From Kineosporia babensis (lineage in GTDB: Bacteria; Actinomycetota; Actinomycetes; Actinomycetales; Kineosporiaceae), in assembly GCF_021129305.1 (NCBI RefSeq), contig NZ_JAJOMB010000022.1, positions 1 to 64,000 on the forward strand: a stretch of DNA of 64,000 nucleotides, written 5' to 3'. A program made the translations under genes and the position numbers. Shown piece after piece: positions 1 to 64,000 of the stretch (the first letter of the stretch is position 1; the number at the start of each line of letters is the position of its first letter). The notes beneath the pieces were generated by a model, which had not been told where the DNA came from, did no database searches, and was given only the letters and a program-made list of their open reading frames with translations.

Positions 1-57
1 CGCGGGCCACCTCGTCTGCGCGGGCCACCTCGTCTGCGCGGGCCACCTCGTCTGCGC
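1..57. repeat. 18-bp tandem repeat at the window edge
   Basis: Three consecutive copies of CGCGGGCCACCTCGTCTG fill positions 1-54 and a partial fourth follows. The array is cut by the window start, so its full length is unknown. It lies just downstream of the last gene of the pilus operon (stop at 96-98). The 18-nt period would keep a reading frame, so it may belong to a coding repeat of a gene outside the window; no such gene can be seen here. Confidence 0.85.
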
Positions 58-95
58 GTAGCGCATCCGAGGGATCCTTGCCGGCAGGCTGTCTC

Positions 96-722
96 TTAGG
101 GCTCTTCTTGGGCCGAGGCGCGACTCGTCGACTCCAGCGGCACTCCTGACGCCCAGCGCCGCACCACCACAGCCACCAGCGGAACGCGAGCTCGACCAGT
201 CAGCGTCACTTCAGCGGTGGCCTCGTCCAGAGCGCCGGTCGGCCCACCCACCCCGATCTGGAGTTCTACCAGTGATTCCGGCGCCTGACTGAGGTAGTCA
301 CGCACGCTCTCCTGGACACTGGCGTCCGTCAATGCAACGGGTCGCTCCTGGGCGCCGTGCTCGTAGAACGTTGCCTCGTCCAACGCATCGGCGGCATCCC
401 GGGCAGCCCCGTCGGCGGCCGCCTGCAAGGCTTGACGCTGCAGATGCAGCGCCGTGACATCGACCGTCACCAGAACCAGCAGAATCGCCAGGACAACGAA
501 TCCGGTTACAAGAAGCAGGATCTGGCCGCTTTCAGCTTCGAGGTGCGCGGGTCTCCGGCCTTCAGGTGGCTGCTTCTCCCTCGACGCGTGTTTGCCTCTG
601 GAGAGCCGCTGGCCCTTCGGCGATCGCCGGCCTCCACCTGGTTGCCGGCCTTGGGGAAACTGCTCATCCCCAGATCGCTGCCGATTATTCGGCGGCGTCT
701 CGTCCATAGGTGACCGTGGCAT
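96..722 (-). CDS. TadG/TadE-like pilus assembly membrane protein
   Basis: Last visible gene of the minus-strand Tad operon, 208 aa. Residues about 1-62 are basic, Gly/Arg/Gln-rich and low-complexity. A single hydrophobic segment follows (SGQILLLVTGFVVLAILLVL and onward), then the LHLQRQALQAAADGAARDAA stretch that is typical of the TadG-like N-terminal family, and a short extracytoplasmic tail. The start ATG (720-722) directly abuts the stop of the preceding gene (723-725), which supports translational coupling. In the family such proteins are minor pseudopilins or membrane components of the Flp/Tad machine. The true start could lie later in the low-complexity part. Stop is TAA at 96-98. Confidence 0.75.
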   Translation of the reverse strand: MPRSPMDETPPNNRQRSGDEQFPQGRQPGGGRRSPKGQRLSRGKHASREKQPPEGRRPAHLEAESGQILLLVTGFVVLAILLVLVTVDVTALHLQRQALQAAADGAARDAADALDEATFYEHGAQERPVALTDASVQESVRDYLSQAPESLVELQIGVGGPTGALDEATAEVTLTGRARVPLVAVVVRRWASGVPLESTSRASAQEEP

Positions 723-1589
723 CTAGGGTCCTGCCTCCCGGAACTCGTCCACCACCTCGGCCTGGCTGGCGCTCACCACGACGCGCGCATTCAATGCGTC
801 GGCAAACCCGGCGGGCAGCCAGGGGAATCGCGCGGCGATCTGCACCTCGACGGTGACCCGTTCTCCCGGAGTCAGGCAGGGCGAAGCAGTGCAGGAGATG
901 GCTACCTCGCCTGCTTCGTCAGCGAAATGGTGGTCTCTCAAGGCAAGTTCGGTGGTGATGGCGAGATGACGTTGTGCTTCGGCATCGCTGTCGGCCGCCG
1001 CGAAGGCACGGGCGCCCTCGCGGGCCGCACCGTTGGCCGCGAACGAAGCCGCCTGAATCCGGCCGAGCACGAGCACCAGATAGGCAACCGGCAGCATGAG
1101 CAGCAGGCCCAGAGCCACGAACTCGATCACCGCCGAGCCTTCGTCGCCGCCGGTTCTCATGGCTCTGGGTCTGGATTCGGCCTTGGGTCGGTCCCCGGCC
1201 CTGCCTTTGGTGCTGGGCCTGGCTTCAGTTCCGGGCCTGACCTCGGCCCGGATCCCGACGCCGAGCTTGGCCTCAGTTCCCGGTCTGGCCTCAGTTCTGG
1301 ACCTGTCTTCGGCCCGGATCCCAATGCTGAGCTTCGCCTCAGTTCTGGACCTGTCCTCGGCCCGGATCCCGACGCTGGGCCTGGCTTCAGTTCCGGGCCT
1401 GGCCTCGGCTCGGGTTCCGATGCTGAGCTTGGCCTCAGTTCTGGGTCTGGGCTTGGTGCCAGTTCTGTTCGTGGCCTCGGTATTGGGCCTGTCCTCGACC
1501 GTCTGCCTGCCCCCGGCACTGGGCTTGGCCTTGGTCCTAGACCTACCTCGGGCCTTGGCCGGGCTTCGATTTGCGTCTGCTGTGATCAT
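723..1589 (-). CDS. TadE-like pseudopilin with repeat-rich N-terminal extension
   Basis: 288 aa. The recognisable TadE part begins near residue 144 (MRTGGDEGSAVIEF, then a 25-residue hydrophobic segment and AANGAAREGARAFA), the usual class III-type signal/transmembrane layout. The first 143 residues are a highly charged repeat region built on a 16-residue unit (for example RTEAKLSIGIRAEDRS) with 6-residue insertions such as RPGTEA. The ATG at 1589 sits in an ATGA overlap with the stop of the upstream pseudopilin gene, so translation of the extension is plausible. An internal ATG at 1160 would give a normal 145-aa TadE protein. The extension is predicted cytoplasmic and its role is unknown. 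Confidence 0.72.
   Translation of the reverse strand: MITADANRSPAKARGRSRTKAKPSAGGRQTVEDRPNTEATNRTGTKPRPRTEAKLSIGTRAEARPGTEARPSVGIRAEDRSRTEAKLSIGIRAEDRSRTEARPGTEAKLGVGIRAEVRPGTEARPSTKGRAGDRPKAESRPRAMRTGGDEGSAVIEFVALGLLLMLPVAYLVLVLGRIQAASFAANGAAREGARAFAAADSDAEAQRHLAITTELALRDHHFADEAGEVAISCTASPCLTPGERVTVEVQIAARFPWLPAGFADALNARVVVSASQAEVVDEFREAGP
1190..1480. repeat. Degenerate 48-bp/18-bp repeats inside the TadE-like gene
   Basis: The motif CCTCGGCCCGGATCCCGACG (plus strand) recurs with variation at 1241, 1307, 1355 and 1403, i.e. at spacings of 66, 48 and 48 bp, where 66 equals 48 plus an 18-bp subunit. All spacings are multiples of three, so copy-number change would preserve the frame of the minus-strand gene. 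These repeats encode its charged N-terminal extension. Confidence 0.75.
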
Positions 1590-2038
1590 GGCGCCTCGGC
1601 CAATGCGTGCCCGGTGACGCTGATGCTGCGCCCTACCCCGATCAAGCCGGCAACGGGCACCGGGGCCCGCACCTCTACCTGGACCGTGGTGACTCCCTCC
1701 AGATCGACCAACCGAGCCGAGACCTGTTCCGCATATCCCGGGGAGAGCGCCTCAGCGATGAGACTTTGGGTGCGGACGGCACCTGCCTCAGGATCGCGGT
1801 CGGCCAGAGCTCCGAACCGGGCGCCCTGAGCCGCGCAGTCGGTCAGGACGTTGCGAACGTGAACGGTGAGCGCAAGCTGGACGAGGCCCAGAAACAGGAA
1901 CACTGTCAGGGCACCGACCATGACGAAATCGGTCACTGCCGATCCAGAGTCACTGCTGTGCGACCGCTTTCCGTTCGCAGCACGATCGCGTTCGGGCCGC
2001 CCCAGGGATGCGGCGGCGCTGCATTCTTGCCAATTCAC
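1586..2038 (-). CDS. TadE-like pseudopilin
   Basis: 150 aa. Polar N-terminus of about 30 residues, then SDSGSAVTDFVMVGALTVFL and a continuing hydrophobic helix, then LTDCAAQGARFGALADRDPE, which matches the TadE-like pattern (hydrophobic helix followed by an Ala/Gly/Arg helix). The C-terminal half is predicted extracytoplasmic. It overlaps the next pilus gene by 4 nt (ATGA). About 207 nt separate it from the upstream pilin-like gene. The start at 2038 has no strong ribosome-binding site, so a nearby alternative start is possible. Confidence 0.78.
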   Translation of the reverse strand: MNWQECSAAASLGRPERDRAANGKRSHSSDSGSAVTDFVMVGALTVFLFLGLVQLALTVHVRNVLTDCAAQGARFGALADRDPEAGAVRTQSLIAEALSPGYAEQVSARLVDLEGVTTVQVEVRAPVPVAGLIGVGRSISVTGHALAEAP

Positions 2039-2245
2039 CGGCGTTCCCGTGCCGTGGGCATGCCTTGCCTGTCCGGACGGGATTTTGACTCAGCCGGGCT
2101 GGTGGCTGGAGAACTGCCCCTCCCCCGCGAATTGCTACTCACCCGAACTGCCCCCAACTGTCCACGTCTTGTTGTGCCCTGCTGTCAGGTGGTGACGCTC
2201 AGGGTTCGCCGGACTCCCGTCGCCTGCCGACCGCCGCCGCTACGG

Positions 2246-2767
2246 TCACGGGCCGCCCACAACGTTGTCCACAGAGTCGTTGAAAATCTGTACCAGCCGC
2301 GGGCCGGCCGCTCCCCATAGCGCCACGACAAGACCAGCCGTCATCAGTGTCACGAGCACCCAGCCGGGCACGTCGCCCCGCTCATGGCTGCGCCGGATCT
2401 CCCTACGGCTCAGGTGAATCCGGGTGGAGACGGATGCGGCCACGTAGTGCGTGAGGCTGGCCAGCCAGTTCGCTCCCTGCGATGGGCTTGGCCGATACAC
2501 CCGGTACCGAGGGCGCGTCCGGTACCGGGGGCGCAATCCGTTCAAGCCGTGCTCCCTGTTCAATCCGTGCTCCCCACACACGCTGTGGTCCCCACTCACG
2601 CCTCGCCGCCTGTCCACGCCACCTTTCCCGTTCACGGGGTCCGGGCCGTTCAGGTGGTGCAGTCGACCCGTCCGGTGCGATCCGCCTTGCTGATGTGACT
2701 TGCTCCCCTGGAGCAGCCGGTTCGGACGGTGGGCGCACAGCCGATCCGGCTGAACTACTTCGGACAT
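2246..2767 (-). CDS. Small pilin-like single-TM protein of the Tad operon
   Basis: The conserved part is the last 45 residues: RGDVPGWVLVTLMTAGLVVA followed by a short tail, the size and hydrophobicity of a Flp-type or TadE-like minor pilin. It sits between TadC and the TadE genes, where the pilin gene is usually found. The open frame extends about 125 residues upstream through low-complexity sequence (Arg/His/Asn-rich, with repeated HGLN and RPRYR motifs). The ATG at 2767 has a GGGGA ribosome-binding site 6 nt upstream and lies 35 nt after the tadC stop, so the long form may be real. A shorter start at an internal GTG (2443 or 2500) is the alternative. Confidence 0.6.
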   Translation of the reverse strand: MSEVVQPDRLCAHRPNRLLQGSKSHQQGGSHRTGRLHHLNGPDPVNGKGGVDRRRGVSGDHSVCGEHGLNREHGLNGLRPRYRTRPRYRVYRPSPSQGANWLASLTHYVAASVSTRIHLSRREIRRSHERGDVPGWVLVTLMTAGLVVALWGAAGPRLVQIFNDSVDNVVGGP

Positions 2768-2802
2768 TGCATTCCCCGTTCGGTTTCTGCTGGATCTGAC
2801 GA

Positions 2803-3717
2803 TCAGACCGTGAGTTCGAGTACTGCCAAGCCGGGATAGAGCGCGAAGAGCACCGTGACCGGCAGAATCAGGAAAACCACGGGCACCATGGCCCCGATCT
2901 CCCGCCGCCCACCGGCCTCCATGAGTCTTCGCCGGGTGAGGTCTCGGACGTCCTGGGCCTGAGCCCGGAGCACGTCGGCCAAGGGAGTGCCGCGTTCGAT
3001 CGCCACCACCATGCCGTCGACGAACCGTGCCACGCTGGGGATGGAGGTGCGAACGGCGAGATCGTTGAGGGCATCGGTCAGCGACCGACCGGTACGGGCG
3101 TCGGCGAGAGTCTGCGCAATTTCGTCGGACAGTTCGCCCGAGCAGGTTCGGGCCACCCGGTCCAGAGCGCCCAGCGGCCCTTCACCGGCACCGACCGCAA
3201 GCGCCAGAATCTCTGCGACGGAGGGAAACTCGGCCAAGATGCGCTGCTCTCGTCGACGTACCTGCCAATCCAGCGCCTGGTCGCGGCCGAGCACCCCGAG
3301 CAACGCACCGATCAGCACGAGCCCGACAAGAGTGACCACGCTGAGACCGTTGCTCGCTGCGATCAGCCCGCTGACACCGGCGCCAAGACAGGCACCGACT
3401 ACTGCGGCCAGCACCTGCTGCGCCCGGAACTGCTCGATCGCCAGGCCAGAACCCAGCCGCCGAAGTCTTCTTTCGACCGAGGCATTGCCTCCGCTCACCC
3501 GCGCGGCCCAGGCCGATGCGGTGGCCAGGACCGGCTGGAGCCACTCCTGCCAGGCCGATCCACGAGCCGGGTCCAGATCGGTCGACAGCCGGGCGCCCCG
3601 GAGGTAGGGAGCCAGGCGCTGGTCCAGCGTGGGCCCGCTGCGCCAGGGCACCCCGAGGATGACCAGCCAGGCCCCGAACCCGGCCACAGCTCCGAGCAAT
3701 GCACCTGCCGCGGCCAT
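2803..3717 (-). CDS. tadC: TadC-like inner-membrane platform protein (GspF family)
   Basis: 304 aa, type II/IV secretion F-domain protein that forms the membrane platform on which the TadA ATPase acts. Hydrophobic segments lie at the N-terminus (MAAAGALLGAVAGFGAWLVI), near residues 95-140 and at the C-terminus. The central F-domain carries the typical EILALAVGAGEGPLGALDRV and GTPLADVLRAQAQDVRDLTR stretches. Its start overlaps the tadB stop by one nucleotide (TGATG), indicating tight coupling. Confidence 0.88.
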   Translation of the reverse strand: MAAAGALLGAVAGFGAWLVILGVPWRSGPTLDQRLAPYLRGARLSTDLDPARGSAWQEWLQPVLATASAWAARVSGGNASVERRLRRLGSGLAIEQFRAQQVLAAVVGACLGAGVSGLIAASNGLSVVTLVGLVLIGALLGVLGRDQALDWQVRRREQRILAEFPSVAEILALAVGAGEGPLGALDRVARTCSGELSDEIAQTLADARTGRSLTDALNDLAVRTSIPSVARFVDGMVVAIERGTPLADVLRAQAQDVRDLTRRRLMEAGGRREIGAMVPVVFLILPVTVLFALYPGLAVLELTV

Positions 3718-4577
3718 CAGCGCAGCACCCGCCGTTCCTCCGGAAGCCTGCCGATCACGGTCATCAGGCGATAGGCCAGCACGGAGACAGCACCTCCGAA
3801 GATCAGCACCACCGAACCCGTGGCGCTGCTGTAGGCCTGTACCGACTCGGGTTTCGTGGCCAGCAGAGCCAGGACGAGCCAGGGGGCCGACACTGCGAGA
3901 CGGGCGGCGGAAACCGTCCAGCTCTGCCGGGCTTCCATCTCGGAACGGACCCGGGCGTCGTCCCGCAGGAACATCGACAGGTTACGCAGGAGCTTGCCCA
4001 GGTCGGACCCGCCCACCTCACGGGTGATCCGCAGGGCCTCGCAGAGCCGGTCACCGGTCGGGTCGGCCAGTCGGGTCTTCAGCGCGTCCAGCGAGTCCGC
4101 GAAGTTGCCGCTCAGCCGATAGTCATGAGCAAAGGCCCGGAACGGCGGACGCAGCGGTTCAGGACCACGGTCGGCCAGGGCTGAAAGCGCGTCCGGCAGG
4201 GAAAGACCGGCCCGGACGCCGGAGGCGAGGTTGTCCACGACGTCCGGCCAGAGTTCGCGCAGCCGTTGTCGGCGCCGACGGGCCCGGGCCCGGATCACCG
4301 AGTAGGGCGCCCAGCCTGCGATGACTGCGAAACAGCCGGCCAGTGAGGCGACAGCGGTAAAGGCCAGGACGATCAGACCGACGCCGACGGCGGTCGCCCC
4401 GCAGACCGTGAAGAAGGCAGCGGGCGAGACCGAGGGCAGATCGGCCTCGCGCAGCAACGAGCGCAGTCGCCCGATCACGCTGGTCCTGGTCTCCGCGGGG
4501 CGCGGTTCCGGCTCCCAGCAGGCCCACCAGACCAGGAAGAGCCCAACCCCGGCGATCAGTCCCAGCAGCGCTCCCAT
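3717..4577 (-). CDS. tadB: TadB-like inner-membrane platform protein (GspF family)
   Basis: 286 aa, the second F-domain protein of the Tad system; TadB and TadC are paralogues expected to act together. N-terminal transmembrane helix (MGALLGLIAGVGLFLVWWAC), a hydrophobic pair around residues 58-95, a cytoplasmic F-domain with LASGVRAGLSLPDALSALAD, and two C-terminal helices. Located 4 nt downstream of the tadA/cpaF stop in the same operon. Confidence 0.88.
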   Translation of the reverse strand: MGALLGLIAGVGLFLVWWACWEPEPRPAETRTSVIGRLRSLLREADLPSVSPAAFFTVCGATAVGVGLIVLAFTAVASLAGCFAVIAGWAPYSVIRARARRRRQRLRELWPDVVDNLASGVRAGLSLPDALSALADRGPEPLRPPFRAFAHDYRLSGNFADSLDALKTRLADPTGDRLCEALRITREVGGSDLGKLLRNLSMFLRDDARVRSEMEARQSWTVSAARLAVSAPWLVLALLATKPESVQAYSSATGSVVLIFGGAVSVLAYRLMTVIGRLPEERRVLR

Positions 4578-4581
4578 CGGT

Positions 4582-5811
4582 TCACCTCCAGCCGCCGCGG
4601 AGCAACGCCGCGATGTCGATCCCGGCCTGTTCGTAGCGTTCGGGGTGTGGCGGGAATCCCTCGGCCCGGCTGAGCCGGTCGTGACGGCGGGCGAAGATCT
4701 CGGTCGTCTCGATCACGTCGGCCTCGACTCTGCCCGGCACACCGATGATCTCGCTGACCCGGCGACGTCCGTCGGCATCCAGCCGGATCTGGACCACCAG
4801 GTCGATGGAGCTGGCCACGGTCGGGACGATGAACCGGGCGCTCACGTTCTCCCCGGCCAGCAGCGGCAGGGTGCACATCTTCACCACGGCCTCGCGGGCC
4901 GAATTGGCGTGCACCGTGGCCATCCCGGGTAGACCGCTGTTGAGTGCCAGCAGCAGATCGAGACTCTCGGCCTGTCTGACCTCGCCGACGATCAGCCGGT
5001 TGGGCCGCATCCGGAGGGCCTCCTTCACCAGCCGCCGCAACGGGATCTCACCGGTGCCCTCGAGGCTGGCCTGCCGGCACTGCATGGCCACGCAGTCGCG
5101 CAGCGCGACCCGCAACTCGAACACCTCTTCGCAGGTGATGATGCGCTCACGGGCCGGGACGGCGCCCAGAAGACAGTTGAGCAAGGTGGTCTTGCCCGCT
5201 TGAGTACCCCCGGAGACCAGGATGTTGAGCCCGGCGGCCACCGATGCCTTGAGGAACTCGGCAGCGTGCGGGCTGAGGGTTCCCAGAGTGACCAGGTCGT
5301 CCAGACGGGTGGAGACCACGGTGAACTTGCGGATGTTGACCGCGTAGGAGGATCGTGTGATGTCCGGGATGACAGCATGCAGCCGGGAGCCGTCGGGCAG
5401 CATCGCATCCACGAACGGGCTCGCCAGGTCGACGCGGCGGCCGGAGAACTTCAGCATCCGCTCGACCAGGTCACGAACCTCCTGGTCGGAGAGGACGGTC
5501 GTGGTGAGCTCACTGACACCGGAACGTGCAATGAATATTTGCCCTGGATCGTTAATCCAGATTTCCTCGATCGAGGGATCGTCGAGATACGGCTGCAGCG
5601 GCCCGAAACCGGAGACTTCGTCGAGCACCCGCTTGACCGCCTGACGAGTATCCGCCAGCGGGGGCAGCGCCCGAGTGAGGGAGCGTTCGTCGTACGCCGC
5701 GATCGCCGCCTCGACCAGCCGTCGCAGACCGGCCGAATCCCGGCCCGGGTCAATCCCTTCCCGCCGGATCAGCTCCCGCACTTCACCGGACACGATCGCG
5801 ACAGCGTCCAT
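4582..5811 (-). CDS. tadA: TadA/CpaF secretion ATPase
   Basis: 409 aa hexameric ATPase of the VirB11/CpaF family that powers Flp pilus assembly. Visible motifs: Walker A GGTQAGKT at residues 201-208, an Asp-box region around 226 (TCEEVFEL in place of the common EDT form), Walker B RLIVGEVR at about 272-279, and the His box ATVHANS near 298-304. The N-terminal domain holds the typical FGPLQPYLDDPSIEEIWIND stretch. It is the first gene of the minus-strand operon and is divergent from the FtsK-like gene at 6009; the 197-nt interval must hold its promoter. Confidence 0.95.
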   Translation of the reverse strand: MDAVAIVSGEVRELIRREGIDPGRDSAGLRRLVEAAIAAYDERSLTRALPPLADTRQAVKRVLDEVSGFGPLQPYLDDPSIEEIWINDPGQIFIARSGVSELTTTVLSDQEVRDLVERMLKFSGRRVDLASPFVDAMLPDGSRLHAVIPDITRSSYAVNIRKFTVVSTRLDDLVTLGTLSPHAAEFLKASVAAGLNILVSGGTQAGKTTLLNCLLGAVPARERIITCEEVFELRVALRDCVAMQCRQASLEGTGEIPLRRLVKEALRMRPNRLIVGEVRQAESLDLLLALNSGLPGMATVHANSAREAVVKMCTLPLLAGENVSARFIVPTVASSIDLVVQIRLDADGRRRVSEIIGVPGRVEADVIETTEIFARRHDRLSRAEGFPPHPERYEQAGIDIAALLRGGWR

Positions 5812-6008
5812 CGATTCCTCCCCCGCCGGATCGATCCGTTCTCAGTGCGGACTCGCCGCAACTCCCCGTGGCCCGCAGCATACGCAAATCCGGACAGATG
5901 CCAATTCAGTTATCCACAACCCCGAACGAAACCGCCCGTTCCGGCAGTCCTTCGCAAGTTATCCACAGGGCGTCCCGAGATGCCCTATAAGAGGCGCACA
6001 ATCGAACC
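5812..6008. promoter_or_regulatory. Divergent tadA / FtsK-like promoter region with two TTATCCACA boxes
   Basis: Two perfect TTATCCACA nonamers lie at 5910-5918 and 5959-5967, both on the plus strand and 49 bp apart. The second sits where the -35 element would be for a TATAAG -10 hexamer at 5986-5991, giving a predicted transcription start about 10 nt before the ATG at 6009. The nonamer equals the classical DnaA box, but no origin genes are nearby. A role as promoter or operator element is an inference. Confidence 0.6.
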
Positions 6009-9000
6009 ATGAAACTTCGGCTGACCATTGTGCTTCCTGAGATTGGAGTGAAGCCAGTTGATGTCGAGATCGAGGCCGATCGCGGAACCACCCTGGACAT
6101 GGCGACCGGCCCCTTGAGCGATGCGCTCCGATCCTCTCCGCACCAACGTAATGCACTCTCGTTCAATTTATTTCACTGCTCCGGGCGAGCCCTACCATCA
6201 ACGCAGCCGATCGGTCTACCTCCGGTCCTGCACGGGGCGACGCTGGTTATGGGGGACCCTGGAGAACTGCCGATCAGGTACGACGGCGGGCTCGAACTCC
6301 ACGTGGTCTCCGGGCCTGATGCCGGGTTTACCTATCCGCTGACACCCGGCGGCCCGCTGCTGATCGGGCGACAGAGTTCCTGTGATGTACCACTGGCCGA
6401 TCCAGACCTTTCCCGGCGGCACGCCGAACTCGAAACCGCAGACGGCATCGTCCGGATCCGGGATCTGCTGTCAGCCAACGGAACCTGGCTGTCCGGATCG
6501 GCCGTCGGCGAGACAGGCCGCCCGCTTCCGGTGAATACCGCGGTCCGGGTCGGCGGGAGCACACTGCTGGTACGCACCCCCGATCAGCCGGCCGCAGCCG
6601 CCGTCCCCGATGGCGAAGGACACCTGCTGGTGAACCGGCGCCGACCGCTCGGAGCGCCGAGACCCGAATCAATCGTCGAGTTGCCGCCGCCCCCGCAGGA
6701 ACCGGCCCGTCAGCATCTGCCTTGGCTCATGGTTCTCGCCCCGCTGCTGCTCGCCGTTCCCGCCGCAATCATCTGGCGCCAGCCCGCCTATCTGTTGATC
6801 GCCGTTCTGAGTCCCCTGCTGATGCTGGCGCAATACCTCACCGACCGGCGCCGGGGCAGGCGAGAAGGTCTTGCCCGTACGGTGGGCCATCAGACCGCCG
6901 TCCGCGAGGCACAGCAGCAACTGCAGCGATCACTCACCGCAGACGCCGAATATCTGGACCTGACGCACCCCGACCTGGCCCGGATCGGGACGATGGCACG
7001 TATCCCCACCACCGAACTGTGGCATCGCACGGCTGAGCACCCTGCGGCCCTGACGGTACGGCTGGGCCGCGGCGAGGTGCCTTCCTCCGCCGTGATCCGC
7101 GATGCTTCATCCCCGGCCGGTCACCGTCGGCCGACGCACCCCGACGCACCGGTCGTGCTGGAGCTGAAAGCGTTTCGGGTGATCGGTATCAGCGGTCGGC
7201 GTGAGTCGGCGCTGAGCACCGCCCGGTCGATCATCGGCCAGCTCTCGGTTCTGCACTCACCACTCGACCTGTCGATCAGTCTGCTGCGATCCAAACCACC
7301 AGGAGCCGACCTCGCCGCAACGCCGGAAGGGGCCGACGAGTGGGACTGGCTGAACTGGCTCCCTCATCACCGGCCACCCGAAACCTCAGGTTCCAGAAAG
7401 AATCAGCCCAGTGTTCTCGTTCTTGACGGCGCCCGGCGCCTGCGTGGGCAGGCAGACGTGGCCCGGGTGCTCGCTCAGGCCGGTACTGCGGACCCGCACG
7501 CCGACCGACCGGTCTGCGTCGTCGTCTGCCTGGAACGGGACGAGTCCGCGCTTCCCCTCGAATGCTCGGCGACGATCGTCCACGCGACCGACCAAGCCCG
7601 GGCCACCCTGCGTCGGGCCGGTCAGCCGCCGCTGTCGTTCCGGCCGGACCTTGCAGGTTCTCGCTGGGCAGCCCGCCTCGCCCGTGATCTCGCACCGCTG
7701 AGGGACGCCACTCCCGAGGGCGCCGGCGGCCTTCCCGAGCAGGTGCACCTGCTCGAGGAGCTTCGGCAGGGCGGCCGCCCGGAGCCGGTCGAGACGACCG
7801 AACTGGCTCAGGCCTGGGCCCGCTCAGACCCGATTCGTGCAGTGCTCGGACGGTCGGCAACCGGACAGGTGGTGGTCGACCTGGCCGCGGATGGGCCGCA
7901 CCTGCTGATCGGCGGAACAACGGGGGCAGGCAAGTCCGAACTGCTGCAGACCCTGATCGCCTCGCTGGCCCTGGGCTCGAGCCCGCAGCGCCTGACCTTT
8001 CTGCTGGTGGACTACAAAGGTGGGGCCGCCTTCCAGTCCTGCACCCGCCTTCCCCATGTCGGTGCCGTTCTCACTGACCTGGATCCGCAGTCGGCTCAAC
8101 GGGCCCTGATCTCGTTCAGCGCGGAACTACGCCGAAGGGAACGGATTCTGCTGAACGCCGGCTGCGTCGACATCGAGAGCTACCTCACGGCCCGGCAGGG
8201 CGATGGAAGCCTCGATCCGATGCCCCGGCTCATGGTGATCGTCGACGAGTTCCGGGTGCTCGCCGAGGAGATTCCCGAATTCGTCACCGGACTGGTCCGC
8301 ATCGCCACTGTCGGCCGCTCACTCGGGATCCATCTCGTGCTGGCCACCCAGCGTCCGGCCGGCGTGGTATCGCCGGACATCACCGCGAACATGAATCTGC
8401 GGATCGCCCTGCGGGTGCGCGACGCCGCCGACTCCCAGGACCTGATCTCGGATCCGGCGGCCTCCGTCCTGCCCAGCATTCCGGGGCGGGCATTGCTGCG
8501 GGCCGGAGCCGATCCTCCAGTCCAGTTCCAGACGGCCCGGGTGCTGGGAAGAACACCGGCACTCACCACCGGGAAGAAAGCGACAGTAAGAGTGCTCGAC
8601 ACTGCCCAGGCACCAGCACCAACGATGGAGAACGAGGAAGAAGCAGGGCCGGTCGATCTCGAGCGTGTCGTGGTGGCCGCTCAGTCGGCCGCCGCGTTAC
8701 TTGGGCTCGATCACACCCAGGCGCCCTGGCTGCCGGAGTTGCCGACCGACCTGAGCACCGCTGATCTCGCCGCACCGGTCACCGGCCGAAGCCTGCCCTT
8801 CGGACTGATCGACCTGCCGGAGGAGCAACTCCAGGAACCGGCTTTCTGGGATCTGAGCACGGGGCATCTGGCGGTGGTCGGCGGACCTCGGTCCGGGCGC
8901 TCGAACGTGATCCGCTCACTGTGCACCACAGCGGCCCGGATCGTCGGGCTCGCAGGGGTGAGGGACGTCCACTGCAGTGTTCTGGACGCCACCGGGCAAC

Positions 9001-10166
9001 TCGGCGATCTGGAGCGGGACGGCTGGGCGGCCGTGATCCGGCCGGACGATCATGAACGTGCCGAGCGGCTGCTCCGGCTCATGCTCGGCGTGCTGCAGGA
9101 ACGCCAGGCCGAGCCGGTTGCCCGGGACCCGGTGCTCCTCCTGGTGGACGGCTGGGAAGCACTGACCTCCGCCTGGGCGGAGCCCGGTCTGATGGACCTC
9201 CACGACGATCTGCTGCGACTGCTGCGGGATGGACCGGGCTGCGGAATCTGTGTGGCCGTGACCGGAGGCGTCCAGTTCCTGACCGGGCACCTGTCATCGC
9301 TGTTCCCGCAACGGCTGGTGCTTGCCTTGCCGGATCCGGCCGACGCAATGGTGCTCGGAGTTCCGGCGGGAGCCGCCCGCGGCACCGGGCCTCCCGGCCG
9401 TGGCTGGTGGCTCGCCCCGCCGCGGAACGCCTTTCATCAGCTTCAGGTTGCTCGCCCGGCCACAGGAGTCTCAGGTCGACGGGTGAGAACAGACGATGCG
9501 TGGCGGGTGCCCGCCCTGCCGGTGAAAATCTCGCGAGCCCATCTGCCGCGGGTCGGTGCACACGGCCGGCGTTCACCGGGCCTGGTCCCGATCGGAATCG
9601 GCGGCGACCGGACGCAGCCGATCCGCCTGGATGTCCTGGCCGCTCCGGTCACAGTCGTTCTCGGATCGCGGGGCAGCGGACGCTCCACCGCGCTGGCGAG
9701 CCTGTGGGAAGGCCTGCGCGAGTGTGGGCTTCCCGCGTTCCTGTTTCCTGCAGGCACCGCCCGGCAAGCGCAGGACGTGTCCACCCTGGCCGGGTACCTC
9801 AGAGAAGAACCAGGCTCGGTAGTGCTTCTGGATCATCCCCCCGGCCCGGAACTGCCGGGTCCCGGCACCGATCAGCTTCCCGAGGTCCTGGCTTTGCACC
9901 TTGCCGCCGGAGGCCACCTCGTGGTCGCGGCTTCCGGACCGGAGATCGCGGCTGCCTACCGCGGCGTTCTGGCGCTGGCCCGGGATGCCCGGCAAGGGCT
10001 GGTCCTGGGCGCGGTCTCGCCGATCGACGGCGATGTGCTGGGTGTCCGGCTGAACCGCCGCCCGGCCGGACCACCGGGCCGTGGGCTGCTGATCGTCGGA
10101 GGAAAGGTGCTCTCCTTACAGGTGGCGCATCCGGACGGACCTGCCGATGACGGCCGGACGCGATGA
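6009..10166 (+). CDS. FHA-membrane-FtsK/SpoIIIE ATPase, EccC/EssC-like
   Basis: 1385 aa. Order: N-terminal beta-rich region, FHA domain (GRQSS near residue 120, SRRH near 134), two close membrane helices at about 237-279, then three FtsK/SpoIIIE modules. Module 1 has a canonical Walker A GGTTGAGKS (635-643) and Walker B with VDEF (745-748). Module 2 has GGPRSGRS (958-965) and module 3 GSRGSGRS (1219-1226), both with Arg instead of the Walker lysine. This architecture matches the type VII secretion motor EccC/EssC. FHA domains bind phosphothreonine, which hints at Ser/Thr kinase control. No WXG100 substrate, EccB, EccD or mycosin gene is visible near it. It is divergent from the Tad operon. 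Function in secretion or DNA/protein translocation is inferred only. Confidence 0.85.
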   Translation: MKLRLTIVLPEIGVKPVDVEIEADRGTTLDMATGPLSDALRSSPHQRNALSFNLFHCSGRALPSTQPIGLPPVLHGATLVMGDPGELPIRYDGGLELHVVSGPDAGFTYPLTPGGPLLIGRQSSCDVPLADPDLSRRHAELETADGIVRIRDLLSANGTWLSGSAVGETGRPLPVNTAVRVGGSTLLVRTPDQPAAAAVPDGEGHLLVNRRRPLGAPRPESIVELPPPPQEPARQHLPWLMVLAPLLLAVPAAIIWRQPAYLLIAVLSPLLMLAQYLTDRRRGRREGLARTVGHQTAVREAQQQLQRSLTADAEYLDLTHPDLARIGTMARIPTTELWHRTAEHPAALTVRLGRGEVPSSAVIRDASSPAGHRRPTHPDAPVVLELKAFRVIGISGRRESALSTARSIIGQLSVLHSPLDLSISLLRSKPPGADLAATPEGADEWDWLNWLPHHRPPETSGSRKNQPSVLVLDGARRLRGQADVARVLAQAGTADPHADRPVCVVVCLERDESALPLECSATIVHATDQARATLRRAGQPPLSFRPDLAGSRWAARLARDLAPLRDATPEGAGGLPEQVHLLEELRQGGRPEPVETTELAQAWARSDPIRAVLGRSATGQVVVDLAADGPHLLIGGTTGAGKSELLQTLIASLALGSSPQRLTFLLVDYKGGAAFQSCTRLPHVGAVLTDLDPQSAQRALISFSAELRRRERILLNAGCVDIESYLTARQGDGSLDPMPRLMVIVDEFRVLAEEIPEFVTGLVRIATVGRSLGIHLVLATQRPAGVVSPDITANMNLRIALRVRDAADSQDLISDPAASVLPSIPGRALLRAGADPPVQFQTARVLGRTPALTTGKKATVRVLDTAQAPAPTMENEEEAGPVDLERVVVAAQSAAALLGLDHTQAPWLPELPTDLSTADLAAPVTGRSLPFGLIDLPEEQLQEPAFWDLSTGHLAVVGGPRSGRSNVIRSLCTTAARIVGLAGVRDVHCSVLDATGQLGDLERDGWAAVIRPDDHERAERLLRLMLGVLQERQAEPVARDPVLLLVDGWEALTSAWAEPGLMDLHDDLLRLLRDGPGCGICVAVTGGVQFLTGHLSSLFPQRLVLALPDPADAMVLGVPAGAARGTGPPGRGWWLAPPRNAFHQLQVARPATGVSGRRVRTDDAWRVPALPVKISRAHLPRVGAHGRRSPGLVPIGIGGDRTQPIRLDVLAAPVTVVLGSRGSGRSTALASLWEGLRECGLPAFLFPAGTARQAQDVSTLAGYLREEPGSVVLLDHPPGPELPGPGTDQLPEVLALHLAAGGHLVVAASGPEIAAAYRGVLALARDARQGLVLGAVSPIDGDVLGVRLNRRPAGPPGRGLLIVGGKVLSLQVAHPDGPADDGRTR

Positions 10167-10369
10167 GATGGTGAACGCGACCTCGCTCCGGGACCCGCCG
10201 ACGTCCATCATGAGGAATTCGGCCGGCAGGCGATTTCGGACAGCAACGAATCTGTCCCCAGATGTCGAAACCGTCACGCTTGGACGCTCGGAGAGAGGCG
10301 GGTGTGACGATATGCAAGCACCGTCCAGCAGGTTGTGACATACAGCGACAGGCTCGGAAAATGCTCACG

Positions 10370-10383
10370 ACTAGTGCGCTAGT
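10370..10383. promoter_or_regulatory. Inverted repeat upstream of the anti-sigma gene
   Basis: ACTAGTGCGCTAGT consists of arms ACTAG and CTAGT around a 4-nt centre, 42 nt upstream of the proposed ATG at 10425. Such short palindromes next to a promoter are often operators; here no regulator is assigned. A TATTCT hexamer at 10412-10417 could be the -10 element of a leaderless transcript starting close to 10425. Confidence 0.35.
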
Positions 10384-10424
10384 TACGTCGACATGCACAA
10401 CGCAGTGTGTTCTATTCTTGCCGC

Positions 10425-10928
10425 ATGGTGACATTGGTCTCGTTCGGTAACGGACGAACCGCGCACCGCAACAATCCGGCGCGTTCTGCGTGGTCATGGA
10501 AGGGTGTGGGCACGATTTCGCTCGGCAGCCGCTCCGAGACCGTCCGGAGCACGGACACCGTAGATCTGCGAGTACCGGCCGATCCGGCGTACCTGGCGAT
10601 GATCCGGACCGCGACCGCAGGGCTGGCCACCCGGCTCGATCTGACGCTGGACGAGATCGAGGACCTGCGGATCGCCGTGGACGAGGCCTGCTCCCTGCTG
10701 TTGCGTGGGCGTTCCCACCCGGGCGAGGTGCTAACCGCCGGCTTCGAGGTCGGGCCGCCCGGCAGCGGGACGCTCTCGATCCTGATCACTGGCCCGCTCA
10801 GCCGGCTTCCCGAAGGGCAGGGCTACGCCTGGTCGGTGCTCCGGGCCCTCGCCGGAGAGGTCGTCACCGGCGTCGGCGAGCACGGCGCGTGGATCAAACT
10901 GACGTACGTCGGACGGGGAGACCAGTGA
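10425..10928 (+). CDS. Anti-sigma factor, RsbW/SpoIIAB-like ATP-binding protein
   Basis: About 167 aa with a single HATPase_c_2 (GHKL) fold. The ATP-binding N-box region is seen as DLTLDEIEDLRIAVDEACSL; the later G-box part is weak (LPEGQGYAWSVLRALAGEVV). Family members bind and inactivate a cognate SigB/SigF factor and can phosphorylate an anti-anti-sigma protein. The sigma gene follows with a GTGA overlap, supporting a cognate pair. No anti-anti-sigma gene is next to it. The start is uncertain: ATG at 10425 has no clear ribosome-binding site; GTG at 10506 is an alternative. Confidence 0.85.
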   Translation: MVTLVSFGNGRTAHRNNPARSAWSWKGVGTISLGSRSETVRSTDTVDLRVPADPAYLAMIRTATAGLATRLDLTLDEIEDLRIAVDEACSLLLRGRSHPGEVLTAGFEVGPPGSGTLSILITGPLSRLPEGQGYAWSVLRALAGEVVTGVGEHGAWIKLTYVGRGDQ

Positions 10929-11980
10929 TCCAGCAGCAGGAGACGACGCTTAGCGTGCTGCAGCGCACACCCCAGCGGGGTGAGACCCCGGACGCCGGCG
11001 AGAGCACTGATCCACCTGGCCAGCAGGACGAATCGGCCCTCCCCCCGGAGTCCGTTCTCGACGACCAGGTGAGTGCTCCGGCCGAGGCGGCACCGGTCCG
11101 GGCCCCGCACCGACGGGCCGCCCAGACCCCGGCCGCCTCGATCAGCAGCGTGGCTGCCCGGCTACGCGAGAACGAAGACCTGGACGAGGAGACGGCCGGG
11201 GCGGCCCGCCCGCGGGGCCGTCACGTCCGGGAGGACGAGGGCGACACCCCCGCCCAGTCCGATCCTGATCTGCTCCGGCTGGCTGCCCTGCCCAAGACCG
11301 ATCCGCAGTACCAGCAGCTACGCCGCACAGTGATCGAGGCCCACCTCCCCCTGGTCCACCACCTCGCCCAACGCTTCAAAGGCCGCGGCGAACCCTACGA
11401 CGACCTCGTCCAAGTCGGCACCATCGGCCTCCTGCACGCCGTCGACCGCTTCGACCCCCACCGCGGAGCCTTCGCCGCCTTCGCCGTACCCACCATCGTC
11501 GGCGAAATCCGCCGCCACTTCCGCGACCGCGGCTGGGCCATGCGCATCCCCCGCCGCATCCAGGACCTCGGCCGCCGCGTCTCCGAAGCCCGCGAAACCC
11601 TCACCCACACCCTCGACCGCTCCCCCACCGTCCAGGAGATCGCCCAGCACCTGGACGTCGATGCGGACCTGGTGATCGAGGCCCTGGACACCGCCAGCGC
11701 CTACATCACGGTCCCGCTGCCCACAACGGCCGACGAGTCGGACCGAATGGGCAAAGCCTTCGAGGACGCCGGGCTGGAACTGGTGGAACAGCGCGAGACG
11801 TTGCGCCCGCTACTGGCCCGCCTGCCCGAGCGGGAGCAGCGGATTCTGGAGCTCAGGTTCGGCAAGGGCCTCTCACAGGCGCAGATCGCGGCCGAGGTGG
11901 GCGTCTCCCAGATGCATGTCTCCCGGCTGCTGACCAAGAGCCTGAACATCCTGCGCAGCGGACTCACCCAAGAGCTCTGA
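10925..11980 (+). CDS. RNA polymerase sigma factor, SigB/SigF/SigG family
   Basis: 351 aa from GTG at 10925, which overlaps the anti-sigma stop (GTGA) and follows a GGGGAG ribosome-binding site. Residues 1-120 are acidic and low-complexity. Region 2 begins near LPLVHHLAQRFKGRGEPYDD and includes DLVQVGTIGLLHAVDRFDPH; region 3 follows; region 4 has the helix-turn-helix LSQAQIAAEVGVSQMHVSRL near the C-terminus. In actinobacteria these sigma factors direct stress or developmental regulons and are held by RsbW-type anti-sigma factors. The DNA for about residues 138-237 uses almost only C-ending codons, unlike the rest of the gene. Confidence 0.93.
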   Translation: MIQQQETTLSVLQRTPQRGETPDAGESTDPPGQQDESALPPESVLDDQVSAPAEAAPVRAPHRRAAQTPAASISSVAARLRENEDLDEETAGAARPRGRHVREDEGDTPAQSDPDLLRLAALPKTDPQYQQLRRTVIEAHLPLVHHLAQRFKGRGEPYDDLVQVGTIGLLHAVDRFDPHRGAFAAFAVPTIVGEIRRHFRDRGWAMRIPRRIQDLGRRVSEARETLTHTLDRSPTVQEIAQHLDVDADLVIEALDTASAYITVPLPTTADESDRMGKAFEDAGLELVEQRETLRPLLARLPEREQRILELRFGKGLSQAQIAAEVGVSQMHVSRLLTKSLNILRSGLTQEL

Positions 11981-11987
11981 CGAACGC

Positions 11988-12027
11988 AGAACGGGTGTCA
12001 CTCGGGATCCCGAGTGACACCCGTTCT
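11988..12027 (+). terminator. Perfect 40-nt palindrome terminator of the sigma operon
   Basis: Two perfect 20-nt arms (AGAACGGGTGTCACTCGGGA and its complement) meet without a loop, 8 nt after the sigma factor stop. The 3' side continues GTCTTTGG. It is placed as an intrinsic terminator and, being symmetric, could also stop transcription arriving from the minus strand. A protein-binding role cannot be excluded. Confidence 0.8.
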
Positions 12028-12124
12028 GTCTTTGGCAACGTCTTCTGAACACCCTCGGCCGCCCGGAGCGGCACAAAGGCCGCGTAGGCGCCTTCTGCGC
12101 CGCCAGGCGCCTTCTGAGCGCCCC

Positions 12125-12553
12125 TCAGGCGGCTGCGTCTTCCTCCCGGACGATCACGTGCTTCCCTGCGACCAGGAAGCCCACTACGACCGCAATGGCG
12201 AGGATGGGAATGCCGTAGTACCAGTAGTTGCTTGCAGACACCGGCATACCTACCCCCGCCTGAAGCAGCTGCCAGGTCATCACCGGCCCCCTGGTCCAGC
12301 GCGCGCCCTCCCGCAGCCCACGAACACAGCCGGCCAGAGCCAGGCCGATGACGGCCGCTATGACGCCGAGCCCGATCCCGTTCACCGGCCGCGATGCGCC
12401 CAGCCCTTCGACAACCAGGAGCACCGCCCCTACGAGCAGAGCCAGCGCCTCCAGCCCGACCAGGACAGCAACCAGGAGACGGAGGTCCTCACGACCGCCT
12501 GGACCCTCCTGGTCCTGCCCCGCCGGGCTTTCCTGCCTCGGCATCGAACACAT
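12125..12553 (-). CDS. Conserved actinobacterial membrane protein (Rv3217c-like position)
   Basis: 142 aa from ATG 12553, preceded by AAGGAG; ATG 12565 and 12544 are alternatives. A polar Gln/Gly/Glu-rich N-terminus is followed by hydrophobic segments around LLVAVLVGLEALALLVGAVL, GIGLGVIAAVIGLALAGCV, a short central stretch, and YGIPILAIAVVVGFLVAG, suggesting four membrane helices and a short charged C-terminus. Its place beside whiB1 and pdtaS corresponds to Rv3217c in M. tuberculosis (synteny recalled, not computed). No function is known. Confidence 0.7.
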   Translation of the reverse strand: MCSMPRQESPAGQDQEGPGGREDLRLLVAVLVGLEALALLVGAVLLVVEGLGASRPVNGIGLGVIAAVIGLALAGCVRGLREGARWTRGPVMTWQLLQAGVGMPVSASNYWYYGIPILAIAVVVGFLVAGKHVIVREEDAAA

Positions 12554-12565
12554 CCTCTCCTTCAT

Positions 12566-13298
12566 CGTCCATTCACCCGATAGCGATTAAACGCGCTACC
12601 GTAAAACCGAACCCGCCACGGTTCCCCGTCACGAGGATCGTTCCGCCGCAACGAATGTCACAAGCGCATCAGCTCCGACTTAAGAGCGCGAAAGCCATTC
12701 TTCCGGTGCTGCACCCGCTCGGCCCTATTGGGGTCTTTTGGGCACTTCGGCCTGCAAACCGCTTGCGCGTGCGCCAATATAAGGGGCAGGCAAGACACGG
12801 ATCACTCTGCGTGGAACACCCAGAAGAATCCTGACACCACTCTTCTGGCTCTTTCACGGCGTGCACCCAGGAATGTACGCGCCGTGGGAACGCGTTCACC
12901 TAATGCGTTCTTTGCCCCACACTCAGGGTCACAGAACGGACACGACAGAACCGAACCACTGTCCAACCAGGCAGATTCTGCCGATAGCAATGACCAGCTA
13001 CGTATATACGCAGCGTGTTCTAACGACTACAGTCCTGCATCGTGACCGTGGGCAACGAAACGTCGCTCAGATCACTCGGGGAAAACCCTTGTGAAAGCGG
13101 GCACAAGCGTGTGAGGCTGGTCGTTAGATCCGGTGGGAGCAAGAAAAACGCAATCACCGACGGCTGGAGACTCTCCGGTCGACCTGGGCCACAACCCGTA
13201 AACCGGGAGCAGGCCACCAACCCATGAGGCAAGGCGTCTGCCGCCGCGCCTCGTACCGTATACGACCGCCCACCCGGGCGTGAGGAGTGGACGATCCC
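12566..13298. other. Long gene-free leader region upstream of whiB1
   Basis: About 730 nt between the membrane protein gene and whiB1. No convincing ORF: every open frame here is short and lacks family features. The part from about 12600 to 13060 looks richer in A/T than the surroundings (for example ACGTATATACGCAG near 13000), fitting a promoter region. It must hold the whiB1 promoter and the promoter of the minus-strand membrane gene. I could not assign a CRP-type site with confidence. Confidence 0.5.
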
Positions 13299-13547
13299 AT
13301 GGACTGGCGCCATGAGGCAGCTTGCCTCGAGGAGGACCCGGAGCTGTTCTTCCCGATCGGGAACACCGGCCCTGCGATCCTTCAGATCGAGGAAGCCAAG
13401 GCTGTTTGCCGTCGATGCGAGGTCGTCGAGACGTGCCTTCGCTGGGCCATCGACTCCGGCCAGGACGCCGGTGTCTGGGGTGGCCTTTCGGAGGACGAGC
13501 GTCGTGCGCTGAAGCGCCGTAACGCTCGGGCCCGTCGCGCCGGCTGA
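13299..13547 (+). CDS. whiB1: WhiB1 iron-sulfur transcription regulator
   Basis: 82 aa. Starts MDWRHEAACLEEDPELFFP. Four cysteines at positions 9, 37, 40 and 46 (CRRCEVVETC) would hold a 4Fe-4S cluster; the GVWGG turn is at 58-62 and a basic tail (RRALKRRNARARR) follows. These positions and the near identity to M. tuberculosis WhiB1 make the assignment firm. WhiB1 is an essential nitric-oxide-sensitive regulator there that contacts the primary sigma factor. ATG 13299 has a GAGGAG sequence 11 nt upstream. A GTG at 13287 in frame is less likely. Confidence 0.95.
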   Translation: MDWRHEAACLEEDPELFFPIGNTGPAILQIEEAKAVCRRCEVVETCLRWAIDSGQDAGVWGGLSEDERRALKRRNARARRAG

Positions 13548-13559
13548 CTTTCGTCAGCC
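13542..13559 (+). terminator. Hairpin overlapping the whiB1 stop
   Basis: GGCTGAC and GTCAGCC form a 7-bp stem around a TTTC loop; the stop codon lies in the left arm. No T-run follows, so termination efficiency is uncertain. Confidence 0.5.
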
Positions 13560-13938
13560 CACCGTGGACCAGGCCGGCGCGGGTACTGCGGTCGCTCAGG
13601 AACGTGCGGCCGAGCCGCCGACACAATCGGGGTTCGGCAACCGCAACGTCAGCAGTCGAAAGATCGCAGTATCCGCCGCCGCTTCTCGGCGACACAGCAC
13701 CTATCAGCAACACCGCTGCCGCGGTTGAGTCATACAGCCTGCGGCAGCAGCACTTCCGCACCATCGAACGACGACGCGCCACCGGCCCTTCGAAAATGCC
13801 ACTCGACCAGGCATTTGAGACGCGGCGGCGCATAGGTACCGGATCCGGCGGCCCGTTCGGCGAAGACCACCATCGCGCAGCAGGTTTCCTGATCCAGCGC
13901 GGAAACCGAACCGCGCCGTCTGGACCACCGGTCACTGC
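13560..13938. other. Gene-free interval between whiB1 and pdtaS
   Basis: About 380 nt between the convergent genes whiB1 and pdtaS. Open frames crossing it on both strands show no family features. Apart from the terminator hairpins at its two ends I see no structured element. Confidence 0.45.
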
Positions 13939-13975
13939 ATGTCCCGGAGCATCGCCACCTGGATGCCCGGGACAT
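13939..13975 (-). terminator. Terminator hairpin of pdtaS
   Basis: ATGTCCCGG at 13939-13947 pairs with CCGGGACAT at 13967-13975, a 9-bp perfect stem starting about 20 nt after the pdtaS stop. No poly-U tract is evident. Confidence 0.55.
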
Positions 13976-13994
13976 CGTGTGTTTGCGGGGTAAT

Positions 13995-15494
13995 TCAGCC
14001 CTCGGGCATTTCGTCGCGCGAGACGCTCGCCGTCGCCTTACGCAGGGTGACCTCGACAATGACGTCGGTGCCGCCTTCCGGTGCCGGCGCCCACGAGATG
14101 CGCCCCCGCATCTCACCGCTCACGAGGGCCTGGACGATCTGCGTGCCGAGTCCGGACTGCCCGGCCCGGAACTCCTCGGGAAGCCCGGTGCCGTCGTCCC
14201 GGATCGTCACCCGTAGATCGGCGCCGTTGCGCTCGACGATCAGGGTGACCGTGCCGCCGCGCTCCCGGAAGCCGTGCTCGACCGCGTTCGTCACCAATTC
14301 GGTCAGGACCAGAGCGAGCGGGGTCGCGTTCTCGGCCCGCAGTTCGCCGAAGCGCCCCTCCCTGCGAATCTTCACCGACGTAGAGGGCGCGGCCAACTCG
14401 ACTGCCAGAGACAGGGTGCGGCCCACCACATCGTCGAAGTCGACCTTCTCGCCGAAGCCCTCGGACAGTGTCTCGTGCACCAGAGCGATCGTGGAGACCC
14501 GGCGCATCGCCTCCTGCAGGGCCCCGCGGCCTTCCGGGGACTTGATCCGGCGGGCCTGCAGGCGCAGCAGGGCGGCCACCGTCTGGAGGTTGTTCTTGAC
14601 CCGGTGATGGACCTCACGGATCGTCGCGTCCTTAGTGAGGAGTTCCTGCTCCCGCCGGCGCAGTTCGGAGATCTCGCGCACCAGCAGCAGGGCGCCGGTC
14701 CGTTCCCCCGCCGTCTTCAGCGGCACCGCCCGCATCGACAGCGTGGCGCCGTGGTTCTCGATGTGGCTGCGCCAGGGCGCCCGGCCCATCAGCACCAGCG
14801 GCAGCGACTCGTCGACCAGTCCGGGCTGGTCGAGCAACGAGGTGACGATCTCGGAGAGGCTGTGGTCGACCACCTCGCCGAAGTGCCCCAGCCGGTGCAG
14901 GGCGGAAACGGCGTTCGGGCTGGCGTAGGTGACCTTGCCGTCCTTGTCCATCCGGATCAGGCCGTCACCGACCCGCGGGGCGCCCCGGCGAGGACCGCTC
15001 GGTGCCCCCGGGGCCGGGAACTCGCCCTCACAGATCATCCGGGTCAGCTCATCGGCACACTGCAGGTAGGTCAGCTCGAGCCGGCTGGGGGTGCGGGCGG
15101 CGGAGAGATTGGTGTGCCGGGCCAGCACCGCGATCGGGCGGCCGGCCCGCAGCACCGGCACGGTCTCCTCGCGGACCGTGACGTCCTCCTGGTAGTCGGT
15201 CCCCCGCTCCCGGCAGATCCGCAGCTGCTCGTAGGCACGATCGAGCAGCGGACGCCGTCCGGCCTCGACCGTGGTACCTACGACGTCGTCGTAGTAGACG
15301 GTCACGCCGGTACTGGGCCGGCAGTGCGCGACCGCGACCCAGCCCCCGTCGTCCTTGCGCGGGACCCAAAGCACCAGGTCGGCGAACGACAGGTCGGACA
15401 GCAGCTGCCAGTCGCCGGTGAGCAGTTGCAGCCACTCGAGGTCGGCCTGGCCGAGGTTGGTGTGCTTGGCAACCAGGTCTTTCATCGTGGGCAT
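13995..15494 (-). CDS. pdtaS: PdtaS-type cytosolic sensor histidine kinase
   Basis: 499 aa without membrane segments. N-terminal GAF-like domain (LSFADLVLWVPRKDDGGWVA near residue 36), PAS-like domain around 175-280 (YASPNAVSALHR), HisKA_2 dimerisation domain with REVHHRVKNNLQTVAALLR (His 296/297), and a HATPase domain (ELVTNAVEHGFRERG; DDGTGLP; GLGTQIV). This is the family of M. tuberculosis PdtaS (Rv3220c), which phosphorylates the RNA-binding antiterminator PdtaR; the partner gene is not in this window. It lies convergent to whiB1, the same pairing as in mycobacteria. Start ATG 15494 or ATG 15485. Confidence 0.93.
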   Translation of the reverse strand: MPTMKDLVAKHTNLGQADLEWLQLLTGDWQLLSDLSFADLVLWVPRKDDGGWVAVAHCRPSTGVTVYYDDVVGTTVEAGRRPLLDRAYEQLRICRERGTDYQEDVTVREETVPVLRAGRPIAVLARHTNLSAARTPSRLELTYLQCADELTRMICEGEFPAPGAPSGPRRGAPRVGDGLIRMDKDGKVTYASPNAVSALHRLGHFGEVVDHSLSEIVTSLLDQPGLVDESLPLVLMGRAPWRSHIENHGATLSMRAVPLKTAGERTGALLLVREISELRRREQELLTKDATIREVHHRVKNNLQTVAALLRLQARRIKSPEGRGALQEAMRRVSTIALVHETLSEGFGEKVDFDDVVGRTLSLAVELAAPSTSVKIRREGRFGELRAENATPLALVLTELVTNAVEHGFRERGGTVTLIVERNGADLRVTIRDDGTGLPEEFRAGQSGLGTQIVQALVSGEMRGRISWAPAPEGGTDVIVEVTLRKATASVSRDEMPEG

Positions 15495-15561
15495 GCGGGC
15501 AACTCTAACTATCGGTCGTAGTAGACGTCCGACTGCGGTGATCGCGCCGGGGCAGGTTTTC

Positions 15562-15595
15562 CGCCGGGGGCCTCACATTCGGGATGCCCCCGGCG
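15562..15595 (-). terminator. Terminator after the glutamate dehydrogenase gene
   Basis: CGCCGGGGGC (15562-15571) and GCCCCCGGCG (15586-15595) form a perfect 10-bp stem with a 14-nt loop, about 30 nt downstream of the gene at 15627-20609 and before pdtaS on the same strand. On the minus strand it continues into GGAAAACC rather than a U-run. Confidence 0.65.
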
Positions 15596-15626
15596 TTTAC
15601 CAGGTATGAAGGATGCGCAGGCCGGG

Positions 15627-18600
15627 TCAGACAATGCTCCGCAGCGAGCGCAGCACCACCGACAGCGCCGCCACGTCCGCCGCCGGCAGCCGGATCACTT
15701 CCTCCAGGGTCGAGCGCACCCGGACCAGCCGGTCGCCGTTGGCCTGCTCGAACTGCGCGATCCGGTCGGCCGGCGCACCGGGTTCCGTCCGGGTCAGCAC
15801 CGCCACGGTGAGCGACTCCAGCGCGGCGTACAGGTCCGCCCGCAGCGCCGCCCGGGCCTGCAACTGCCAGTGGTCGCTGCGGGGCAGGCCGGAGATGCGC
15901 CGCAGCAGGCTCTGCCCGGCGTAGCGCTCCGAGAGGGTCAGGTAGACCCGGGCCACCTCGGCCGGGTCGGCTCCCACCTGGTTCGCGATCTGGGTGATGT
16001 CAAGCAGCATGTAGCGGGTCAGCAGGCCGGCCGCCTGCCGGGCCAGCGGCTCAGGTACCCCGCTGCGCTTGCGTTCCTCGATCTCGGCCACCAGCACCGT
16101 GCGCTGTTCCGGGCCGACCAGTTCGGGGATCTGCGGGGCCAGCTCGGCGATCACCGGGCCGAACCGCGCCACCTGCTCGGCGATGTCGATGGTCCCCGGC
16201 ACCGCCTGGAGGAACCAGCGCACGGCCCGGTCCAGCAGCCGCCGGAAACCCAGGTAGAGAGAGGCCTGGTCGTGGGTGGAGAGGAGGCCGTCCAGGGCCT
16301 CCACCGAGCGGGCGAAGGCCTCGAACCCGAAGACCTCCCGGGCCACGATGTAGGCGCGGGCGATCTGCTCCGGGTCGGCGCCGGTCTCCTCCTGGCAGCG
16401 GAAGGCGAAGGTGATGCCGCCGCGGTTGACCATGTCGTTGACCAGGCACGTGGTGACGATCTGCCGGCGCAGCGGGTGGGCGGCCAGGGCGTCGGCGTAG
16501 TTCTTGCCGATCTGCGGCGGGAAGTAGCCGACCAGCACCCGGTCGAGCCAGGGGTCGTCAGGCAACGCCGTGTCGACGATGTCCTCGGTGAGGGTGAGCT
16601 TGGCGTAGGCCACCAGCACGGAGAACTCCGGCGAGCTGAGTCCCATCTCGGCCGCGGCCCGCTCGGCCAGGCCGGCGTCGTCCGGCAGGAACTCCAGCGC
16701 CCGGTCCAGCGCGCCCCGGGCTTCCAGCGCCTGGATGAAGCGCTGGTGCACCTGCAGCATGCCGCGCGACTGGCGGCGGGCGTTGCCGAGCAGCACGTTC
16801 TGCTCGTAGTTGTCGCGCAGCACCAGACGGGCCACGTCGTCGGTCATCGAGGCCAGCAGTTCGGTGCGTTCACCTGCGTCCAGGCGCCCGGCCACCACCA
16901 GGGCGTCGAGCAGGATCTTGATGTTGACCTCGTGGTCGGAGCAGTCCACGCCGGCCGAGTTGTCGATGGCGTCGGTGTTCACCCGCACCCCGCACAGCGC
17001 GGCCTCCACCCGGCCGAGCTGGGTCAGGCCGAGGTTGCCGCCCTCACCGACCACCCGGGCCCGCAGCTGCCGGCCGTCGATCCGGATGGCGTCGTTGGCC
17101 TTGTCCCCGACCTCGCCGTGGCTCTCCTTCGAGGCCTTGACGTAGGTGCCGATGCCGCCGTTCCAGAGCAGGTCGACGGGGGCGGCCAGGATGGCCTTCA
17201 TCAGTTCGTTCGGGGGCATCGCGGTGCGGTCGGCGGGGATGCCCAGACGCTGCGCGACCTGGGGGGTGATCGGCACCGACTTCGCGCTGCGGGGGAAGAC
17301 ACCGCCCCCTTCGCTGATCAGGCCGGTGTCGTAGTCGGCCCAGCTGGAGCGAGGCAGCCGGAACATCCGCGAGCGCTCGGTGTAGGAGGTGTCCGGATCC
17401 GGGTCCGGGTCGAGGAAGATGTGCCGGTGGTCGAAGGCGGCCACCAGTTGCAGGGCCTTCGACAGCAGCATGCCGTTGCCGAACACGTCGCCGCTCATGT
17501 CCCCGACACCGACCACGCTGGTCCGCATCGTGGCGACGTCGTGGCCGAGCTCGCGGAAGTGCCGGTCGACGCTCTCCCAGGCTCCCCGGGCGGTGATGCC
17601 CATGACCTTGTGGTCGTATCCGACCGAGCCGCCGGAGGCGAACGCGTCGCCCAGCCAGAACCCGTAGCCGGCGGCCACCTCGTTGGCCAGGTCGGAGAAC
17701 GCCGCGGTGCCCTTGTCCGCCGCAACGACCAGATAGCTGTCGTCGCCGTCGTGCCGGAACACCCGGGGCGGCGGCACGATCCGCTGACTGCCGTCCTCCT
17801 GGACCACCCGGTTGTCGGTGACGTCGAGCAGCGAGCCGATGAAGCTGCGGTAGCAGGCGATGCCCTCGGCGAGCCACGCGTCCCGGTCCACGGCCGGGTC
17901 GGGCAGCCGCTTGGCCACGAAACCGCCCTTGGCGCCGGTGGGCACGATCACCGCGTTCTTCACCATCTGTGCCTTGACCAGGCCGAGGATCTCGGTGCGG
18001 AAGTCCTCCCGCCGGTCGCTCCAGCGCAGGCCGCCGCGGGCGACGGCGCCGAACCGCAGGTGCACGCCTTCCACCCAGGGCGAGTACACGAAGATCTCGT
18101 GCGCCGGGCGGGGGGCCGGCAGTTCCGGCACCGCGTGCGGGTCGAGCTTGAAGGCCAGCGAGCGGCGGATCCCGGTGGCCGGCTGGGCGTCGTCCTCGAA
18201 CAGGTAGCGGTTGGTGCGGGTGGTGGCCTGGACCAGGGCCAGGAAGGAGCGCAGGATGCGGTCCTGGTCGAGGCTGGAGACCTCGTCGAGCGCGGCCGAG
18301 ATCTTCGAGACCAGGGCGACCGACTCGGTGTGGCGGCCCTCGGTGTCCAGGCCGGAGGCGTTCTGGCCGCCGAACCGGTCCGGGTCGAAACGGGTTTCGA
18401 ACAGGTCGGTCAGCAGGACGGCGATCTGCGGGTTGGAGACCAGGCAGTCGCCGATGTAGTCCTGGCCGAACGTCGAGCCGGTCTGGCGCAGGTAGCGGGC
18501 GTAACCGCGCAGCACCGAGACCTGCCGCCAGTCCAGGCCGGCCACCAGCACGAGGCGTTCGAAGCCGTCGCTCTCGGCGTCGCCCCACCAGGCCGACTCG

Positions 18601-20609
18601 AACGCCTCGCAGAACAGCCGGTGCAGCCGCTCGTGCGTGGCCAGGCTGCCGGTCACCTGGGGCTGGGCCCCGCGCAGACCGAAGTCGTAGATGTAGCCCT
18701 GGCGGCCGGAGGCCGAGCTGAACGCGTAGGGCCGCTCGTCCACCACCTCCACCCCGAGGTTGGTCAGGTAGGGCAGCACCGCCGACAGAGACAGCGGCTC
18801 CCGGCGGTAGAGAACGAACCGGTGTTCGCCCGGGGCCGCGCCTTCCGGCTCGTAGAGCTTCATCCCGAGCACTGCGGCCCGGTCGTCGGCCGCGTCCATC
18901 CCGTCCAGCCGGCACAGGTCCGCGACCGCGGTCTCCGGCTCGACGTCCACCCGGTAGGCCTGGCCGATGCCGGAGCCCCACTCACGCACCAGCCGGGCGC
19001 CGTCGGCGTCACCCACCTGCTGCGCGGCGGCCTCGGCGAAGTCGTCGTCCCAGCTGCGGGTCAGCCGGACCAGCTGCTCCTCGAGCGCGGGCAGATCCAG
19101 ATCGGGCACGGCCGCGCCGGGCTCCACCCGGACCACGAAGTGCAGCCGGGCCAGGACCGATTCGGTGACCCGGGCGGTGTAGTCGGCGGTCCGGGCCCCG
19201 ATCGCCTCCCGCAGGACTCGCTCGATCGCCAGCCGGACCGACGTGACGTAGCGGTCCCGGGGCAGGAAGACCAGGCAGGAGACGTAACGGCCGTAGTCCT
19301 CCACCCGCAGGAAAAGCCGGGTGCGCCGGCGTTCCTGCAGCTGCATCACGGTCATCGTGATCCACGCGAGCATCTCGGCGTGGATCTCGAACAGCTCGTC
19401 GCGGGGGTAGACCTGGAGGATCTCCAGCAGGTCCTTGCCGGAGTGGCTGTCCGGGGAGAACCCGCCCGCCGAGAGCACCGCCTCGGCCTTGCGGCGGATC
19501 ACCGGCACGTCCCGGACGTCGGCGGTGTAAGCGGTGGAGGCGTACAGGCCGAGGAATCGGCGTTCCCCGGTGACCCGGCCGTTCTCGTCGAACGTCTTCA
19601 CCCCGATGTAGTCGAGGTAACCGGGCCGGTGCACGGTGGAGCGGGAGTTCGCCTTGGTCAGCACCAGGAGCGTCGGCTCCTTGGCCTTGACCTGGGCCTG
19701 CGGGGTGAGTGCGCGGGCGCCCCGGGCGTCCTGGTCGTGCCGCAGCACACCCAGCCCGGTGCCGGTGCGGGCGATCAGCAGGTCCTCGCCGTCGCGCTCG
19801 ATCAGGTCGTACTCGCGGTAGCCGATGAAGGTGAAGTGGCCTGCGGCCAGCCAGCGCAGCAGCTCCGCGCCCTCCTCCGCCTCGGCCCGGGCCGGGCCGA
19901 CGGGCGGCGTGTGCTGCAGGTCGTCGGCGATCCGGTCGGCGGTGGCCCGCATCTTGGGCCAGTCCTCGACCGCGACCCGCACGTCGTCCAGCACCCGGCG
20001 CAGGCCCTGCTCCATCGCGGCGACACGCTGCGGATCCGTCTCCCGGCCCACCTCGACGTGGATCCACGACTCGGGCTGGGCGTCGCGCGGCAGCGACTGG
20101 CCACCGGCACCGGCCGAACGCGAGGCGGCCAGGTGCGGTTCCACCCGCAGGATCTCGAGGATCGCGCCGGTGACGTCGCGTCGCACCACGAACTGCGGGT
20201 GGATCGTCATCTGCAGCTCGCAACCGAGCCGGGCGAGTTCGGCGTTCACCGAGTCGACCAGGAAGGGCATGTCCTCGACGACGATCTCGATCACCGTGTT
20301 GCCGCACGACCAGCCGTGCGTCTCCTCGGTGGGAGTGAACACCCGGACCAGCGCGGTGCCCTGAGGCCGGAGCGCAGCCAGCTCGCGGTGCGAGAACGCC
20401 AGCCCGGCCAGATCGAGAGCGGACCGCTCACGCAGGTCGTCGAGAGCGACGTTGCGGAAGTAGCGGTGCAGGAACTCACCCGGGTCCGGTTGTGGCCGGC
20501 CTGGTGGCTCCTGGGCGGTGATCTCCCGCCCGGCCCGCTGGGCGCCTGCGAGCAGCGCCTCCCTGTCCCCTTCCGTCGTCGGCAACGTCAAAGGACCACC
20601 CGACATCAC
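15627..20609 (-). CDS. gdh: Large NAD-specific glutamate dehydrogenase (about 180 kDa)
   Basis: 1660 aa, the size of the L_180 class of NAD-dependent glutamate dehydrogenases, which convert glutamate to 2-oxoglutarate and ammonium. The family layout is an N-terminal ACT-like regulatory region (LVDSVNAELARLGCELQMTI), a long middle part, a catalytic dehydrogenase core with GGLRWSDRREDFRTEILGLV, KGGFVAKRLPDP and VVGVGDMSGDVFGNGMLLSK, and a helical C-terminal extension. The M. tuberculosis homologue is controlled by GarA; no garA-like gene is seen here. The start is GTG 20609 or the adjoining ATG 20606. The gene stands alone between terminators. Confidence 0.95.
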   Translation of the reverse strand: MMSGGPLTLPTTEGDREALLAGAQRAGREITAQEPPGRPQPDPGEFLHRYFRNVALDDLRERSALDLAGLAFSHRELAALRPQGTALVRVFTPTEETHGWSCGNTVIEIVVEDMPFLVDSVNAELARLGCELQMTIHPQFVVRRDVTGAILEILRVEPHLAASRSAGAGGQSLPRDAQPESWIHVEVGRETDPQRVAAMEQGLRRVLDDVRVAVEDWPKMRATADRIADDLQHTPPVGPARAEAEEGAELLRWLAAGHFTFIGYREYDLIERDGEDLLIARTGTGLGVLRHDQDARGARALTPQAQVKAKEPTLLVLTKANSRSTVHRPGYLDYIGVKTFDENGRVTGERRFLGLYASTAYTADVRDVPVIRRKAEAVLSAGGFSPDSHSGKDLLEILQVYPRDELFEIHAEMLAWITMTVMQLQERRRTRLFLRVEDYGRYVSCLVFLPRDRYVTSVRLAIERVLREAIGARTADYTARVTESVLARLHFVVRVEPGAAVPDLDLPALEEQLVRLTRSWDDDFAEAAAQQVGDADGARLVREWGSGIGQAYRVDVEPETAVADLCRLDGMDAADDRAAVLGMKLYEPEGAAPGEHRFVLYRREPLSLSAVLPYLTNLGVEVVDERPYAFSSASGRQGYIYDFGLRGAQPQVTGSLATHERLHRLFCEAFESAWWGDAESDGFERLVLVAGLDWRQVSVLRGYARYLRQTGSTFGQDYIGDCLVSNPQIAVLLTDLFETRFDPDRFGGQNASGLDTEGRHTESVALVSKISAALDEVSSLDQDRILRSFLALVQATTRTNRYLFEDDAQPATGIRRSLAFKLDPHAVPELPAPRPAHEIFVYSPWVEGVHLRFGAVARGGLRWSDRREDFRTEILGLVKAQMVKNAVIVPTGAKGGFVAKRLPDPAVDRDAWLAEGIACYRSFIGSLLDVTDNRVVQEDGSQRIVPPPRVFRHDGDDSYLVVAADKGTAAFSDLANEVAAGYGFWLGDAFASGGSVGYDHKVMGITARGAWESVDRHFRELGHDVATMRTSVVGVGDMSGDVFGNGMLLSKALQLVAAFDHRHIFLDPDPDPDTSYTERSRMFRLPRSSWADYDTGLISEGGGVFPRSAKSVPITPQVAQRLGIPADRTAMPPNELMKAILAAPVDLLWNGGIGTYVKASKESHGEVGDKANDAIRIDGRQLRARVVGEGGNLGLTQLGRVEAALCGVRVNTDAIDNSAGVDCSDHEVNIKILLDALVVAGRLDAGERTELLASMTDDVARLVLRDNYEQNVLLGNARRQSRGMLQVHQRFIQALEARGALDRALEFLPDDAGLAERAAAEMGLSSPEFSVLVAYAKLTLTEDIVDTALPDDPWLDRVLVGYFPPQIGKNYADALAAHPLRRQIVTTCLVNDMVNRGGITFAFRCQEETGADPEQIARAYIVAREVFGFEAFARSVEALDGLLSTHDQASLYLGFRRLLDRAVRWFLQAVPGTIDIAEQVARFGPVIAELAPQIPELVGPEQRTVLVAEIEERKRSGVPEPLARQAAGLLTRYMLLDITQIANQVGADPAEVARVYLTLSERYAGQSLLRRISGLPRSDHWQLQARAALRADLYAALESLTVAVLTRTEPGAPADRIAQFEQANGDRLVRVRSTLEEVIRLPAADVAALSVVLRSLRSIV

Positions 20610-20791
20610 GCGGCACCCCAGAACATGTGAGAGAGAACGCTGTGCACGGCGGCACGCTCCTGGCGCGGCCTCCGACCCGTGACCCTACCCTTGCCTGCGA
20701 CGGCGACCAGCCGACAACGCGGTCCGGTCGTCCGAGGAGTCTTGTCGATTCGATCGGGCCATCATCTGTATGAGCCGAAAGGGTGTCATCC

Positions 20792-21292
20792 GTGCGCGTG
20801 ACCGCTGACATGCATTACCGAGCCGACCCAGCCAGCGTTTTCGCCATGCTCACGGACCAGGCGTTCCAGGAGCGCAAGGTGGGGACCATCTCCAAGGGCG
20901 CGTGGGACGTCCGGGTGCAGCAGGAAGGCGAGTCCGCGGTGATCGTCAGCCACCGGACGCTGCCGCCGGAAGTCGTCCCGGATGCGTTCCGGGCGATGAT
21001 CAGCACGAGCATCACGATCACGCAGACCGAGAAGTGGGGCCCGGCCGCCCCCGACGGCAGCCGCAACGGCAGCATCGACGTCGAACTGAGCGGCGTGCCG
21101 GTCCGGCTGACGGGCACGCTCACGCTTGCCCCGGCACCCGACGGTGGGTGCGTCGAGCAGGTCGTGGGCGAACTGAAGGCCAAGATCCCGCTGTTCGGGA
21201 GCAAGGTGGAGAAGGCGGCCGAACCTGCGGTCCGGGCCGCGATCGACGCCGAGGGGCGCATCGGCGCCCAGTGGCTGGCCGAGCGTTCCTGA
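20792..21292 (+). CDS. DUF2505 family protein (SRPBCC-like)
   Basis: 166 aa from GTG 20792, with AAAGGG about 9 nt upstream; the in-frame GTG at 20783 directly follows that sequence and is less likely. The protein begins VRVTADMHYRADPASVFAML and contains VPVRLTGTLTLAPAPDGGCV, the beta-rich pattern of the actinobacterial DUF2505 family, related to START/SRPBCC ligand-binding folds. No membrane segment or catalytic motif is visible. Divergent from the glutamate dehydrogenase gene. Function unknown. Confidence 0.8.
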   Translation: MRVTADMHYRADPASVFAMLTDQAFQERKVGTISKGAWDVRVQQEGESAVIVSHRTLPPEVVPDAFRAMISTSITITQTEKWGPAAPDGSRNGSIDVELSGVPVRLTGTLTLAPAPDGGCVEQVVGELKAKIPLFGSKVEKAAEPAVRAAIDAEGRIGAQWLAERS

Positions 21293-21306
21293 CCGGCATC
21301 GTTGTT

Positions 21307-21342
21307 CGGCCCGTCGGCGGCTCACCGCCGGCTGACGGGCCG
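21307..21342. terminator. Bidirectional terminator between convergent genes
   Basis: CGGCCCGTC (21307-21315) pairs with GACGGGCCG (21334-21342), and an inner GGCGG/CCGCC hairpin sits in the loop. It lies 15 nt after the DUF2505 gene and 15 nt after the convergent gene at 21358. Confidence 0.7.
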
Positions 21343-21357
21343 CACACCGATCAGCGA

Positions 21358-21864
21358 TCAGTCGGAGATCAGGTCGTCGATCTCGCTGATGTCGTACCAG
21401 AGCAGGTCACAGGCGTTGGCCTCCTCGAGGAGGAACTGCGCGTCCTCGTCACCGGCGTCAGCCGCGTTCAGCGCCGCGATCGCGGCGAGCATGATGTCCT
21501 CCGCCTCGGGTTCGTCCACGTGCAGGCTGACGACCTCGGACAACGGCACCTCGACCTCGAGCGTGACCGAGGACCGGAACGGGCCTTCCGGTCGCACGGC
21601 CTGGGCCGGGACGTCCAGCGCGAGCACGACCCGGCGCGGGAAGCGCGGGTCCTCGGCCAGCATCCGCAGCGATGCCTCGCCGGCCTCGGTGAGCGCGGCG
21701 AACTCCAGGCTCTCGACGTCGTCGTCGGTGTACCACTCGCGGATCGCCGCGGTCACGGCGTGCGCGGGCAGGGGCGCAGAGTCGGCCGCGTCCGGGTTGA
21801 GCACCCCACGTTTCGCCATCTGCGCCAGAACAGTCAGCGTGGTCGGGACGTACACCCTCGTCAT
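21358..21864 (-). CDS. DUF6912-like conserved actinobacterial protein
   Basis: 168 aa, acidic, soluble. It starts MTRVYVPTTLTVLAQMAKRG and contains ALTEAGEASLRML and RRVVLALDVPAQAV; the C-terminal part is rich in Asp/Glu. This pattern fits the DUF6912 family known from many actinobacteria, function unknown. Last gene of the minus-strand series that begins with the CpaB-like gene, 15 nt downstream of the patatin gene. The family name is from memory of the sequence pattern. Confidence 0.65.
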   Translation of the reverse strand: MTRVYVPTTLTVLAQMAKRGVLNPDAADSAPLPAHAVTAAIREWYTDDDVESLEFAALTEAGEASLRMLAEDPRFPRRVVLALDVPAQAVRPEGPFRSSVTLEVEVPLSEVVSLHVDEPEAEDIMLAAIAALNAADAGDEDAQFLLEEANACDLLWYDISEIDDLISD

Positions 21865-21879
21865 TGGTCCACTTTCGTC

Positions 21880-22980
21880 TCACTCGTCCGGCGGGACGGC
21901 CGGTTCGCCGAGCGCCATCCGAGCGGACCGGATGGCGCTGCTCAACACCAGTCTCCTCCGGGACGGAGCCATCAGGTTGTGCCCGATCAGCCGCAGGTCA
22001 TCGGGGCCCGGACCCAGAACCGTAACCGTCGCGCCGGCCCGCTGCACCAGCCGGGCCTCGTTGAGCACCCGGCGGGTGCTCAGCACCCGGATCCGGCGCT
22101 CGGTCCGCGCGCGCCAGTCACCGGGCTCGTCGTAGACCGCGGAGAACATCGGGGCCAGCACGAAGACCTCGTCCAGACCGGCCCCGGCGGCCAGATCGGC
22201 GTTGCTGTTGGACCACATTCCGCCGTCCACGTACCGGCGCCCGAGCAGGTCGACCGGCTCGAACCAGCCGGGAATCGCGCAGGAGGCCAGGACCGCGTCG
22301 GACAGGCCCACGGCCGGAGCCCCCGGCGCACCGAACTGCACGCGATTCCCGCTGTCGTAGTCGAGAGCCACCGCCCGGTACCGGTCGTCCGGCAGCCATT
22401 CACCCGGCGGGACCGCTGCCTCGACCAGCGCCCGGACCCCGCTCATCCGCTGCCGGCCGATCGGGGCCAGGCCGGCCAGCACGGTGATGAAGGGCAGCTC
22501 GTGCAGGGTCTTGCGGTGGGTACGGAGCATGGGGACGCCACCTGGCCGTAGCTTCGGCATCGACGGCGCGGACCGGCCCACCGGCCGGTCCGGATCGAAG
22601 AAGTGCTGGATCCGCCGACCGAAGGGGGGGGTGTCACCGCCCAGCTGCTGTTTGCGCTGCTCAGCGACGGAAATACCGGCGGCCAGCAAGGCCCCGATCA
22701 CCGATCCCGCCGAGGTTCCGATGATGAGGTCGGCGTCGCGGGCGTCCAGACCCCGATGTTCCTCCAACGCGGTCAGGGCCCCGATCAACCAGGCGGATCC
22801 GAGGACGCCACCACCGCCGAGAACGATCCCCCAGCGCCCGCCCGACGCGATCGGGCGCGCGCCAGGCGCCGGCAACCGCAGGGTGAGATGCAGATGTGCG
22901 GGATCGATCCTGATACCGGTGGCCCGCCGGGCAGCCTGTACCGCGAAAGGCGCTCGGCGTCGTCGCGGCCGCGCCTTCAT
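21880..22980 (-). CDS. Patatin-like phospholipase family protein
   Basis: 366 aa from ATG 22980 with a GGGAGGTG ribosome-binding site. Patatin motifs are complete: oxyanion hole GGGGVLGSAWL, nucleophile elbow GTSAG, and the catalytic Asp in YVDGGMWSNSNADLA, so a serine-aspartate dyad acyl hydrolase acting on lipids is expected. The first 20 residues are Arg-rich and no signal peptide is evident, so a cytoplasmic or membrane-associated place is likely. It follows the HAD gene by 49 nt. The link with the pilus genes upstream may be only co-transcription. Confidence 0.88.
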   Translation of the reverse strand: MKARPRRRRAPFAVQAARRATGIRIDPAHLHLTLRLPAPGARPIASGGRWGIVLGGGGVLGSAWLIGALTALEEHRGLDARDADLIIGTSAGSVIGALLAAGISVAEQRKQQLGGDTPPFGRRIQHFFDPDRPVGRSAPSMPKLRPGGVPMLRTHRKTLHELPFITVLAGLAPIGRQRMSGVRALVEAAVPPGEWLPDDRYRAVALDYDSGNRVQFGAPGAPAVGLSDAVLASCAIPGWFEPVDLLGRRYVDGGMWSNSNADLAAGAGLDEVFVLAPMFSAVYDEPGDWRARTERRIRVLSTRRVLNEARLVQRAGATVTVLGPGPDDLRLIGHNLMAPSRRRLVLSSAIRSARMALGEPAVPPDE

Positions 22981-23029
22981 CGGCACCTCCCGGACGGATG
23001 CGAAACCACATTCTCGCGTCCGCCGGTGC

Positions 23030-23704
23030 TCAGCGCAGATCGAGGCCGAACAGGATCTCGAGTTCGTCCACGGCGTCCTGGTAAGAGGTGAAGTGGACAC
23101 CGATCAGGCCGGTCTGCGCGGCCCCGACGATGTTGGCCCGTAGGTCGTCGACGAACACGCACTGCTGCGGGGCCAGATCCAGGAGCCGACAGGTGTGCCG
23201 GAAGATTTCCGGTTCGGGCTTGCGCAGGCCGACCCGGCCTGAGATCACCACCTCGTCGAAAGCCCCGATCCACAGGTGCTCGGGGTAGTGCTCGCCCCAG
23301 GAGTTCGACAGCAGAGCGGTCCGCAGCCCGGCTTTGCGGGCCCGGCGCAGCAACCCGACCATGTCCTCGGACAGGGCCTGCAGACCCTCGAGCATCCGGG
23401 TCAGCAGGCCGTCGGCCTCGACCGGTGTCCCCTGGGCCCGGAATCGTTCCGCCACCACCTGCTCGAAGGCAGCCGGATCCAGCTCTCCCCGCTCGAGGGA
23501 GTGGATCGGTGAGTCGCTCTCATCGACCAGGTTCTTCATCACCGAGGCGTAGGTGTCCATCCCGATGCCCTCGGCCGCGGCCCAGCGGGTGACCGCCTCG
23601 TCCAGAGGAGCCGTGAGCACGCCACCCCAGTCAACGATCAGGCCCCGCAGTTCACCGCTCGTCTCCATCCGGGCATCGTAGAAGCCGGGCTCCGGCGAAC
23701 TCAC
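23030..23704 (-). CDS. HAD-superfamily hydrolase
   Basis: 224 aa. Motif I is GLIVDWGGVL, where the usual DxD second Asp is Gly, as in the DxGG subgroup of HAD phosphatases; motif II is ALLSNSWGE; motif III KPEPEIFRHTC; motif IV FVDDLRANIVGA. A phosphatase or dehalogenase-like activity on a small substrate is expected but the substrate cannot be told. GTG 23704 overlaps the stop of the CpaE-like gene (GTGA); ATG 23668 is a second option without a ribosome-binding site. Confidence 0.85.
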   Translation of the reverse strand: MSSPEPGFYDARMETSGELRGLIVDWGGVLTAPLDEAVTRWAAAEGIGMDTYASVMKNLVDESDSPIHSLERGELDPAAFEQVVAERFRAQGTPVEADGLLTRMLEGLQALSEDMVGLLRRARKAGLRTALLSNSWGEHYPEHLWIGAFDEVVISGRVGLRKPEPEIFRHTCRLLDLAPQQCVFVDDLRANIVGAAQTGLIGVHFTSYQDAVDELEILFGLDLR

Positions 23705-25053
23705 GCGCTGCGCCGCGACCAGCGCGAGCGCCGACGGGGACGAGTTCCGGCGGAGGGAACCGGGCCGAACTCTTTGACCAGCGCCGCAGCCAGCGACTCG
23801 AAAGGACGGCAGGCCACTGACCCCGGAGCATGCTCGGTCAGCGACTTGCCCTGCAGCATGGCCGCGTCCAGGGCCGAGCGGTCGTCCGGGACCAGCACGA
23901 CCTCGGCAACCCCGGCATAGCGGTGCAGCGCCTCCGTGATCAGCTGGCCAGCTCGCGGACCGACCGCGGTGTCCCGGACCCGGGTGACCACCACCCGCAC
24001 GTCCGGGCCGACCACGTCCTTGACCTCGGGCAGACCGGCGATCAGGCGTTGCAGGGCGATCGGCTCGGCCGAGCCGACGGCCAGCACCACGTCCGCGGCG
24101 GTCAGCGCGCTCAGGGTGGCCGCATGACGACGCGGGGATGCCGTGTCGAACATCAGCTCCTCGTCGGCCTCCAGACCGAACCCTGCATCGATCACCGTCC
24201 AGGCCGCCAGGGTGCGGGCCTTCTCCCAGACCACTTCGAGGGCCGAGGCCCGCAACTCGGGCCAGCGCCGGGACTGCGGCAACCCGGTCAGCACCCGTAG
24301 TCCGGGTCCTACCGGTGGAGCCAGCTCGGCCAGCTTGTCCAGGTCCAGAGCACCCTGGTTCGCGGCCCGGGCCGCCGCCGCGACACCGGCCGACTCGTCG
24401 AGCAGACCGAGTGTCTGCGCCACGCTGGCGCCGTGAGTGTCCGCATCCACCAGGAGCGTCTTCTGCCCGGCGGCGGCGAGTTGTGATGCCAGCGTGACGG
24501 CCACCGTGGTGCGGCCCGGAGCACCGGCCGGACCCCAGACCGCGACTATCCGGCCGGGCGGCCGGGTATGCCTGACCCCGTCGGACCCGTCCGGGCCGGG
24601 CAGACCGGGCAAGGCCGTTGCCGGATCGCCCAGGCCGAGGTCGGTGGCCCCCACGGTTACCGCCGGATGGCCGAGGAGCTTCTGCTGGCCGGCGACTTCG
24701 GTGACTGCGTCGGCCACAGCCGCGGCGATCGTCTCGACCGGAGCATCGGCGGACAGCACCGGGTCCACCCCGAGCCGGGTCAGGCGCTCGGCGGCGTTCG
24801 CGTCGCCCGGAGCTGCCAGCCCGATCACGGCCAGACCGGTTAACTGCAGCCGGGTCACCGTGTCACGGTCCAGGCGCTGCAAATCGGCGGACAGGACAAC
24901 CGCGTGGGCCAGACCTGCCGAGGCGGCCGAGAGCAGGTCCAGCACATCGACGCAGCGACGGACCACCGTGACGTCGAACGGCGAACGTTCCAGACCGGAG
25001 ACCAGCGGGGCCTCGCGATCCCCGACGACAGCGGTGAGGACGGTGAGCGTCAC
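23701..25053 (-). CDS. CpaE/TadZ-like MinD-family ATPase
   Basis: 450 aa. An N-terminal receiver-like domain (about 1-120) is joined to a MinD/ParA-type ATPase domain. The nucleotide loop is atypical: GPAGAPGRTT at 174-183, lacking the signature lysine of ParA and with Arg in place of the P-loop Lys. LLVDADTHG follows near 200-208. CpaE/TadZ proteins localise the Tad machine at the pole or septum. It is co-translated with the CpaB-like gene (ATGA overlap), supporting a pilus role, but it lies about 18 kb from tadA. In M. tuberculosis a Soj/ParA-like gene (Rv3213c) occupies a comparable position (recalled synteny). Confidence 0.82.
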   Translation of the reverse strand: MTLTVLTAVVGDREAPLVSGLERSPFDVTVVRRCVDVLDLLSAASAGLAHAVVLSADLQRLDRDTVTRLQLTGLAVIGLAAPGDANAAERLTRLGVDPVLSADAPVETIAAAVADAVTEVAGQQKLLGHPAVTVGATDLGLGDPATALPGLPGPDGSDGVRHTRPPGRIVAVWGPAGAPGRTTVAVTLASQLAAAGQKTLLVDADTHGASVAQTLGLLDESAGVAAAARAANQGALDLDKLAELAPPVGPGLRVLTGLPQSRRWPELRASALEVVWEKARTLAAWTVIDAGFGLEADEELMFDTASPRRHAATLSALTAADVVLAVGSAEPIALQRLIAGLPEVKDVVGPDVRVVVTRVRDTAVGPRAGQLITEALHRYAGVAEVVLVPDDRSALDAAMLQGKSLTEHAPGSVACRPFESLAAALVKEFGPVPSAGTRPRRRSRWSRRSA

Positions 25054-25727
25054 GACCGGGTGGCCGGACGAGGCGTGCCGAGCACCGGCAGAACGCTGAG
25101 CTTGGACTCGTTGGCCAGGGCGTCCAGAACTTCGGAGAGCGACTCCTGCGGAACCAGCACCTCGAGCGCTCCGGAGCGCCCCGAACTCAGCCCGGTACCA
25201 GGCCCTGAGACCGCGAAGACCTCGATGCCCGAAGCGATCTGGCGGGGTGCCTGGTATCCACCGCGGGCTTGCTCACGATGTTTGTCGGCGGCCCAGATGT
25301 CGGCGCGCCCACCGGCCACCAGACCGGCCGGAGGGGTGCCGTCGAACGGAATGGCGACCGGACGGACGCTCAGGCTGGCCGTTGATCCGATAGCGGCCAT
25401 CGGGATCAGCTCGCCTTCACCGACCGTGCGGGTGAGTACTGCGCCCGCAGGTAACGGGCTGGCCGCGTCCAGATACCCCGCGCCGGCGCCCTCGACCCGT
25501 ACTCGGACCACCTTCAGGACGTCCGCGGTCAGAGCGGTGCCCGGCGGCAGGGCGGTGCGGGCCGCATAGACGGCGCGCAACTGGCCCGCTTCGGACATCA
25601 GCCGGGCCCCGGCCGCGACCGAGCCGAACAACAGCACCAGGCCGACGATGAGTCTTGGGTCCCGCCAGCCCGGCCGCCTCAGACGTGGTGCCGCTGCCGT
25701 CACCGGCGCGAGTTCGGACACCGCCAT
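25050..25727 (-). CDS. CpaB-like SAF-domain protein
   Basis: 225 aa from ATG 25727, which follows an AAAGGGGG ribosome-binding site; the frame stays open far upstream but that part has no family features. One membrane helix (RLIVGLVLLFGSVAAGARLM), then a SAF domain with ARTALPPGTALTADVLKVVR and LPAGAVLTRTVGEGELIPMA, and a RcpC/CpaB-like C-terminal region. CpaB/RcpC proteins are membrane-anchored assembly factors of Flp pili. First gene of the operon CpaB-CpaE-HAD-patatin-DUF6912. Confidence 0.85.
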   Translation of the reverse strand: MAVSELAPVTAAAPRLRRPGWRDPRLIVGLVLLFGSVAAGARLMSEAGQLRAVYAARTALPPGTALTADVLKVVRVRVEGAGAGYLDAASPLPAGAVLTRTVGEGELIPMAAIGSTASLSVRPVAIPFDGTPPAGLVAGGRADIWAADKHREQARGGYQAPRQIASGIEVFAVSGPGTGLSSGRSGALEVLVPQESLSEVLDALANESKLSVLPVLGTPRPATRS

Positions 25728-25885
25728 GCCGCCCCCTTTTTCGATCCCCGTGCAGTTTCGACGTGGTCTTCCCGAAGCCACCGCGACGCCCGGAACGGAC
25801 ATGCGAGCAGACGGCGACCGACCTGTCACTGCGTGCGCACATCGTGGCAGAAACCGGATCAATCGGAAGCGCATTTGCCCAAGCC

Positions 25886-25921
25886 TGTGGACAAACCGGG
25901 CTTCGTGCTTGCTGTGGATAA
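25886..25921 (-). promoter_or_regulatory. TTATCCACA and TTGTCCACA boxes between CpaB-like and HTH genes
   Basis: Read on the minus strand, TTATCCACA occupies 25913-25921 and TTGTCCACA 25886-25894, 27 bp apart and in the same orientation. They lie in the 281-nt interval between the CpaB-like gene (start 25727) and the divergent HTH gene (start 26009). They match the nonamers found at the tad/FtsK-like promoter and upstream of comF. Confidence 0.6.
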
Positions 25922-26008
25922 CTCGTGGGACCAGGAGCCCGGCATGACAGACTGGCCTGTAGATCGGCCGGCCCGGATGGCCGGTCACCACCGCCGCAGG
26001 AGGGCTGC

Positions 26009-26242
26009 GTGACTCCCCGTTTCCTGGAACTCGCCGACGTCGCGGAGGAACTGAACATCTCCCCCCGACAGGCTTACGCACTGGTGCGTACCGGTGAGTT
26101 GCCGGCGATCCAGATCGGCGGCCGAGGCCAGTGGCGGGTCGAGACGACGATCCTGGAGGAGTACATCCAGCGCAAGTACGCGGAGACCCGCGAGATGGTG
26201 CGCGGACGCCCCTCGGCCGACGCCGAGCAGGACCAGCTCTAA
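26009..26242 (+). CDS. Small helix-turn-helix DNA-binding protein (excisionase/MerR type)
   Basis: 77 aa from GTG 26009, preceded by a strong GCAGGAGGG site. The sequence LELADVAEELNISPRQAYAL followed by VRTGELPAIQIGGRGQWRVE is the winged helix-turn-helix of the excisionase/BldC-like family; LEEYIQRKYAETRE is the C-terminal helix. Such proteins act as transcription regulators. It is divergent from the CpaB-like operon, with TTATCCACA-type boxes in between, so it is a candidate regulator of it. Its stop overlaps the stop of the convergent gene by 3 nt (CTAA). Confidence 0.85.
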   Translation: MTPRFLELADVAEELNISPRQAYALVRTGELPAIQIGGRGQWRVETTILEEYIQRKYAETREMVRGRPSADAEQDQL

Positions 26243-26802
26243 CGGACCAGCACGGCGGCCAGGGCCGAGAACGGAACGGTACGCATCTGCCGTACCTCAC
26301 CCGGCCTGCGCACGGCATCCGGCGGATGAACCGCCAGATCCAGATGATCAGCACCCACACGATCGATCGTGCCGTCCAGGTGACCGCTGGGCCAGAAGTC
26401 CAGCGCCACCGCTGAGCGGTCCCGGGCCAGTCCCCGCAGCACCGTGTTCAGACGCAATCGGCGCCCGATCGATTCACCGGCAGCCAGCGAGAACCGGGAC
26501 AGCCCGCCGGCCGAGACCACCGACTCGGCCGGGACCAGCAGGTCGTTCTCCCGTCCGGCTGCTCCGGCCGGCGCCCGGAGCAGCACCCAGTCCTTACCGA
26601 CATCGAGAACCGTTCCCCGGCGGCTGCTTCCGTCCCGCAGATCAAGGATGAGACAAGCGCCCTGGTGAGCGCGCATCCGGTCGACGAAGGAGACCCGCTC
26701 GCGCTCGGCGCGCACCAGCCCGATCAGGTCGGCCTCGGCCTCTTCGCGCTCCTGCTCCGCGAACCGGGCCTCGAGATCGTCGAAGAGCTCCTCCCAGCGC
26801 AT
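26239..26802 (-). CDS. Conserved actinobacterial protein, possibly Sm-like
   Basis: 187 aa from ATG 26802 (MRWEELFDDLEARFAEQERE); a TTG at 26829 is less likely. An acidic N-terminal coiled region of about 40 residues is followed by a beta-rich part with GACLILDLRDGSSRRGTVLD and DWVLLRAP, reminiscent of small beta-barrels such as Sm/SH3-like folds. No catalytic motif. Convergent with the HTH gene. Function unknown; the fold is an inference. Confidence 0.6.
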   Translation of the reverse strand: MRWEELFDDLEARFAEQEREEAEADLIGLVRAERERVSFVDRMRAHQGACLILDLRDGSSRRGTVLDVGKDWVLLRAPAGAAGRENDLLVPAESVVSAGGLSRFSLAAGESIGRRLRLNTVLRGLARDRSAVALDFWPSGHLDGTIDRVGADHLDLAVHPPDAVRRPGEVRQMRTVPFSALAAVLVR

Positions 26803-26850
26803 CCGCCGAACGTTACCGCGCACCGACAAGGAGTAACGGCTGGATCGGAC

Positions 26851-26859
26851 TTATCCACA
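26851..26859 (+). promoter_or_regulatory. TTATCCACA box upstream of the LysM gene
   Basis: A perfect TTATCCACA nonamer in the intergenic region between two divergent genes, 118 nt before the LysM gene start and 49 nt from the start of the minus-strand gene. Same motif as at 5910, 5959, 25913 and 37972. Confidence 0.5.
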
Positions 26860-26976
26860 GGCATCGTTGCGGAGTGGACGCGACCCCCGACTCCAGGCAA
26901 CACTAAAGGTCATCAAACGACATCAAACGTCGTCCGATGAAGTTAGCGGTGTCATGAGTGGGCCACGGGGGTCTCA

Positions 26977-28008
26977 ATGTCACAAAAACCACGGATCAGC
27001 AGAGAGCACGGCCGCTCGCGCGGTGCCGCTCTTCTGCTCGCCGCGTTCACCCTGGTCGCCGGTCTGGCCTTTCAGCTCGGCCGGCTCACCGTGGACGCCT
27101 GGGCGCATCTCAGAGCGCCCGGACCTGCACTTCCGGACCAGGCTCTCGGCCTGGTCGCGGGCAGCGCGGGCACCGCCGTAGCGATCTGGCTGCTGTCGGC
27201 TCTGGCTGCGAGCACCCTTGCGGTCCTGGGCCGAGCATCACGGCTGGCCGTTCCGGCCACCTGCGCAGCTCGCCGGATCGCTCCGGCCACGGTCCGCAAC
27301 GCCGTCGCCACCTTGCTGGGCGTCGCGCTGGTCGCGGCACCGACCGTTGCCCATGCGGCGTCTGCGTCGACTCCGTCGATCACCCGGGTCTCGGCTGGTG
27401 GTCCAGCTCATCCCGAGTTGTTGTTCACCCCGGCGACGACCCCGACGAGACCGGGGTTCTCCGGGTCGCAGGCGCCTGCGTCTACCCTGCCCCGAGCCGA
27501 GTTGGCCTACTCTTCGGCCGTTTCGGGATCGCAGGCCACGATCATGGCTTTACCTGGGCATGCCAGTGCTTCGCTGCCTTCACGAGCCAGCGTTGCCGGG
27601 GTGAGCTCACTTCGGGCCGATACTCCCACCCCGGCCGGGCGAGAAGAGTTGCTTCAGAGGCTTTCGCCCGGCTGGACCCCGGATCGACCGCGTCCGACGG
27701 CTGCCACCTCCTCAGCACCCAACGGCAAGATCGAGATGGTTGCCCCCACGGCCCGGCGGGCATCAGCTGCGAACGACGAGCGTCGCAAGCATGTCGTCGT
27801 GCGCCAGGGCGACACCCTTTGGTCCATCGCTTCACGTCATCTCGGACCGGGCGCCACCGACTCGGAGATAGCCCACGAGTGGCCGCGCTGGTACCGCGTG
27901 AACCGGCATCTGATCGGCGCCGATCCGCATCGGCTCCTGCCCGGTGAGCGCCTGCGTTCCCCGGATTCGATCACCTCAGCGTCCCAGTCCAAGGAGAGCG
28001 GCCGATGA
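26977..28008 (+). CDS. Membrane protein with C-terminal LysM domain
   Basis: 343 aa. The N-terminal third has hydrophobic segments (AALLLAAFTLVAGLAFQLG; AGTAVAIWLLSALAASTLAV; TLLGVALVAAPTVAHAA), giving two or three membrane helices. A long Pro/Ala/Thr/Ser-rich linker follows. A LysM domain occupies about 268-330 (VVRQGDTLWSIASRHLG; WPRWYRVNRHLIG; LLPGERL). LysM binds peptidoglycan, so a cell-wall anchored role is likely. The next gene starts in an ATGA overlap. Mycobacteria and streptomycetes have such a gene beside the Rv3235 family (recalled). Confidence 0.85.
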   Translation: MSQKPRISREHGRSRGAALLLAAFTLVAGLAFQLGRLTVDAWAHLRAPGPALPDQALGLVAGSAGTAVAIWLLSALAASTLAVLGRASRLAVPATCAARRIAPATVRNAVATLLGVALVAAPTVAHAASASTPSITRVSAGGPAHPELLFTPATTPTRPGFSGSQAPASTLPRAELAYSSAVSGSQATIMALPGHASASLPSRASVAGVSSLRADTPTPAGREELLQRLSPGWTPDRPRPTAATSSAPNGKIEMVAPTARRASAANDERRKHVVVRQGDTLWSIASRHLGPGATDSEIAHEWPRWYRVNRHLIGADPHRLLPGERLRSPDSITSASQSKESGR

Positions 28009-29102
28009 CCACGCCGACAGCAACCTCCACCGCCAAGCCGCGCCGCCGACGCGCCCAGCCTCGGCCGAAATCGCCGCAGATCCCTCCTCCTCCGCTGCGA
28101 CTGCGGCCGGTTCCCCGCAACGAACCCTGCGCCGCAGCGAGGATTCCCCTGGAGGACCGGACGAACGCCGTATCGCCCGGACAAGGCATTCTCGCCCTGG
28201 TCATTCCTGATGCCGACCCGTTCATGTCCTTCCCGCACGCCACCCGTGAGGAATTCGCCGGCAACAGCAGCCAACAGGGGACGCTGCAGTCGGCATCGAG
28301 CGACCTGTCACGTTCTGCTGCTCAGGGCCACGGCGAGAACAGCCGCCCGGGTGGCGCTTCGGAAGATGCATCTGATGGCAAGAGCTCCGAAGCAGACCGA
28401 GGCCAGACGTCCGGCGAAGAACAGGACACCATTGATGCACCCAGGGGTGCCCGGGGCGGCGTGACTTGGGGAGTCACCGCTGGACCCACCGCTGCCCGGG
28501 GCAACGCCCAGGAAAGTCCGTCTCTGCGCGACACGGCCGGCCTGCGACCGGAAAGGCTACAGCGTCTCGCTAAGACTACGGGCCCGCAGCCGGCGATGCG
28601 GCGGTCCACAGGTTTCGACAGCGACCCAAAGCGCGCGACGACATTAGACTTCCGCCCGACTTCCTCGGCCTCCGGCGCACGTCGGTCGGCCGGATCCTCA
28701 GCCGGCGCGCCTGGAGAATCGGGCGCCTCAAAGACAGCCGATGCTGCTGATCTCCTTCCCGAGCCACGCCCTTGGGCAGCGGCTTTCATCCAGGCAGCGA
28801 TGGAGGTGGCCTGCGGACTTCGTCCTCCTACTCAGCTGGTGCGCTGGACCACCCCGGAAGTACACGGAACCCTGGTCCGCAGAGGTGCTCTCACCGCTCG
28901 CACGTTGCGCAACAGCAGTGGTCCTGGCGCAAAACCTCGGCTGCGAGCGCTGGTTCTCTGCAGCCCGAAAGCCGGGGTCTACGAAGTCAGCGCCGTCATC
29001 AACGAGCCTCAGCGGATCAGGGCAGTGGCTTTCCGGATGGAAGGGCTGCACGGACGCTGGCGCGTCACCGAATTCGAGATGCAGGCCAAGCAGGAACGCT
29101 AG
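28005..29102 (+). CDS. Rv3235 family protein
   Basis: 365 aa, starting in a 4-nt overlap with the LysM gene. The first 250 residues are low-complexity, rich in Pro, Ser, Gly and Arg. The C-terminal 110 residues form the conserved domain (FIQAAMEVACGLRPPTQLVR; VHGTLVRRGALTARTLR; FRMEGLHGRWRVTEFEMQ) of the actinobacterial Rv3235 family. No function is known; conserved linkage to secA and LysM genes suggests an envelope-related role. Confidence 0.85.
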   Translation: MTTPTATSTAKPRRRRAQPRPKSPQIPPPPLRLRPVPRNEPCAAARIPLEDRTNAVSPGQGILALVIPDADPFMSFPHATREEFAGNSSQQGTLQSASSDLSRSAAQGHGENSRPGGASEDASDGKSSEADRGQTSGEEQDTIDAPRGARGGVTWGVTAGPTAARGNAQESPSLRDTAGLRPERLQRLAKTTGPQPAMRRSTGFDSDPKRATTLDFRPTSSASGARRSAGSSAGAPGESGASKTADAADLLPEPRPWAAAFIQAAMEVACGLRPPTQLVRWTTPEVHGTLVRRGALTARTLRNSSGPGAKPRLRALVLCSPKAGVYEVSAVINEPQRIRAVAFRMEGLHGRWRVTEFEMQAKQER

Positions 29103-29747
29103 CGGAACGACCGGATCGCGGGCCTCAGGCCGGAAGGAGCACATTGCCCACCGAAACCGGCGTCACGGTTGCCTGGCCTGGCTGAAAGATCAATGTCTTC
29201 CGGACGTGTGGTCACTCGAGCTACTGCGTCTGACCACGCCTATCCAGGTCGGCGATCTGGGGAACAGCGGTCGCTCGAGTCAGCAGTCAGAGTGCGGGCC
29301 AGGGTCGGCTTCCTGCCCAGCAGGGGGTGTCGCGTGAAAGGGGCATCAGGCTGGGCCGGTGTCGGATCCGCCGCGTCGTGACGCACCACCTTCAAGGACT
29401 TCGCGAACTCGGGGTGCCGATCCGGCATCCGGTTCAGAGCAGGCTCCGGATGTCGGACCGGTAGGCGTAACCGGTTGGACAACCGCCAAGGCCTGAGGGC
29501 GGCCGGTTTCGGGGATCGGTCGCCTCCAGGTGAGCAGCCGGAGCGCTCTGCCCGGATCCGCAAGATCCCCGGCGAAAGCGGCATTTCGGTGCACGGAGCC
29601 TGGCGCCGGACGCGCCTGGGTACAGGGACCGCACCCCTGCACCCGGCAGCGGCCAGAGCGCAGGCAGCCGGTACCGAGACCGCCCGAGCCGACGGGATCG
29701 AGCAGAGCCGGAGCGGCTGTTCGCGAAAGACGGCCGGCTGAACGGCC

Positions 29748-29781
29748 GCGGCCCGCCACCGAACCAGCGGTGGCGGGCCGC
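29748..29781 (+). terminator. Perfect 14-bp stem hairpin
   Basis: GCGGCCCGCCACCG (29748-29761) pairs perfectly with CGGTGGCGGGCCGC (29768-29781) across a 6-nt loop. It lies 650 nt after the nearest plus-strand gene, so if it is a terminator it may close an unrecognised transcript. Confidence 0.5.
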
Positions 29782-29820
29782 ATGCGGGTCAGCGGCACGA
29801 GGGTACGCGATAGCGGGCCA

Positions 29821-29862
29821 GCGGCACGCGGCACGCGGCACGCGGCACGCGGCACGCGGCAC
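29821..29862. repeat. Heptamer tandem repeat (GCGGCAC)x6
   Basis: Six perfect copies of GCGGCAC followed by an imperfect GCGGGCAC. The period of seven disrupts any reading frame when the copy number changes, in line with a non-coding location. It could vary in length between strains. Confidence 0.85.
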
Positions 29863-30038
29863 GCGGGCACAACCGCTCGGAAGGCCAACTGGATTCACAA
29901 GGTCTCCCGAACGCGAGCCCGCCAGACCAGAACTGCCGCCGACAAGCCACGCCCACGCGCGGACGAACCAGCCGAGCAACCAGCCGTGCGAACCGGTCAA
30001 GCTGCACCGAACACCCAAGAAGGCCAGCCGAACAAAGG

Positions 30039-30077
30039 AACGGGCCCGTCGTGCGACACACGACCGGACCCGTCCTT
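30039..30077 (-). terminator. Terminator downstream of secA
   Basis: The arms ACGGGCCCGTCGTG and CACGACCGGACCCGT form an imperfect 13-bp stem with a short loop, 80-120 nt after the secA stop on the minus strand. Confidence 0.55.
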
Positions 30078-30159
30078 CATCGACCGAACCGAAGCCCGTC
30101 TACTGAAAGCTCAGCAACAGCGGGGCCAACCGCGAGCGCCTCACCGGTTCATCGCAGGC

Positions 30160-32892
<2,733 letters not shown>

Positions 32893-33066
32893 GGGGCGCG
32901 CTCCAAGTCCTTCAACCGTGCTTTGTCCGGCACCGTGACCCGCAGAGATCACACTACCGCTTCTAGGCATGACGAACGGCGGTCCGGCGCCGTGCCCTAC
33001 ATCGTAGACAGGCTTAGCACCCAAACGTGTTTGCTCCACCCCCCAACATGGGTCAGGCTCGCTTGC

Positions 33067-34221
33067 GTGTCCGGTCTGTCGTCCCCCTCCAGCGGCCTTG
33101 TCCCCCAGCTCACCGACGGTTTGGTGACTCTTCGCGAACTGCGTGAGGAGGATGCCGACACGATCGTCGCCTACTGCAACGATCCGGCGATGGAGCGCTG
33201 GACCACGGTGCCGTGGCCGTACCGGCGTGAGCATGCGCTGGAGTACGTGGCGGCTGGGCGCCGCTCGTGGGCCGAGGGATCGCGGTTCGACTTCGGCATC
33301 GAGTACGAGGGCAACCTGGTCGGGGCGGTGGATCTGCGCAGGCCGATCCTGCCTGCCCTGGCGGAGCTCGGCTTCGCCCTGGCGCCGCAGGCCCGGGGTA
33401 AGGGCCTGATGTCGCGGGCGCTGCGGTTGGCCCTCCCCTGGGGCGCCCGGCAGGGCATCGAGGTGGTGCAGTGGCGCGCCAACGTGGGTAACTGGGCCAG
33501 CCGGCGGGCGGCCTGGTCGGTGGGGTTCACGGTGGAGGGCTCCCTGCCGGGTCTGCTAGAACACCGCGGCAAGATCGTGGACGGCTGGCTCGCCTCGATG
33601 CGCATCGACGAGAACACTCCCCTGACGCCCACCCACCCCTGGTACGACCCGGTAACCATCAACGGACGCTCGGTGCGGCTACGTGCGTCCGTCGAGTCCG
33701 ACGTCCCCCGTTTTGTGGAAGGGCACGCGGACCCGGCGAACAAGTACTGGATCCCCGGCATCAAGGAGAACTACACCGCTGAGGACGCCCGCACCCACCT
33801 TCGCCGAGACGCCGAGAACAACGCCACCGGGAAGGCAGTGAGCTGGGCGATCGCCGACCCGCAGACCGACCTGATGCTGGGCGAGGTGGTGGTGTTCATC
33901 CACGACCGGCGCGACAACCAGGGTGAGATCGGCTACTGGATGCATCCGGAGGCCAGGGGGCGCGGTCTGGCTACCGAGGCAGCGTTCCTGGGCGCCAGGC
34001 ACGCGCTTCTACCTACGGAGGAGGGCGGCCTGGGCTGGGGGAATCTTGGTCTCCGGGCGAGCGTGGACAACCTGGCATCGCAACGAGTGGCAGAGAAGGC
34101 CGGTTTCCGGCGCCTGGGCTTGGAACGTGGGGTACATCTGCCGCCCGACGGGGGACCACGCGGTGACCTGGTGAAGTACGACATGGTCCCCTCGGATCTG
34201 CTCACCCTCCAATACCCGTGA
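33067..34221 (+). CDS. Tandem GNAT N-acetyltransferase
   Basis: 384 aa from GTG 33067; the start is uncertain because the ribosome-binding site is weak. Two GNAT domains in tandem: the first (about 15-185) with [20 protein letters not shown], the second (about 200-375) with [20 protein letters not shown]. Both keep the acetyl-CoA loop (Q/R-x-x-G-x-G/A). The fold resembles RimJ/RimL-type acetyltransferases; the substrate is unknown. Divergent from secA and overlapping the next GNAT gene by GTGA. Confidence 0.82.
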
Positions 34222-34778
34222 AGCGCCAGCCCGAGCTGAAGCTGGCGGACGGGCATCGGCTGCGCCCGTGGACCACGACCGACGCCCCGGTGATCCCGCT
34301 GGCGATGCAGGATCCGCTGGTGCGGCAGTACGCCTCGCAGCTGTTGGACGACCGGGACGCTGCCCTGGCCGCGATCCACTCCTGGTCGGATCAGTGGGGT
34401 CAGGGAAGCGGAGCAGCCTGGGCGGTCACCGGGCCAGGTGAGCAGGTGCTGGGCCAGATCCGGTTCGGTCTGCTCGATGCGCACCTGGCCACCGGAGTGG
34501 TCGGTTACTGGCTGCTGCCCGAGGCCCGCGGTCGTTCCTTGGCCTCCAGCGGGCTCGCCCGGGCCAGCGCCACCGTGTTCCGACGGCTGGGCTGGCACCG
34601 GATCGAGCTGTACCACGCCGTGGAGAACGCCCGTTCGTGTCAGGTCGCCCGGCGCGGCGGGTATCTGCAGGAGGGCGTGATGCGCCAGGCGATGCAGTAC
34701 CCGGTGGACGGCAGGCGCTCGGACGAGCACCTGCACGCCCGGCTCGCCTCGGATCCAGAACCGAATGAGGGACGCTGA
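34218..34778 (+). CDS. GNAT family N-acetyltransferase
   Basis: 186 aa, GTG start in a 4-nt overlap with the tandem GNAT gene. Single GNAT domain with GYWLLPEARGRSLASSGLAR and the C-terminal HRIELYHAVENARSCQVARR strand-helix typical of RimJ/RimL-like enzymes. Its close coupling to a paralogue suggests the two act in one complex or pathway. Substrate unknown. Confidence 0.85.
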   Translation: MKRQPELKLADGHRLRPWTTTDAPVIPLAMQDPLVRQYASQLLDDRDAALAAIHSWSDQWGQGSGAAWAVTGPGEQVLGQIRFGLLDAHLATGVVGYWLLPEARGRSLASSGLARASATVFRRLGWHRIELYHAVENARSCQVARRGGYLQEGVMRQAMQYPVDGRRSDEHLHARLASDPEPNEGR

Positions 34779-34802
34779 CCCGCCTCGATCTGAAAGGTCG
34801 CC

Positions 34803-36227
34803 TCAGGAGCGGAACAGTTTGGTCAGGGCCGGGCCGAGATCCCCCTTCTTCTCGGCCTTCACACCGTCCAGCTCCAGCCACTGCGCCATCAGCCGCAGCT
34901 CGTCGGCGAGTTCACCGGCCACCGCCGCAGCCGGCACGCCGAGCTCGGAGTAGGCGGCCTTCACCAGCAACTGCCCGCCGCCCCCGGGAGCCCGGTCGGC
35001 CTTGAGGTCGACCCGGCCGACCAATTGGTCGCCGAGCAGGAAAGGCAGCACGTAGTAACCGAACTCCCGTTTCGCCGCCGGGGTGTAGATCTCCAGGCGC
35101 AGCCGGAAGTCCCAGAGCGCCTCGGTCCGCGGGCGTTCCCAGACCAGCGAGTCGAACGGGCTGAGCAGGGCCCGGGCGGTGATCCGGCGCGGGATCCGGG
35201 CGCCGGGGTGCAGATAGGCCTGCCTTCCCCAGCCGTCCACAGTCACCGGCAGCAGTTCCCCGGCCTCGACCAGATCCCGCACAGCGGCCTGCGACTCGGC
35301 CGGTTTGAGCCGGAAGTAGTCGCGCAGGCAGCGTTCGGTGGCCACACCCATCGCCCGGGCCGCGATCCGGACCAGTTCCCGCCGGGCGTCCTCGGGGTCC
35401 GGGTCGGGCGCGGCCGTCACCGCGCTGGGCAGCACCCGCTCGGGCAGGGCGTAGCGGCGCTCGAACTGCTGGGTACGGCCGGCCGAGGTGATCCGCCCGG
35501 CCCAGAACTGGTACTCGATGGCGCGTTTGACGTCGCTCCAGTTCCAGCCCCATTCACCGGTGCGTTCGCGGGGGCGGCCGTCGTCCAGGATCTTCTCGGC
35601 GGCCGAGGCGGTCAGCGGGCCGTGCCGGTCGACCACCTCGAGCACCTCCTCGAGCAGGTCGGCGCGATCGCGGGCGATGCGCTGCATCCCGCCCCAGGAC
35701 TCGTGCGCGGCCCGGTCCATCCGCCAGCGCAGCAGCCGGTGGGTCTGCGGCGGGATGAACGAGGCCTCGTGCGCCCAGTACTCGACCATCCGGCGCGGAG
35801 CGTTGTTGGCCACCTTTTCCAGCAACGGACGTGGGTAGTCACCGAGGCGGCTGAACACCGGCAGGTAGTGGCTTCGGGAGAGCACGTTGACCGAGTCGAT
35901 CTGCAGGATGCCCACGGTGTCGATGACCCGCTGCAGATGCCGGGCGGTGATCGGGCCCGACGGCCGTTCCACGCCGAAACCCTGGGCCGCCAGGGCGATC
36001 CGGCGAGCTTGGGCCAGACTCAGCCGCTCACGGGCGGGGCGGGCACCGGCTGACGCCGGAACGGCACCGCCCGCCGGGCCGGCGGTGGCCGGGCCCGGCG
36101 GGCGAGGACCGCTGGTTGCGGTCGGGCTTACGGAAGGTGCAGGGTCCGCTGCACTCGGGGCACTCAGGCCGTCGCTTCGGCCTCGGCCTCTGCGTCGACC
36201 GCCAGTCGGATCACGCCGTAGCTCCAT
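34803..36227 (-). CDS. AlkX/YcaQ-type DNA glycosylase (winged-helix HTH_42 family)
   Basis: About 474 aa. Conserved core starts at [16 protein letters not shown]; the catalytic QxD motif is visible in [20 protein letters not shown], followed by [17 protein letters not shown] and [20 protein letters not shown]. The family (AlkZ/AlkX) removes bulky N7-alkylguanine and unhooks interstrand crosslinks; the QxD rather than QxQ motif points to the AlkX subgroup. The start is odd: no ATG, GTG or TTG lies in frame between the hpf stop and the conserved core. Candidates are ATG 36227 (64 nt inside hpf) or a CTG at 36165-36167 that overlaps the hpf stop as CTGA. It is co-directional with hpf. Confidence 0.8.
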
Positions 36228-36913
36228 CCGCGCCGACGATAGACCACCGACGGCTTGCCGCACGCGGCATCGACGAACAGGAAGAAATCGTGACCGACCA
36301 GTTCCATCTCGTAGAGCGCCTGGTCGATCGTCATCGGCGAGGCCGGATGGTCCTTGGTCCGGATCAGCACCGGGCTGTCGGCCAGTGCCTCGGCCCCCTC
36401 CGGCAGGTTCGCCCAGTCCATCGTGGCGGCGAAACCGTCTTCTTCCTCGGCCGCGTCGTCCAGCGGGGTGCGGACCGGGGCGCCGTTCAGGGCCGTGCCG
36501 TTGAGCCCTTCGACCGGGCGCTCGGCCAGGGCGATTCCGGCGTGGGCGATCGCGCTCGCCCGGCCGTTGGCGGTGGCCCCGCGCACCGTGGCGGGAGCGT
36601 GCCGGCCGTGATGCACCTTTTTCCGGTCGCTGGTGCGGCGCAGCCGCTCGAGCAGCTTGCCGAAGGCGATGTCGAGGGCGGAGAGCTCGTCCTGACCACA
36701 GGCCTCGGCCCGGATCACCGGCCCTCGGTCACGGACGGTTATCTCTACTCGCTCACACTGACTGGACTGACGGGGATTGCGCTCGTGGGACAGCTCGACG
36801 TCGATCCGAAAGGCGGTCGGACTGAGCTGGGACACCTTCGCCAGCTTCTCCTCGGCGATCCGCCGGAATCGGTCCGTAACCTCAACGTGCCGACCAGTAA
36901 TCACGATGTCCAC
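36164..36913 (-). CDS. hpf: Long-form ribosome hibernation promoting factor
   Basis: 249 aa. N-terminal S30AE domain ([20 protein letters not shown], residues 1-105), a variable linker, and the C-terminal dimerisation domain ([20 protein letters not shown], about 190-245). Long HPF dimerises 70S ribosomes into inactive 100S particles in stationary phase. GTG 36913 is preceded by AGGAGG at ideal distance. In mycobacteria the equivalent gene lies next to secA1 and comF as here. Confidence 0.93.
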
Positions 36914-37147
36914 GAAGAATCCTCCTGTAGCCGTTGCTACGCCTCATGTGCCTGACCGAACGGGGCGGGTTCTCGATTAGTTCCGTCCGGCGGAATGGAG
37001 GCACCGGGCGCCTGAGCATCAATGGGGAATCGCCGGCCTAGGAAGCCGGCTGGTTGTCGACATCCTCCTTCCTGCAGTCCACGCGGAATTCGGCGCGTAG
37101 GGCGGAAGTGGCGACTGCCGTATCGCCGTGCGAAGAGGCTAGAGCAG

Positions 37148-37921
37148 CTATTCGGATGTGGATACCCCCTGTCGACGTAATGCCACCGTCAGGCCGCATA
37201 CCCCGACGACCCGAGCACCCGCAGAAGTGAGCGCACGAGCCGCTTCGGCCACGGTTGCACCGGTCGTGACGACGTCATCGACGATGACGCAACCGCGTTG
37301 CAGGAGAGGAAAGCGCAGCCCCGGGCGAACGGCAAGTGCACCGGCAAGGTTTTTTCGGCGCGCCCGGCCCGAGAGTTCGCCCTGATCCTGGACATCCCGC
37401 CGATGCGTGAGAATCTCGGCAACGCTCGGCGGGGCGCCGTGACCGCCGGCTGCCCAGACCGAGCCCCCGCACCGGACCGCGCGGTGGGCCAGAGCCGCCA
37501 CCAGGTTGCCGCCGCGTTTGCGCCGGGCCGCCGAGGTGGAGGGCACGGGCACCAGCAGCCAAGGCTCCGGCGGGGCCGCGCTGGCCTGCCGGCAGGCCAG
37601 CACCGCGGCCGCCAGACCTGCGCCGAACGGCCAGGTCAGGTCGTGCCGACCGCGCTCCTTCCAGGACACGACGAGCCGGGCCGAGGTGCCGCCGTAGGCC
37701 GTGACGCCCCAGACGCCCCAGCCCGGGGGCCAGCCGACCATCGGCTCGAAGAAGGCCGGGCCGGACACCACCCGCCGGCACGGCTCGCACAACTGCACGT
37801 CCGGAGCACCGCACCCGGCGCAGGTCGCGGGCCAGACCAGGCCGAGCCCGAGACGCCAGGCCGGCGGCCGGTTCCCGGCCGCGGGCGACGGGAAATTCAC
37901 AGCTTTCGGTTCGAAAAGCAT
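37148..37921 (-). CDS. ComF family phosphoribosyltransferase-like protein
   Basis: 257 aa. An N-terminal zinc finger (CAGCGAPDVQLCEPCRR near residue 34) and a C-terminal phosphoribosyltransferase domain with the PRPP loop CVIVDDVVTTGATVAEA. ComF proteins take part in DNA uptake in competent bacteria, although comF is also kept in species not known to be competent. ATG 37921 has an AGGGTGGA site. A TTATCCACA box lies 51 nt upstream. About 230 nt separate it from hpf. Confidence 0.92.
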   Translation of the reverse strand: MLFEPKAVNFPSPAAGNRPPAWRLGLGLVWPATCAGCGAPDVQLCEPCRRVVSGPAFFEPMVGWPPGWGVWGVTAYGGTSARLVVSWKERGRHDLTWPFGAGLAAAVLACRQASAAPPEPWLLVPVPSTSAARRKRGGNLVAALAHRAVRCGGSVWAAGGHGAPPSVAEILTHRRDVQDQGELSGRARRKNLAGALAVRPGLRFPLLQRGCVIVDDVVTTGATVAEAARALTSAGARVVGVCGLTVALRRQGVSTSE

Positions 37922-38287
37922 GTTTCCACCCTGCCGCGTTCACTACGGCCGATCTGCCGCATCGGCCGATCTGTGGATAAGGACGCCTTCGTGCCTACCT
38001 GTGGAATGTAGAACGGGCAGCCTTGGCGGCACTCGGGCCGAACGGCCGGAAAACCGCCGGGCATCCGGCCCGGGCCGAATCCGGATCCACTCGTTCGGCC
38101 CAATCCTGCGGAGCTTCCTGGCGGATCGGAACCGTTCGGCATTGCGCTCTTCACCGGGAAATCGAAGCCGGTTTCACCCACGATCACAGGCAGATCACAA
38201 AGCGTTCTGGCACTCAGGGCAGGGCCGATCACGGGACAATCACGGTCGTGCGCTGCGCACATTCCGATCAGCTGGCACCCAGGGTAA
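37922..38287. other. Interval between lpqB and comF
   Basis: About 370 nt before the lpqB terminator hairpin; no convincing gene. It contains the comF promoter region with one TTATCCACA box (37972-37980, minus strand) and an imperfect repeat GATCGGCC...GATCGGCC around 37948-37970. Confidence 0.45.
37972..37980 (-). promoter_or_regulatory. TTATCCACA box upstream of comF
   Basis: Perfect nonamer on the minus strand, 51 nt upstream of the comF start codon and in the same orientation as the gene. One of five perfect copies in this window, all intergenic. Confidence 0.55.
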
Positions 38288-38305
38288 TCCGGAGCATCCT
38301 CCGGA
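38288..38305 (-). terminator. Hairpin downstream of lpqB
   Basis: TCCGGAG and CTCCGGA form a perfect 7-bp stem with a CATC loop, 27 nt after the lpqB stop. No U-run follows. Confidence 0.45.
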
Positions 38306-38331
38306 CTTAACCGTAAGGACTCACGCCGCAC

Positions 38332-40227
38332 TCAGCCCGGAAAAGCCGGCCACCGGGCACTGGAGATCTTCGCCCAGGTGGACCCCGAGCGTCCTTGTGT
38401 GTCGCTCGCCGTTCCCGCCACCAAAGAGGCGGGCCCGTCGCCCACCGCGATCGTCTGGGCACCGGTCACCGCCGTGATCGGCTGGATCCGCCCGCCGATC
38501 TCGACGATCCACGGGCGTTCCACCTCGGTCTGGATCTGCTCGTCGCCGCTGTTGGCGGCCCCGGCCTTGCGGCGGCCCAGCACCGCGACGTGACTCTCGT
38601 CCACCCAGGCCACGTCGCGCACGGTGACCAGGTCGGGTACCAGGCCCATCGGCTGAGTCAGCCGGGACGGGCGACCGTCGTCGTCCCGGACGATCCCGGT
38701 GATGAACACGTGCGGGGTGCCGCCGTCGGTGATGGCCAGCACCGCGCGGGTGCCGTCGCGGGAGACCCGCATGGCCTCGACCTCGAAACCTTCCAGCCAG
38801 GAAGCGTCCACGTCCACCCGTGACTCCTCCGACCGGGCGTCCGCCGCGTACGTGGCCTGTACTCCGGTGTCGCCGACCGTCCAGACCCAGCCCCGCGGGT
38901 CGAACGACGGAGCCGTCATTCCGCTGCCGCGCAGCTGGAACGTGCTGTCGGCGCCGGCCTCGGCCAGGAAGAGCCGGGTGCGATCGCTGGAGAGGGCGGC
39001 GAACCAGCCGCCGTCGTAGGACACTGCGGGGTAGGTGAGTCCGTAGACCGAGTTGTACTGGGTGAGTGCCTCGAGCCCTTCCACCACCTCGTTGCCTTCA
39101 ACCGCAAGGCGGACCACCCGTCCCTTGGTGTCGATGCCGACAGCTGCGGCACCGACCGAGGGGTCCACGACCGGACGAGGGCCGGAGTCCTGCGGGATGT
39201 TGAAGGTGACCTGATCGACCGTGATCCGGACCGAGGAGATGTTCGGCAACTGGCCCAGCGTGGTCTGCAACTGGGCCAGCATGAGTTGTCGCTGCCGGTC
39301 GTCGGCATCCCGGGCCGGGCTGGTCAGGTCCACTGTGGCGGTGCCGTTCTCCACCGTCACCGCGCTCACCGACATGTCCGTGCCGATCGGGACGCTGGAG
39401 GCCACCGCGTCCTCCAGCCAGTCCGGCGGCCCCTCCAGCAGGGCCCGGACCAGAGTGGTGGGCAGTTCCGGGGAGCCGGGCGCACTGGGGAACCAGTGGG
39501 GGGCCGGCACCAGGTATTCACCGGACGGGTCGGGGAAGTAGACCTCGTACGGCTTGAACGTGACGCTGAAGTCGTTGCGGGTGATCAGGATTCCGTCGTC
39601 GAGCGAGTTGATCCGCCAGTGGCCGTCGTCCATCCGGACCAGTCCGAAGTAGCGCTGCTCGACCTTGGCTCCGGGCGCCACCACGCTGTAGCGGCCGCTG
39701 CTGTCCACCTCCGCGATCGCAGGGGTACGAACCACTACCTCGGCTACTTCTCGATCGGTGCTCCCTGCGGCCCGGGCGACTCCGGGGGCAGCGGTGGAGG
39801 CGGGGGTGGCACTGGTGGGCGTCCCGGCCGTCGATGCGCTGGGGGTAGCCGCTTCCTGCTCCGGGATCTCAGCGCCGTCGCTGAGCTGACGGGTGGTCAG
39901 CGTGGTCAGCGAGCGGAAGACCGTGGCCGAAGTGTCCGGCCGCCAGACCAGGCGACGCTCCGGGCTGAGGAAACTCCGGGCGACGGCGTGGTCGTCGCTG
40001 TAGGTCGCACTGGCGGCCAGGAAACCACGCACCACCTCGACCGGGGTCTGCCCGGCCTTCGGGCCTTCCGCGGCGAGCCGGAAGACCCCCTCGAGCGGAT
40101 CGTCGTTCACCACGTCGCCGCTGACCACCGGGCCGTGGTCGGGAATCGTCGCGCAGCCGCTCAGCCCCAGCATCGCGACCAGGGTGAGCACCAGCAGGGT
40201 CTTCGCCCGAAGCCGGTCGACGCTCAC
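38332..40227 (-). CDS. lpqB: Lipoprotein LpqB
   Basis: 631 aa from GTG 40227, preceded by a GGGGGA site; ATG 40284, two nucleotides after the mtrB stop, is an upstream option that would lengthen the signal peptide. Lipoprotein signal VSVDRLRAKTLLVLTLVAML with lipobox LSGC (Cys 25). GerMN domain around LPTTLVRALLEGPPDWLEDA and ATVDLTSPARDADDRQRQLM, then a beta-propeller-like C-terminal domain (PSFDPRGWVWTVGDTGV). LpqB interacts with the MtrB sensor and tunes MtrA activity in mycobacteria. Third gene of the mtrA-mtrB-lpqB operon. Confidence 0.95.
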   Translation of the reverse strand: MSVDRLRAKTLLVLTLVAMLGLSGCATIPDHGPVVSGDVVNDDPLEGVFRLAAEGPKAGQTPVEVVRGFLAASATYSDDHAVARSFLSPERRLVWRPDTSATVFRSLTTLTTRQLSDGAEIPEQEAATPSASTAGTPTSATPASTAAPGVARAAGSTDREVAEVVVRTPAIAEVDSSGRYSVVAPGAKVEQRYFGLVRMDDGHWRINSLDDGILITRNDFSVTFKPYEVYFPDPSGEYLVPAPHWFPSAPGSPELPTTLVRALLEGPPDWLEDAVASSVPIGTDMSVSAVTVENGTATVDLTSPARDADDRQRQLMLAQLQTTLGQLPNISSVRITVDQVTFNIPQDSGPRPVVDPSVGAAAVGIDTKGRVVRLAVEGNEVVEGLEALTQYNSVYGLTYPAVSYDGGWFAALSSDRTRLFLAEAGADSTFQLRGSGMTAPSFDPRGWVWTVGDTGVQATYAADARSEESRVDVDASWLEGFEVEAMRVSRDGTRAVLAITDGGTPHVFITGIVRDDDGRPSRLTQPMGLVPDLVTVRDVAWVDESHVAVLGRRKAGAANSGDEQIQTEVERPWIVEIGGRIQPITAVTGAQTIAVGDGPASLVAGTASDTQGRSGSTWAKISSARWPAFPG

Positions 40228-40286
40228 CGGACGTCCCCCGCCGACGGGACCACCCCGTCCATTGTTGGAAAAGCCGTGCGCCATCA

Positions 40287-42182
40287 CTACGGTTGCGACC
40301 CCACTTCGGGCTCCTCGAGCTGCCCCTCGATCTCGGGGCCCGCGGTCAGCGCCGGCAGCGATCCGGTCTCCTGGCCGAGATGCGGCACCAGGGGCAGCGG
40401 CGATCCGACCAGCAGCGCGCCGACCTTCTTGGGCAGCGTGAGCCGGAACACCGCCCCGACGCCGGGCTCGCCCCACACCTGCAGCCAGCCTCCGTGCAGG
40501 TGCGCGTCCTCCTGGGAGATGGACAGCCCCAGGCCGGTACCGCCGATGGTTCTGGCCCGGGCCGGATCGGCCCGCCAGAAACGGTTGAAAACCATGCTCA
40601 GTTCTTCGGAGCTGAGCCCGACCCCATGGTCGCGTACCGCGATCGCCACGGCATCGGCCGATTCGGCCACCTGCACCTCGATCGGACGGCCCTCACCGTG
40701 CTCGATCGCGTTGCCGACCAGGTTGCGCACCACCCGTTCCACCCGGCGGGAGTCGATCTGGGCAACGCAGGGTTGCAACGACAGCTGCAGGACGATGGTG
40801 CTGCCCTTGCGCTCGGCCAGCGGCAGCAGGTTGTCCACCACCCGCTCGGCCACCTCGCGCACGTCGGCCGAGTCCACGTCCAGCACCGCGGCGCCGGCGT
40901 CGAACCGGCTGATCTCCAGCAGGTCGCCGAGCAGCAGCTCGAACCGGTCGACCTGGGCCTGCAGCAGCTCCGCACTGCGGCGCAGGATCGGGTCGCCGAG
41001 GTCGTCACGGCTCTCGTGGATGACCTCGCTGGCCATCCGGATCGTGGTCAGCGGGGTGCGCAGCTCGTGCGAGACGTCCGAGACGAACCGGCGCTGGACC
41101 CGGGAGAGCTCCTCGAGCTGGTGGATCTGCCGTTCCAGGCTGGCCGCCATCCCGTTGAACGCCCGCCCCAGCCGGGCGATGTCGTCCTGACCGCGCACCT
41201 TCATCCGCCGGTCCAGCCGCCCGGAGGCCAGCTGCTCGGCGGTCTTGGCAGCCTGCCGGATCGGGGTGACCACCTGCCGGGTGATCACGTAGGCCACGCC
41301 ACCGACCAGCAGCACCAGACCCAGGCCGGAGGGCAGCAGGGTGCCCCGGACCAGGTCGAGGATCTGGTTCTCGCGTTCCAGCGGGAAGACGAAGTAGAGC
41401 TCGTAGTCGCCGGAGAGCGGGATGTTGATGATCGTGCCGACCGCGAGGGCCGGCTCCCGTTCACCGCTGCTGGTGGGGACCGTGGTGATCTGCGACTGCT
41501 GGCGGCCGCGGGAGTTCACCGCATCGCGCAGGGTCTGCGGGATCACGTCGAAGGGGATGCCGCGGGTGGCCCGGTCCTTCAGCTCGGTGGGCTGGGTGGA
41601 GCGCTGGGCCCGGCGCAGCACGACCTCGCGGTTGTCCGGCCCGTCCGGCCCCTGGAGCTGGGCCAGGAGGTCGTTGATGTCGCTCTCCTGGCGCGCCGGG
41701 TCCTGGTAGTCGTTGGCCGCGAGAAGTTTGTTGGCGTCCTGGGTGAGCGCCGCGGCCTCGGCCATCGCGGTCTCGGTGCGGGAGTCGATCAGGCCGTCGC
41801 GGATCCGCATCAGCAGGAAGTTGCCGACCACCAGCACCACGCCGAGGCCGAGCAGCATGGTGGTGGCGACCACGCGCAGCCGCATCGAGCGGCTCCAGCG
41901 CCGCCGGATCTTCTTGAGCAGCTTCTTGATCCGGGACAGCACCGAGCGCCGGATCCGGCCGGTGAGCCGGCGGACCGGGCCGCGGGGCCGGGGCGGTTCG
42001 GGAGCCCGGATCGCAATCACCGACGACGGCGAGGCTGCCTTGGGCTTGGGAGCCTTGTTCTTGGGTGCACCGGACTTGGGCGCACCGGCTTTGGGCGCAC
42101 CGGCCTTGGCGGCTGGGCCGCCCTTACCGCGGCCGGGCCGGGCCGGCTCCCCCGTGCTCGTGCCCGCCGGGCCCTCGGCCAT
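40287..42182 (-). CDS. mtrB: MtrB sensor histidine kinase
   Basis: 631 aa. A 100-residue basic cytoplasmic N-terminus with AGAPKAGAPKSGAPKNKAPK repeats, membrane helix near 102-124, extracytoplasmic sensor domain, second helix near 281-302, HAMP domain, HisKA with FVSDVSHELRTPL (His 372) and HATPase with NLVGNAIEHGEG and GGTGLGLSI. MtrAB controls cell-wall metabolism and division in actinobacteria. It starts 2 nt after the mtrA stop. The antisense strand is open over the full gene, a GC effect. Confidence 0.96.
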   Translation of the reverse strand: MAEGPAGTSTGEPARPGRGKGGPAAKAGAPKAGAPKSGAPKNKAPKPKAASPSSVIAIRAPEPPRPRGPVRRLTGRIRRSVLSRIKKLLKKIRRRWSRSMRLRVVATTMLLGLGVVLVVGNFLLMRIRDGLIDSRTETAMAEAAALTQDANKLLAANDYQDPARQESDINDLLAQLQGPDGPDNREVVLRRAQRSTQPTELKDRATRGIPFDVIPQTLRDAVNSRGRQQSQITTVPTSSGEREPALAVGTIINIPLSGDYELYFVFPLERENQILDLVRGTLLPSGLGLVLLVGGVAYVITRQVVTPIRQAAKTAEQLASGRLDRRMKVRGQDDIARLGRAFNGMAASLERQIHQLEELSRVQRRFVSDVSHELRTPLTTIRMASEVIHESRDDLGDPILRRSAELLQAQVDRFELLLGDLLEISRFDAGAAVLDVDSADVREVAERVVDNLLPLAERKGSTIVLQLSLQPCVAQIDSRRVERVVRNLVGNAIEHGEGRPIEVQVAESADAVAIAVRDHGVGLSSEELSMVFNRFWRADPARARTIGGTGLGLSISQEDAHLHGGWLQVWGEPGVGAVFRLTLPKKVGALLVGSPLPLVPHLGQETGSLPALTAGPEIEGQLEEPEVGSQP

Positions 42183-42184
42183 GG

Positions 42185-42871
42185 TTAGGCCGGTCCGGCC
42201 TTGTAACCGACGCCGCGCACGGTGACCACGATCTCCGGCCGCTCCGGGTCCTTCTCGATCTTCGAGCGCAGCCGCTGCACGTGCACGTTCACCAGCCGGG
42301 TGTCGGCCGCGTGCCGGTAACCCCAGACCTGCTCCAGCAGCACCTCGCGGGTGAACACCTGCCAGGGCTTGCGGGCCAGGGCGACCAGCAGGTCGAACTC
42401 CAGCGGGGTCAGCGAGATCACCTCACCGGCGCGGCGCACCACGTGACCGGCCACGTCGATCGACACCTCGCCGATCTCCAGGGCCTCCGGCGCCGGCTCC
42501 TCGGTCCGCCGCAGCCGGGCCCGGACCCGGGCGACCAGCTCCTTGGGCTTGAACGGCTTGACCATGTAGTCGTCCGCCCCCGACTCCAGGCCGAGCACCA
42601 CGTCCACGGTGTCGGTCTTGGCGGTGAGCATGACGATGGGCACGCCCGACTCCGCGCGGATCAGGCGGCAGACCTCGATGCCGTCCTTGCCCGGCAGCAT
42701 CAGGTCGAGCAGCACCAGATCCGGCCGGGTGGCGCGGAACGCCTCCAGCGCACCACCCCCGTCGGCACAGAAAACCGGCTCGAACCCCTCGCCCCGCAGG
42801 ACGATCCCGAGCATCTCGGACAGCGCATTGTCGTCATCGACGACGAGAACCCGGCCTCTCATGGGGGACAT
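42185..42871 (-). CDS. mtrA: MtrA response regulator
   Basis: 228 aa from ATG 42871, the same length as M. tuberculosis MtrA. Receiver domain with VLVVDDDNALSEML and the phosphoacceptor in LVLLDLMLPGKDGI, LTAKTD and KPFKPKELVARVRARL; OmpR-type winged-helix output domain with LTPLEFDLLVALARKPWQVF and VWGYRHAADTRLVNVHVQRL. No clear ribosome-binding site precedes ATG 42871, so the transcript may be leaderless; ATG 42862 is another option. First gene of mtrA-mtrB-lpqB, divergent from the gene at 43052. Confidence 0.97.
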   Translation of the reverse strand: MSPMRGRVLVVDDDNALSEMLGIVLRGEGFEPVFCADGGGALEAFRATRPDLVLLDLMLPGKDGIEVCRLIRAESGVPIVMLTAKTDTVDVVLGLESGADDYMVKPFKPKELVARVRARLRRTEEPAPEALEIGEVSIDVAGHVVRRAGEVISLTPLEFDLLVALARKPWQVFTREVLLEQVWGYRHAADTRLVNVHVQRLRSKIEKDPERPEIVVTVRGVGYKAGPA

Positions 42872-43051
42872 GTTGTCAAACACCTGGGTCAAACCACGAA
42901 ACGGGCTCCTCGTTCTTCGGCCGCCGGGGGATCTCTCGGCCGCCCTGCTCTGCCCCGACATGCCAGGATGAACCCCAGGACGGGGATCTTCGTTGTGGTC
43001 CCTGGAACGCGGTACCGGCGGCGGTGTGGAGCGAACGGGAGGGGTTGTCGG

Positions 43052-44593
43052 GTGTCCGATCAACCGGGTGGATGGACGGGTCCCGGCGGCGAACCGGAGA
43101 AGCGGCCCGGTCCCCTGCCTCCCGAAAACGGCTCCGACCAGGGCGAACAGCGTAAGGACGAGGTGGCTGGCACACCTGGTGACGGCCCGGTGGCGGGCCC
43201 GCCCGGGTGGGGGCAGGCGCCCAACCCGCACGAGCAGCAGGCCCAGGCCGGCTGGGGAGCGCCGCCTTCGGGATGGGGCCAGGCTCCTGGCGCCGGGCAG
43301 TCGCCCCCGGCGGGTCCCGGGCCGCAGGGGTGGAACTCTCCTCCCGGGTCGCCGCAGTACGGCGGTAACGCTCCGGGCCAGCCGCAGTGGGGTGGCAATG
43401 CACCGGGGCAGTCGCAGGGCTGGAACGGGCCGCCGCCGCAGCCGGGGTATGCGCCGCAGCCTGGGTACAACGGTCCCCCTCCGCCCGGCTGGGACGGGTC
43501 CCAGCAGCAGGGCTGGGGCGGACCTCAGCAACCGGGCTGGAACGTGCCTGGGCAACCGGGCGGCTGGGGTGCTCCCCCGCAGCAGGGCGGCTGGGGTAGC
43601 CCGGCCCCCGGGCAGCCGGGCTGGCAGCGCGGCATGGGGCGGGGCGCGGGCATCATCCCGCTGCGACCGCTGAGCATCGGCGAGATCTACGACGGCGCGA
43701 TCCGGGTCATCCGGTCCAACCCGCGCACCATGGTGGGGCTGGCGGCCGTGGTCGGCGCGATCATCACGCTGATCGGCACCGTGCCCCAGGCCTTCGCCCT
43801 GAACACCATCGTCAACAGCCCGATCAGCACCGCGCCGGAGAGCGCCGAGATCAGCAACAGCGACCTGGCCGAGCTGATCGGGGCCGGCGGGATCACCATC
43901 CTGATCGCCATGGTCCAGTCCTTGCTGGCCACCACCATCATCACCGGTCTGCTGATCGTCGCGGTCGGGGCGGCGGTGCGCGGGGAGACTCTGGCCCCGG
44001 GCGCGCTCTGGCAGCGCACCCGGCCCCGGCTGTGGGCCCTGCTCGGGCTGGCGCTGCTGCTGCTGGTGATCGCCCCGCTGATCATCGCCCTGGGGGTGGC
44101 GCCGGGCCTGATCCTGCTGCTCGCCCTGGACGGCGCCGAGGTCGTCGGGGCGATCGTGCTGATCGTCGGCATGCTCCTGAGCTTCGTCGCCTATCTGGCC
44201 TTCTACCTGGGTTTCTGGTCGGTGGCGGCACCCGCGCTGCTGCTCGAGAACCTGGGTGTGGCCGCGGCCCTGCGCCGCTCGTTCGGGCTGGTGCGCGGGA
44301 CGTTCTGGCGGGTCTTCGGGATCACCCTGCTCACCGCCGTGATCACCTACATCGTGCAGCAGATCTTCTCGGTGCCGTTCAGCGTGATCGGGGTGCTGCT
44401 GGCCGGGGTGGCCGACTTCTCCGGTGCTTCCGGGGAGCTCGTGCAACTGCTGATCACCAACATCGGCACGATCATGGCCGGGGCCGTGGTCTACCCGTTC
44501 ACCGCCGGCGCGGTCGCGTTGCTCTATCTCGACCTGCGGATGCGGCGTGAGGGCATGGACGTCGAGGTGCTGCGCTCGGAGCAGCCCCGGTGA
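43052..44593 (+). CDS. Multi-pass membrane protein with Gly/Pro/Gln/Trp-rich N-terminus
   Basis: 513 aa from GTG 43052, with GGGAGGGG 7 nt upstream. Residues 1-195 are low-complexity with many GWG, PGQP and PQQP units. From residue 200 (IIPLRPLSIGEIYDGAIRVI) a membrane domain with about six helices follows, of the kind annotated as glycerophosphoryl diester phosphodiesterase membrane domain. Known homologues lie beside mtrA and the DUF4129/MoxR cluster in actinobacteria; function unknown. It overlaps the DUF4129 gene by GTGA. The N-terminal part is probably cytoplasmic and disordered. Confidence 0.82.
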   Translation: MSDQPGGWTGPGGEPEKRPGPLPPENGSDQGEQRKDEVAGTPGDGPVAGPPGWGQAPNPHEQQAQAGWGAPPSGWGQAPGAGQSPPAGPGPQGWNSPPGSPQYGGNAPGQPQWGGNAPGQSQGWNGPPPQPGYAPQPGYNGPPPPGWDGSQQQGWGGPQQPGWNVPGQPGGWGAPPQQGGWGSPAPGQPGWQRGMGRGAGIIPLRPLSIGEIYDGAIRVIRSNPRTMVGLAAVVGAIITLIGTVPQAFALNTIVNSPISTAPESAEISNSDLAELIGAGGITILIAMVQSLLATTIITGLLIVAVGAAVRGETLAPGALWQRTRPRLWALLGLALLLLVIAPLIIALGVAPGLILLLALDGAEVVGAIVLIVGMLLSFVAYLAFYLGFWSVAAPALLLENLGVAAALRRSFGLVRGTFWRVFGITLLTAVITYIVQQIFSVPFSVIGVLLAGVADFSGASGELVQLLITNIGTIMAGAVVYPFTAGAVALLYLDLRMRREGMDVEVLRSEQPR

Positions 44594-45234
44594 ACTGGCT
44601 CCTGACCGAGGTACCGCTCGACCCGGACCGGCAGCAGGCGCGGCAGTGGATGCTCGAGGAGCTCTCGCGCCGGGAGTACCAGGACGCCCGGCCGAGCCTG
44701 ATCGAGCGGGCACTGGAGTGGGTCCAGGACAAGTTCGACAACCTGCAGCCGGGTTTCGACTCCCCGGTGCAGATCACCGTGACGGTGCTGGCGGTGCTGG
44801 CGGTGATCGCTGCGGTGTTCGCGATCTGGTACTCCGGCGGTATTCGGCGCCAGTACCGGCGTAAGGCTGCGGCGGTGTTGCCGGCCTATGTCACCACCGC
44901 CGCCGATCACCGGTCCGCGGCTGACCGGCACGCCGCTCAGGGAGAGTGGGCCGACGCGGTGCTGGAGCGGTTCCGGGCGGTTGCCCGCGAGCTGTCCGAG
45001 CGTGCGCTGGTTTCGGCCTCCCCCGGGGCTACTGCGGCTGAGGTAGCGCGCGACGGTGGGGCGGCGGTGCCTGGGTTGGCGGGGGAACTGCTTACTGCGG
45101 CACGGCATTTTGACGACGTCTGCTACGGGCATCTGGAGCTGACGGAGTCAGCGGGGCCGGAGGTGGACCGATTCCTTCGGGAGCTGGACGAGAAGGTGCG
45201 CAGCGCCAAGGCGGAGCCGGTGGTGCCGGCATGA
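44590..45234 (+). CDS. DUF4129 domain membrane protein
   Basis: 214 aa. One membrane helix (ITVTVLAVLAVIAAVFAIWY), then a cytoplasmic domain with RHAAQGEWADAVLERFRAVA and ARELSERALVSASPGATAAE that is typical of DUF4129. Such proteins accompany MoxR-DUF58 modules and transglutaminase-like proteins. GTG start overlaps the previous stop and its own stop overlaps the next start (ATGA). Confidence 0.88.
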   Translation: MNWLLTEVPLDPDRQQARQWMLEELSRREYQDARPSLIERALEWVQDKFDNLQPGFDSPVQITVTVLAVLAVIAAVFAIWYSGGIRRQYRRKAAAVLPAYVTTAADHRSAADRHAAQGEWADAVLERFRAVARELSERALVSASPGATAAEVARDGGAAVPGLAGELLTAARHFDDVCYGHLELTESAGPEVDRFLRELDEKVRSAKAEPVVPA

Positions 45235-46493
45235 CCCAGCCACCCACCCAGACCACGGTGGAAGCGCCGGCGACCACCCCGTCCGTAATTCAGGATCTGC
45301 GTGCTCTGGCCATCCGCTCGCGCTGGCCGCTGGCCGTTGCAGTGGTCATCGCGCTCTCGGTCGCCGTGGTCGCGCTGACCGTGCCCACCTCCTCGGACGG
45401 ACGCCGGCTCAGCCCGGCCAACCCCGCGCCGGAAGGCAGCCGCGGTCTGGCCCAGGTGCTTCAGCGGCAGGGGGTGGAAGTGATCCAGGCAGAACGCTCC
45501 ACCGCAGTCACCGAGGCCACCACGCCGAACAGCACCCTGGTCGTCACCGACACCAAGCTGCTGGCTCCGGAGCAGCTCGACCGTCTGGCCCGCGACGACG
45601 CGTCCCGCCTGATTCTGATCGAGCCGGACGAGCTGACCCTGAGTGTGCTTGCCCCGCAGGTACGTACCGCCGGCTACAGCAATCGCCTGGACGTGCGCGA
45701 CCCTCGCTGCTCGATCGAGGCCGCCGTCACCGCCGGAGCCGTACGGGGAGGCGGAAATCTGTACGCGCGCTCCGGTGGCGCCTCCGAGGGCGGGGTCGCC
45801 ATCTGTTACCCCCAGTCCGATTCGGACGACACCTCGGACGTGGACAGCGCTACCGATCGCGGCACGTACGTGGTCACCGTGTCAGGGGGCAAGCAGATCA
45901 TCGTGATCGGTCAGTCCGACCTGATCACCAACGAGTACCTGCCCGCCGGCGGCAACGCCGCGCTGGCCCTGCACACCTTCGGCGCGCAGCCCGAACTGGT
46001 CTGGTACATGCCCGATCCGCTGGAAGTGGTCGGCTCCGGGCAGCGGCAGTCGATCGACGAACTGGCGCCGGACTGGGTGGTGTGGGTGCTGATCCAGATC
46101 GGTCTGATCACCCTGCTGGCGATGTTCTGGCGGGCCCGGCGTTTCGGTCGCCTGGTCGGCGAACCGCTGCCGGTGATCGTCCGGGCGGCCGAGACCCAGG
46201 AGGGCCGGGCCCGGCTGTATCGGCAGTTCCACGCCCGCGGCCGTGCCGCCGCCACCTTGCGTACCGCCACCCTCCGGCGTCTGGCCAGCCGGATCGCTGC
46301 CTCCCCGGGCATTACGCCGGAACAGCTGGTCGTCCAGGTGGCGGCCCGGACCGGCGGCAACCAGTACGAGATCGGGCAGGCTCTGATCGGTCCCACCCCC
46401 GGCAGTGACGGCGAACTGGTCGAACTGGCCGATCGGCTGGACCAGATCGAACGTGCCGCCGGCGTCGTGCCCTCCCCCACCCGCAACCGTTGA
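45231..46493 (+). CDS. DUF4350 domain membrane protein
   Basis: 420 aa. N-terminal membrane helix (WPLAVAVVIALSVAVVALTV), a DUF4350 domain with EGSRGLAQVLQRQGVEVIQA and LVVTDTKLLAPEQLDRLARD, a second helix near residues 280-300 (WVVWVLIQIGLITLLAMFWR), and a cytoplasmic tail. In MoxR clusters this protein is a putative partner or substrate-binding component. Function unknown. Confidence 0.88.
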   Translation: MTQPPTQTTVEAPATTPSVIQDLRALAIRSRWPLAVAVVIALSVAVVALTVPTSSDGRRLSPANPAPEGSRGLAQVLQRQGVEVIQAERSTAVTEATTPNSTLVVTDTKLLAPEQLDRLARDDASRLILIEPDELTLSVLAPQVRTAGYSNRLDVRDPRCSIEAAVTAGAVRGGGNLYARSGGASEGGVAICYPQSDSDDTSDVDSATDRGTYVVTVSGGKQIIVIGQSDLITNEYLPAGGNAALALHTFGAQPELVWYMPDPLEVVGSGQRQSIDELAPDWVVWVLIQIGLITLLAMFWRARRFGRLVGEPLPVIVRAAETQEGRARLYRQFHARGRAAATLRTATLRRLASRIAASPGITPEQLVVQVAARTGGNQYEIGQALIGPTPGSDGELVELADRLDQIERAAGVVPSPTRNR

Positions 46494-46521
46494 ACTCCTC
46501 ACGATCTGAGAGGCTCGCCTC

Positions 46522-47519
<998 letters not shown>

Positions 47520-47523
<4 letters not shown>

Positions 47524-48812
47524 CGATCAGTGGGCGCGCGGTGCTTCTGGCCGCGGTCGGCCTGATTCCGGTTGTTCTGTGGCCGGGCTGGGGATCGTTG
47601 CTGGGCTGGGCCGGGCTGCTCGCCGTGGTCGTGCTGGCCGATCTGCTGCTCGCCGGATCGCCGCGGGCTCTGCGGGTGCGGCGGGAACCGGTGGCCACGG
47701 TCCGGCTCGGCACCGCCACCACCGCGTCGTTCGTGCTGACGAATGCGGGCCGGCGCACGGTGCGCGGTTCGCTGCGGGATGCCTGGCAGCCCTCGGCCGG
47801 GGCTGCGCTCGACCGTCACCCGGTGGACCTTCCGGCCGGACAGAGCCGTCGCTTGGTCACCACGCTGAGTCCTACCCGCCGTGGTGACCGCCGGGCCGGA
47901 GAAGTGACGGTGCGCAGCTTCGGTCCGCTCGGTGTCGCGGCCCGCCAGTTCTCGCTGCCGGCGCCCGGAACTGCGCGTGTGCTGCCACCTTTTGGCTCGC
48001 GCAAGCATCTGCCCAGCAAGCTTGCGCAGTTGCGTGAACTGGACGGCCGTACCTCGCTGCGGGTGCGCGGGCAGGGCACCGAGTTCGATTCGCTGCGTGA
48101 TTACGTGGGCGGCGACGATGTGCGGTCGATCGACTGGCGGGCCACGGCCCGGCGGGGAGCGGTGGTCGTGCGTACCTGGCGCCCGGAGCGTGACCGCCGG
48201 GTGCTGCTGGTGCTGGACACCTCGCGCACCTCGGCCGCCCGGGTGGGTGACGAGCCGCGGCTGGATGCGGCCATGGATGCTGCGTTGTTGCTGGCTGCGC
48301 TGGCTTCCCGGGCGGGCGACCGGGTGGATCTGCTGGCCATGGACCGCCGGGTGCGGGCTCGGGTGGAAGGGGCCAGCCGCAGCGATCTGCTGCCGCGTCT
48401 GGTGACTGCCATGGCCCCGGTGGAGGCGGATCTGGTGGAGGCGGACTGGCCGGCCATTGTGTCGACGGTGCTTTCGCGGACGTCGCAGCGGGCACTGGTG
48501 GTGCTGCTGACTTCGCTGGAGGGTGCGGCGATTGAGGAAGGGCTGATGCCGGTGATCGGTCAGCTCTGCACGCGGCATCGGGTGGTGGTGGCCTCGGTGG
48601 CCGATCCGCAGATGGCGGCCATGGCCGACGGACGTGGTGACGCGTATGCGGTCTACGGGGCGGCGGCGGCCGGACGGGCCGAGTTGGACCGTACGGCAAC
48701 CACTGCCGAGCTGCGGCGGATGGGCGTGGATGTGGTGGACGCTTCGCCTGAGGATCTGCCGCCGCAACTGGCCGACCGGTATCTGGCCCTGAAGGCCGCC
48801 GGCCTGCTCTGA
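47520..48812 (+). CDS. DUF58 domain protein of the MoxR module
   Basis: 430 aa. Two N-terminal membrane helices (ISGRAVLLAAVGLIPVVLW; LLGWAGLLAVVVLADLLLA), then an extracytoplasmic-like beta domain, the DUF58 motif RDYVGGDDVRSIDWRATAR, and a VWA-like region (VLLVLDTSRTS). Conserved partner of MoxR in Gram-positive envelopes. Last gene of the plus-strand cluster; a tandem repeat array follows 30 nt downstream. Confidence 0.92.
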
Positions 48813-48841
48813 GCCAGACCTCCTGGGCCCAGCGCGCTCTT

Positions 48842-49036
48842 GGGGTGCTCCGAACCCGGCCCGCGTCAGGCACTCCGAACCCAGCCCGCGTCAGGCACTC
48901 CGAACCCGGCTCACGTCAGGCACTCCGAACCCGGCTCACGTCAGGCACTCCGAACCCGGCTCACGTCAGGCACTCCGAACCCGGCTCACGTCAGGCACTC
49001 CGAGCCCGGCTCGCGTCGGGTGTTCTGCGCCCGGCC
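48842..49036. repeat. 25-bp tandem array, about seven copies
   Basis: Units of CAGGCACTCCGAACCCGGCT plus CACGT begin at 48867, 48892, 48917, 48942, 48967 and 48992; a first unit (48842) and a degenerate last one (49017) flank them. The four inner copies are almost identical while the outer ones diverge. The array fills the space between the convergent DUF58 and dienelactone hydrolase genes and reaches the stop codon of the latter. The period of 25 shifts frame, so it is non-coding. Confidence 0.92.
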
Positions 49037-49039
49037 GGG

Positions 49040-49612
49040 CTAGACCGTTGTGAGGAAGGCCAGTACTCGCTCGGTGAGCAGCCCGGCAGCCGACTCGTCG
49101 TACTCCCCCAGGCTGGCGTCGGCGAAAAGGTGCGCCGAGCCCGGGTAGACGAATACCTCGGCCCGGCCCTGCGAGTCGGTCGCGAAACTCTTCGCCGCGG
49201 CCAGGTCGCCCGAGTCCGCGAACTCCGGGTCGGCGTTCATACCGTGGATCTGCGCCGGAATGCCCGGCCAGGTACCGAACTCGGACGGCGGCACGAAACC
49301 GCTCAGGAACAGCGCCCCCACCGCGCCGGGCCGGGTGGTGGCGAGCTTGGCCACCGGCAGAACGCCGAGCGAGAACCCGGCGTACACCACGTTCTCGGGC
49401 ACGGCCTGGGCCGCCTGCACACCGCGCTCGAGCACCGTGTCGAAGCCCAGTGAACGGGCGTGGTTCACCCCTTCGTCCAGCCCGGAGAACGTTTTGCCCT
49501 CGTACAGATCCGGGGTGTGCACGGTGTGCCCGGCCTGCTGAACTACCTGCGCGAATTCCAGCACCCCGGACGTGAGCCCCTGGGCATGGTGGAACAGAAG
49601 AACCTCGGCCAT
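49040..49612 (-). CDS. Dienelactone hydrolase family protein
   Basis: 190 aa alpha/beta hydrolase. Nucleophile elbow GFSLG in VVYAGFSLGVLPVAKLA carries Ser where classical dienelactone hydrolase has Cys; the His of the triad is likely in YPGSAHLFAD, and an Asp near DPEFADSGD. Small cytoplasmic esterase/hydrolase of unknown substrate. Convergent with the MoxR-DUF58 cluster. Confidence 0.88.
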   Translation of the reverse strand: MAEVLLFHHAQGLTSGVLEFAQVVQQAGHTVHTPDLYEGKTFSGLDEGVNHARSLGFDTVLERGVQAAQAVPENVVYAGFSLGVLPVAKLATTRPGAVGALFLSGFVPPSEFGTWPGIPAQIHGMNADPEFADSGDLAAAKSFATDSQGRAEVFVYPGSAHLFADASLGEYDESAAGLLTERVLAFLTTV

Positions 49613-49648
49613 TGCTCGCTCCCCTCGAACATATGTACGATCTACGGC

Positions 49649-50644
49649 TCAGCCTGCCACAGGCCGCACGTCTCCCGCCAATTCAGCTGCCAGATCGCCG
49701 GTTTCACCGGCTTGTGCAGCCGGTTTACCGAAGCGCCAGATGTACCCGACGAACACCGCCCAGACCACGAACCCGATCGCGATGCGGGCCCAGGTGGGCA
49801 ACGGGGACGGGGTCACGAACGCCTCGACCACGCCCGAGACCAGCAGCACCACGACCAGGCCGATCGCGATCGTCACCATCGCCCGGCCCTCCTCACCGAC
49901 CGCCCGGGCCCGGGTGCGGGCTCCCGGGTCGACCCAGGCCCAGAACACCTTGAGCCCGGCCCCGGCGGCGACGAAGACGGCGGTCAGCTCGAGCAGGCCG
50001 TGCGGGGTGATCAGGCCGAAGAACAGGCCCAGCCGGTCGTTCGCGGCCATCAGCCCGGCGGTCAGGCCGAGGTTGAGCGCGTTCTGCGCCAGCACCCAGA
50101 CCACACCGATCCCGGTGATGCCGAGGACGAAGCACAGCGCCGCCACCCAGGCGTTGTTGGTCCAGACCTGGACCGCGAAGCCCGAGGCGGCGTTCTCCGA
50201 GTAGTAGTTCTCGAAGTCGTTGTTCACCAGTTGCTGGATCTGCTGCTCGGTGCCGAAGGCGGCCTGCACCTCGGGGTTGGCGGCGACCCAGACCGCGACC
50301 ACGAAGGAGACCAGGACGGTCCCGGCCGTGGCGCCGAGTGCCCACCAGCGGGAGCGGTAGACGGCGGCGGGGAACGAGACTGCGGCCATCCGGGCGAACT
50401 CCCGCAGCAGCGGCTCGTTGCCGCCCGAGATCGCGGTGCGGGCCCGGGCCACCGTTCCGGACAGCCGGGCCACCAGGCCGGCGTCGGGTGAGAACGAACG
50501 CACCACGGACAGGTGGGTGGCCGCCCGCTGGTACAGCAGCACCATCTCGTCCACCTCGGCGCCGGACAGCCGGCGCCGCTTCGTCAGCCGGTCCAGCCGG
50601 TCCCAGTCGGCCGAGTGCACCGCGACGAAGGCATCCAAGTCCAC
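49649..50644 (-). CDS. Stage II sporulation protein M-like membrane protein
   Basis: 331 aa. Long cytoplasmic N-terminus (DEMVLLYQRAATHLSVVRSF), then helices at about 105-125, 165-195, 215-240, 265-285 and 295-315, with the family motif ITPHGLLELTAVFVAAGAGL. SpoIIM-like proteins in non-sporulating actinobacteria often lie next to RDD and MoxR-DUF58 genes; role unknown. GTG 50644 is only 10 nt from the end of the palindromic element at 50655, so its promoter must lie within that element. Confidence 0.9.
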   Translation of the reverse strand: MDLDAFVAVHSADWDRLDRLTKRRRLSGAEVDEMVLLYQRAATHLSVVRSFSPDAGLVARLSGTVARARTAISGGNEPLLREFARMAAVSFPAAVYRSRWWALGATAGTVLVSFVVAVWVAANPEVQAAFGTEQQIQQLVNNDFENYYSENAASGFAVQVWTNNAWVAALCFVLGITGIGVVWVLAQNALNLGLTAGLMAANDRLGLFFGLITPHGLLELTAVFVAAGAGLKVFWAWVDPGARTRARAVGEEGRAMVTIAIGLVVVLLVSGVVEAFVTPSPLPTWARIAIGFVVWAVFVGYIWRFGKPAAQAGETGDLAAELAGDVRPVAG

Positions 50645-50654
50645 AGCCCTGAGA

Positions 50655-50825
50655 CTAGGTCATGTTTTGAAGTTCCATGCCTACTGCGGGGCACCCGGGA
50701 CGCCATCTGACCGTGTCCGGTGGGGCCCCACGTAGAACACCGCTACGCAGGGCCCCACCGGCCACGCCCAGCCAACGCCCCGGGCACCTCCTCGCTACGG
50801 CAGCGAACTCCAAGACAAGCCCTAG
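50655..50825. mobile_element. 171-bp palindromic MITE-like element, copy A
   Basis: Bounded by CTAG at 50655-50658 and 50822-50825. The whole unit is an imperfect palindrome: outer arms read CTAGGTCATGTTTTGAAGTTC and, from the other end, CTAGGGCTTGTCTTGGAGTTC; the centre (50717-50761) is a near-perfect 45-bp palindrome with GGTGGGGCC...GGCCCCACC. Its reverse complement matches copy B (51788-51958) at roughly four of five positions and over the same length. It fills the SpoIIM-RDD intergenic region. CTAG boundaries recall elements of IS630- or IS5-type, which favour TA or YTAR targets; family membership is an inference. Confidence 0.8.
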
Positions 50826-50851
50826 CCGGGAAGACTGTCGGTGGCCCCACG

Positions 50852-50857
50852 TAGTCT
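50852..50857 (+). promoter_or_regulatory. Possible -10 element of a leaderless RDD transcript
   Basis: TAGTCT at 50852-50857 lies 7 nt before the GTG start at 50865, the distance expected for a leaderless mRNA. The sequence GGCCCCACGTAG that includes it (50843-50854) is also found inside both palindromic elements, at 50724-50735 in copy A. Confidence 0.35.
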
Positions 50858-50864
50858 GGTTCCC

Positions 50865-51791
50865 GTGATCACAGACCCGCTCGCCCCGCTGCCCGGCCCT
50901 TCGCCGGACCGCTCCGGCGCGACCGTCGCCGGGCTGGTCGGCGTCGACGAGCTGGACTTCTCCGACGAACTGATCACCGGCGAGGCGGTGGTCCTCGAAC
51001 TGCGGCCCGCCTCGTTCATCACCCGGGCGCTGGCGGTGGCGGTCGACGTGCTGGTCACCGTCGTGGCCTTCCTGCTGCTCTACTGGCTGCTCTACGCCAC
51101 CACCGGCGAGATAGACGCGGCCGCGGGCAGCGCGCTGGGCCTGGTCGCCTCCCTGGCCGTGCTGATCGGCATCCCGATCCTGGTCGAGACCCTCACCCGG
51201 GGCCGGTCCCTGGGCAAGTGGCTGGCCGGGCTCCGGGTGGTCCGCGACGACGGGGGTCCGATCCGGGCCCGGCACGCGCTGATCCGGGGCCTGCTCGCGG
51301 TGTTCGAGATCTACTGGTCGCTCGGGGCCATCGCCCTGGTCACGTCGCTGCTCAACAAGCGCGGTAAACGCCTGGGCGACCTGGTCGCGGGCACCTACGT
51401 GATCCGCGAGCGCCAGCCCCAGCAGCTTCCACCGGCCGTGCCGATGCCGCCGCACCTGGCCCCCTGGATCCGCAACGCCGACCTGGGCCGTCTGCCCGAC
51501 CCGCTGGCCCGGGCCTGCCGCCAGTTCCTGGCCCGCGCCACCCGCCTGACCCCCGAGGCCCGGCAGCGGCTCGGCTGGTCACTGGCCGGTCAGGTGGGCG
51601 AGTTCGTCGCGCCGCCGCCTCCGCCCGGCACACACCCCGAAGATTTCCTGGCCGCAGTCCTCGCCGAGCGCCGCGACCGCGACTACGCCCGCCTCTGGCG
51701 AGAGTCCCAGCAACGAGCCGCCCGCCGCGCCAGCCGCGCCGCCGCCAGCCCGCTGTCCTCCACCGGTTTCGGCCTGCCCGACCGCGACTAG
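50865..51791 (+). CDS. RDD family membrane protein
   Basis: 308 aa from GTG 50865. RDD domain with SFITRALAVAVDVLVTVVAF, two further helices, and GRSLGKWLAGLRVVRDDGGP and RHALIRGLLAVFEIYWSLGA; a 130-residue polar C-terminal tail follows. Function unknown; some RDD proteins act as Na+/H+ antiporters. The last codons use mostly C-ending codons. The stop TAG (51789-51791) lies inside the CTAG that bounds the palindromic element copy B, so the insertion may have set or kept the stop. Confidence 0.88.
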   Translation: MITDPLAPLPGPSPDRSGATVAGLVGVDELDFSDELITGEAVVLELRPASFITRALAVAVDVLVTVVAFLLLYWLLYATTGEIDAAAGSALGLVASLAVLIGIPILVETLTRGRSLGKWLAGLRVVRDDGGPIRARHALIRGLLAVFEIYWSLGAIALVTSLLNKRGKRLGDLVAGTYVIRERQPQQLPPAVPMPPHLAPWIRNADLGRLPDPLARACRQFLARATRLTPEARQRLGWSLAGQVGEFVAPPPPPGTHPEDFLAAVLAERRDRDYARLWRESQQRAARRASRAAASPLSSTGFGLPDRD

Positions 51792-51958
51792 GGAGTGTTT
51801 TGGAATGCGCCGCCGTAGGCGAGGAGGCGCCCGAGGTGTCGGCCGACGTGGCCGGTGGGGCCTCTCGTAGCGGTGTTCTACGTGGGGCCCCACCTGCCAC
51901 GGTCAGACGGCGCCCCGGTGCGCCCGGCAGTAGGCATGGAATTTCGAATACGACCTAG
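51788..51958. mobile_element. 171-bp palindromic MITE-like element, copy B
   Basis: Same length as copy A and inverted relative to it; bounded by CTAG at 51788-51791 and 51955-51958. Shared blocks include TTCCATGCCTACTGC, TCTGACCGTG and GTGGGGCCCCACGTAGAACA (read on the minus strand). The inner palindrome lies at about 51852-51895. It carries no ORF of its own. Together the two copies bracket the RDD gene. Confidence 0.8.
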
Positions 51959-52060
51959 GGCCAATGCTTTTCAGCTAAGGCCGAGTCTGGGCCTGTCCGC
52001 CCAGACCACGCCCCCGTCGGTCGGCCCGCACCGCGTCTAAGTAACGACATTGCGGCCAGG

Positions 52061-52165
52061 TCCGGTCCTGCGGATCTTTGCCTACTTTCGGGGCGCAGTC
52101 GGCCCGGTCAAGGTTCGTGACCACCGCATCGCGCCCGGCAAGGAGAAGTGGTCCCCGACCGCCCA
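52061..52165. repeat. Diverged direct repeat, unit 1
   Basis: Begins TCCGGTCCTGCGGATCTTTG and continues through GGTCAAGG and GACCACCGCA to a GTCCCCGACC block. Unit 2 at 52337-52440 has the same order of blocks (GTCCTGCGGATCTTGCCTAC, TGGTCAAGG, GGTCACCGCA, GTCCCGGACC) with small indels. Confidence 0.65.
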
Positions 52166-52218
52166 GGGCCGGGTGGGGTGGACCCGCCGACCGGGCGACT
52201 CGAAGGCGACTCGAGAGA

Positions 52219-52260
52219 GTGCGTAAACAAAGTGCCGCCAGAGACACTTTGTTCACGCAT
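52219..52260. repeat. REP-like hairpin 1
   Basis: TGCGTAAACAAAGTG (52220-52234) pairs with CACTTTGTTCACGCA (52245-52259) in 14 of 15 positions around a 10-nt loop. The block TGTTCTCGCCGGG follows, as after hairpin 2. No gene end is close, so a simple terminator is unlikely. Confidence 0.65.
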
Positions 52261-52336
52261 TGTCGTGTTCTCGCCGGGAAGCAGCTGGGGTGTGGAAGAA
52301 GCAAGGTCGGCGTGACTTTCAAAACACAACCTGAGG

Positions 52337-52440
52337 GCCCGTCCTGCGGATCTTGCCTACCGCGGGGCGGAGTTGATCTGGTCAAGGCGTGTGGTCACCG
52401 CACCGGGCATAGAGGGGAAGCAGTCCCGGACCGTGAGCGG
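52337..52440. repeat. Diverged direct repeat, unit 2
   Basis: Homologous to 52061-52165 as judged by eye over about 100 bp, and followed by the second hairpin in the same relative position as in unit 1. Confidence 0.65.
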
Positions 52441-52457
52441 TTGGGCGGGGACACCTC

Positions 52458-52504
52458 GATGATGTGTACACCTGGCACCAGATGCACCACCTTTACACAT
52501 CGCG
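52458..52504. repeat. REP-like hairpin 2
   Basis: GATGTGTA...TACACATC arms enclose CACCTGGCACCAGATGCACC. The sequence aligns with hairpin 3 at about 70% identity and is followed by TGTTCGCCGGG like hairpin 1. Confidence 0.65.
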
Positions 52505-52636
52505 AGTAGTTGTTCGCCGGGCTCTGTGCCATAGCACTGGAGTAAAGGCCGCGTGGGTGCACCACAGCGAGGGGGTGGCTCCGCTGGCCGGGCGCTGGTG
52601 CGGGCGATCAAAGGGATCGCGTGAAGTCGCCGGGCG

Positions 52637-52680
52637 AATGTGTACGCCTGGTACCGGAAGTACGCGATGCACACATCGCA
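52637..52680. repeat. REP-like hairpin 3
   Basis: AATGTGTACGCCTGGTACC and GATGCACACATCGC form a stem-loop related to hairpin 2; ATGTGTAC, CCTGG and ACACATCGC are shared at equal spacing. Confidence 0.6.
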
Positions 52681-52795
52681 AACCTTTCCGGCCCGGACGG
52701 TGAAGCGGCCCCACCACCCAGGCCGAAACTCAAGGTGCCACCGAGAAACTCGGCCAGCCGCAACGTCCTCAAGCAAGAAAGCCCAAAAGCGCGAA

Positions 52796-52829
52796 GGCGC
52801 ACCCTCTTCCCGAAGGAAGAAGATGCGCC
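52796..52829 (-). terminator. Terminator of sahH
   Basis: GGCGCATCTTCTTCC and GGAAGAGGGTGCGCC (minus strand) form a 13-bp stem with few mismatches, 17 nt after the stop, followed by CTTCGCGCTTTTGGG. Confidence 0.75.
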
Positions 52830-52845
52830 CTCTGGCGAAACGCGA

Positions 52846-54282
<1,437 letters not shown>

Positions 54283-54378
54283 ACCTGTCCTTCGGCATCG
54301 TGGGATGCGGCTGGAAATAGAGAAGTCCCAGTCGCGGGTGAACGGGTCGAGGCAGGGCGAAGCAGGTCCACCGAAAAT

Positions 54379-54398
54379 CCGGGTCAGAAGCGACCCGG
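54379..54398 (-). terminator. Hairpin with U-run between arsR-family gene and sahH
   Basis: CCGGGTC and GACCCGG form a perfect 7-bp stem with a 6-nt loop, followed on the minus strand by ATTTTCGG. It can terminate the arsR transcript or act as an attenuator in the sahH leader. I see no match to the SAH or SAM riboswitch consensus. Confidence 0.55.
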
Positions 54399-54487
54399 CC
54401 AGGACGTGCGCCTTGCCAGACCCGGCGCGGCCCCTCTAGGCCGTCGGCATCACCTACGCCGGAACACGGTCCACGATAGCAATCCGG

Positions 54488-54910
54488 TCACGGTTCGGGA
54501 TCCGCCGGTGCGGTTTGTTCGTGGTCAGTTCCGGATCGAGCAACGGACGTGGGTGCGCCCGTTTGCGCTCCCACCTGGGCCTGCGGGGGCAGCACGAGAG
54601 CCAGCAGGCCGGGAAACCGTTCGTCGAACTCGTCCCGCCGCAGCCGGATCGTGCGGCGGGCGCCCTCGTCGCGCTGCTCCACCAGCCCGGCGTCGCGCAG
54701 CACGGTGAAGTGATGGCTGAGAGTGGCCTTGCCCACGCCGACCTCGAACGATCCGCAGGGCAGGGCCCAGTCCGGGGCGGCGGCCACGCACCGCACGATC
54801 GAGAGCCGGACCGGATCGGCCAGGGCGGTGAGCGCGGTCTCGATGCTCACGTCCTGCGGATGCACGTGCTGCGGGGGGCGACGGCCACCGGAGCGAGGTA
54901 TCACCGACAT
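54488..54910 (-). CDS. ArsR-family transcriptional regulator
   Basis: 140 aa. Winged helix-turn-helix with ETALTALADPVRLSIVRCVA, recognition region GKATLSHHFTVLRDAGLVEQ and wing RRTIRLRRDEF. The metal-site ELCVCDL motif is missing; a single Cys is found in LPCGSFEVGVG, so a small-molecule ligand is as likely as a metal. It lies upstream of sahH on the same strand. ArsR-type SAH-responsive regulators (SahR) are known in proteobacteria; a similar role here is a guess from position. Confidence 0.88.
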   Translation of the reverse strand: MSVIPRSGGRRPPQHVHPQDVSIETALTALADPVRLSIVRCVAAAPDWALPCGSFEVGVGKATLSHHFTVLRDAGLVEQRDEGARRTIRLRRDEFDERFPGLLALVLPPQAQVGAQTGAPTSVARSGTDHEQTAPADPEP

Positions 54911-54958
54911 CAGAACCTCCTCCGCAGCACGCTGCCGATCTTGACCGGAGGGTCAATC

Positions 54959-55363
54959 CTAGGGCGTGTCGATGTCCGCCGCCCCGATCGAGCCGGTGCC
55001 ACCGTCGGGGTGCCCGGGCAGGTACCCCGGCTCCTGGGTGACGCCCGGCGGGACCGGCACCTGGTACTGCGCGGAACGGCCGTAGCGGGAACCGTCGTTG
55101 GTGCCGGCCACCGCCTTGACCGCCTGCGCGGAACTGATCACCAGCGCGCCGACCAGGGCCAGCGAGGCGATCACGACGACCGTGGCGGCCATCCGGGACC
55201 GCCGTGACCAGCGGCCGAACCAGCCGAAGCGCTGCGGCTCGGCGCCGTCCGGGTACTGCGCCCAGCGATCCGGCCTGCGGGCCTGGTGCGGCAGGACAGG
55301 ACGGAGCGTGCGGGGTGCGGGGTCAGCGCGCACGACGGCCTCCTGACTCGAAGTGACAGGCAT
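54959..55363 (-). CDS. Small single-pass membrane protein
   Basis: 134 aa from ATG 55363; a TTG at 55435 would add 24 residues, and neither has a good ribosome-binding site. Polar N-terminus with many Pro/Arg, one membrane helix (MAATVVVIASLALVGALVIS) and an extracytoplasmic tail rich in Gly/Pro/Tyr. No recognised domain. Confidence 0.55.
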   Translation of the reverse strand: MPVTSSQEAVVRADPAPRTLRPVLPHQARRPDRWAQYPDGAEPQRFGWFGRWSRRSRMAATVVVIASLALVGALVISSAQAVKAVAGTNDGSRYGRSAQYQVPVPPGVTQEPGYLPGHPDGGTGSIGAADIDTP

Positions 55364-55504
55364 GAATCGGGTCCGAACAGGGTGGAGCGGCGGAACTGTT
55401 CCGACGCTACCCACAGAATCCGAATCGACGGTCAAGCGCCTGCTAGGCCAGCGTTATCGCTGTCCACGTCGTTAAAGCACTCCTATGCCAGCCACCAGAG
55501 GGCC

Positions 55505-56446
55505 CTAGCTCGCGGGAACTCCGGCCGGTCCGCCGTCTCCGTGGGCGATGTCCGGCTCCAGGAAGATCAGCTTGGCGTCCGGCACCGCGGCCCGGACCCG
55601 GACCTCGGCCTCGTTGATCGCCTCGGCCACCTCGACCGCCGACTCCGTCGGCACCACCGCGATCTTCGCCGCCACCAGCAGCTCGTCCGGCCCGACGTAC
55701 AGCGTGCGGATGTGGATCACCCCGTTCACGCCCGACCCGATCAGCGCCTGCTTGATCTGCGCCAGGTCGTCGGCCGTGGCTCCCTCGCCGACCAGCAGCG
55801 AGGAGGTCTCCATGGCGAGGATCACCGCGACCACGATCAGCAGCAGCCCGATCATCGCCGTACCCACCGCGTCCCACCGCCCGTCGCCGGTGACCAGGGT
55901 CATCGAGACCCCGAAGAGCGCGAACACCAGACCCAGCTCGGCCGCCGTGTCCTCCAGCAGCACCACCGGCAGCTCGGGCGACTTGGTCTCCCGGATGAAC
56001 CGCCACCAGCTGCGGCCGTCCCGCTGCGGGGTGGCCTCGCGCACCGCGGTCCGCAGGCTGAGACCTTCCATCGTGATCGCTGCCAGCAGCACCACCACCG
56101 GCACCCACTGCCAGTTCTCGATCGGCTCCGGGTGCGACCACTTGTGGTACGCCTCGTACAGCGCGAACAACCCGCCGACGCTGAACAGGATCACCGACAC
56201 CAGGAACGCGTACAGGTAGCGCGAACGCCCGTACCCGAACGGGTGCTCCTCGTTGGCCCGCCTCTCCGCCCGCCGGCCACCGATCAGCAGCAGCACCTGG
56301 TTGCCCGAGTCAGCCAGCGAGTGGATGCCTTCGGCCAGCATCGAGCTGGACTGGGTCAGCGCGAAGGCAACGAACTTGGTTGCGGCGATCCCCAGATTGG
56401 CGCTGAGCGCCGCAATGATCGCCTTGGACCCACCCTCGGTGGACAT
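55505..56446 (-). CDS. Cation diffusion facilitator family transporter
   Basis: 313 aa from ATG 56446 with a GGGAG site. Six-helix CDF core: HSLADSGNQVLLL (metal site HxxxD), FGYGRSRYLYAFLVSVILFS, and VLLEDTAAELGLVFALFGVS (second site DxxxE), followed by a cytoplasmic domain of about 90 residues. CDF proteins export Zn, Fe, Mn or Co in exchange for protons; the ion cannot be told. Monocistronic by spacing. Confidence 0.92.
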   Translation of the reverse strand: MSTEGGSKAIIAALSANLGIAATKFVAFALTQSSSMLAEGIHSLADSGNQVLLLIGGRRAERRANEEHPFGYGRSRYLYAFLVSVILFSVGGLFALYEAYHKWSHPEPIENWQWVPVVVLLAAITMEGLSLRTAVREATPQRDGRSWWRFIRETKSPELPVVLLEDTAAELGLVFALFGVSMTLVTGDGRWDAVGTAMIGLLLIVVAVILAMETSSLLVGEGATADDLAQIKQALIGSGVNGVIHIRTLYVGPDELLVAAKIAVVPTESAVEVAEAINEAEVRVRAAVPDAKLIFLEPDIAHGDGGPAGVPAS

Positions 56447-56516
56447 ACCCGTCTCCCGCCTGGACAAACGCCTGGAACACAGCGGGAGCAAGGTACTACT
56501 TGCCGGAGGAAACCAC

Positions 56517-57689
56517 TTATTGAGTGCGATCCCTGAGGTCGGCCACGTGCGGCGAGGTCAGCGGATCGATCCCGCTGGCCAGGGCCATGTACACCGAGGC
56601 GAAGTCGGTGAGCGAGACCAGGTCGGCCAGCCGCTCAAGGGGATGCCCCGGATCCGCAGCGACCTCGGTGACCCGTACCCCCGCGTCCTCTGCTGTGGCC
56701 CGAACCGCATCGGCCGTACGACTCGTCTCCAGCCAGGAACCGTCCGGCCGGTCCAGGGTGGGCGCCGCATCGCGCAGCAGGAGCAGACGCATCTGCGGTG
56801 AGGCGGCCGGGACGTCGTCGAACTCGGGGTCCGCGAAAATGTCCGCCGCAGGCCGCCGGGCCAGCGGGCCGTCGAAGGTGGCGACCACGTCACCCGCATC
56901 GTCGGGCAGGGCTCCACGCATAGCCGGAACCCGCGCGGTCCGGGCGAGCATCGAAACGGCCCGTAGCGCAGCCACACCGGTGACGTCTCCGTCGCCCAGC
57001 ACCACCGGCATCACGCCGGACAGTTCGAGGGCGAGCGACTTGGCCGGGTTGACGAAGGCGTCGGAGGAGGGCCGGTACTTGTCCGCCTGGGCGTCGAGCC
57101 GGTCGGCGACCCGCTCCAGCACCTCGTTGGACGCGTCCGTAAGCCCCAGCTGGTGAGCCACCGAGATCACCGGGATCGCCAGCGACCACAGCGCCATCCG
57201 GGAGGCCCGGGCCGCCGGAGTCTCGTTACGCGGGACGGCGACGTGCACGCCGCCGGTGCGCTCCGACACCTCGGCCAGCGGGGAACGCGGCGCGCCGACC
57301 GTCAGCAGACGGCAGCCACGACGGGCCGCCTCGGCAGCCAGACCCAGCGGGCCCGGCGCCCGGCCGGACATCGACACGGCGACGACCAGGTCGAGCGGGC
57401 CGACCCAGCCCGGCAACGGCAGACCCCGCCGGACCGAGACCGGCACCGGGGCACCGCTGCCGGCCAGCAGGATCAGGACATCGCCGACCACGGCCGAGCC
57501 GCCCAGGCTGGCCACCACGACCGCCCGCGGACGGCCGTCCGCCACGATCTTGGAGACCGGGGCCTCGGCGGTGGCCGAAAGAGCCATCCGGACCTGCGCC
57601 CCGGCCATCGCCAGGGCCCGCAGGCTGCCGGATGGATCGGCCGCGGCCAGGCCGTCGGGGTCGTCGAGCAGCTGTTCGTCCAGTGCCAT
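56517..57689 (-). CDS. SIS-domain phosphoglucose/phosphomannose isomerase-like protein
   Basis: 390 aa. Two SIS-type halves: VVVASLGGSAVVGDVLILLA and VVAVSMSGRAPGPLGLAAEA with the phospho-sugar binding serines, and a C-terminal PGI/PMI domain (AASPQMRLLLLRDAAP). Family enzymes interconvert glucose-6-P, fructose-6-P and mannose-6-P. In actinobacteria this gene (Rv3256c-like) stands beside manB, supplying mannose-phosphate for GDP-mannose and cell-envelope glycans. The usual glutamate of the active site could not be confirmed by eye. Confidence 0.85.
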   Translation of the reverse strand: MALDEQLLDDPDGLAAADPSGSLRALAMAGAQVRMALSATAEAPVSKIVADGRPRAVVVASLGGSAVVGDVLILLAGSGAPVPVSVRRGLPLPGWVGPLDLVVAVSMSGRAPGPLGLAAEAARRGCRLLTVGAPRSPLAEVSERTGGVHVAVPRNETPAARASRMALWSLAIPVISVAHQLGLTDASNEVLERVADRLDAQADKYRPSSDAFVNPAKSLALELSGVMPVVLGDGDVTGVAALRAVSMLARTARVPAMRGALPDDAGDVVATFDGPLARRPAADIFADPEFDDVPAASPQMRLLLLRDAAPTLDRPDGSWLETSRTADAVRATAEDAGVRVTEVAADPGHPLERLADLVSLTDFASVYMALASGIDPLTSPHVADLRDRTQ

Positions 57690-57755
57690 CGCGCAATCTC
57701 CAGCGAGCCGTACGTACGGTTCCTAACCTGCCGACCGAGCCACCCGGAAAACCGG

Positions 57756-57938
57756 TCAGGACCGGGTGCGGGCCTCGTCCACGAGCAGCACCGGGATGCC
57801 GTCGTCGATCCGGTAGGCCAGCGAGCAGCCGGTGCACTGCAGCTCCGGCGCGGCGTCCGGGCCCTGGCCCTCGGTCAGGGCCGAGCGGCAGCTCGGGCAG
57901 CGGAGGATCTCCTGGAGCCAGGGTTCGATAGCGGTCAC
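57756..57938 (-). CDS. Trm112-like zinc-binding protein
   Basis: 60 aa from GTG 57938, preceded by AGGATGAG; ATG 57956 would overlap manB by 14 nt. Zinc-binding pairs CPSC (14-17) and CTGC (35-38), with the Trm112-like sequence LQCTGCSLAYRIDDGIPVLL. In eukaryotes and archaea Trm112 activates methyltransferases; bacterial relatives of this size often lie next to sugar or lipid biosynthesis genes. Directly downstream of manB (4 nt). Confidence 0.88.
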   Translation of the reverse strand: MTAIEPWLQEILRCPSCRSALTEGQGPDAAPELQCTGCSLAYRIDDGIPVLLVDEARTRS

Positions 57939-57942
57939 GCGC

Positions 57943-59424
57943 TCATCCTGTCGCATCGGTGGCGCGCTCGGCGACCCGGACCAGCGCGAGCACCTCGTCG
58001 CGCAGCGCGGCCATCACCGCCGGGTCGGCCGCCTCGGAGTTCAGCCGCAACAACGGCTCGGTATTGCTCGGGCGCAGGTTGAACCACCACAGGCCGGGGA
58101 GGCTGCCCTCGCCGCTCGGCGCGTCGGCCTCGTGGCTGATGGTCAGGCCGTCGAGCCGGTCCACCACCACACCCGGGCGGCCCTCGAACGCCTTGGCCAC
58201 CCGCTCGGTGGCCTCGTCCACGTCGGCCACCACGGAGTTGATCTCACCGCTGGGCGTGTACCGCTCGTACTGCTCGACCAGGCCGGACAGCGGCCCGTCC
58301 TGCTCGCCCAGGGCGGCCAGCACGTGCAGCGCGGCCAGCATCCCGGTGTCGGCGAACCAGAAGTCGCGGAAGTAGTAGTGCGCCGAGTGCTCGCCGCCGA
58401 ACACGGCGTCGTACTTGGCCATCTCGACCTTGATGAAGGCGTGCCCGACCCGGGTGCGCACCGCCTTGGCGTCGTTCTCGGCGATCACCTCGGGCACGGT
58501 GCGCGAGGTGATCAGGTTGTGGATCACCGTGGCCTGGTGCCCGGCGGCCCGCTCCTTGGCGATCTCCCGGGCCGCGACCAGCGCGGTGATCGCGCTCGGG
58601 CTGACCGGCTCGCCGCGCTCGTCGATCACGAAGCAGCGGTCGGCGTCACCGTCGAAGGCCAGGCCCAGGTCGGCGCCGTGCTCGGGGACCGCCTTCTGCA
58701 GGTCGCGCAGGTTGGCCGGGTCGAGCGGGTTGGCCTCGTGGTTGGGGAAGGTGCCGTCCAGCTCGAAGTACAGCGGGACGATCTCCAGCGGCAGGTCGTC
58801 CAGGCCGAGGGCGCTGCCCAGCACCGCGGGGACGGTCAGGCCGGCCATGCCGTTACCGGCGTCCACCACGATCTTGAGCTTGCGCCGGGAGGTCAGCGGG
58901 ACCAGACCGCGCAGGTGCTCGGCGTAACCGCGCAGGGTGTCGCTCTCGCTGACCTTGCCCGGCGCGGCCGAAGGCTCGCCGGTGCCCCAGGTGGGGTGGT
59001 CGAGCAGCGCCTGGGCCAGGTCGCGGATCTCGGCCAGGCCGCTGTCCAGGCCGATCGGGCGGGCCCCGGCCCGGCACATCTTCATCCCGTTGTAGCTGGC
59101 CGGGTTGTGGCTGGCGGTGAGCATCACCCCGGGCGCGTCCAGCGCCCCGCTGGCGTAGTACAGCCCGTCGGTGCTGCACAGGCCGATCATCACGACCTCG
59201 GCGCCCTCACCGGTGACGCCGTCGGCGAAGGCCTGGGCCAGCGACTCGCCGCTGTCGCGCATGTCCCGGCCGATCAGGACCCGTCCGGGCGGGGCATCGG
59301 GGTCCGAGGTGAGCACCGCCCGCGCGAACGCCGAGCCGAGGGCCCTGGCGGTCCGCTCGGTCAACTGGGTGCCGACCAGGCCTCTGATGTCGTTGGCTTT
59401 GACGATTTCGGTGAGCTGAGCCAC
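57943..59424 (-). CDS. manB: Phosphomannomutase/phosphoglucomutase
   Basis: 493 aa alpha-D-phosphohexomutase. Phosphoserine loop TASHNP with Ser 105, metal-binding loop DGDADRC, sugar-binding GGEHSAHYYFRDFWFADTG and phosphate-binding RPSNTEPLLRLNSEA are all present. It converts mannose-6-P to mannose-1-P (and possibly glucose phosphates). GTG start, no strong ribosome-binding site. Heads the manB-Trm112-SIS group. Confidence 0.95.
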   Translation of the reverse strand: MAQLTEIVKANDIRGLVGTQLTERTARALGSAFARAVLTSDPDAPPGRVLIGRDMRDSGESLAQAFADGVTGEGAEVVMIGLCSTDGLYYASGALDAPGVMLTASHNPASYNGMKMCRAGARPIGLDSGLAEIRDLAQALLDHPTWGTGEPSAAPGKVSESDTLRGYAEHLRGLVPLTSRRKLKIVVDAGNGMAGLTVPAVLGSALGLDDLPLEIVPLYFELDGTFPNHEANPLDPANLRDLQKAVPEHGADLGLAFDGDADRCFVIDERGEPVSPSAITALVAAREIAKERAAGHQATVIHNLITSRTVPEVIAENDAKAVRTRVGHAFIKVEMAKYDAVFGGEHSAHYYFRDFWFADTGMLAALHVLAALGEQDGPLSGLVEQYERYTPSGEINSVVADVDEATERVAKAFEGRPGVVVDRLDGLTISHEADAPSGEGSLPGLWWFNLRPSNTEPLLRLNSEAADPAVMAALRDEVLALVRVAERATDATG

Positions 59425-59463
59425 CGGGGCAGGCTATCTGAGCCGACCCGGTGACGTGCACGG

Positions 59464-59503
59464 ATCGGGCCACGAGCCGGTCTCGATGGTTCGTGGCCCG
59501 GAT
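59464..59503 (-). terminator. Terminator after the zinc-ribbon gene
   Basis: CGGGCCACGA (59466-59475) pairs with TCGTGGCCCG (59491-59500) in a perfect 10-bp stem, extended at the base. It starts 12 nt after the zinc-ribbon stop and 40 nt before manB. Confidence 0.75.
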
Positions 59504-59511
59504 CCGGTACG

Positions 59512-59805
59512 TCAGTTCTTGCGAGCCTTGTCCAGCACCGAGGCGACGCTCAGGGCGTCCCCGCCGTGCTCCCAGGTGCGGTGCTCGCACCGGTGGCAAG
59601 AGGTGAACTCCACCGGAGTACCGTCGGTCAGATTCATCGACAGCCGGGTGACCCGGCTGCTTCCACAGGCCTGGCACTGGATCTCGGACCGATGCTCGCG
59701 CTGGGTCAGCGAGCCGAGGGGGATCGACGGTCCGGCCGCCCGGCCGCGCCGCCGCCCCCGGGTGGGGGCGGGTGTGCCGGTGGAATCCGAGGACTGAGGA
59801 GTCAT
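59512..59805 (-). CDS. Small zinc-ribbon protein
   Basis: 97 aa from ATG 59805 (AAGGA about 11 nt upstream); GTG 59862 would add 19 residues. A disordered basic N-terminus is followed by a four-cysteine zinc ribbon: CQACGSSRVTRLSMNLTDGT and TSCHRCEHRTW. Conserved in actinobacteria between manB and DUF3499 genes. May bind nucleic acid or protein; function unknown. Confidence 0.75.
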   Translation of the reverse strand: MTPQSSDSTGTPAPTRGRRRGRAAGPSIPLGSLTQREHRSEIQCQACGSSRVTRLSMNLTDGTPVEFTSCHRCEHRTWEHGGDALSVASVLDKARKN

Positions 59806-59997
59806 TGAGGAAAGGTCCTTGCTTCGGACGACAGGGGAAGTAACCCGACGGCGAGTAATCACTCGAACGCGGGCTGCTGGCGATGCTCCCTGTCATTCGG
59901 CGAGTCACACCGGCACCTTGAGCCACCGGAGCGTCGCGGCATCCCGGATCAAGCGCCGCGAAAGCGGCATCCTGAACGTGATTCAGATCGCACTGGA

Positions 59998-60381
59998 TCA
60001 GGTGAGGGGTTCACCCAGGATCGGATCCTTCAGCACCCGCAGGTGCCCACGCCGGTTGACCTCGACGGTGGACAACTCGGCGTCCGGCGCAAGCTCGGTG
60101 GCCGGTGGCCGGGCCGCCTCGCGCACCGCGTCGGCCAGGGCCAGCAGGTCGTCGTGCGAAGGCGGCGGCGGGACGTACTCGCCCGGCGCCAGCCGGACGA
60201 TCTCCCAGCCCCGCGGCGCGGTCAGCCGTTCCGCGTGCACCGCGCACAGGTCGTAGCAGTGCGGCTCGGCGTAGGTGGCCAAGGGCCCCAGCACCGCCGT
60301 GGAGTCGGAATAGACATAGGTGAGGGTGGCGACCGCTACCCGCTGGCAAGCGGTCCGGGAACAACGGCGCACTCCACTCAC
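59998..60381 (-). CDS. DUF3499 family protein
   Basis: 127 aa. Begins VSGVRRCSRTACQRVAVATL with two N-terminal cysteines and contains YAEPHCYDLCAVHAERLTAP with two more, suggesting a metal site; a basic/acidic C-terminus follows. This is the actinobacterial DUF3499 pattern (Rv3258c-like). GTG start at 60381. Divergent from the metallopeptidase-like gene, as in mycobacteria. Confidence 0.88.
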   Translation of the reverse strand: MSGVRRCSRTACQRVAVATLTYVYSDSTAVLGPLATYAEPHCYDLCAVHAERLTAPRGWEIVRLAPGEYVPPPPSHDDLLALADAVREAARPPATELAPDAELSTVEVNRRGHLRVLKDPILGEPLT

Positions 60382-60596
60382 GATTGAGAAGTTACTCCCT
60401 CATCAGGCGTACCGGCTGCACCGGCACGCCACCCGATCCGTGTCTTCGCCAACCCGCCGGTCCCGCTGCTCGGTTCCGGCGATGACGCCCTCATCTTGCC
60501 CGATCCGTCCCCGGACGTCACGGATGCCGAGCCTGCAGATCAGCGGCGGGCCGAATTTCCGCGGTCGCCCAAGGCCCGCGGAGTACCCTCGGACAC

Positions 60597-61067
60597 GTGT
60601 CCCGACCTCGCGCGATCCCAGATCCAGCCGCCTCGGGAGGGCCCGGCGCACGCCACCCGAAACGACGCGACCGGCGTGGCCGGGGGATCCGGGGTCAGCT
60701 CCTGCCCCGCACCGTCCCGGCCTGGCGCAGCCGTGCCGACCGCTTCGACGACCTGATTCTGGACGCGGTCGAGCACCTCTCGCGGCGCTGGGACAAGCAA
60801 CTGCAGGACGTGGAGTTCGCGGTGGAGGACGTACCCCCGAGCGATCCTTCGCCCTGGGAGCACGGAGAAGTACCCCTGGGCCGATTCTTCCCCGCCGACG
60901 GCGATCTGCCCCCGCGGATCGTGGTCTACCGGCGTCCGGTCGAGACCCGGGCTGCGGACGCCCACGACATCGGCGAGCTGGCCCAGAGCGTGGTGGTCGA
61001 GCAGGTGGCGCATCTGCTCAACCTCACCCCCGAAGAGGTCGATCCGCGCTACAACCGGGACAGCTGA
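60597..61067 (+). CDS. Metallopeptidase-family (zincin-like) protein, degenerate active site
   Basis: 156 aa from GTG 60597. Arg-rich N-terminus, then RADRFDDLILDAVEHLSRRW and DGDLPPRIVVYRRPVETRAA, typical of the actinobacterial metallopeptidase family (Rv3259-like). The position of the zinc motif reads VVVEQVAHLLNL: the first His of HExxH is replaced, so zinc proteolysis is doubtful. A TACCCT hexamer about 11 nt before the GTG would suit a leaderless transcript. Confidence 0.85.
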   Translation: MSRPRAIPDPAASGGPGARHPKRRDRRGRGIRGQLLPRTVPAWRSRADRFDDLILDAVEHLSRRWDKQLQDVEFAVEDVPPSDPSPWEHGEVPLGRFFPADGDLPPRIVVYRRPVETRAADAHDIGELAQSVVVEQVAHLLNLTPEEVDPRYNRDS

Positions 61068-61068
61068 A

Positions 61069-62652
61069 CTACTTCAGGCCCACCCGGGTGTCGGCCACGG
61101 CCGTGGCCGGCACCTCGTCGGCCTTGGCCGGGTCGACCCCGAGCACGGTGATCAGGGTGCCGACGGCATCGGTCGCGGTGGCCACCACCGAGGCCGCCAC
61201 CGCCCCACCCTGAGGATCGGACATCCGGAACGCCACCGCGCCCTCCGCCAGCGGGAACGCCGCCGCCGTGGCTTCCTTCATCTCCACGTTCACCACGTCC
61301 AGCTCCTCGCCCTCGGCGTCGAGCGGAGTGATCGTGAGCGAGCTGGCCTTGGCCGCGGCGACCAGTGAGACCGTGGCCCGGGTGCCGGGAGGCAGCATGG
61401 TGTACCCGCCGCTCTTACGGGCGGTCACCGCCGGGGCCCAGCCGAAGTCGGTGGCCTGTGCTCCCGCGGCGGCCGGGCGGCCGATCTGGGCACCGGCCAC
61501 CACCGGCACATCGGCGTCGATCACGGCCGTGTAGGTGCCCGAGGCGATCCCCGCGATCGGCACATCGACCACTCCGCCGGCAGGCACGTTCAGTACCGCG
61601 GCGCCAGGCATCTCCACCTCGCCGGAGGAATTGAGCAGCCGGATCTTGACCACGGCCTCCTCATTGCCCGGTACGGCCAGCCGGATCGAGGTGGAACCCG
61701 CCGCAGCCGGATCGTCCGCCGTCTTGGAGTAGCCGTTGACCAGCGAAATACCGGGTATCAGCTGGCGTTTGGCCGGTTCGGCGGAGGGCGAGACCACATC
61801 CACCCCGCCCGGGACGAGCCCCCGCAGCTTCGAGCCGTGCATCCGCGCAACCACCTGGCCACTCCGGGCCACCAGATGAACCGCCACCCGCTCCTGATCG
61901 GGAGCCAGAGCGTCCACCAGCACCGGAGTCTGGCCACCTGCCGGGACCACGACCCCGTCTCCCGCCGGCGCCTCGACCTTGCCCTTCTCCCCCAGGACGG
62001 AAACGTCCACCACGGCGGTGGCCGCGGTCGGGTTGGACAGCAATAACCTCAGCCGCTCACCGGTTTTCGTACCCCCTCCGACCAGCCAGGCATCCGCCGA
62101 CGTCTGGTCACATCGACTGGCCGAAAGCCCGCGCAGATCGCCCTTGGGAGTCAAAGTCGACTGCACAGCGGCCAGTTCGGGCGGGGGCGCCGTGCTTTCG
62201 CTCTCTCCGGTCATCACGATCGGCCCGAGATTCCAGGTGGAGAGCCCAGCAATGGACGTCCGCCCGGCCTTGGCCCCCAACGGTACCCGAGTACCGGCAT
62301 GTACGGAAACCGCGCTCTTCGGGACGCTTTCACTCAGATCGCGGATCGCGTCGAAGTTCTTGCCCTCGGCCTGAAGCGTGGCCTCCGCCTCGCCGTCCGA
62401 GGCCAGCAGAGCACTGATCAGCACGCCCGCTCCCGGGCTCACAGCCTTGCCGCCGTCCGGGACGACCAGCGTCTCCGGGCCGGAACAGGCCAGCGTCGGC
62501 ACCGCGATCGCGGCCGGCAGCCGATTGGCTACCGGACTCGAAACCGGACCTACCCCGATCTGTTCGGGAAGCATCGCGGCGCCGACCGCGATCCCCCCTG
62601 CGACCGTCAGCACTCCCGTCACCGAAAGCACCCCACGCGCGCGCTGATTCAC
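61069..62652 (-). CDS. DUF5719 family secreted protein
   Basis: 527 aa. N-terminal hydrophobic segment (RGVLSVTGVLTVAGGIAVGA) acts as a signal or anchor; the rest is beta-rich and Ala/Val/Gly-rich with repeated patterns such as VVPAGGQTPVLVDALAPDQE and NVPAGGVVDVPIAGIASGTY. DUF5719 proteins follow a large membrane glycosyltransferase gene in actinobacteria. It is coupled to the preceding gene by an ATGA overlap and is convergent with the metallopeptidase gene (1 nt gap). Confidence 0.88.
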   Translation of the reverse strand: MNQRARGVLSVTGVLTVAGGIAVGAAMLPEQIGVGPVSSPVANRLPAAIAVPTLACSGPETLVVPDGGKAVSPGAGVLISALLASDGEAEATLQAEGKNFDAIRDLSESVPKSAVSVHAGTRVPLGAKAGRTSIAGLSTWNLGPIVMTGESESTAPPPELAAVQSTLTPKGDLRGLSASRCDQTSADAWLVGGGTKTGERLRLLLSNPTAATAVVDVSVLGEKGKVEAPAGDGVVVPAGGQTPVLVDALAPDQERVAVHLVARSGQVVARMHGSKLRGLVPGGVDVVSPSAEPAKRQLIPGISLVNGYSKTADDPAAAGSTSIRLAVPGNEEAVVKIRLLNSSGEVEMPGAAVLNVPAGGVVDVPIAGIASGTYTAVIDADVPVVAGAQIGRPAAAGAQATDFGWAPAVTARKSGGYTMLPPGTRATVSLVAAAKASSLTITPLDAEGEELDVVNVEMKEATAAAFPLAEGAVAFRMSDPQGGAVAASVVATATDAVGTLITVLGVDPAKADEVPATAVADTRVGLK

Positions 62653-64000
62653 GAACTCTCTTCCTCCCCGGAGTCGGCCGGAGCGTCGTGACCCGCTTCC
62701 TGGCCGCGCTCACGGGCCGGTTGACGAACCGATCCGCTGGCAGTCTCTCCCGACTCCCCGGACGTTGCCGCGTCCCCACTTCGGGCCTCGCCGTCCGCGC
62801 TATCGGCCGGACCCGCCGGATTCGGCGCGCTTTCCACCGGTCGTGAATCGCCCGCTTCGGCCGGGCTTTCCTCGGCGAAATTCTCGGTACCCGGGAGGGC
62901 ATTTTCGTCCGACGTCCGCGGCTCGGGCGGCAGGGAAGCAGTCGGGCCCCCACTGGCCTCTGGTTGGCTTACAAGCTGCTTTTGGACGTGCAACGCGCCG
63001 GGCGCGGTCGGCCCACCTTGCGTCGGGGCTGGGGTAGCAGTGCTTGGGGACGTTTCCCGCACCGTTTCGACGTGGCTCGCCTCGGTCAGGTCCCCGACCA
63101 CCATCTCGGCCGTCGCCTGAGGGTCCGGCTCGGTCCTGGCCGGCGGCTGATCGTCGGCTTCCGTGCCCCCTTGAGCGCCCCCGGCATCCCCTTGAGCGCC
63201 CCTGGTGTCTTCACCGCCGTCCTCTGGTTCTGGCTCCTCCACCGCAGCCGTTTCCAGCGCCCGCCGCTCCTTGCGCCGCTTGGCCGCATCACGCCGGGCC
63301 TCCACCAGCATGGCCTCGGCCGCCATCGCCTCCGCTGCCTGCCGGGCCGCCCGACGACGGCGACGCGAAGGCGGCTCCGCCATCGGGTCGTCCCCGTCAG
63401 CCGTCTCCAGAGCCAATCGGCGAGCCAGCTCGGCCATCCGGGCCTGGTGATCCGCATAGGCCTGGGCCGGATCAGTGGTCCCCCGGCGCGGACGTTCCGG
63501 CGCATCGCCGGGACGCCGCACCCGACGTCCGGTGCTGACCATCGGCTCCGGTGCCTCCTGCTGCGAGAGCGACCGCCAGCCCTTCTGCGGGATCAGCAGA
63601 CGCAACCGCCGCCGGGGCAGCGGAACCGCCACCAGCAACGCCAGCCCCAGTACCCCAAGGCGCGACAGGTCCAGCGCGTTGCCGGACGTGGCGGAGTGAC
63701 TCACCGCCAGTTCCCCGCTGTCGGCAGGCAGCTCGAAGGCCTGAGCCCAGCCCCCGTGCGTGGCCGGCTTCAGCTCGGTCCCGTTCAGCGTGGCCGTCCA
63801 GCCGGGGTCGGCGCGTTCGCTCAGCACCAGCAGGCGGCCGGTCTCCCCCTGGTCGACCTCGGCGCTGAAGTTCACGTCCGACGCCGGAACTGTCGAGATC
63901 AGCTCACCCTCGGCGGAGAGCACCCGTACCCGGGCCGGGCGGGTGGGAGCCGCCTCATCCGCCTCGCTGTCAGTAGCGGTGGCGCCGAGTTCGACGCGCC
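62649..64000 (-). CDS. C-terminal part of a large membrane protein (probably family 2 glycosyltransferase)
   Basis: Open to the window end, so the N-terminus is missing. Visible: a beta-rich domain (SERADPGWTATLNGTELKPA), one membrane helix (LGVLGLALLVAVPL), and a long charged, disordered C-terminal region rich in Glu, Ala, Arg and Pro, with EAMAAEAMLVEARRDAAKRR as a helix. In actinobacteria the gene before DUF5719 encodes a large multi-pass glycosyltransferase with such a C-terminus; the catalytic domain would lie beyond the window. Confidence 0.7.
   Translation of the reverse strand, partial: RVELGATATDSEADEAAPTRPARVRVLSAEGELISTVPASDVNFSAEVDQGETGRLLVLSERADPGWTATLNGTELKPATHGGWAQAFELPADSGELAVSHSATSGNALDLSRLGVLGLALLVAVPLPRRRLRLLIPQKGWRSLSQQEAPEPMVSTGRRVRRPGDAPERPRRGTTDPAQAYADHQARMAELARRLALETADGDDPMAEPPSRRRRRAARQAAEAMAAEAMLVEARRDAAKRRKERRALETAAVEEPEPEDGGEDTRGAQGDAGGAQGGTEADDQPPARTEPDPQATAEMVVGDLTEASHVETVRETSPSTATPAPTQGGPTAPGALHVQKQLVSQPEASGGPTASLPPEPRTSDENALPGTENFAEESPAEAGDSRPVESAPNPAGPADSADGEARSGDAATSGESGETASGSVRQPARERGQEAGHDAPADSGEEESS

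Follow-up and report, generated by a model that had tools for sequence, protein, structure and literature searches.

We conclude that the two short palindromic elements flanking an RDD-family membrane protein gene in the 64,000-nucleotide stretch of Kineosporia babensis DNA analysed here (hereafter the window) are very probably non-autonomous MITEs of the IS5 family that inserted independently of each other, and that a joint function of the pair need not be invoked. This reading is supported by dispersed multiple copies, sharp borders, a repeated TA with a preference for CTAG, empty sites in relatives and IS5-like terminal repeats. Copy A (50658..50822, + strand; delimited from the letters, BLAST, an alignment of copies with their flanks, and folding) and copy B (51791..51955, − strand, inverted relative to A; delimited from BLAST, alignment and folding) are 165-bp palindromic elements with the same kind of ends, here called type 1, and lie 1.1 kb apart. 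Between them is the RDD gene (50841..51791, + strand; conservation in relatives points to a GTG at 50865 as the likely start), with a divergent SpoIIM-family gene on one side (49649..50644, − strand) and the adenosylhomocysteinase gene ahcY on the other (52846..54282, − strand). An earlier note, made from the letters of the window, had described A and B as similar, inverted and bounded by CTAG at all four ends, and this description holds: CTAG is present at 50655, 50822, 51788 and 51955, and BLAST aligns A with B at 83% identity across all 171 bp in opposite orientation, although for near-palindromes 'inverted orientation' has little meaning.

The same note took CTAG to be the duplicated target site, and here our reading differs. 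Only one letter of each apparent terminal CTAG, a G or C, belongs to the element itself; the others are the dinucleotide TA and a flanking C or G. In both A and B the mobile unit is the 165 bp that run from GG to CC between repeated TAs. These strandless repeats lie to the left of A (50656..50657; from the flank alignment and the relatives), to the right of A (50823..50824; from the relatives, whose unoccupied site reads GAGCCTAACC), within the RDD stop codon (51789..51790; the stop TAG is TA plus the first G of B) and to the right of B (51956..51957; from the letters and the flank alignment). The borders are sharp when copies are aligned with their flanks, and TA stands on both sides in 20 of the 30 best copies in the K. 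babensis genome, the other 10 lacking it on one or both sides; among copies in relatives it stands on both sides in 7/16, and the other nine have altered or degenerate borders. After removal of one TA, the 20 clean targets read CTAG (12), CTAC (2), TTAG (2), CTAT (1), ATAA (1), TTAA (1) and CTAA (1). Because a 4-bp CTAG duplication cannot give the eight targets that are not CTAG, the repeated site is TA, and CTAG is its preferred context (12/20 clean copies).

The search for further copies that the earlier note had proposed shows that A and B belong to a sizeable family. With the A unit as query, BLAST returned 49 rows at E ≤ 0.001 in the K. babensis genome (9.4 Mb, 89 contigs), which represent at least 36 separate large copies, the other rows being second-strand matches of the palindrome and short derivatives; the count comes from 40 scored of 113 candidates and is thus a lower bound. 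Family copies are found in 5/5 genomes of the same genus vs. 0/7 other genomes of the bacterial family, eight further genomes of the order yielded weak matches of 26–52 bp only, and the 171-bp element A had no match in phage or plasmid collections. The elements are short, non-coding, dispersed and multi-copy, encode nothing recognised and, as MITEs do, combine terminal inverted repeats (about 18–20 bp) with a target duplication. Short derivatives of about 50–110 bp that keep both ends and miss the full central hairpin occur in the K. babensis genome (L180–L185, L187, L191 and L195) and, in the same form, in two relatives (L178 in G005 and L179 in G002). The outcome that the earlier note had named as fatal to mobility, namely only two copies conserved at orthologous positions in distant species, did not occur.

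Comparison with the five relatives also bore out the expectation of empty sites. The order spoIIM–RDD–ahcY is kept in all five, neither A nor B is present there, and a profile of the family found nothing in these five loci at E ≤ 0.1. At the A site the relatives read GAGCCTAACC, where the window has GAGACTAG, the element and then CTAGCC. At the B site RDD ends in TGA in 5/5 relatives, whereas in the window the stop is made up of TA and the first G of B; the relatives therefore do not reveal the ancestral letters at this site. A third copy (C15:142890) is likewise absent from the syntenic place in all five, and none of 30 copies in the K. babensis genome shares any flank with the six relative copies that we compared. 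Because both sites are empty and the gene order is intact in 5/5 relatives, we conclude that A and B are mobile and that A, RDD and B do not form one unit.

Both insertions lie close to putative signals of the neighbouring genes. A TANNNT hexamer, TAGTCT (50652..50657, − strand), stands 7 nt before the GTG of spoIIM, and its TA is the target of A; a second TAGTCT (50852..50857, + strand) stands 7 nt before the GTG of RDD, and both are putative promoter elements. In all five relatives TAGGCT is found 6–7 nt before spoIIM. We take TANNNT before GTG to be the actinobacterial −10 box of leaderless genes; if so, A would have inserted at the TA of the spoIIM box, leaving the hexamer intact and putting other sequence in place of what stood upstream of it. 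Downstream of RDD, copy B and two longer elements, C and D (described below), occupy much of the 1.05-kb gap before ahcY; this gap measures about 146 bp in G003, 236 bp in G004, 282 bp in G002 and 287 bp in G005, and about 1.47 kb, without an element, in G001. Part of the G001 gap (L101, downstream of RDD) consists of short tandem repeats, GCGTTCGGC, where K. babensis has MITEs.

Across the genome, the 30 copies lie between convergent genes (11), between tandem genes (9), between divergent genes (2) or inside a predicted frame (5), with three left unassigned; these settings and the stop codons rest on gene calls by a simple codon score, and it was solely an upstream extension of spoIIM by the ORF caller that put copy A into the in-frame class. 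In 10/30 copies the TA is part of a predicted stop codon, vs. 6/608 TA sites and 2/14 CTAG sites in the window. The excess is strong relative to all TA sites of the window, but relative to CTAG sites we claim none, so that CTAG preference together with the loss of harmful insertions suffices as an explanation.

The part of the family that is unusual is the pairing of one core with two unlike sets of ends. The commoner end in the K. babensis genome is not that of A and B but a second type, GGGCCTGTCCTGYGGATC (type 2); pattern matches numbered 58 for type 2 and 12 for the other pattern, with 0 for both in the reversed-pattern control, and no IS-length pair of type-2 ends was seen in the genus. 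Between type-1 (n = 5) and type-2 (n = 18) copies of this genome, cores are on average 91% identical, left ends 55% and right ends 51%. Type-3 copies (n = 5) carry type-1 ends around a different core stem, with ends 86–89% and core 77% identical to those of type 1. For the trees, 7 rearranged or decayed copies of 53 were dropped, then 2 more, and finally 3 with unclear ends. The core tree needs three changes of end type (four with 44 rows), two of which are forced by starred branches, and 0% of 200 bootstrap trees need only one; however, a single clade of type-2 cores was not rejected by the AU test (p = 0.116). We thus put the number of end exchanges at one or more and, in view of the AU result, do not claim several.

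The hybrid-ended elements are more direct signs of exchange. Element C (52059..52331, + strand), which starts 100 bp downstream of B, is a longer relative in decay whose left end is of type 2 and whose right end is of type 1 (2/18 mismatches each); TA is missing from its borders. A mixture of the same kind (3/18 and 2/18 mismatches) is carried by L192, a rearranged copy. Element D (52335..52627, + strand), a dispersed repeat, is what is left of a longer relative and has a type-2 left end; its right end was not found. A second, longer non-autonomous family (window positions 52059–52627; L220, L225, L226, L227, L230 and L232) has ends of these same kinds and begins alike, with GCCTACTGCGGGGC, but contains another interior with a GTGTACAC palindrome and a AAACAAAGTG..CACTTTGTTT hairpin; a dozen or so copies were seen, with both borders in L220 and L225.

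Transposases with matching ends, which the earlier note had suggested looking for, were found outside the K. babensis genome. Within it, searches for DUF4096, DDE_5, DDE_Tnp_1 and Y1 families gave three DUF4096, two DDE_5 and six DDE_Tnp_1 matches, none with MITE ends and two at loci cut by contig ends. Among the DUF4096 and DDE_Tnp_1 proteins of the genus that we examined for matching ends, one in genome G003 (L085/L118) belongs to a 1070-bp IS with the borders CTA[GGGCGTGTTTTGTAAGTCG...]TAG. Relative to one type-1 (A/B) end, its borders CTAGGGCGTGTTTTGTAAGTCG and CTAGGGCGTGTTTCACAAGTGG have 3–4/22 mismatches on the left and 6–7/22 on the right, and in the other 14 DDE_Tnp_1 loci the best type-1 end match per locus has 5–7 mismatches of 19. 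The match to type 1 is therefore moderate on the left, where the border stands out, and weak on the right, where the border taken alone is no closer than chance matches at other transposase loci and has weight only because it is the inverted counterpart of the left one.

For type 2 the match is near-exact. In a class-wide draw of 394 genomes, K. babensis included, the type-2 end occurs at ≤2 mismatches in 59 (K. babensis among them). One of these genomes, G296, has two listed pairs of ends that span 949 bp with TA, and four fetched copies with both ends; the element is 945 bp long, has type-2 ends (2/18 and 1/18 mismatches) and sits in CTAG. All four G296 contigs stop at the element, as expected of a multicopy IS. 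Its transposase spans two overlapping frames (L143:622–1499), both of which match the same IS5 model. Scores against NF033580 were 235.8 bits for L085 and 127 and 144.9 bits for the two G296 ORFs (curated cut-off 110), which places both elements in the IS5 family; identity between the two transposases is 47% over one part and 44% over the other, and both elements show the 2-bp TA duplication (CTA..TAG). The earlier note had offered IS630 or IS5 as the source of a MITE family; the MITE and the IS5 alternative stand, and IS630 is the less likely source, both elements with like ends that emerged from the transposase families searched being of the IS5 family. NCTA/TAG surroundings and GG-starting repeats are also found in named plasmid IS5 elements from Rhodococcus (2/2 fetched), Streptomyces cellulosae and Corynebacterium efficiens, whose ends are 4–12 mismatches away from those of the MITEs. 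Of the six plasmid loci fetched, two (L237 and L239) had no such repeat among the TA-flanked repeats considered. A 20-mer from the core, run as an exact query against contigs, had no match; the L085 transposase picked out 108 pattern stretches, of which tblastn confirmed none. Either scan may have missed near records.

The statement that A and B are each an imperfect palindrome was upheld by folding. Folded as single-stranded DNA, A forms an end-to-end hairpin (z = −4.98) and B a hairpin mainly in its middle (z = −2.86), with 0/200 shuffles as stable in either case. In 28 of the 53 extracted copies, a predicted 41-pair structure is formed in 95.9% of cells, vs. 85.1% in shuffles and 32–49% in slid versions; 137 cells are changed on both sides (42 in shuffles), and 20/41 pairs show a two-sided change (12 in shuffles). 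The structure was derived from these very sequences, and the shuffles do not control for relatedness. Changes in the outer helix largely follow the end swap, and the inner helix has changes of its own (in types 1, 2 and 3 and in the G001 copies). Selection for the hairpin is thus no more than plausible, since paired changes of this kind would also arise if one arm were copied onto the other.

These observations bear on three other explanations. One, suggested in the earlier note, holds that A and B are the two ends of one composite unit around RDD that moves or inverts as a block. A transposase or recombination could in principle act on two similar, inverted copies at a distance of 1.1 kb, but the reading is very improbable: RDD is native, being syntenic and in the same orientation in 5/5 relatives that lack the elements, A and B each have their own TA repeat, and A (nearer to C7:75716, 93%) and B (nearer to C15:142890, 87%) are 17% different from each other. 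With 36 randomly placed copies, about 0.15 pairs within 1.13 kb are expected, and we regard the bracketing of RDD as a mild coincidence.

A regulatory reading, in which the hairpins were selected at these genes as bidirectional terminators, RNA stability elements or sRNA elements, draws on the excess of pairing and of two-sided changes and on the 11/30 copies between convergent predicted genes. We consider it unlikely, as the elements are absent from the same genes in all five relatives, share no flanks between genomes in the comparison above and give a single Rfam match (27.8 of 75 bits, far below cut-off); the further pair types are not above shuffles (42 vs. 39.6, with 71/500 shuffles as high), and the paired changes may stem from arm copying and, in the outer helix, from the end swap. 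Finally, a REP/BIME-like repeat moved by a RAYT (Y1 transposase) would also be palindromic, dispersed and largely intergenic, and the K. babensis genome does encode one Y1_Tnp protein; this explanation is the least credible of the three, given the sharp terminal inverted repeats, the TA on both sides of most of the best copies and ends like those of IS5 DDE elements, and we know of no target duplication in REP-type elements. The Y1 (RAYT-like) domain is a single one, in a 588-codon open frame (G000:C23:303160–303417).

For independent insertion of an IS5-type MITE, we envisage that a transposase supplied in trans would bind the roughly 20-bp ends, and that the bound element would be excised or copied and inserted at a TA, which would be duplicated. 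As both strands begin with G, insertion into CTAG would leave TAG on each side and could spare a stop codon, and because of this sparing, insertions at gene ends may be favoured to survive; B landed at the RDD stop. The inner 120 bp or so would be a hairpin passenger whose ends have changed, most likely through recombination between copies. A further idea, speculative and rather improbable, is that this core persists beyond the lifetime of any single transposase by exchanging its ends, that it has been carried by two separate IS5 systems with hybrid-ended copies as intermediates, and that its hairpin, being able to form a cruciform, may itself promote capture, recombination or transposition of the core.

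A bacterial MITE with TA termini and a stable stem-loop is nothing out of the ordinary. One of the closest systems is the IS5 family, IS427-like group (NCBIfam NF033580; Pfam DUF4096 + DDE_Tnp_1), with which the elements share GG-starting repeats, insertion in C-TA-G, the repeated TA and like ends; unlike the MITEs, which have only the ends in common with them, the IS5 elements encode a transposase within 945–1070 bp. We infer the IS427 group name of the partners from features, not from ISfinder; for most of the Paracoccus IS5/IS427 elements, 2-bp direct repeats are listed (PMC3281130). Correia elements, RU-1/RU-2 and Coxiella QMITE1/2 are likewise described as 100–400 bp long, with TA-terminal repeats, a stem-loop and mobilisation in trans, and variable ends around a conserved core are described for QMITE1 (PMC5896051). 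Our family differs in that two end sets were identified, for each of which there is an IS5 element with similar ends.

Streptomyces-size genomes (mostly group f37/g59) also contain MITE-length pairs of type-2-like ends, GGGCCTGTC(G/C)..GGATC in TA, around cores that by eye are unrelated to that of our family. Eleven such loci (L165–L175), from other actinomycete genomes of mostly Streptomyces size, hold elements of about 85–260 bp with different cores; several (L165–L171) share a GCAGCTG- or GCAGC-containing core, and the one Streptomyces-type element that was folded (L166) forms a long hairpin (z = −8.69). A literature search by text, by end letters and by both cores, with most subscription papers outside its reach, returned no description of our family or of the Streptomyces-type elements. 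We regard the family as new and its kind as already known: it shows the defining features of a bacterial IS5-family MITE other than observed transposition and a partner within its own genome.

The family accounts for several kb of non-coding sequence in a large actinomycete genome, and its GG-starting ends, together with the TA duplication, can spare stop codons, 10/30 copies lying exactly at a predicted one. It shows one small non-autonomous element bearing the ends of different IS5 lineages, and the exchange between two IS5-like end sets is the part that deserves specialist attention. Here is a concrete example of a way in which MITEs may persist after their transposase is lost.
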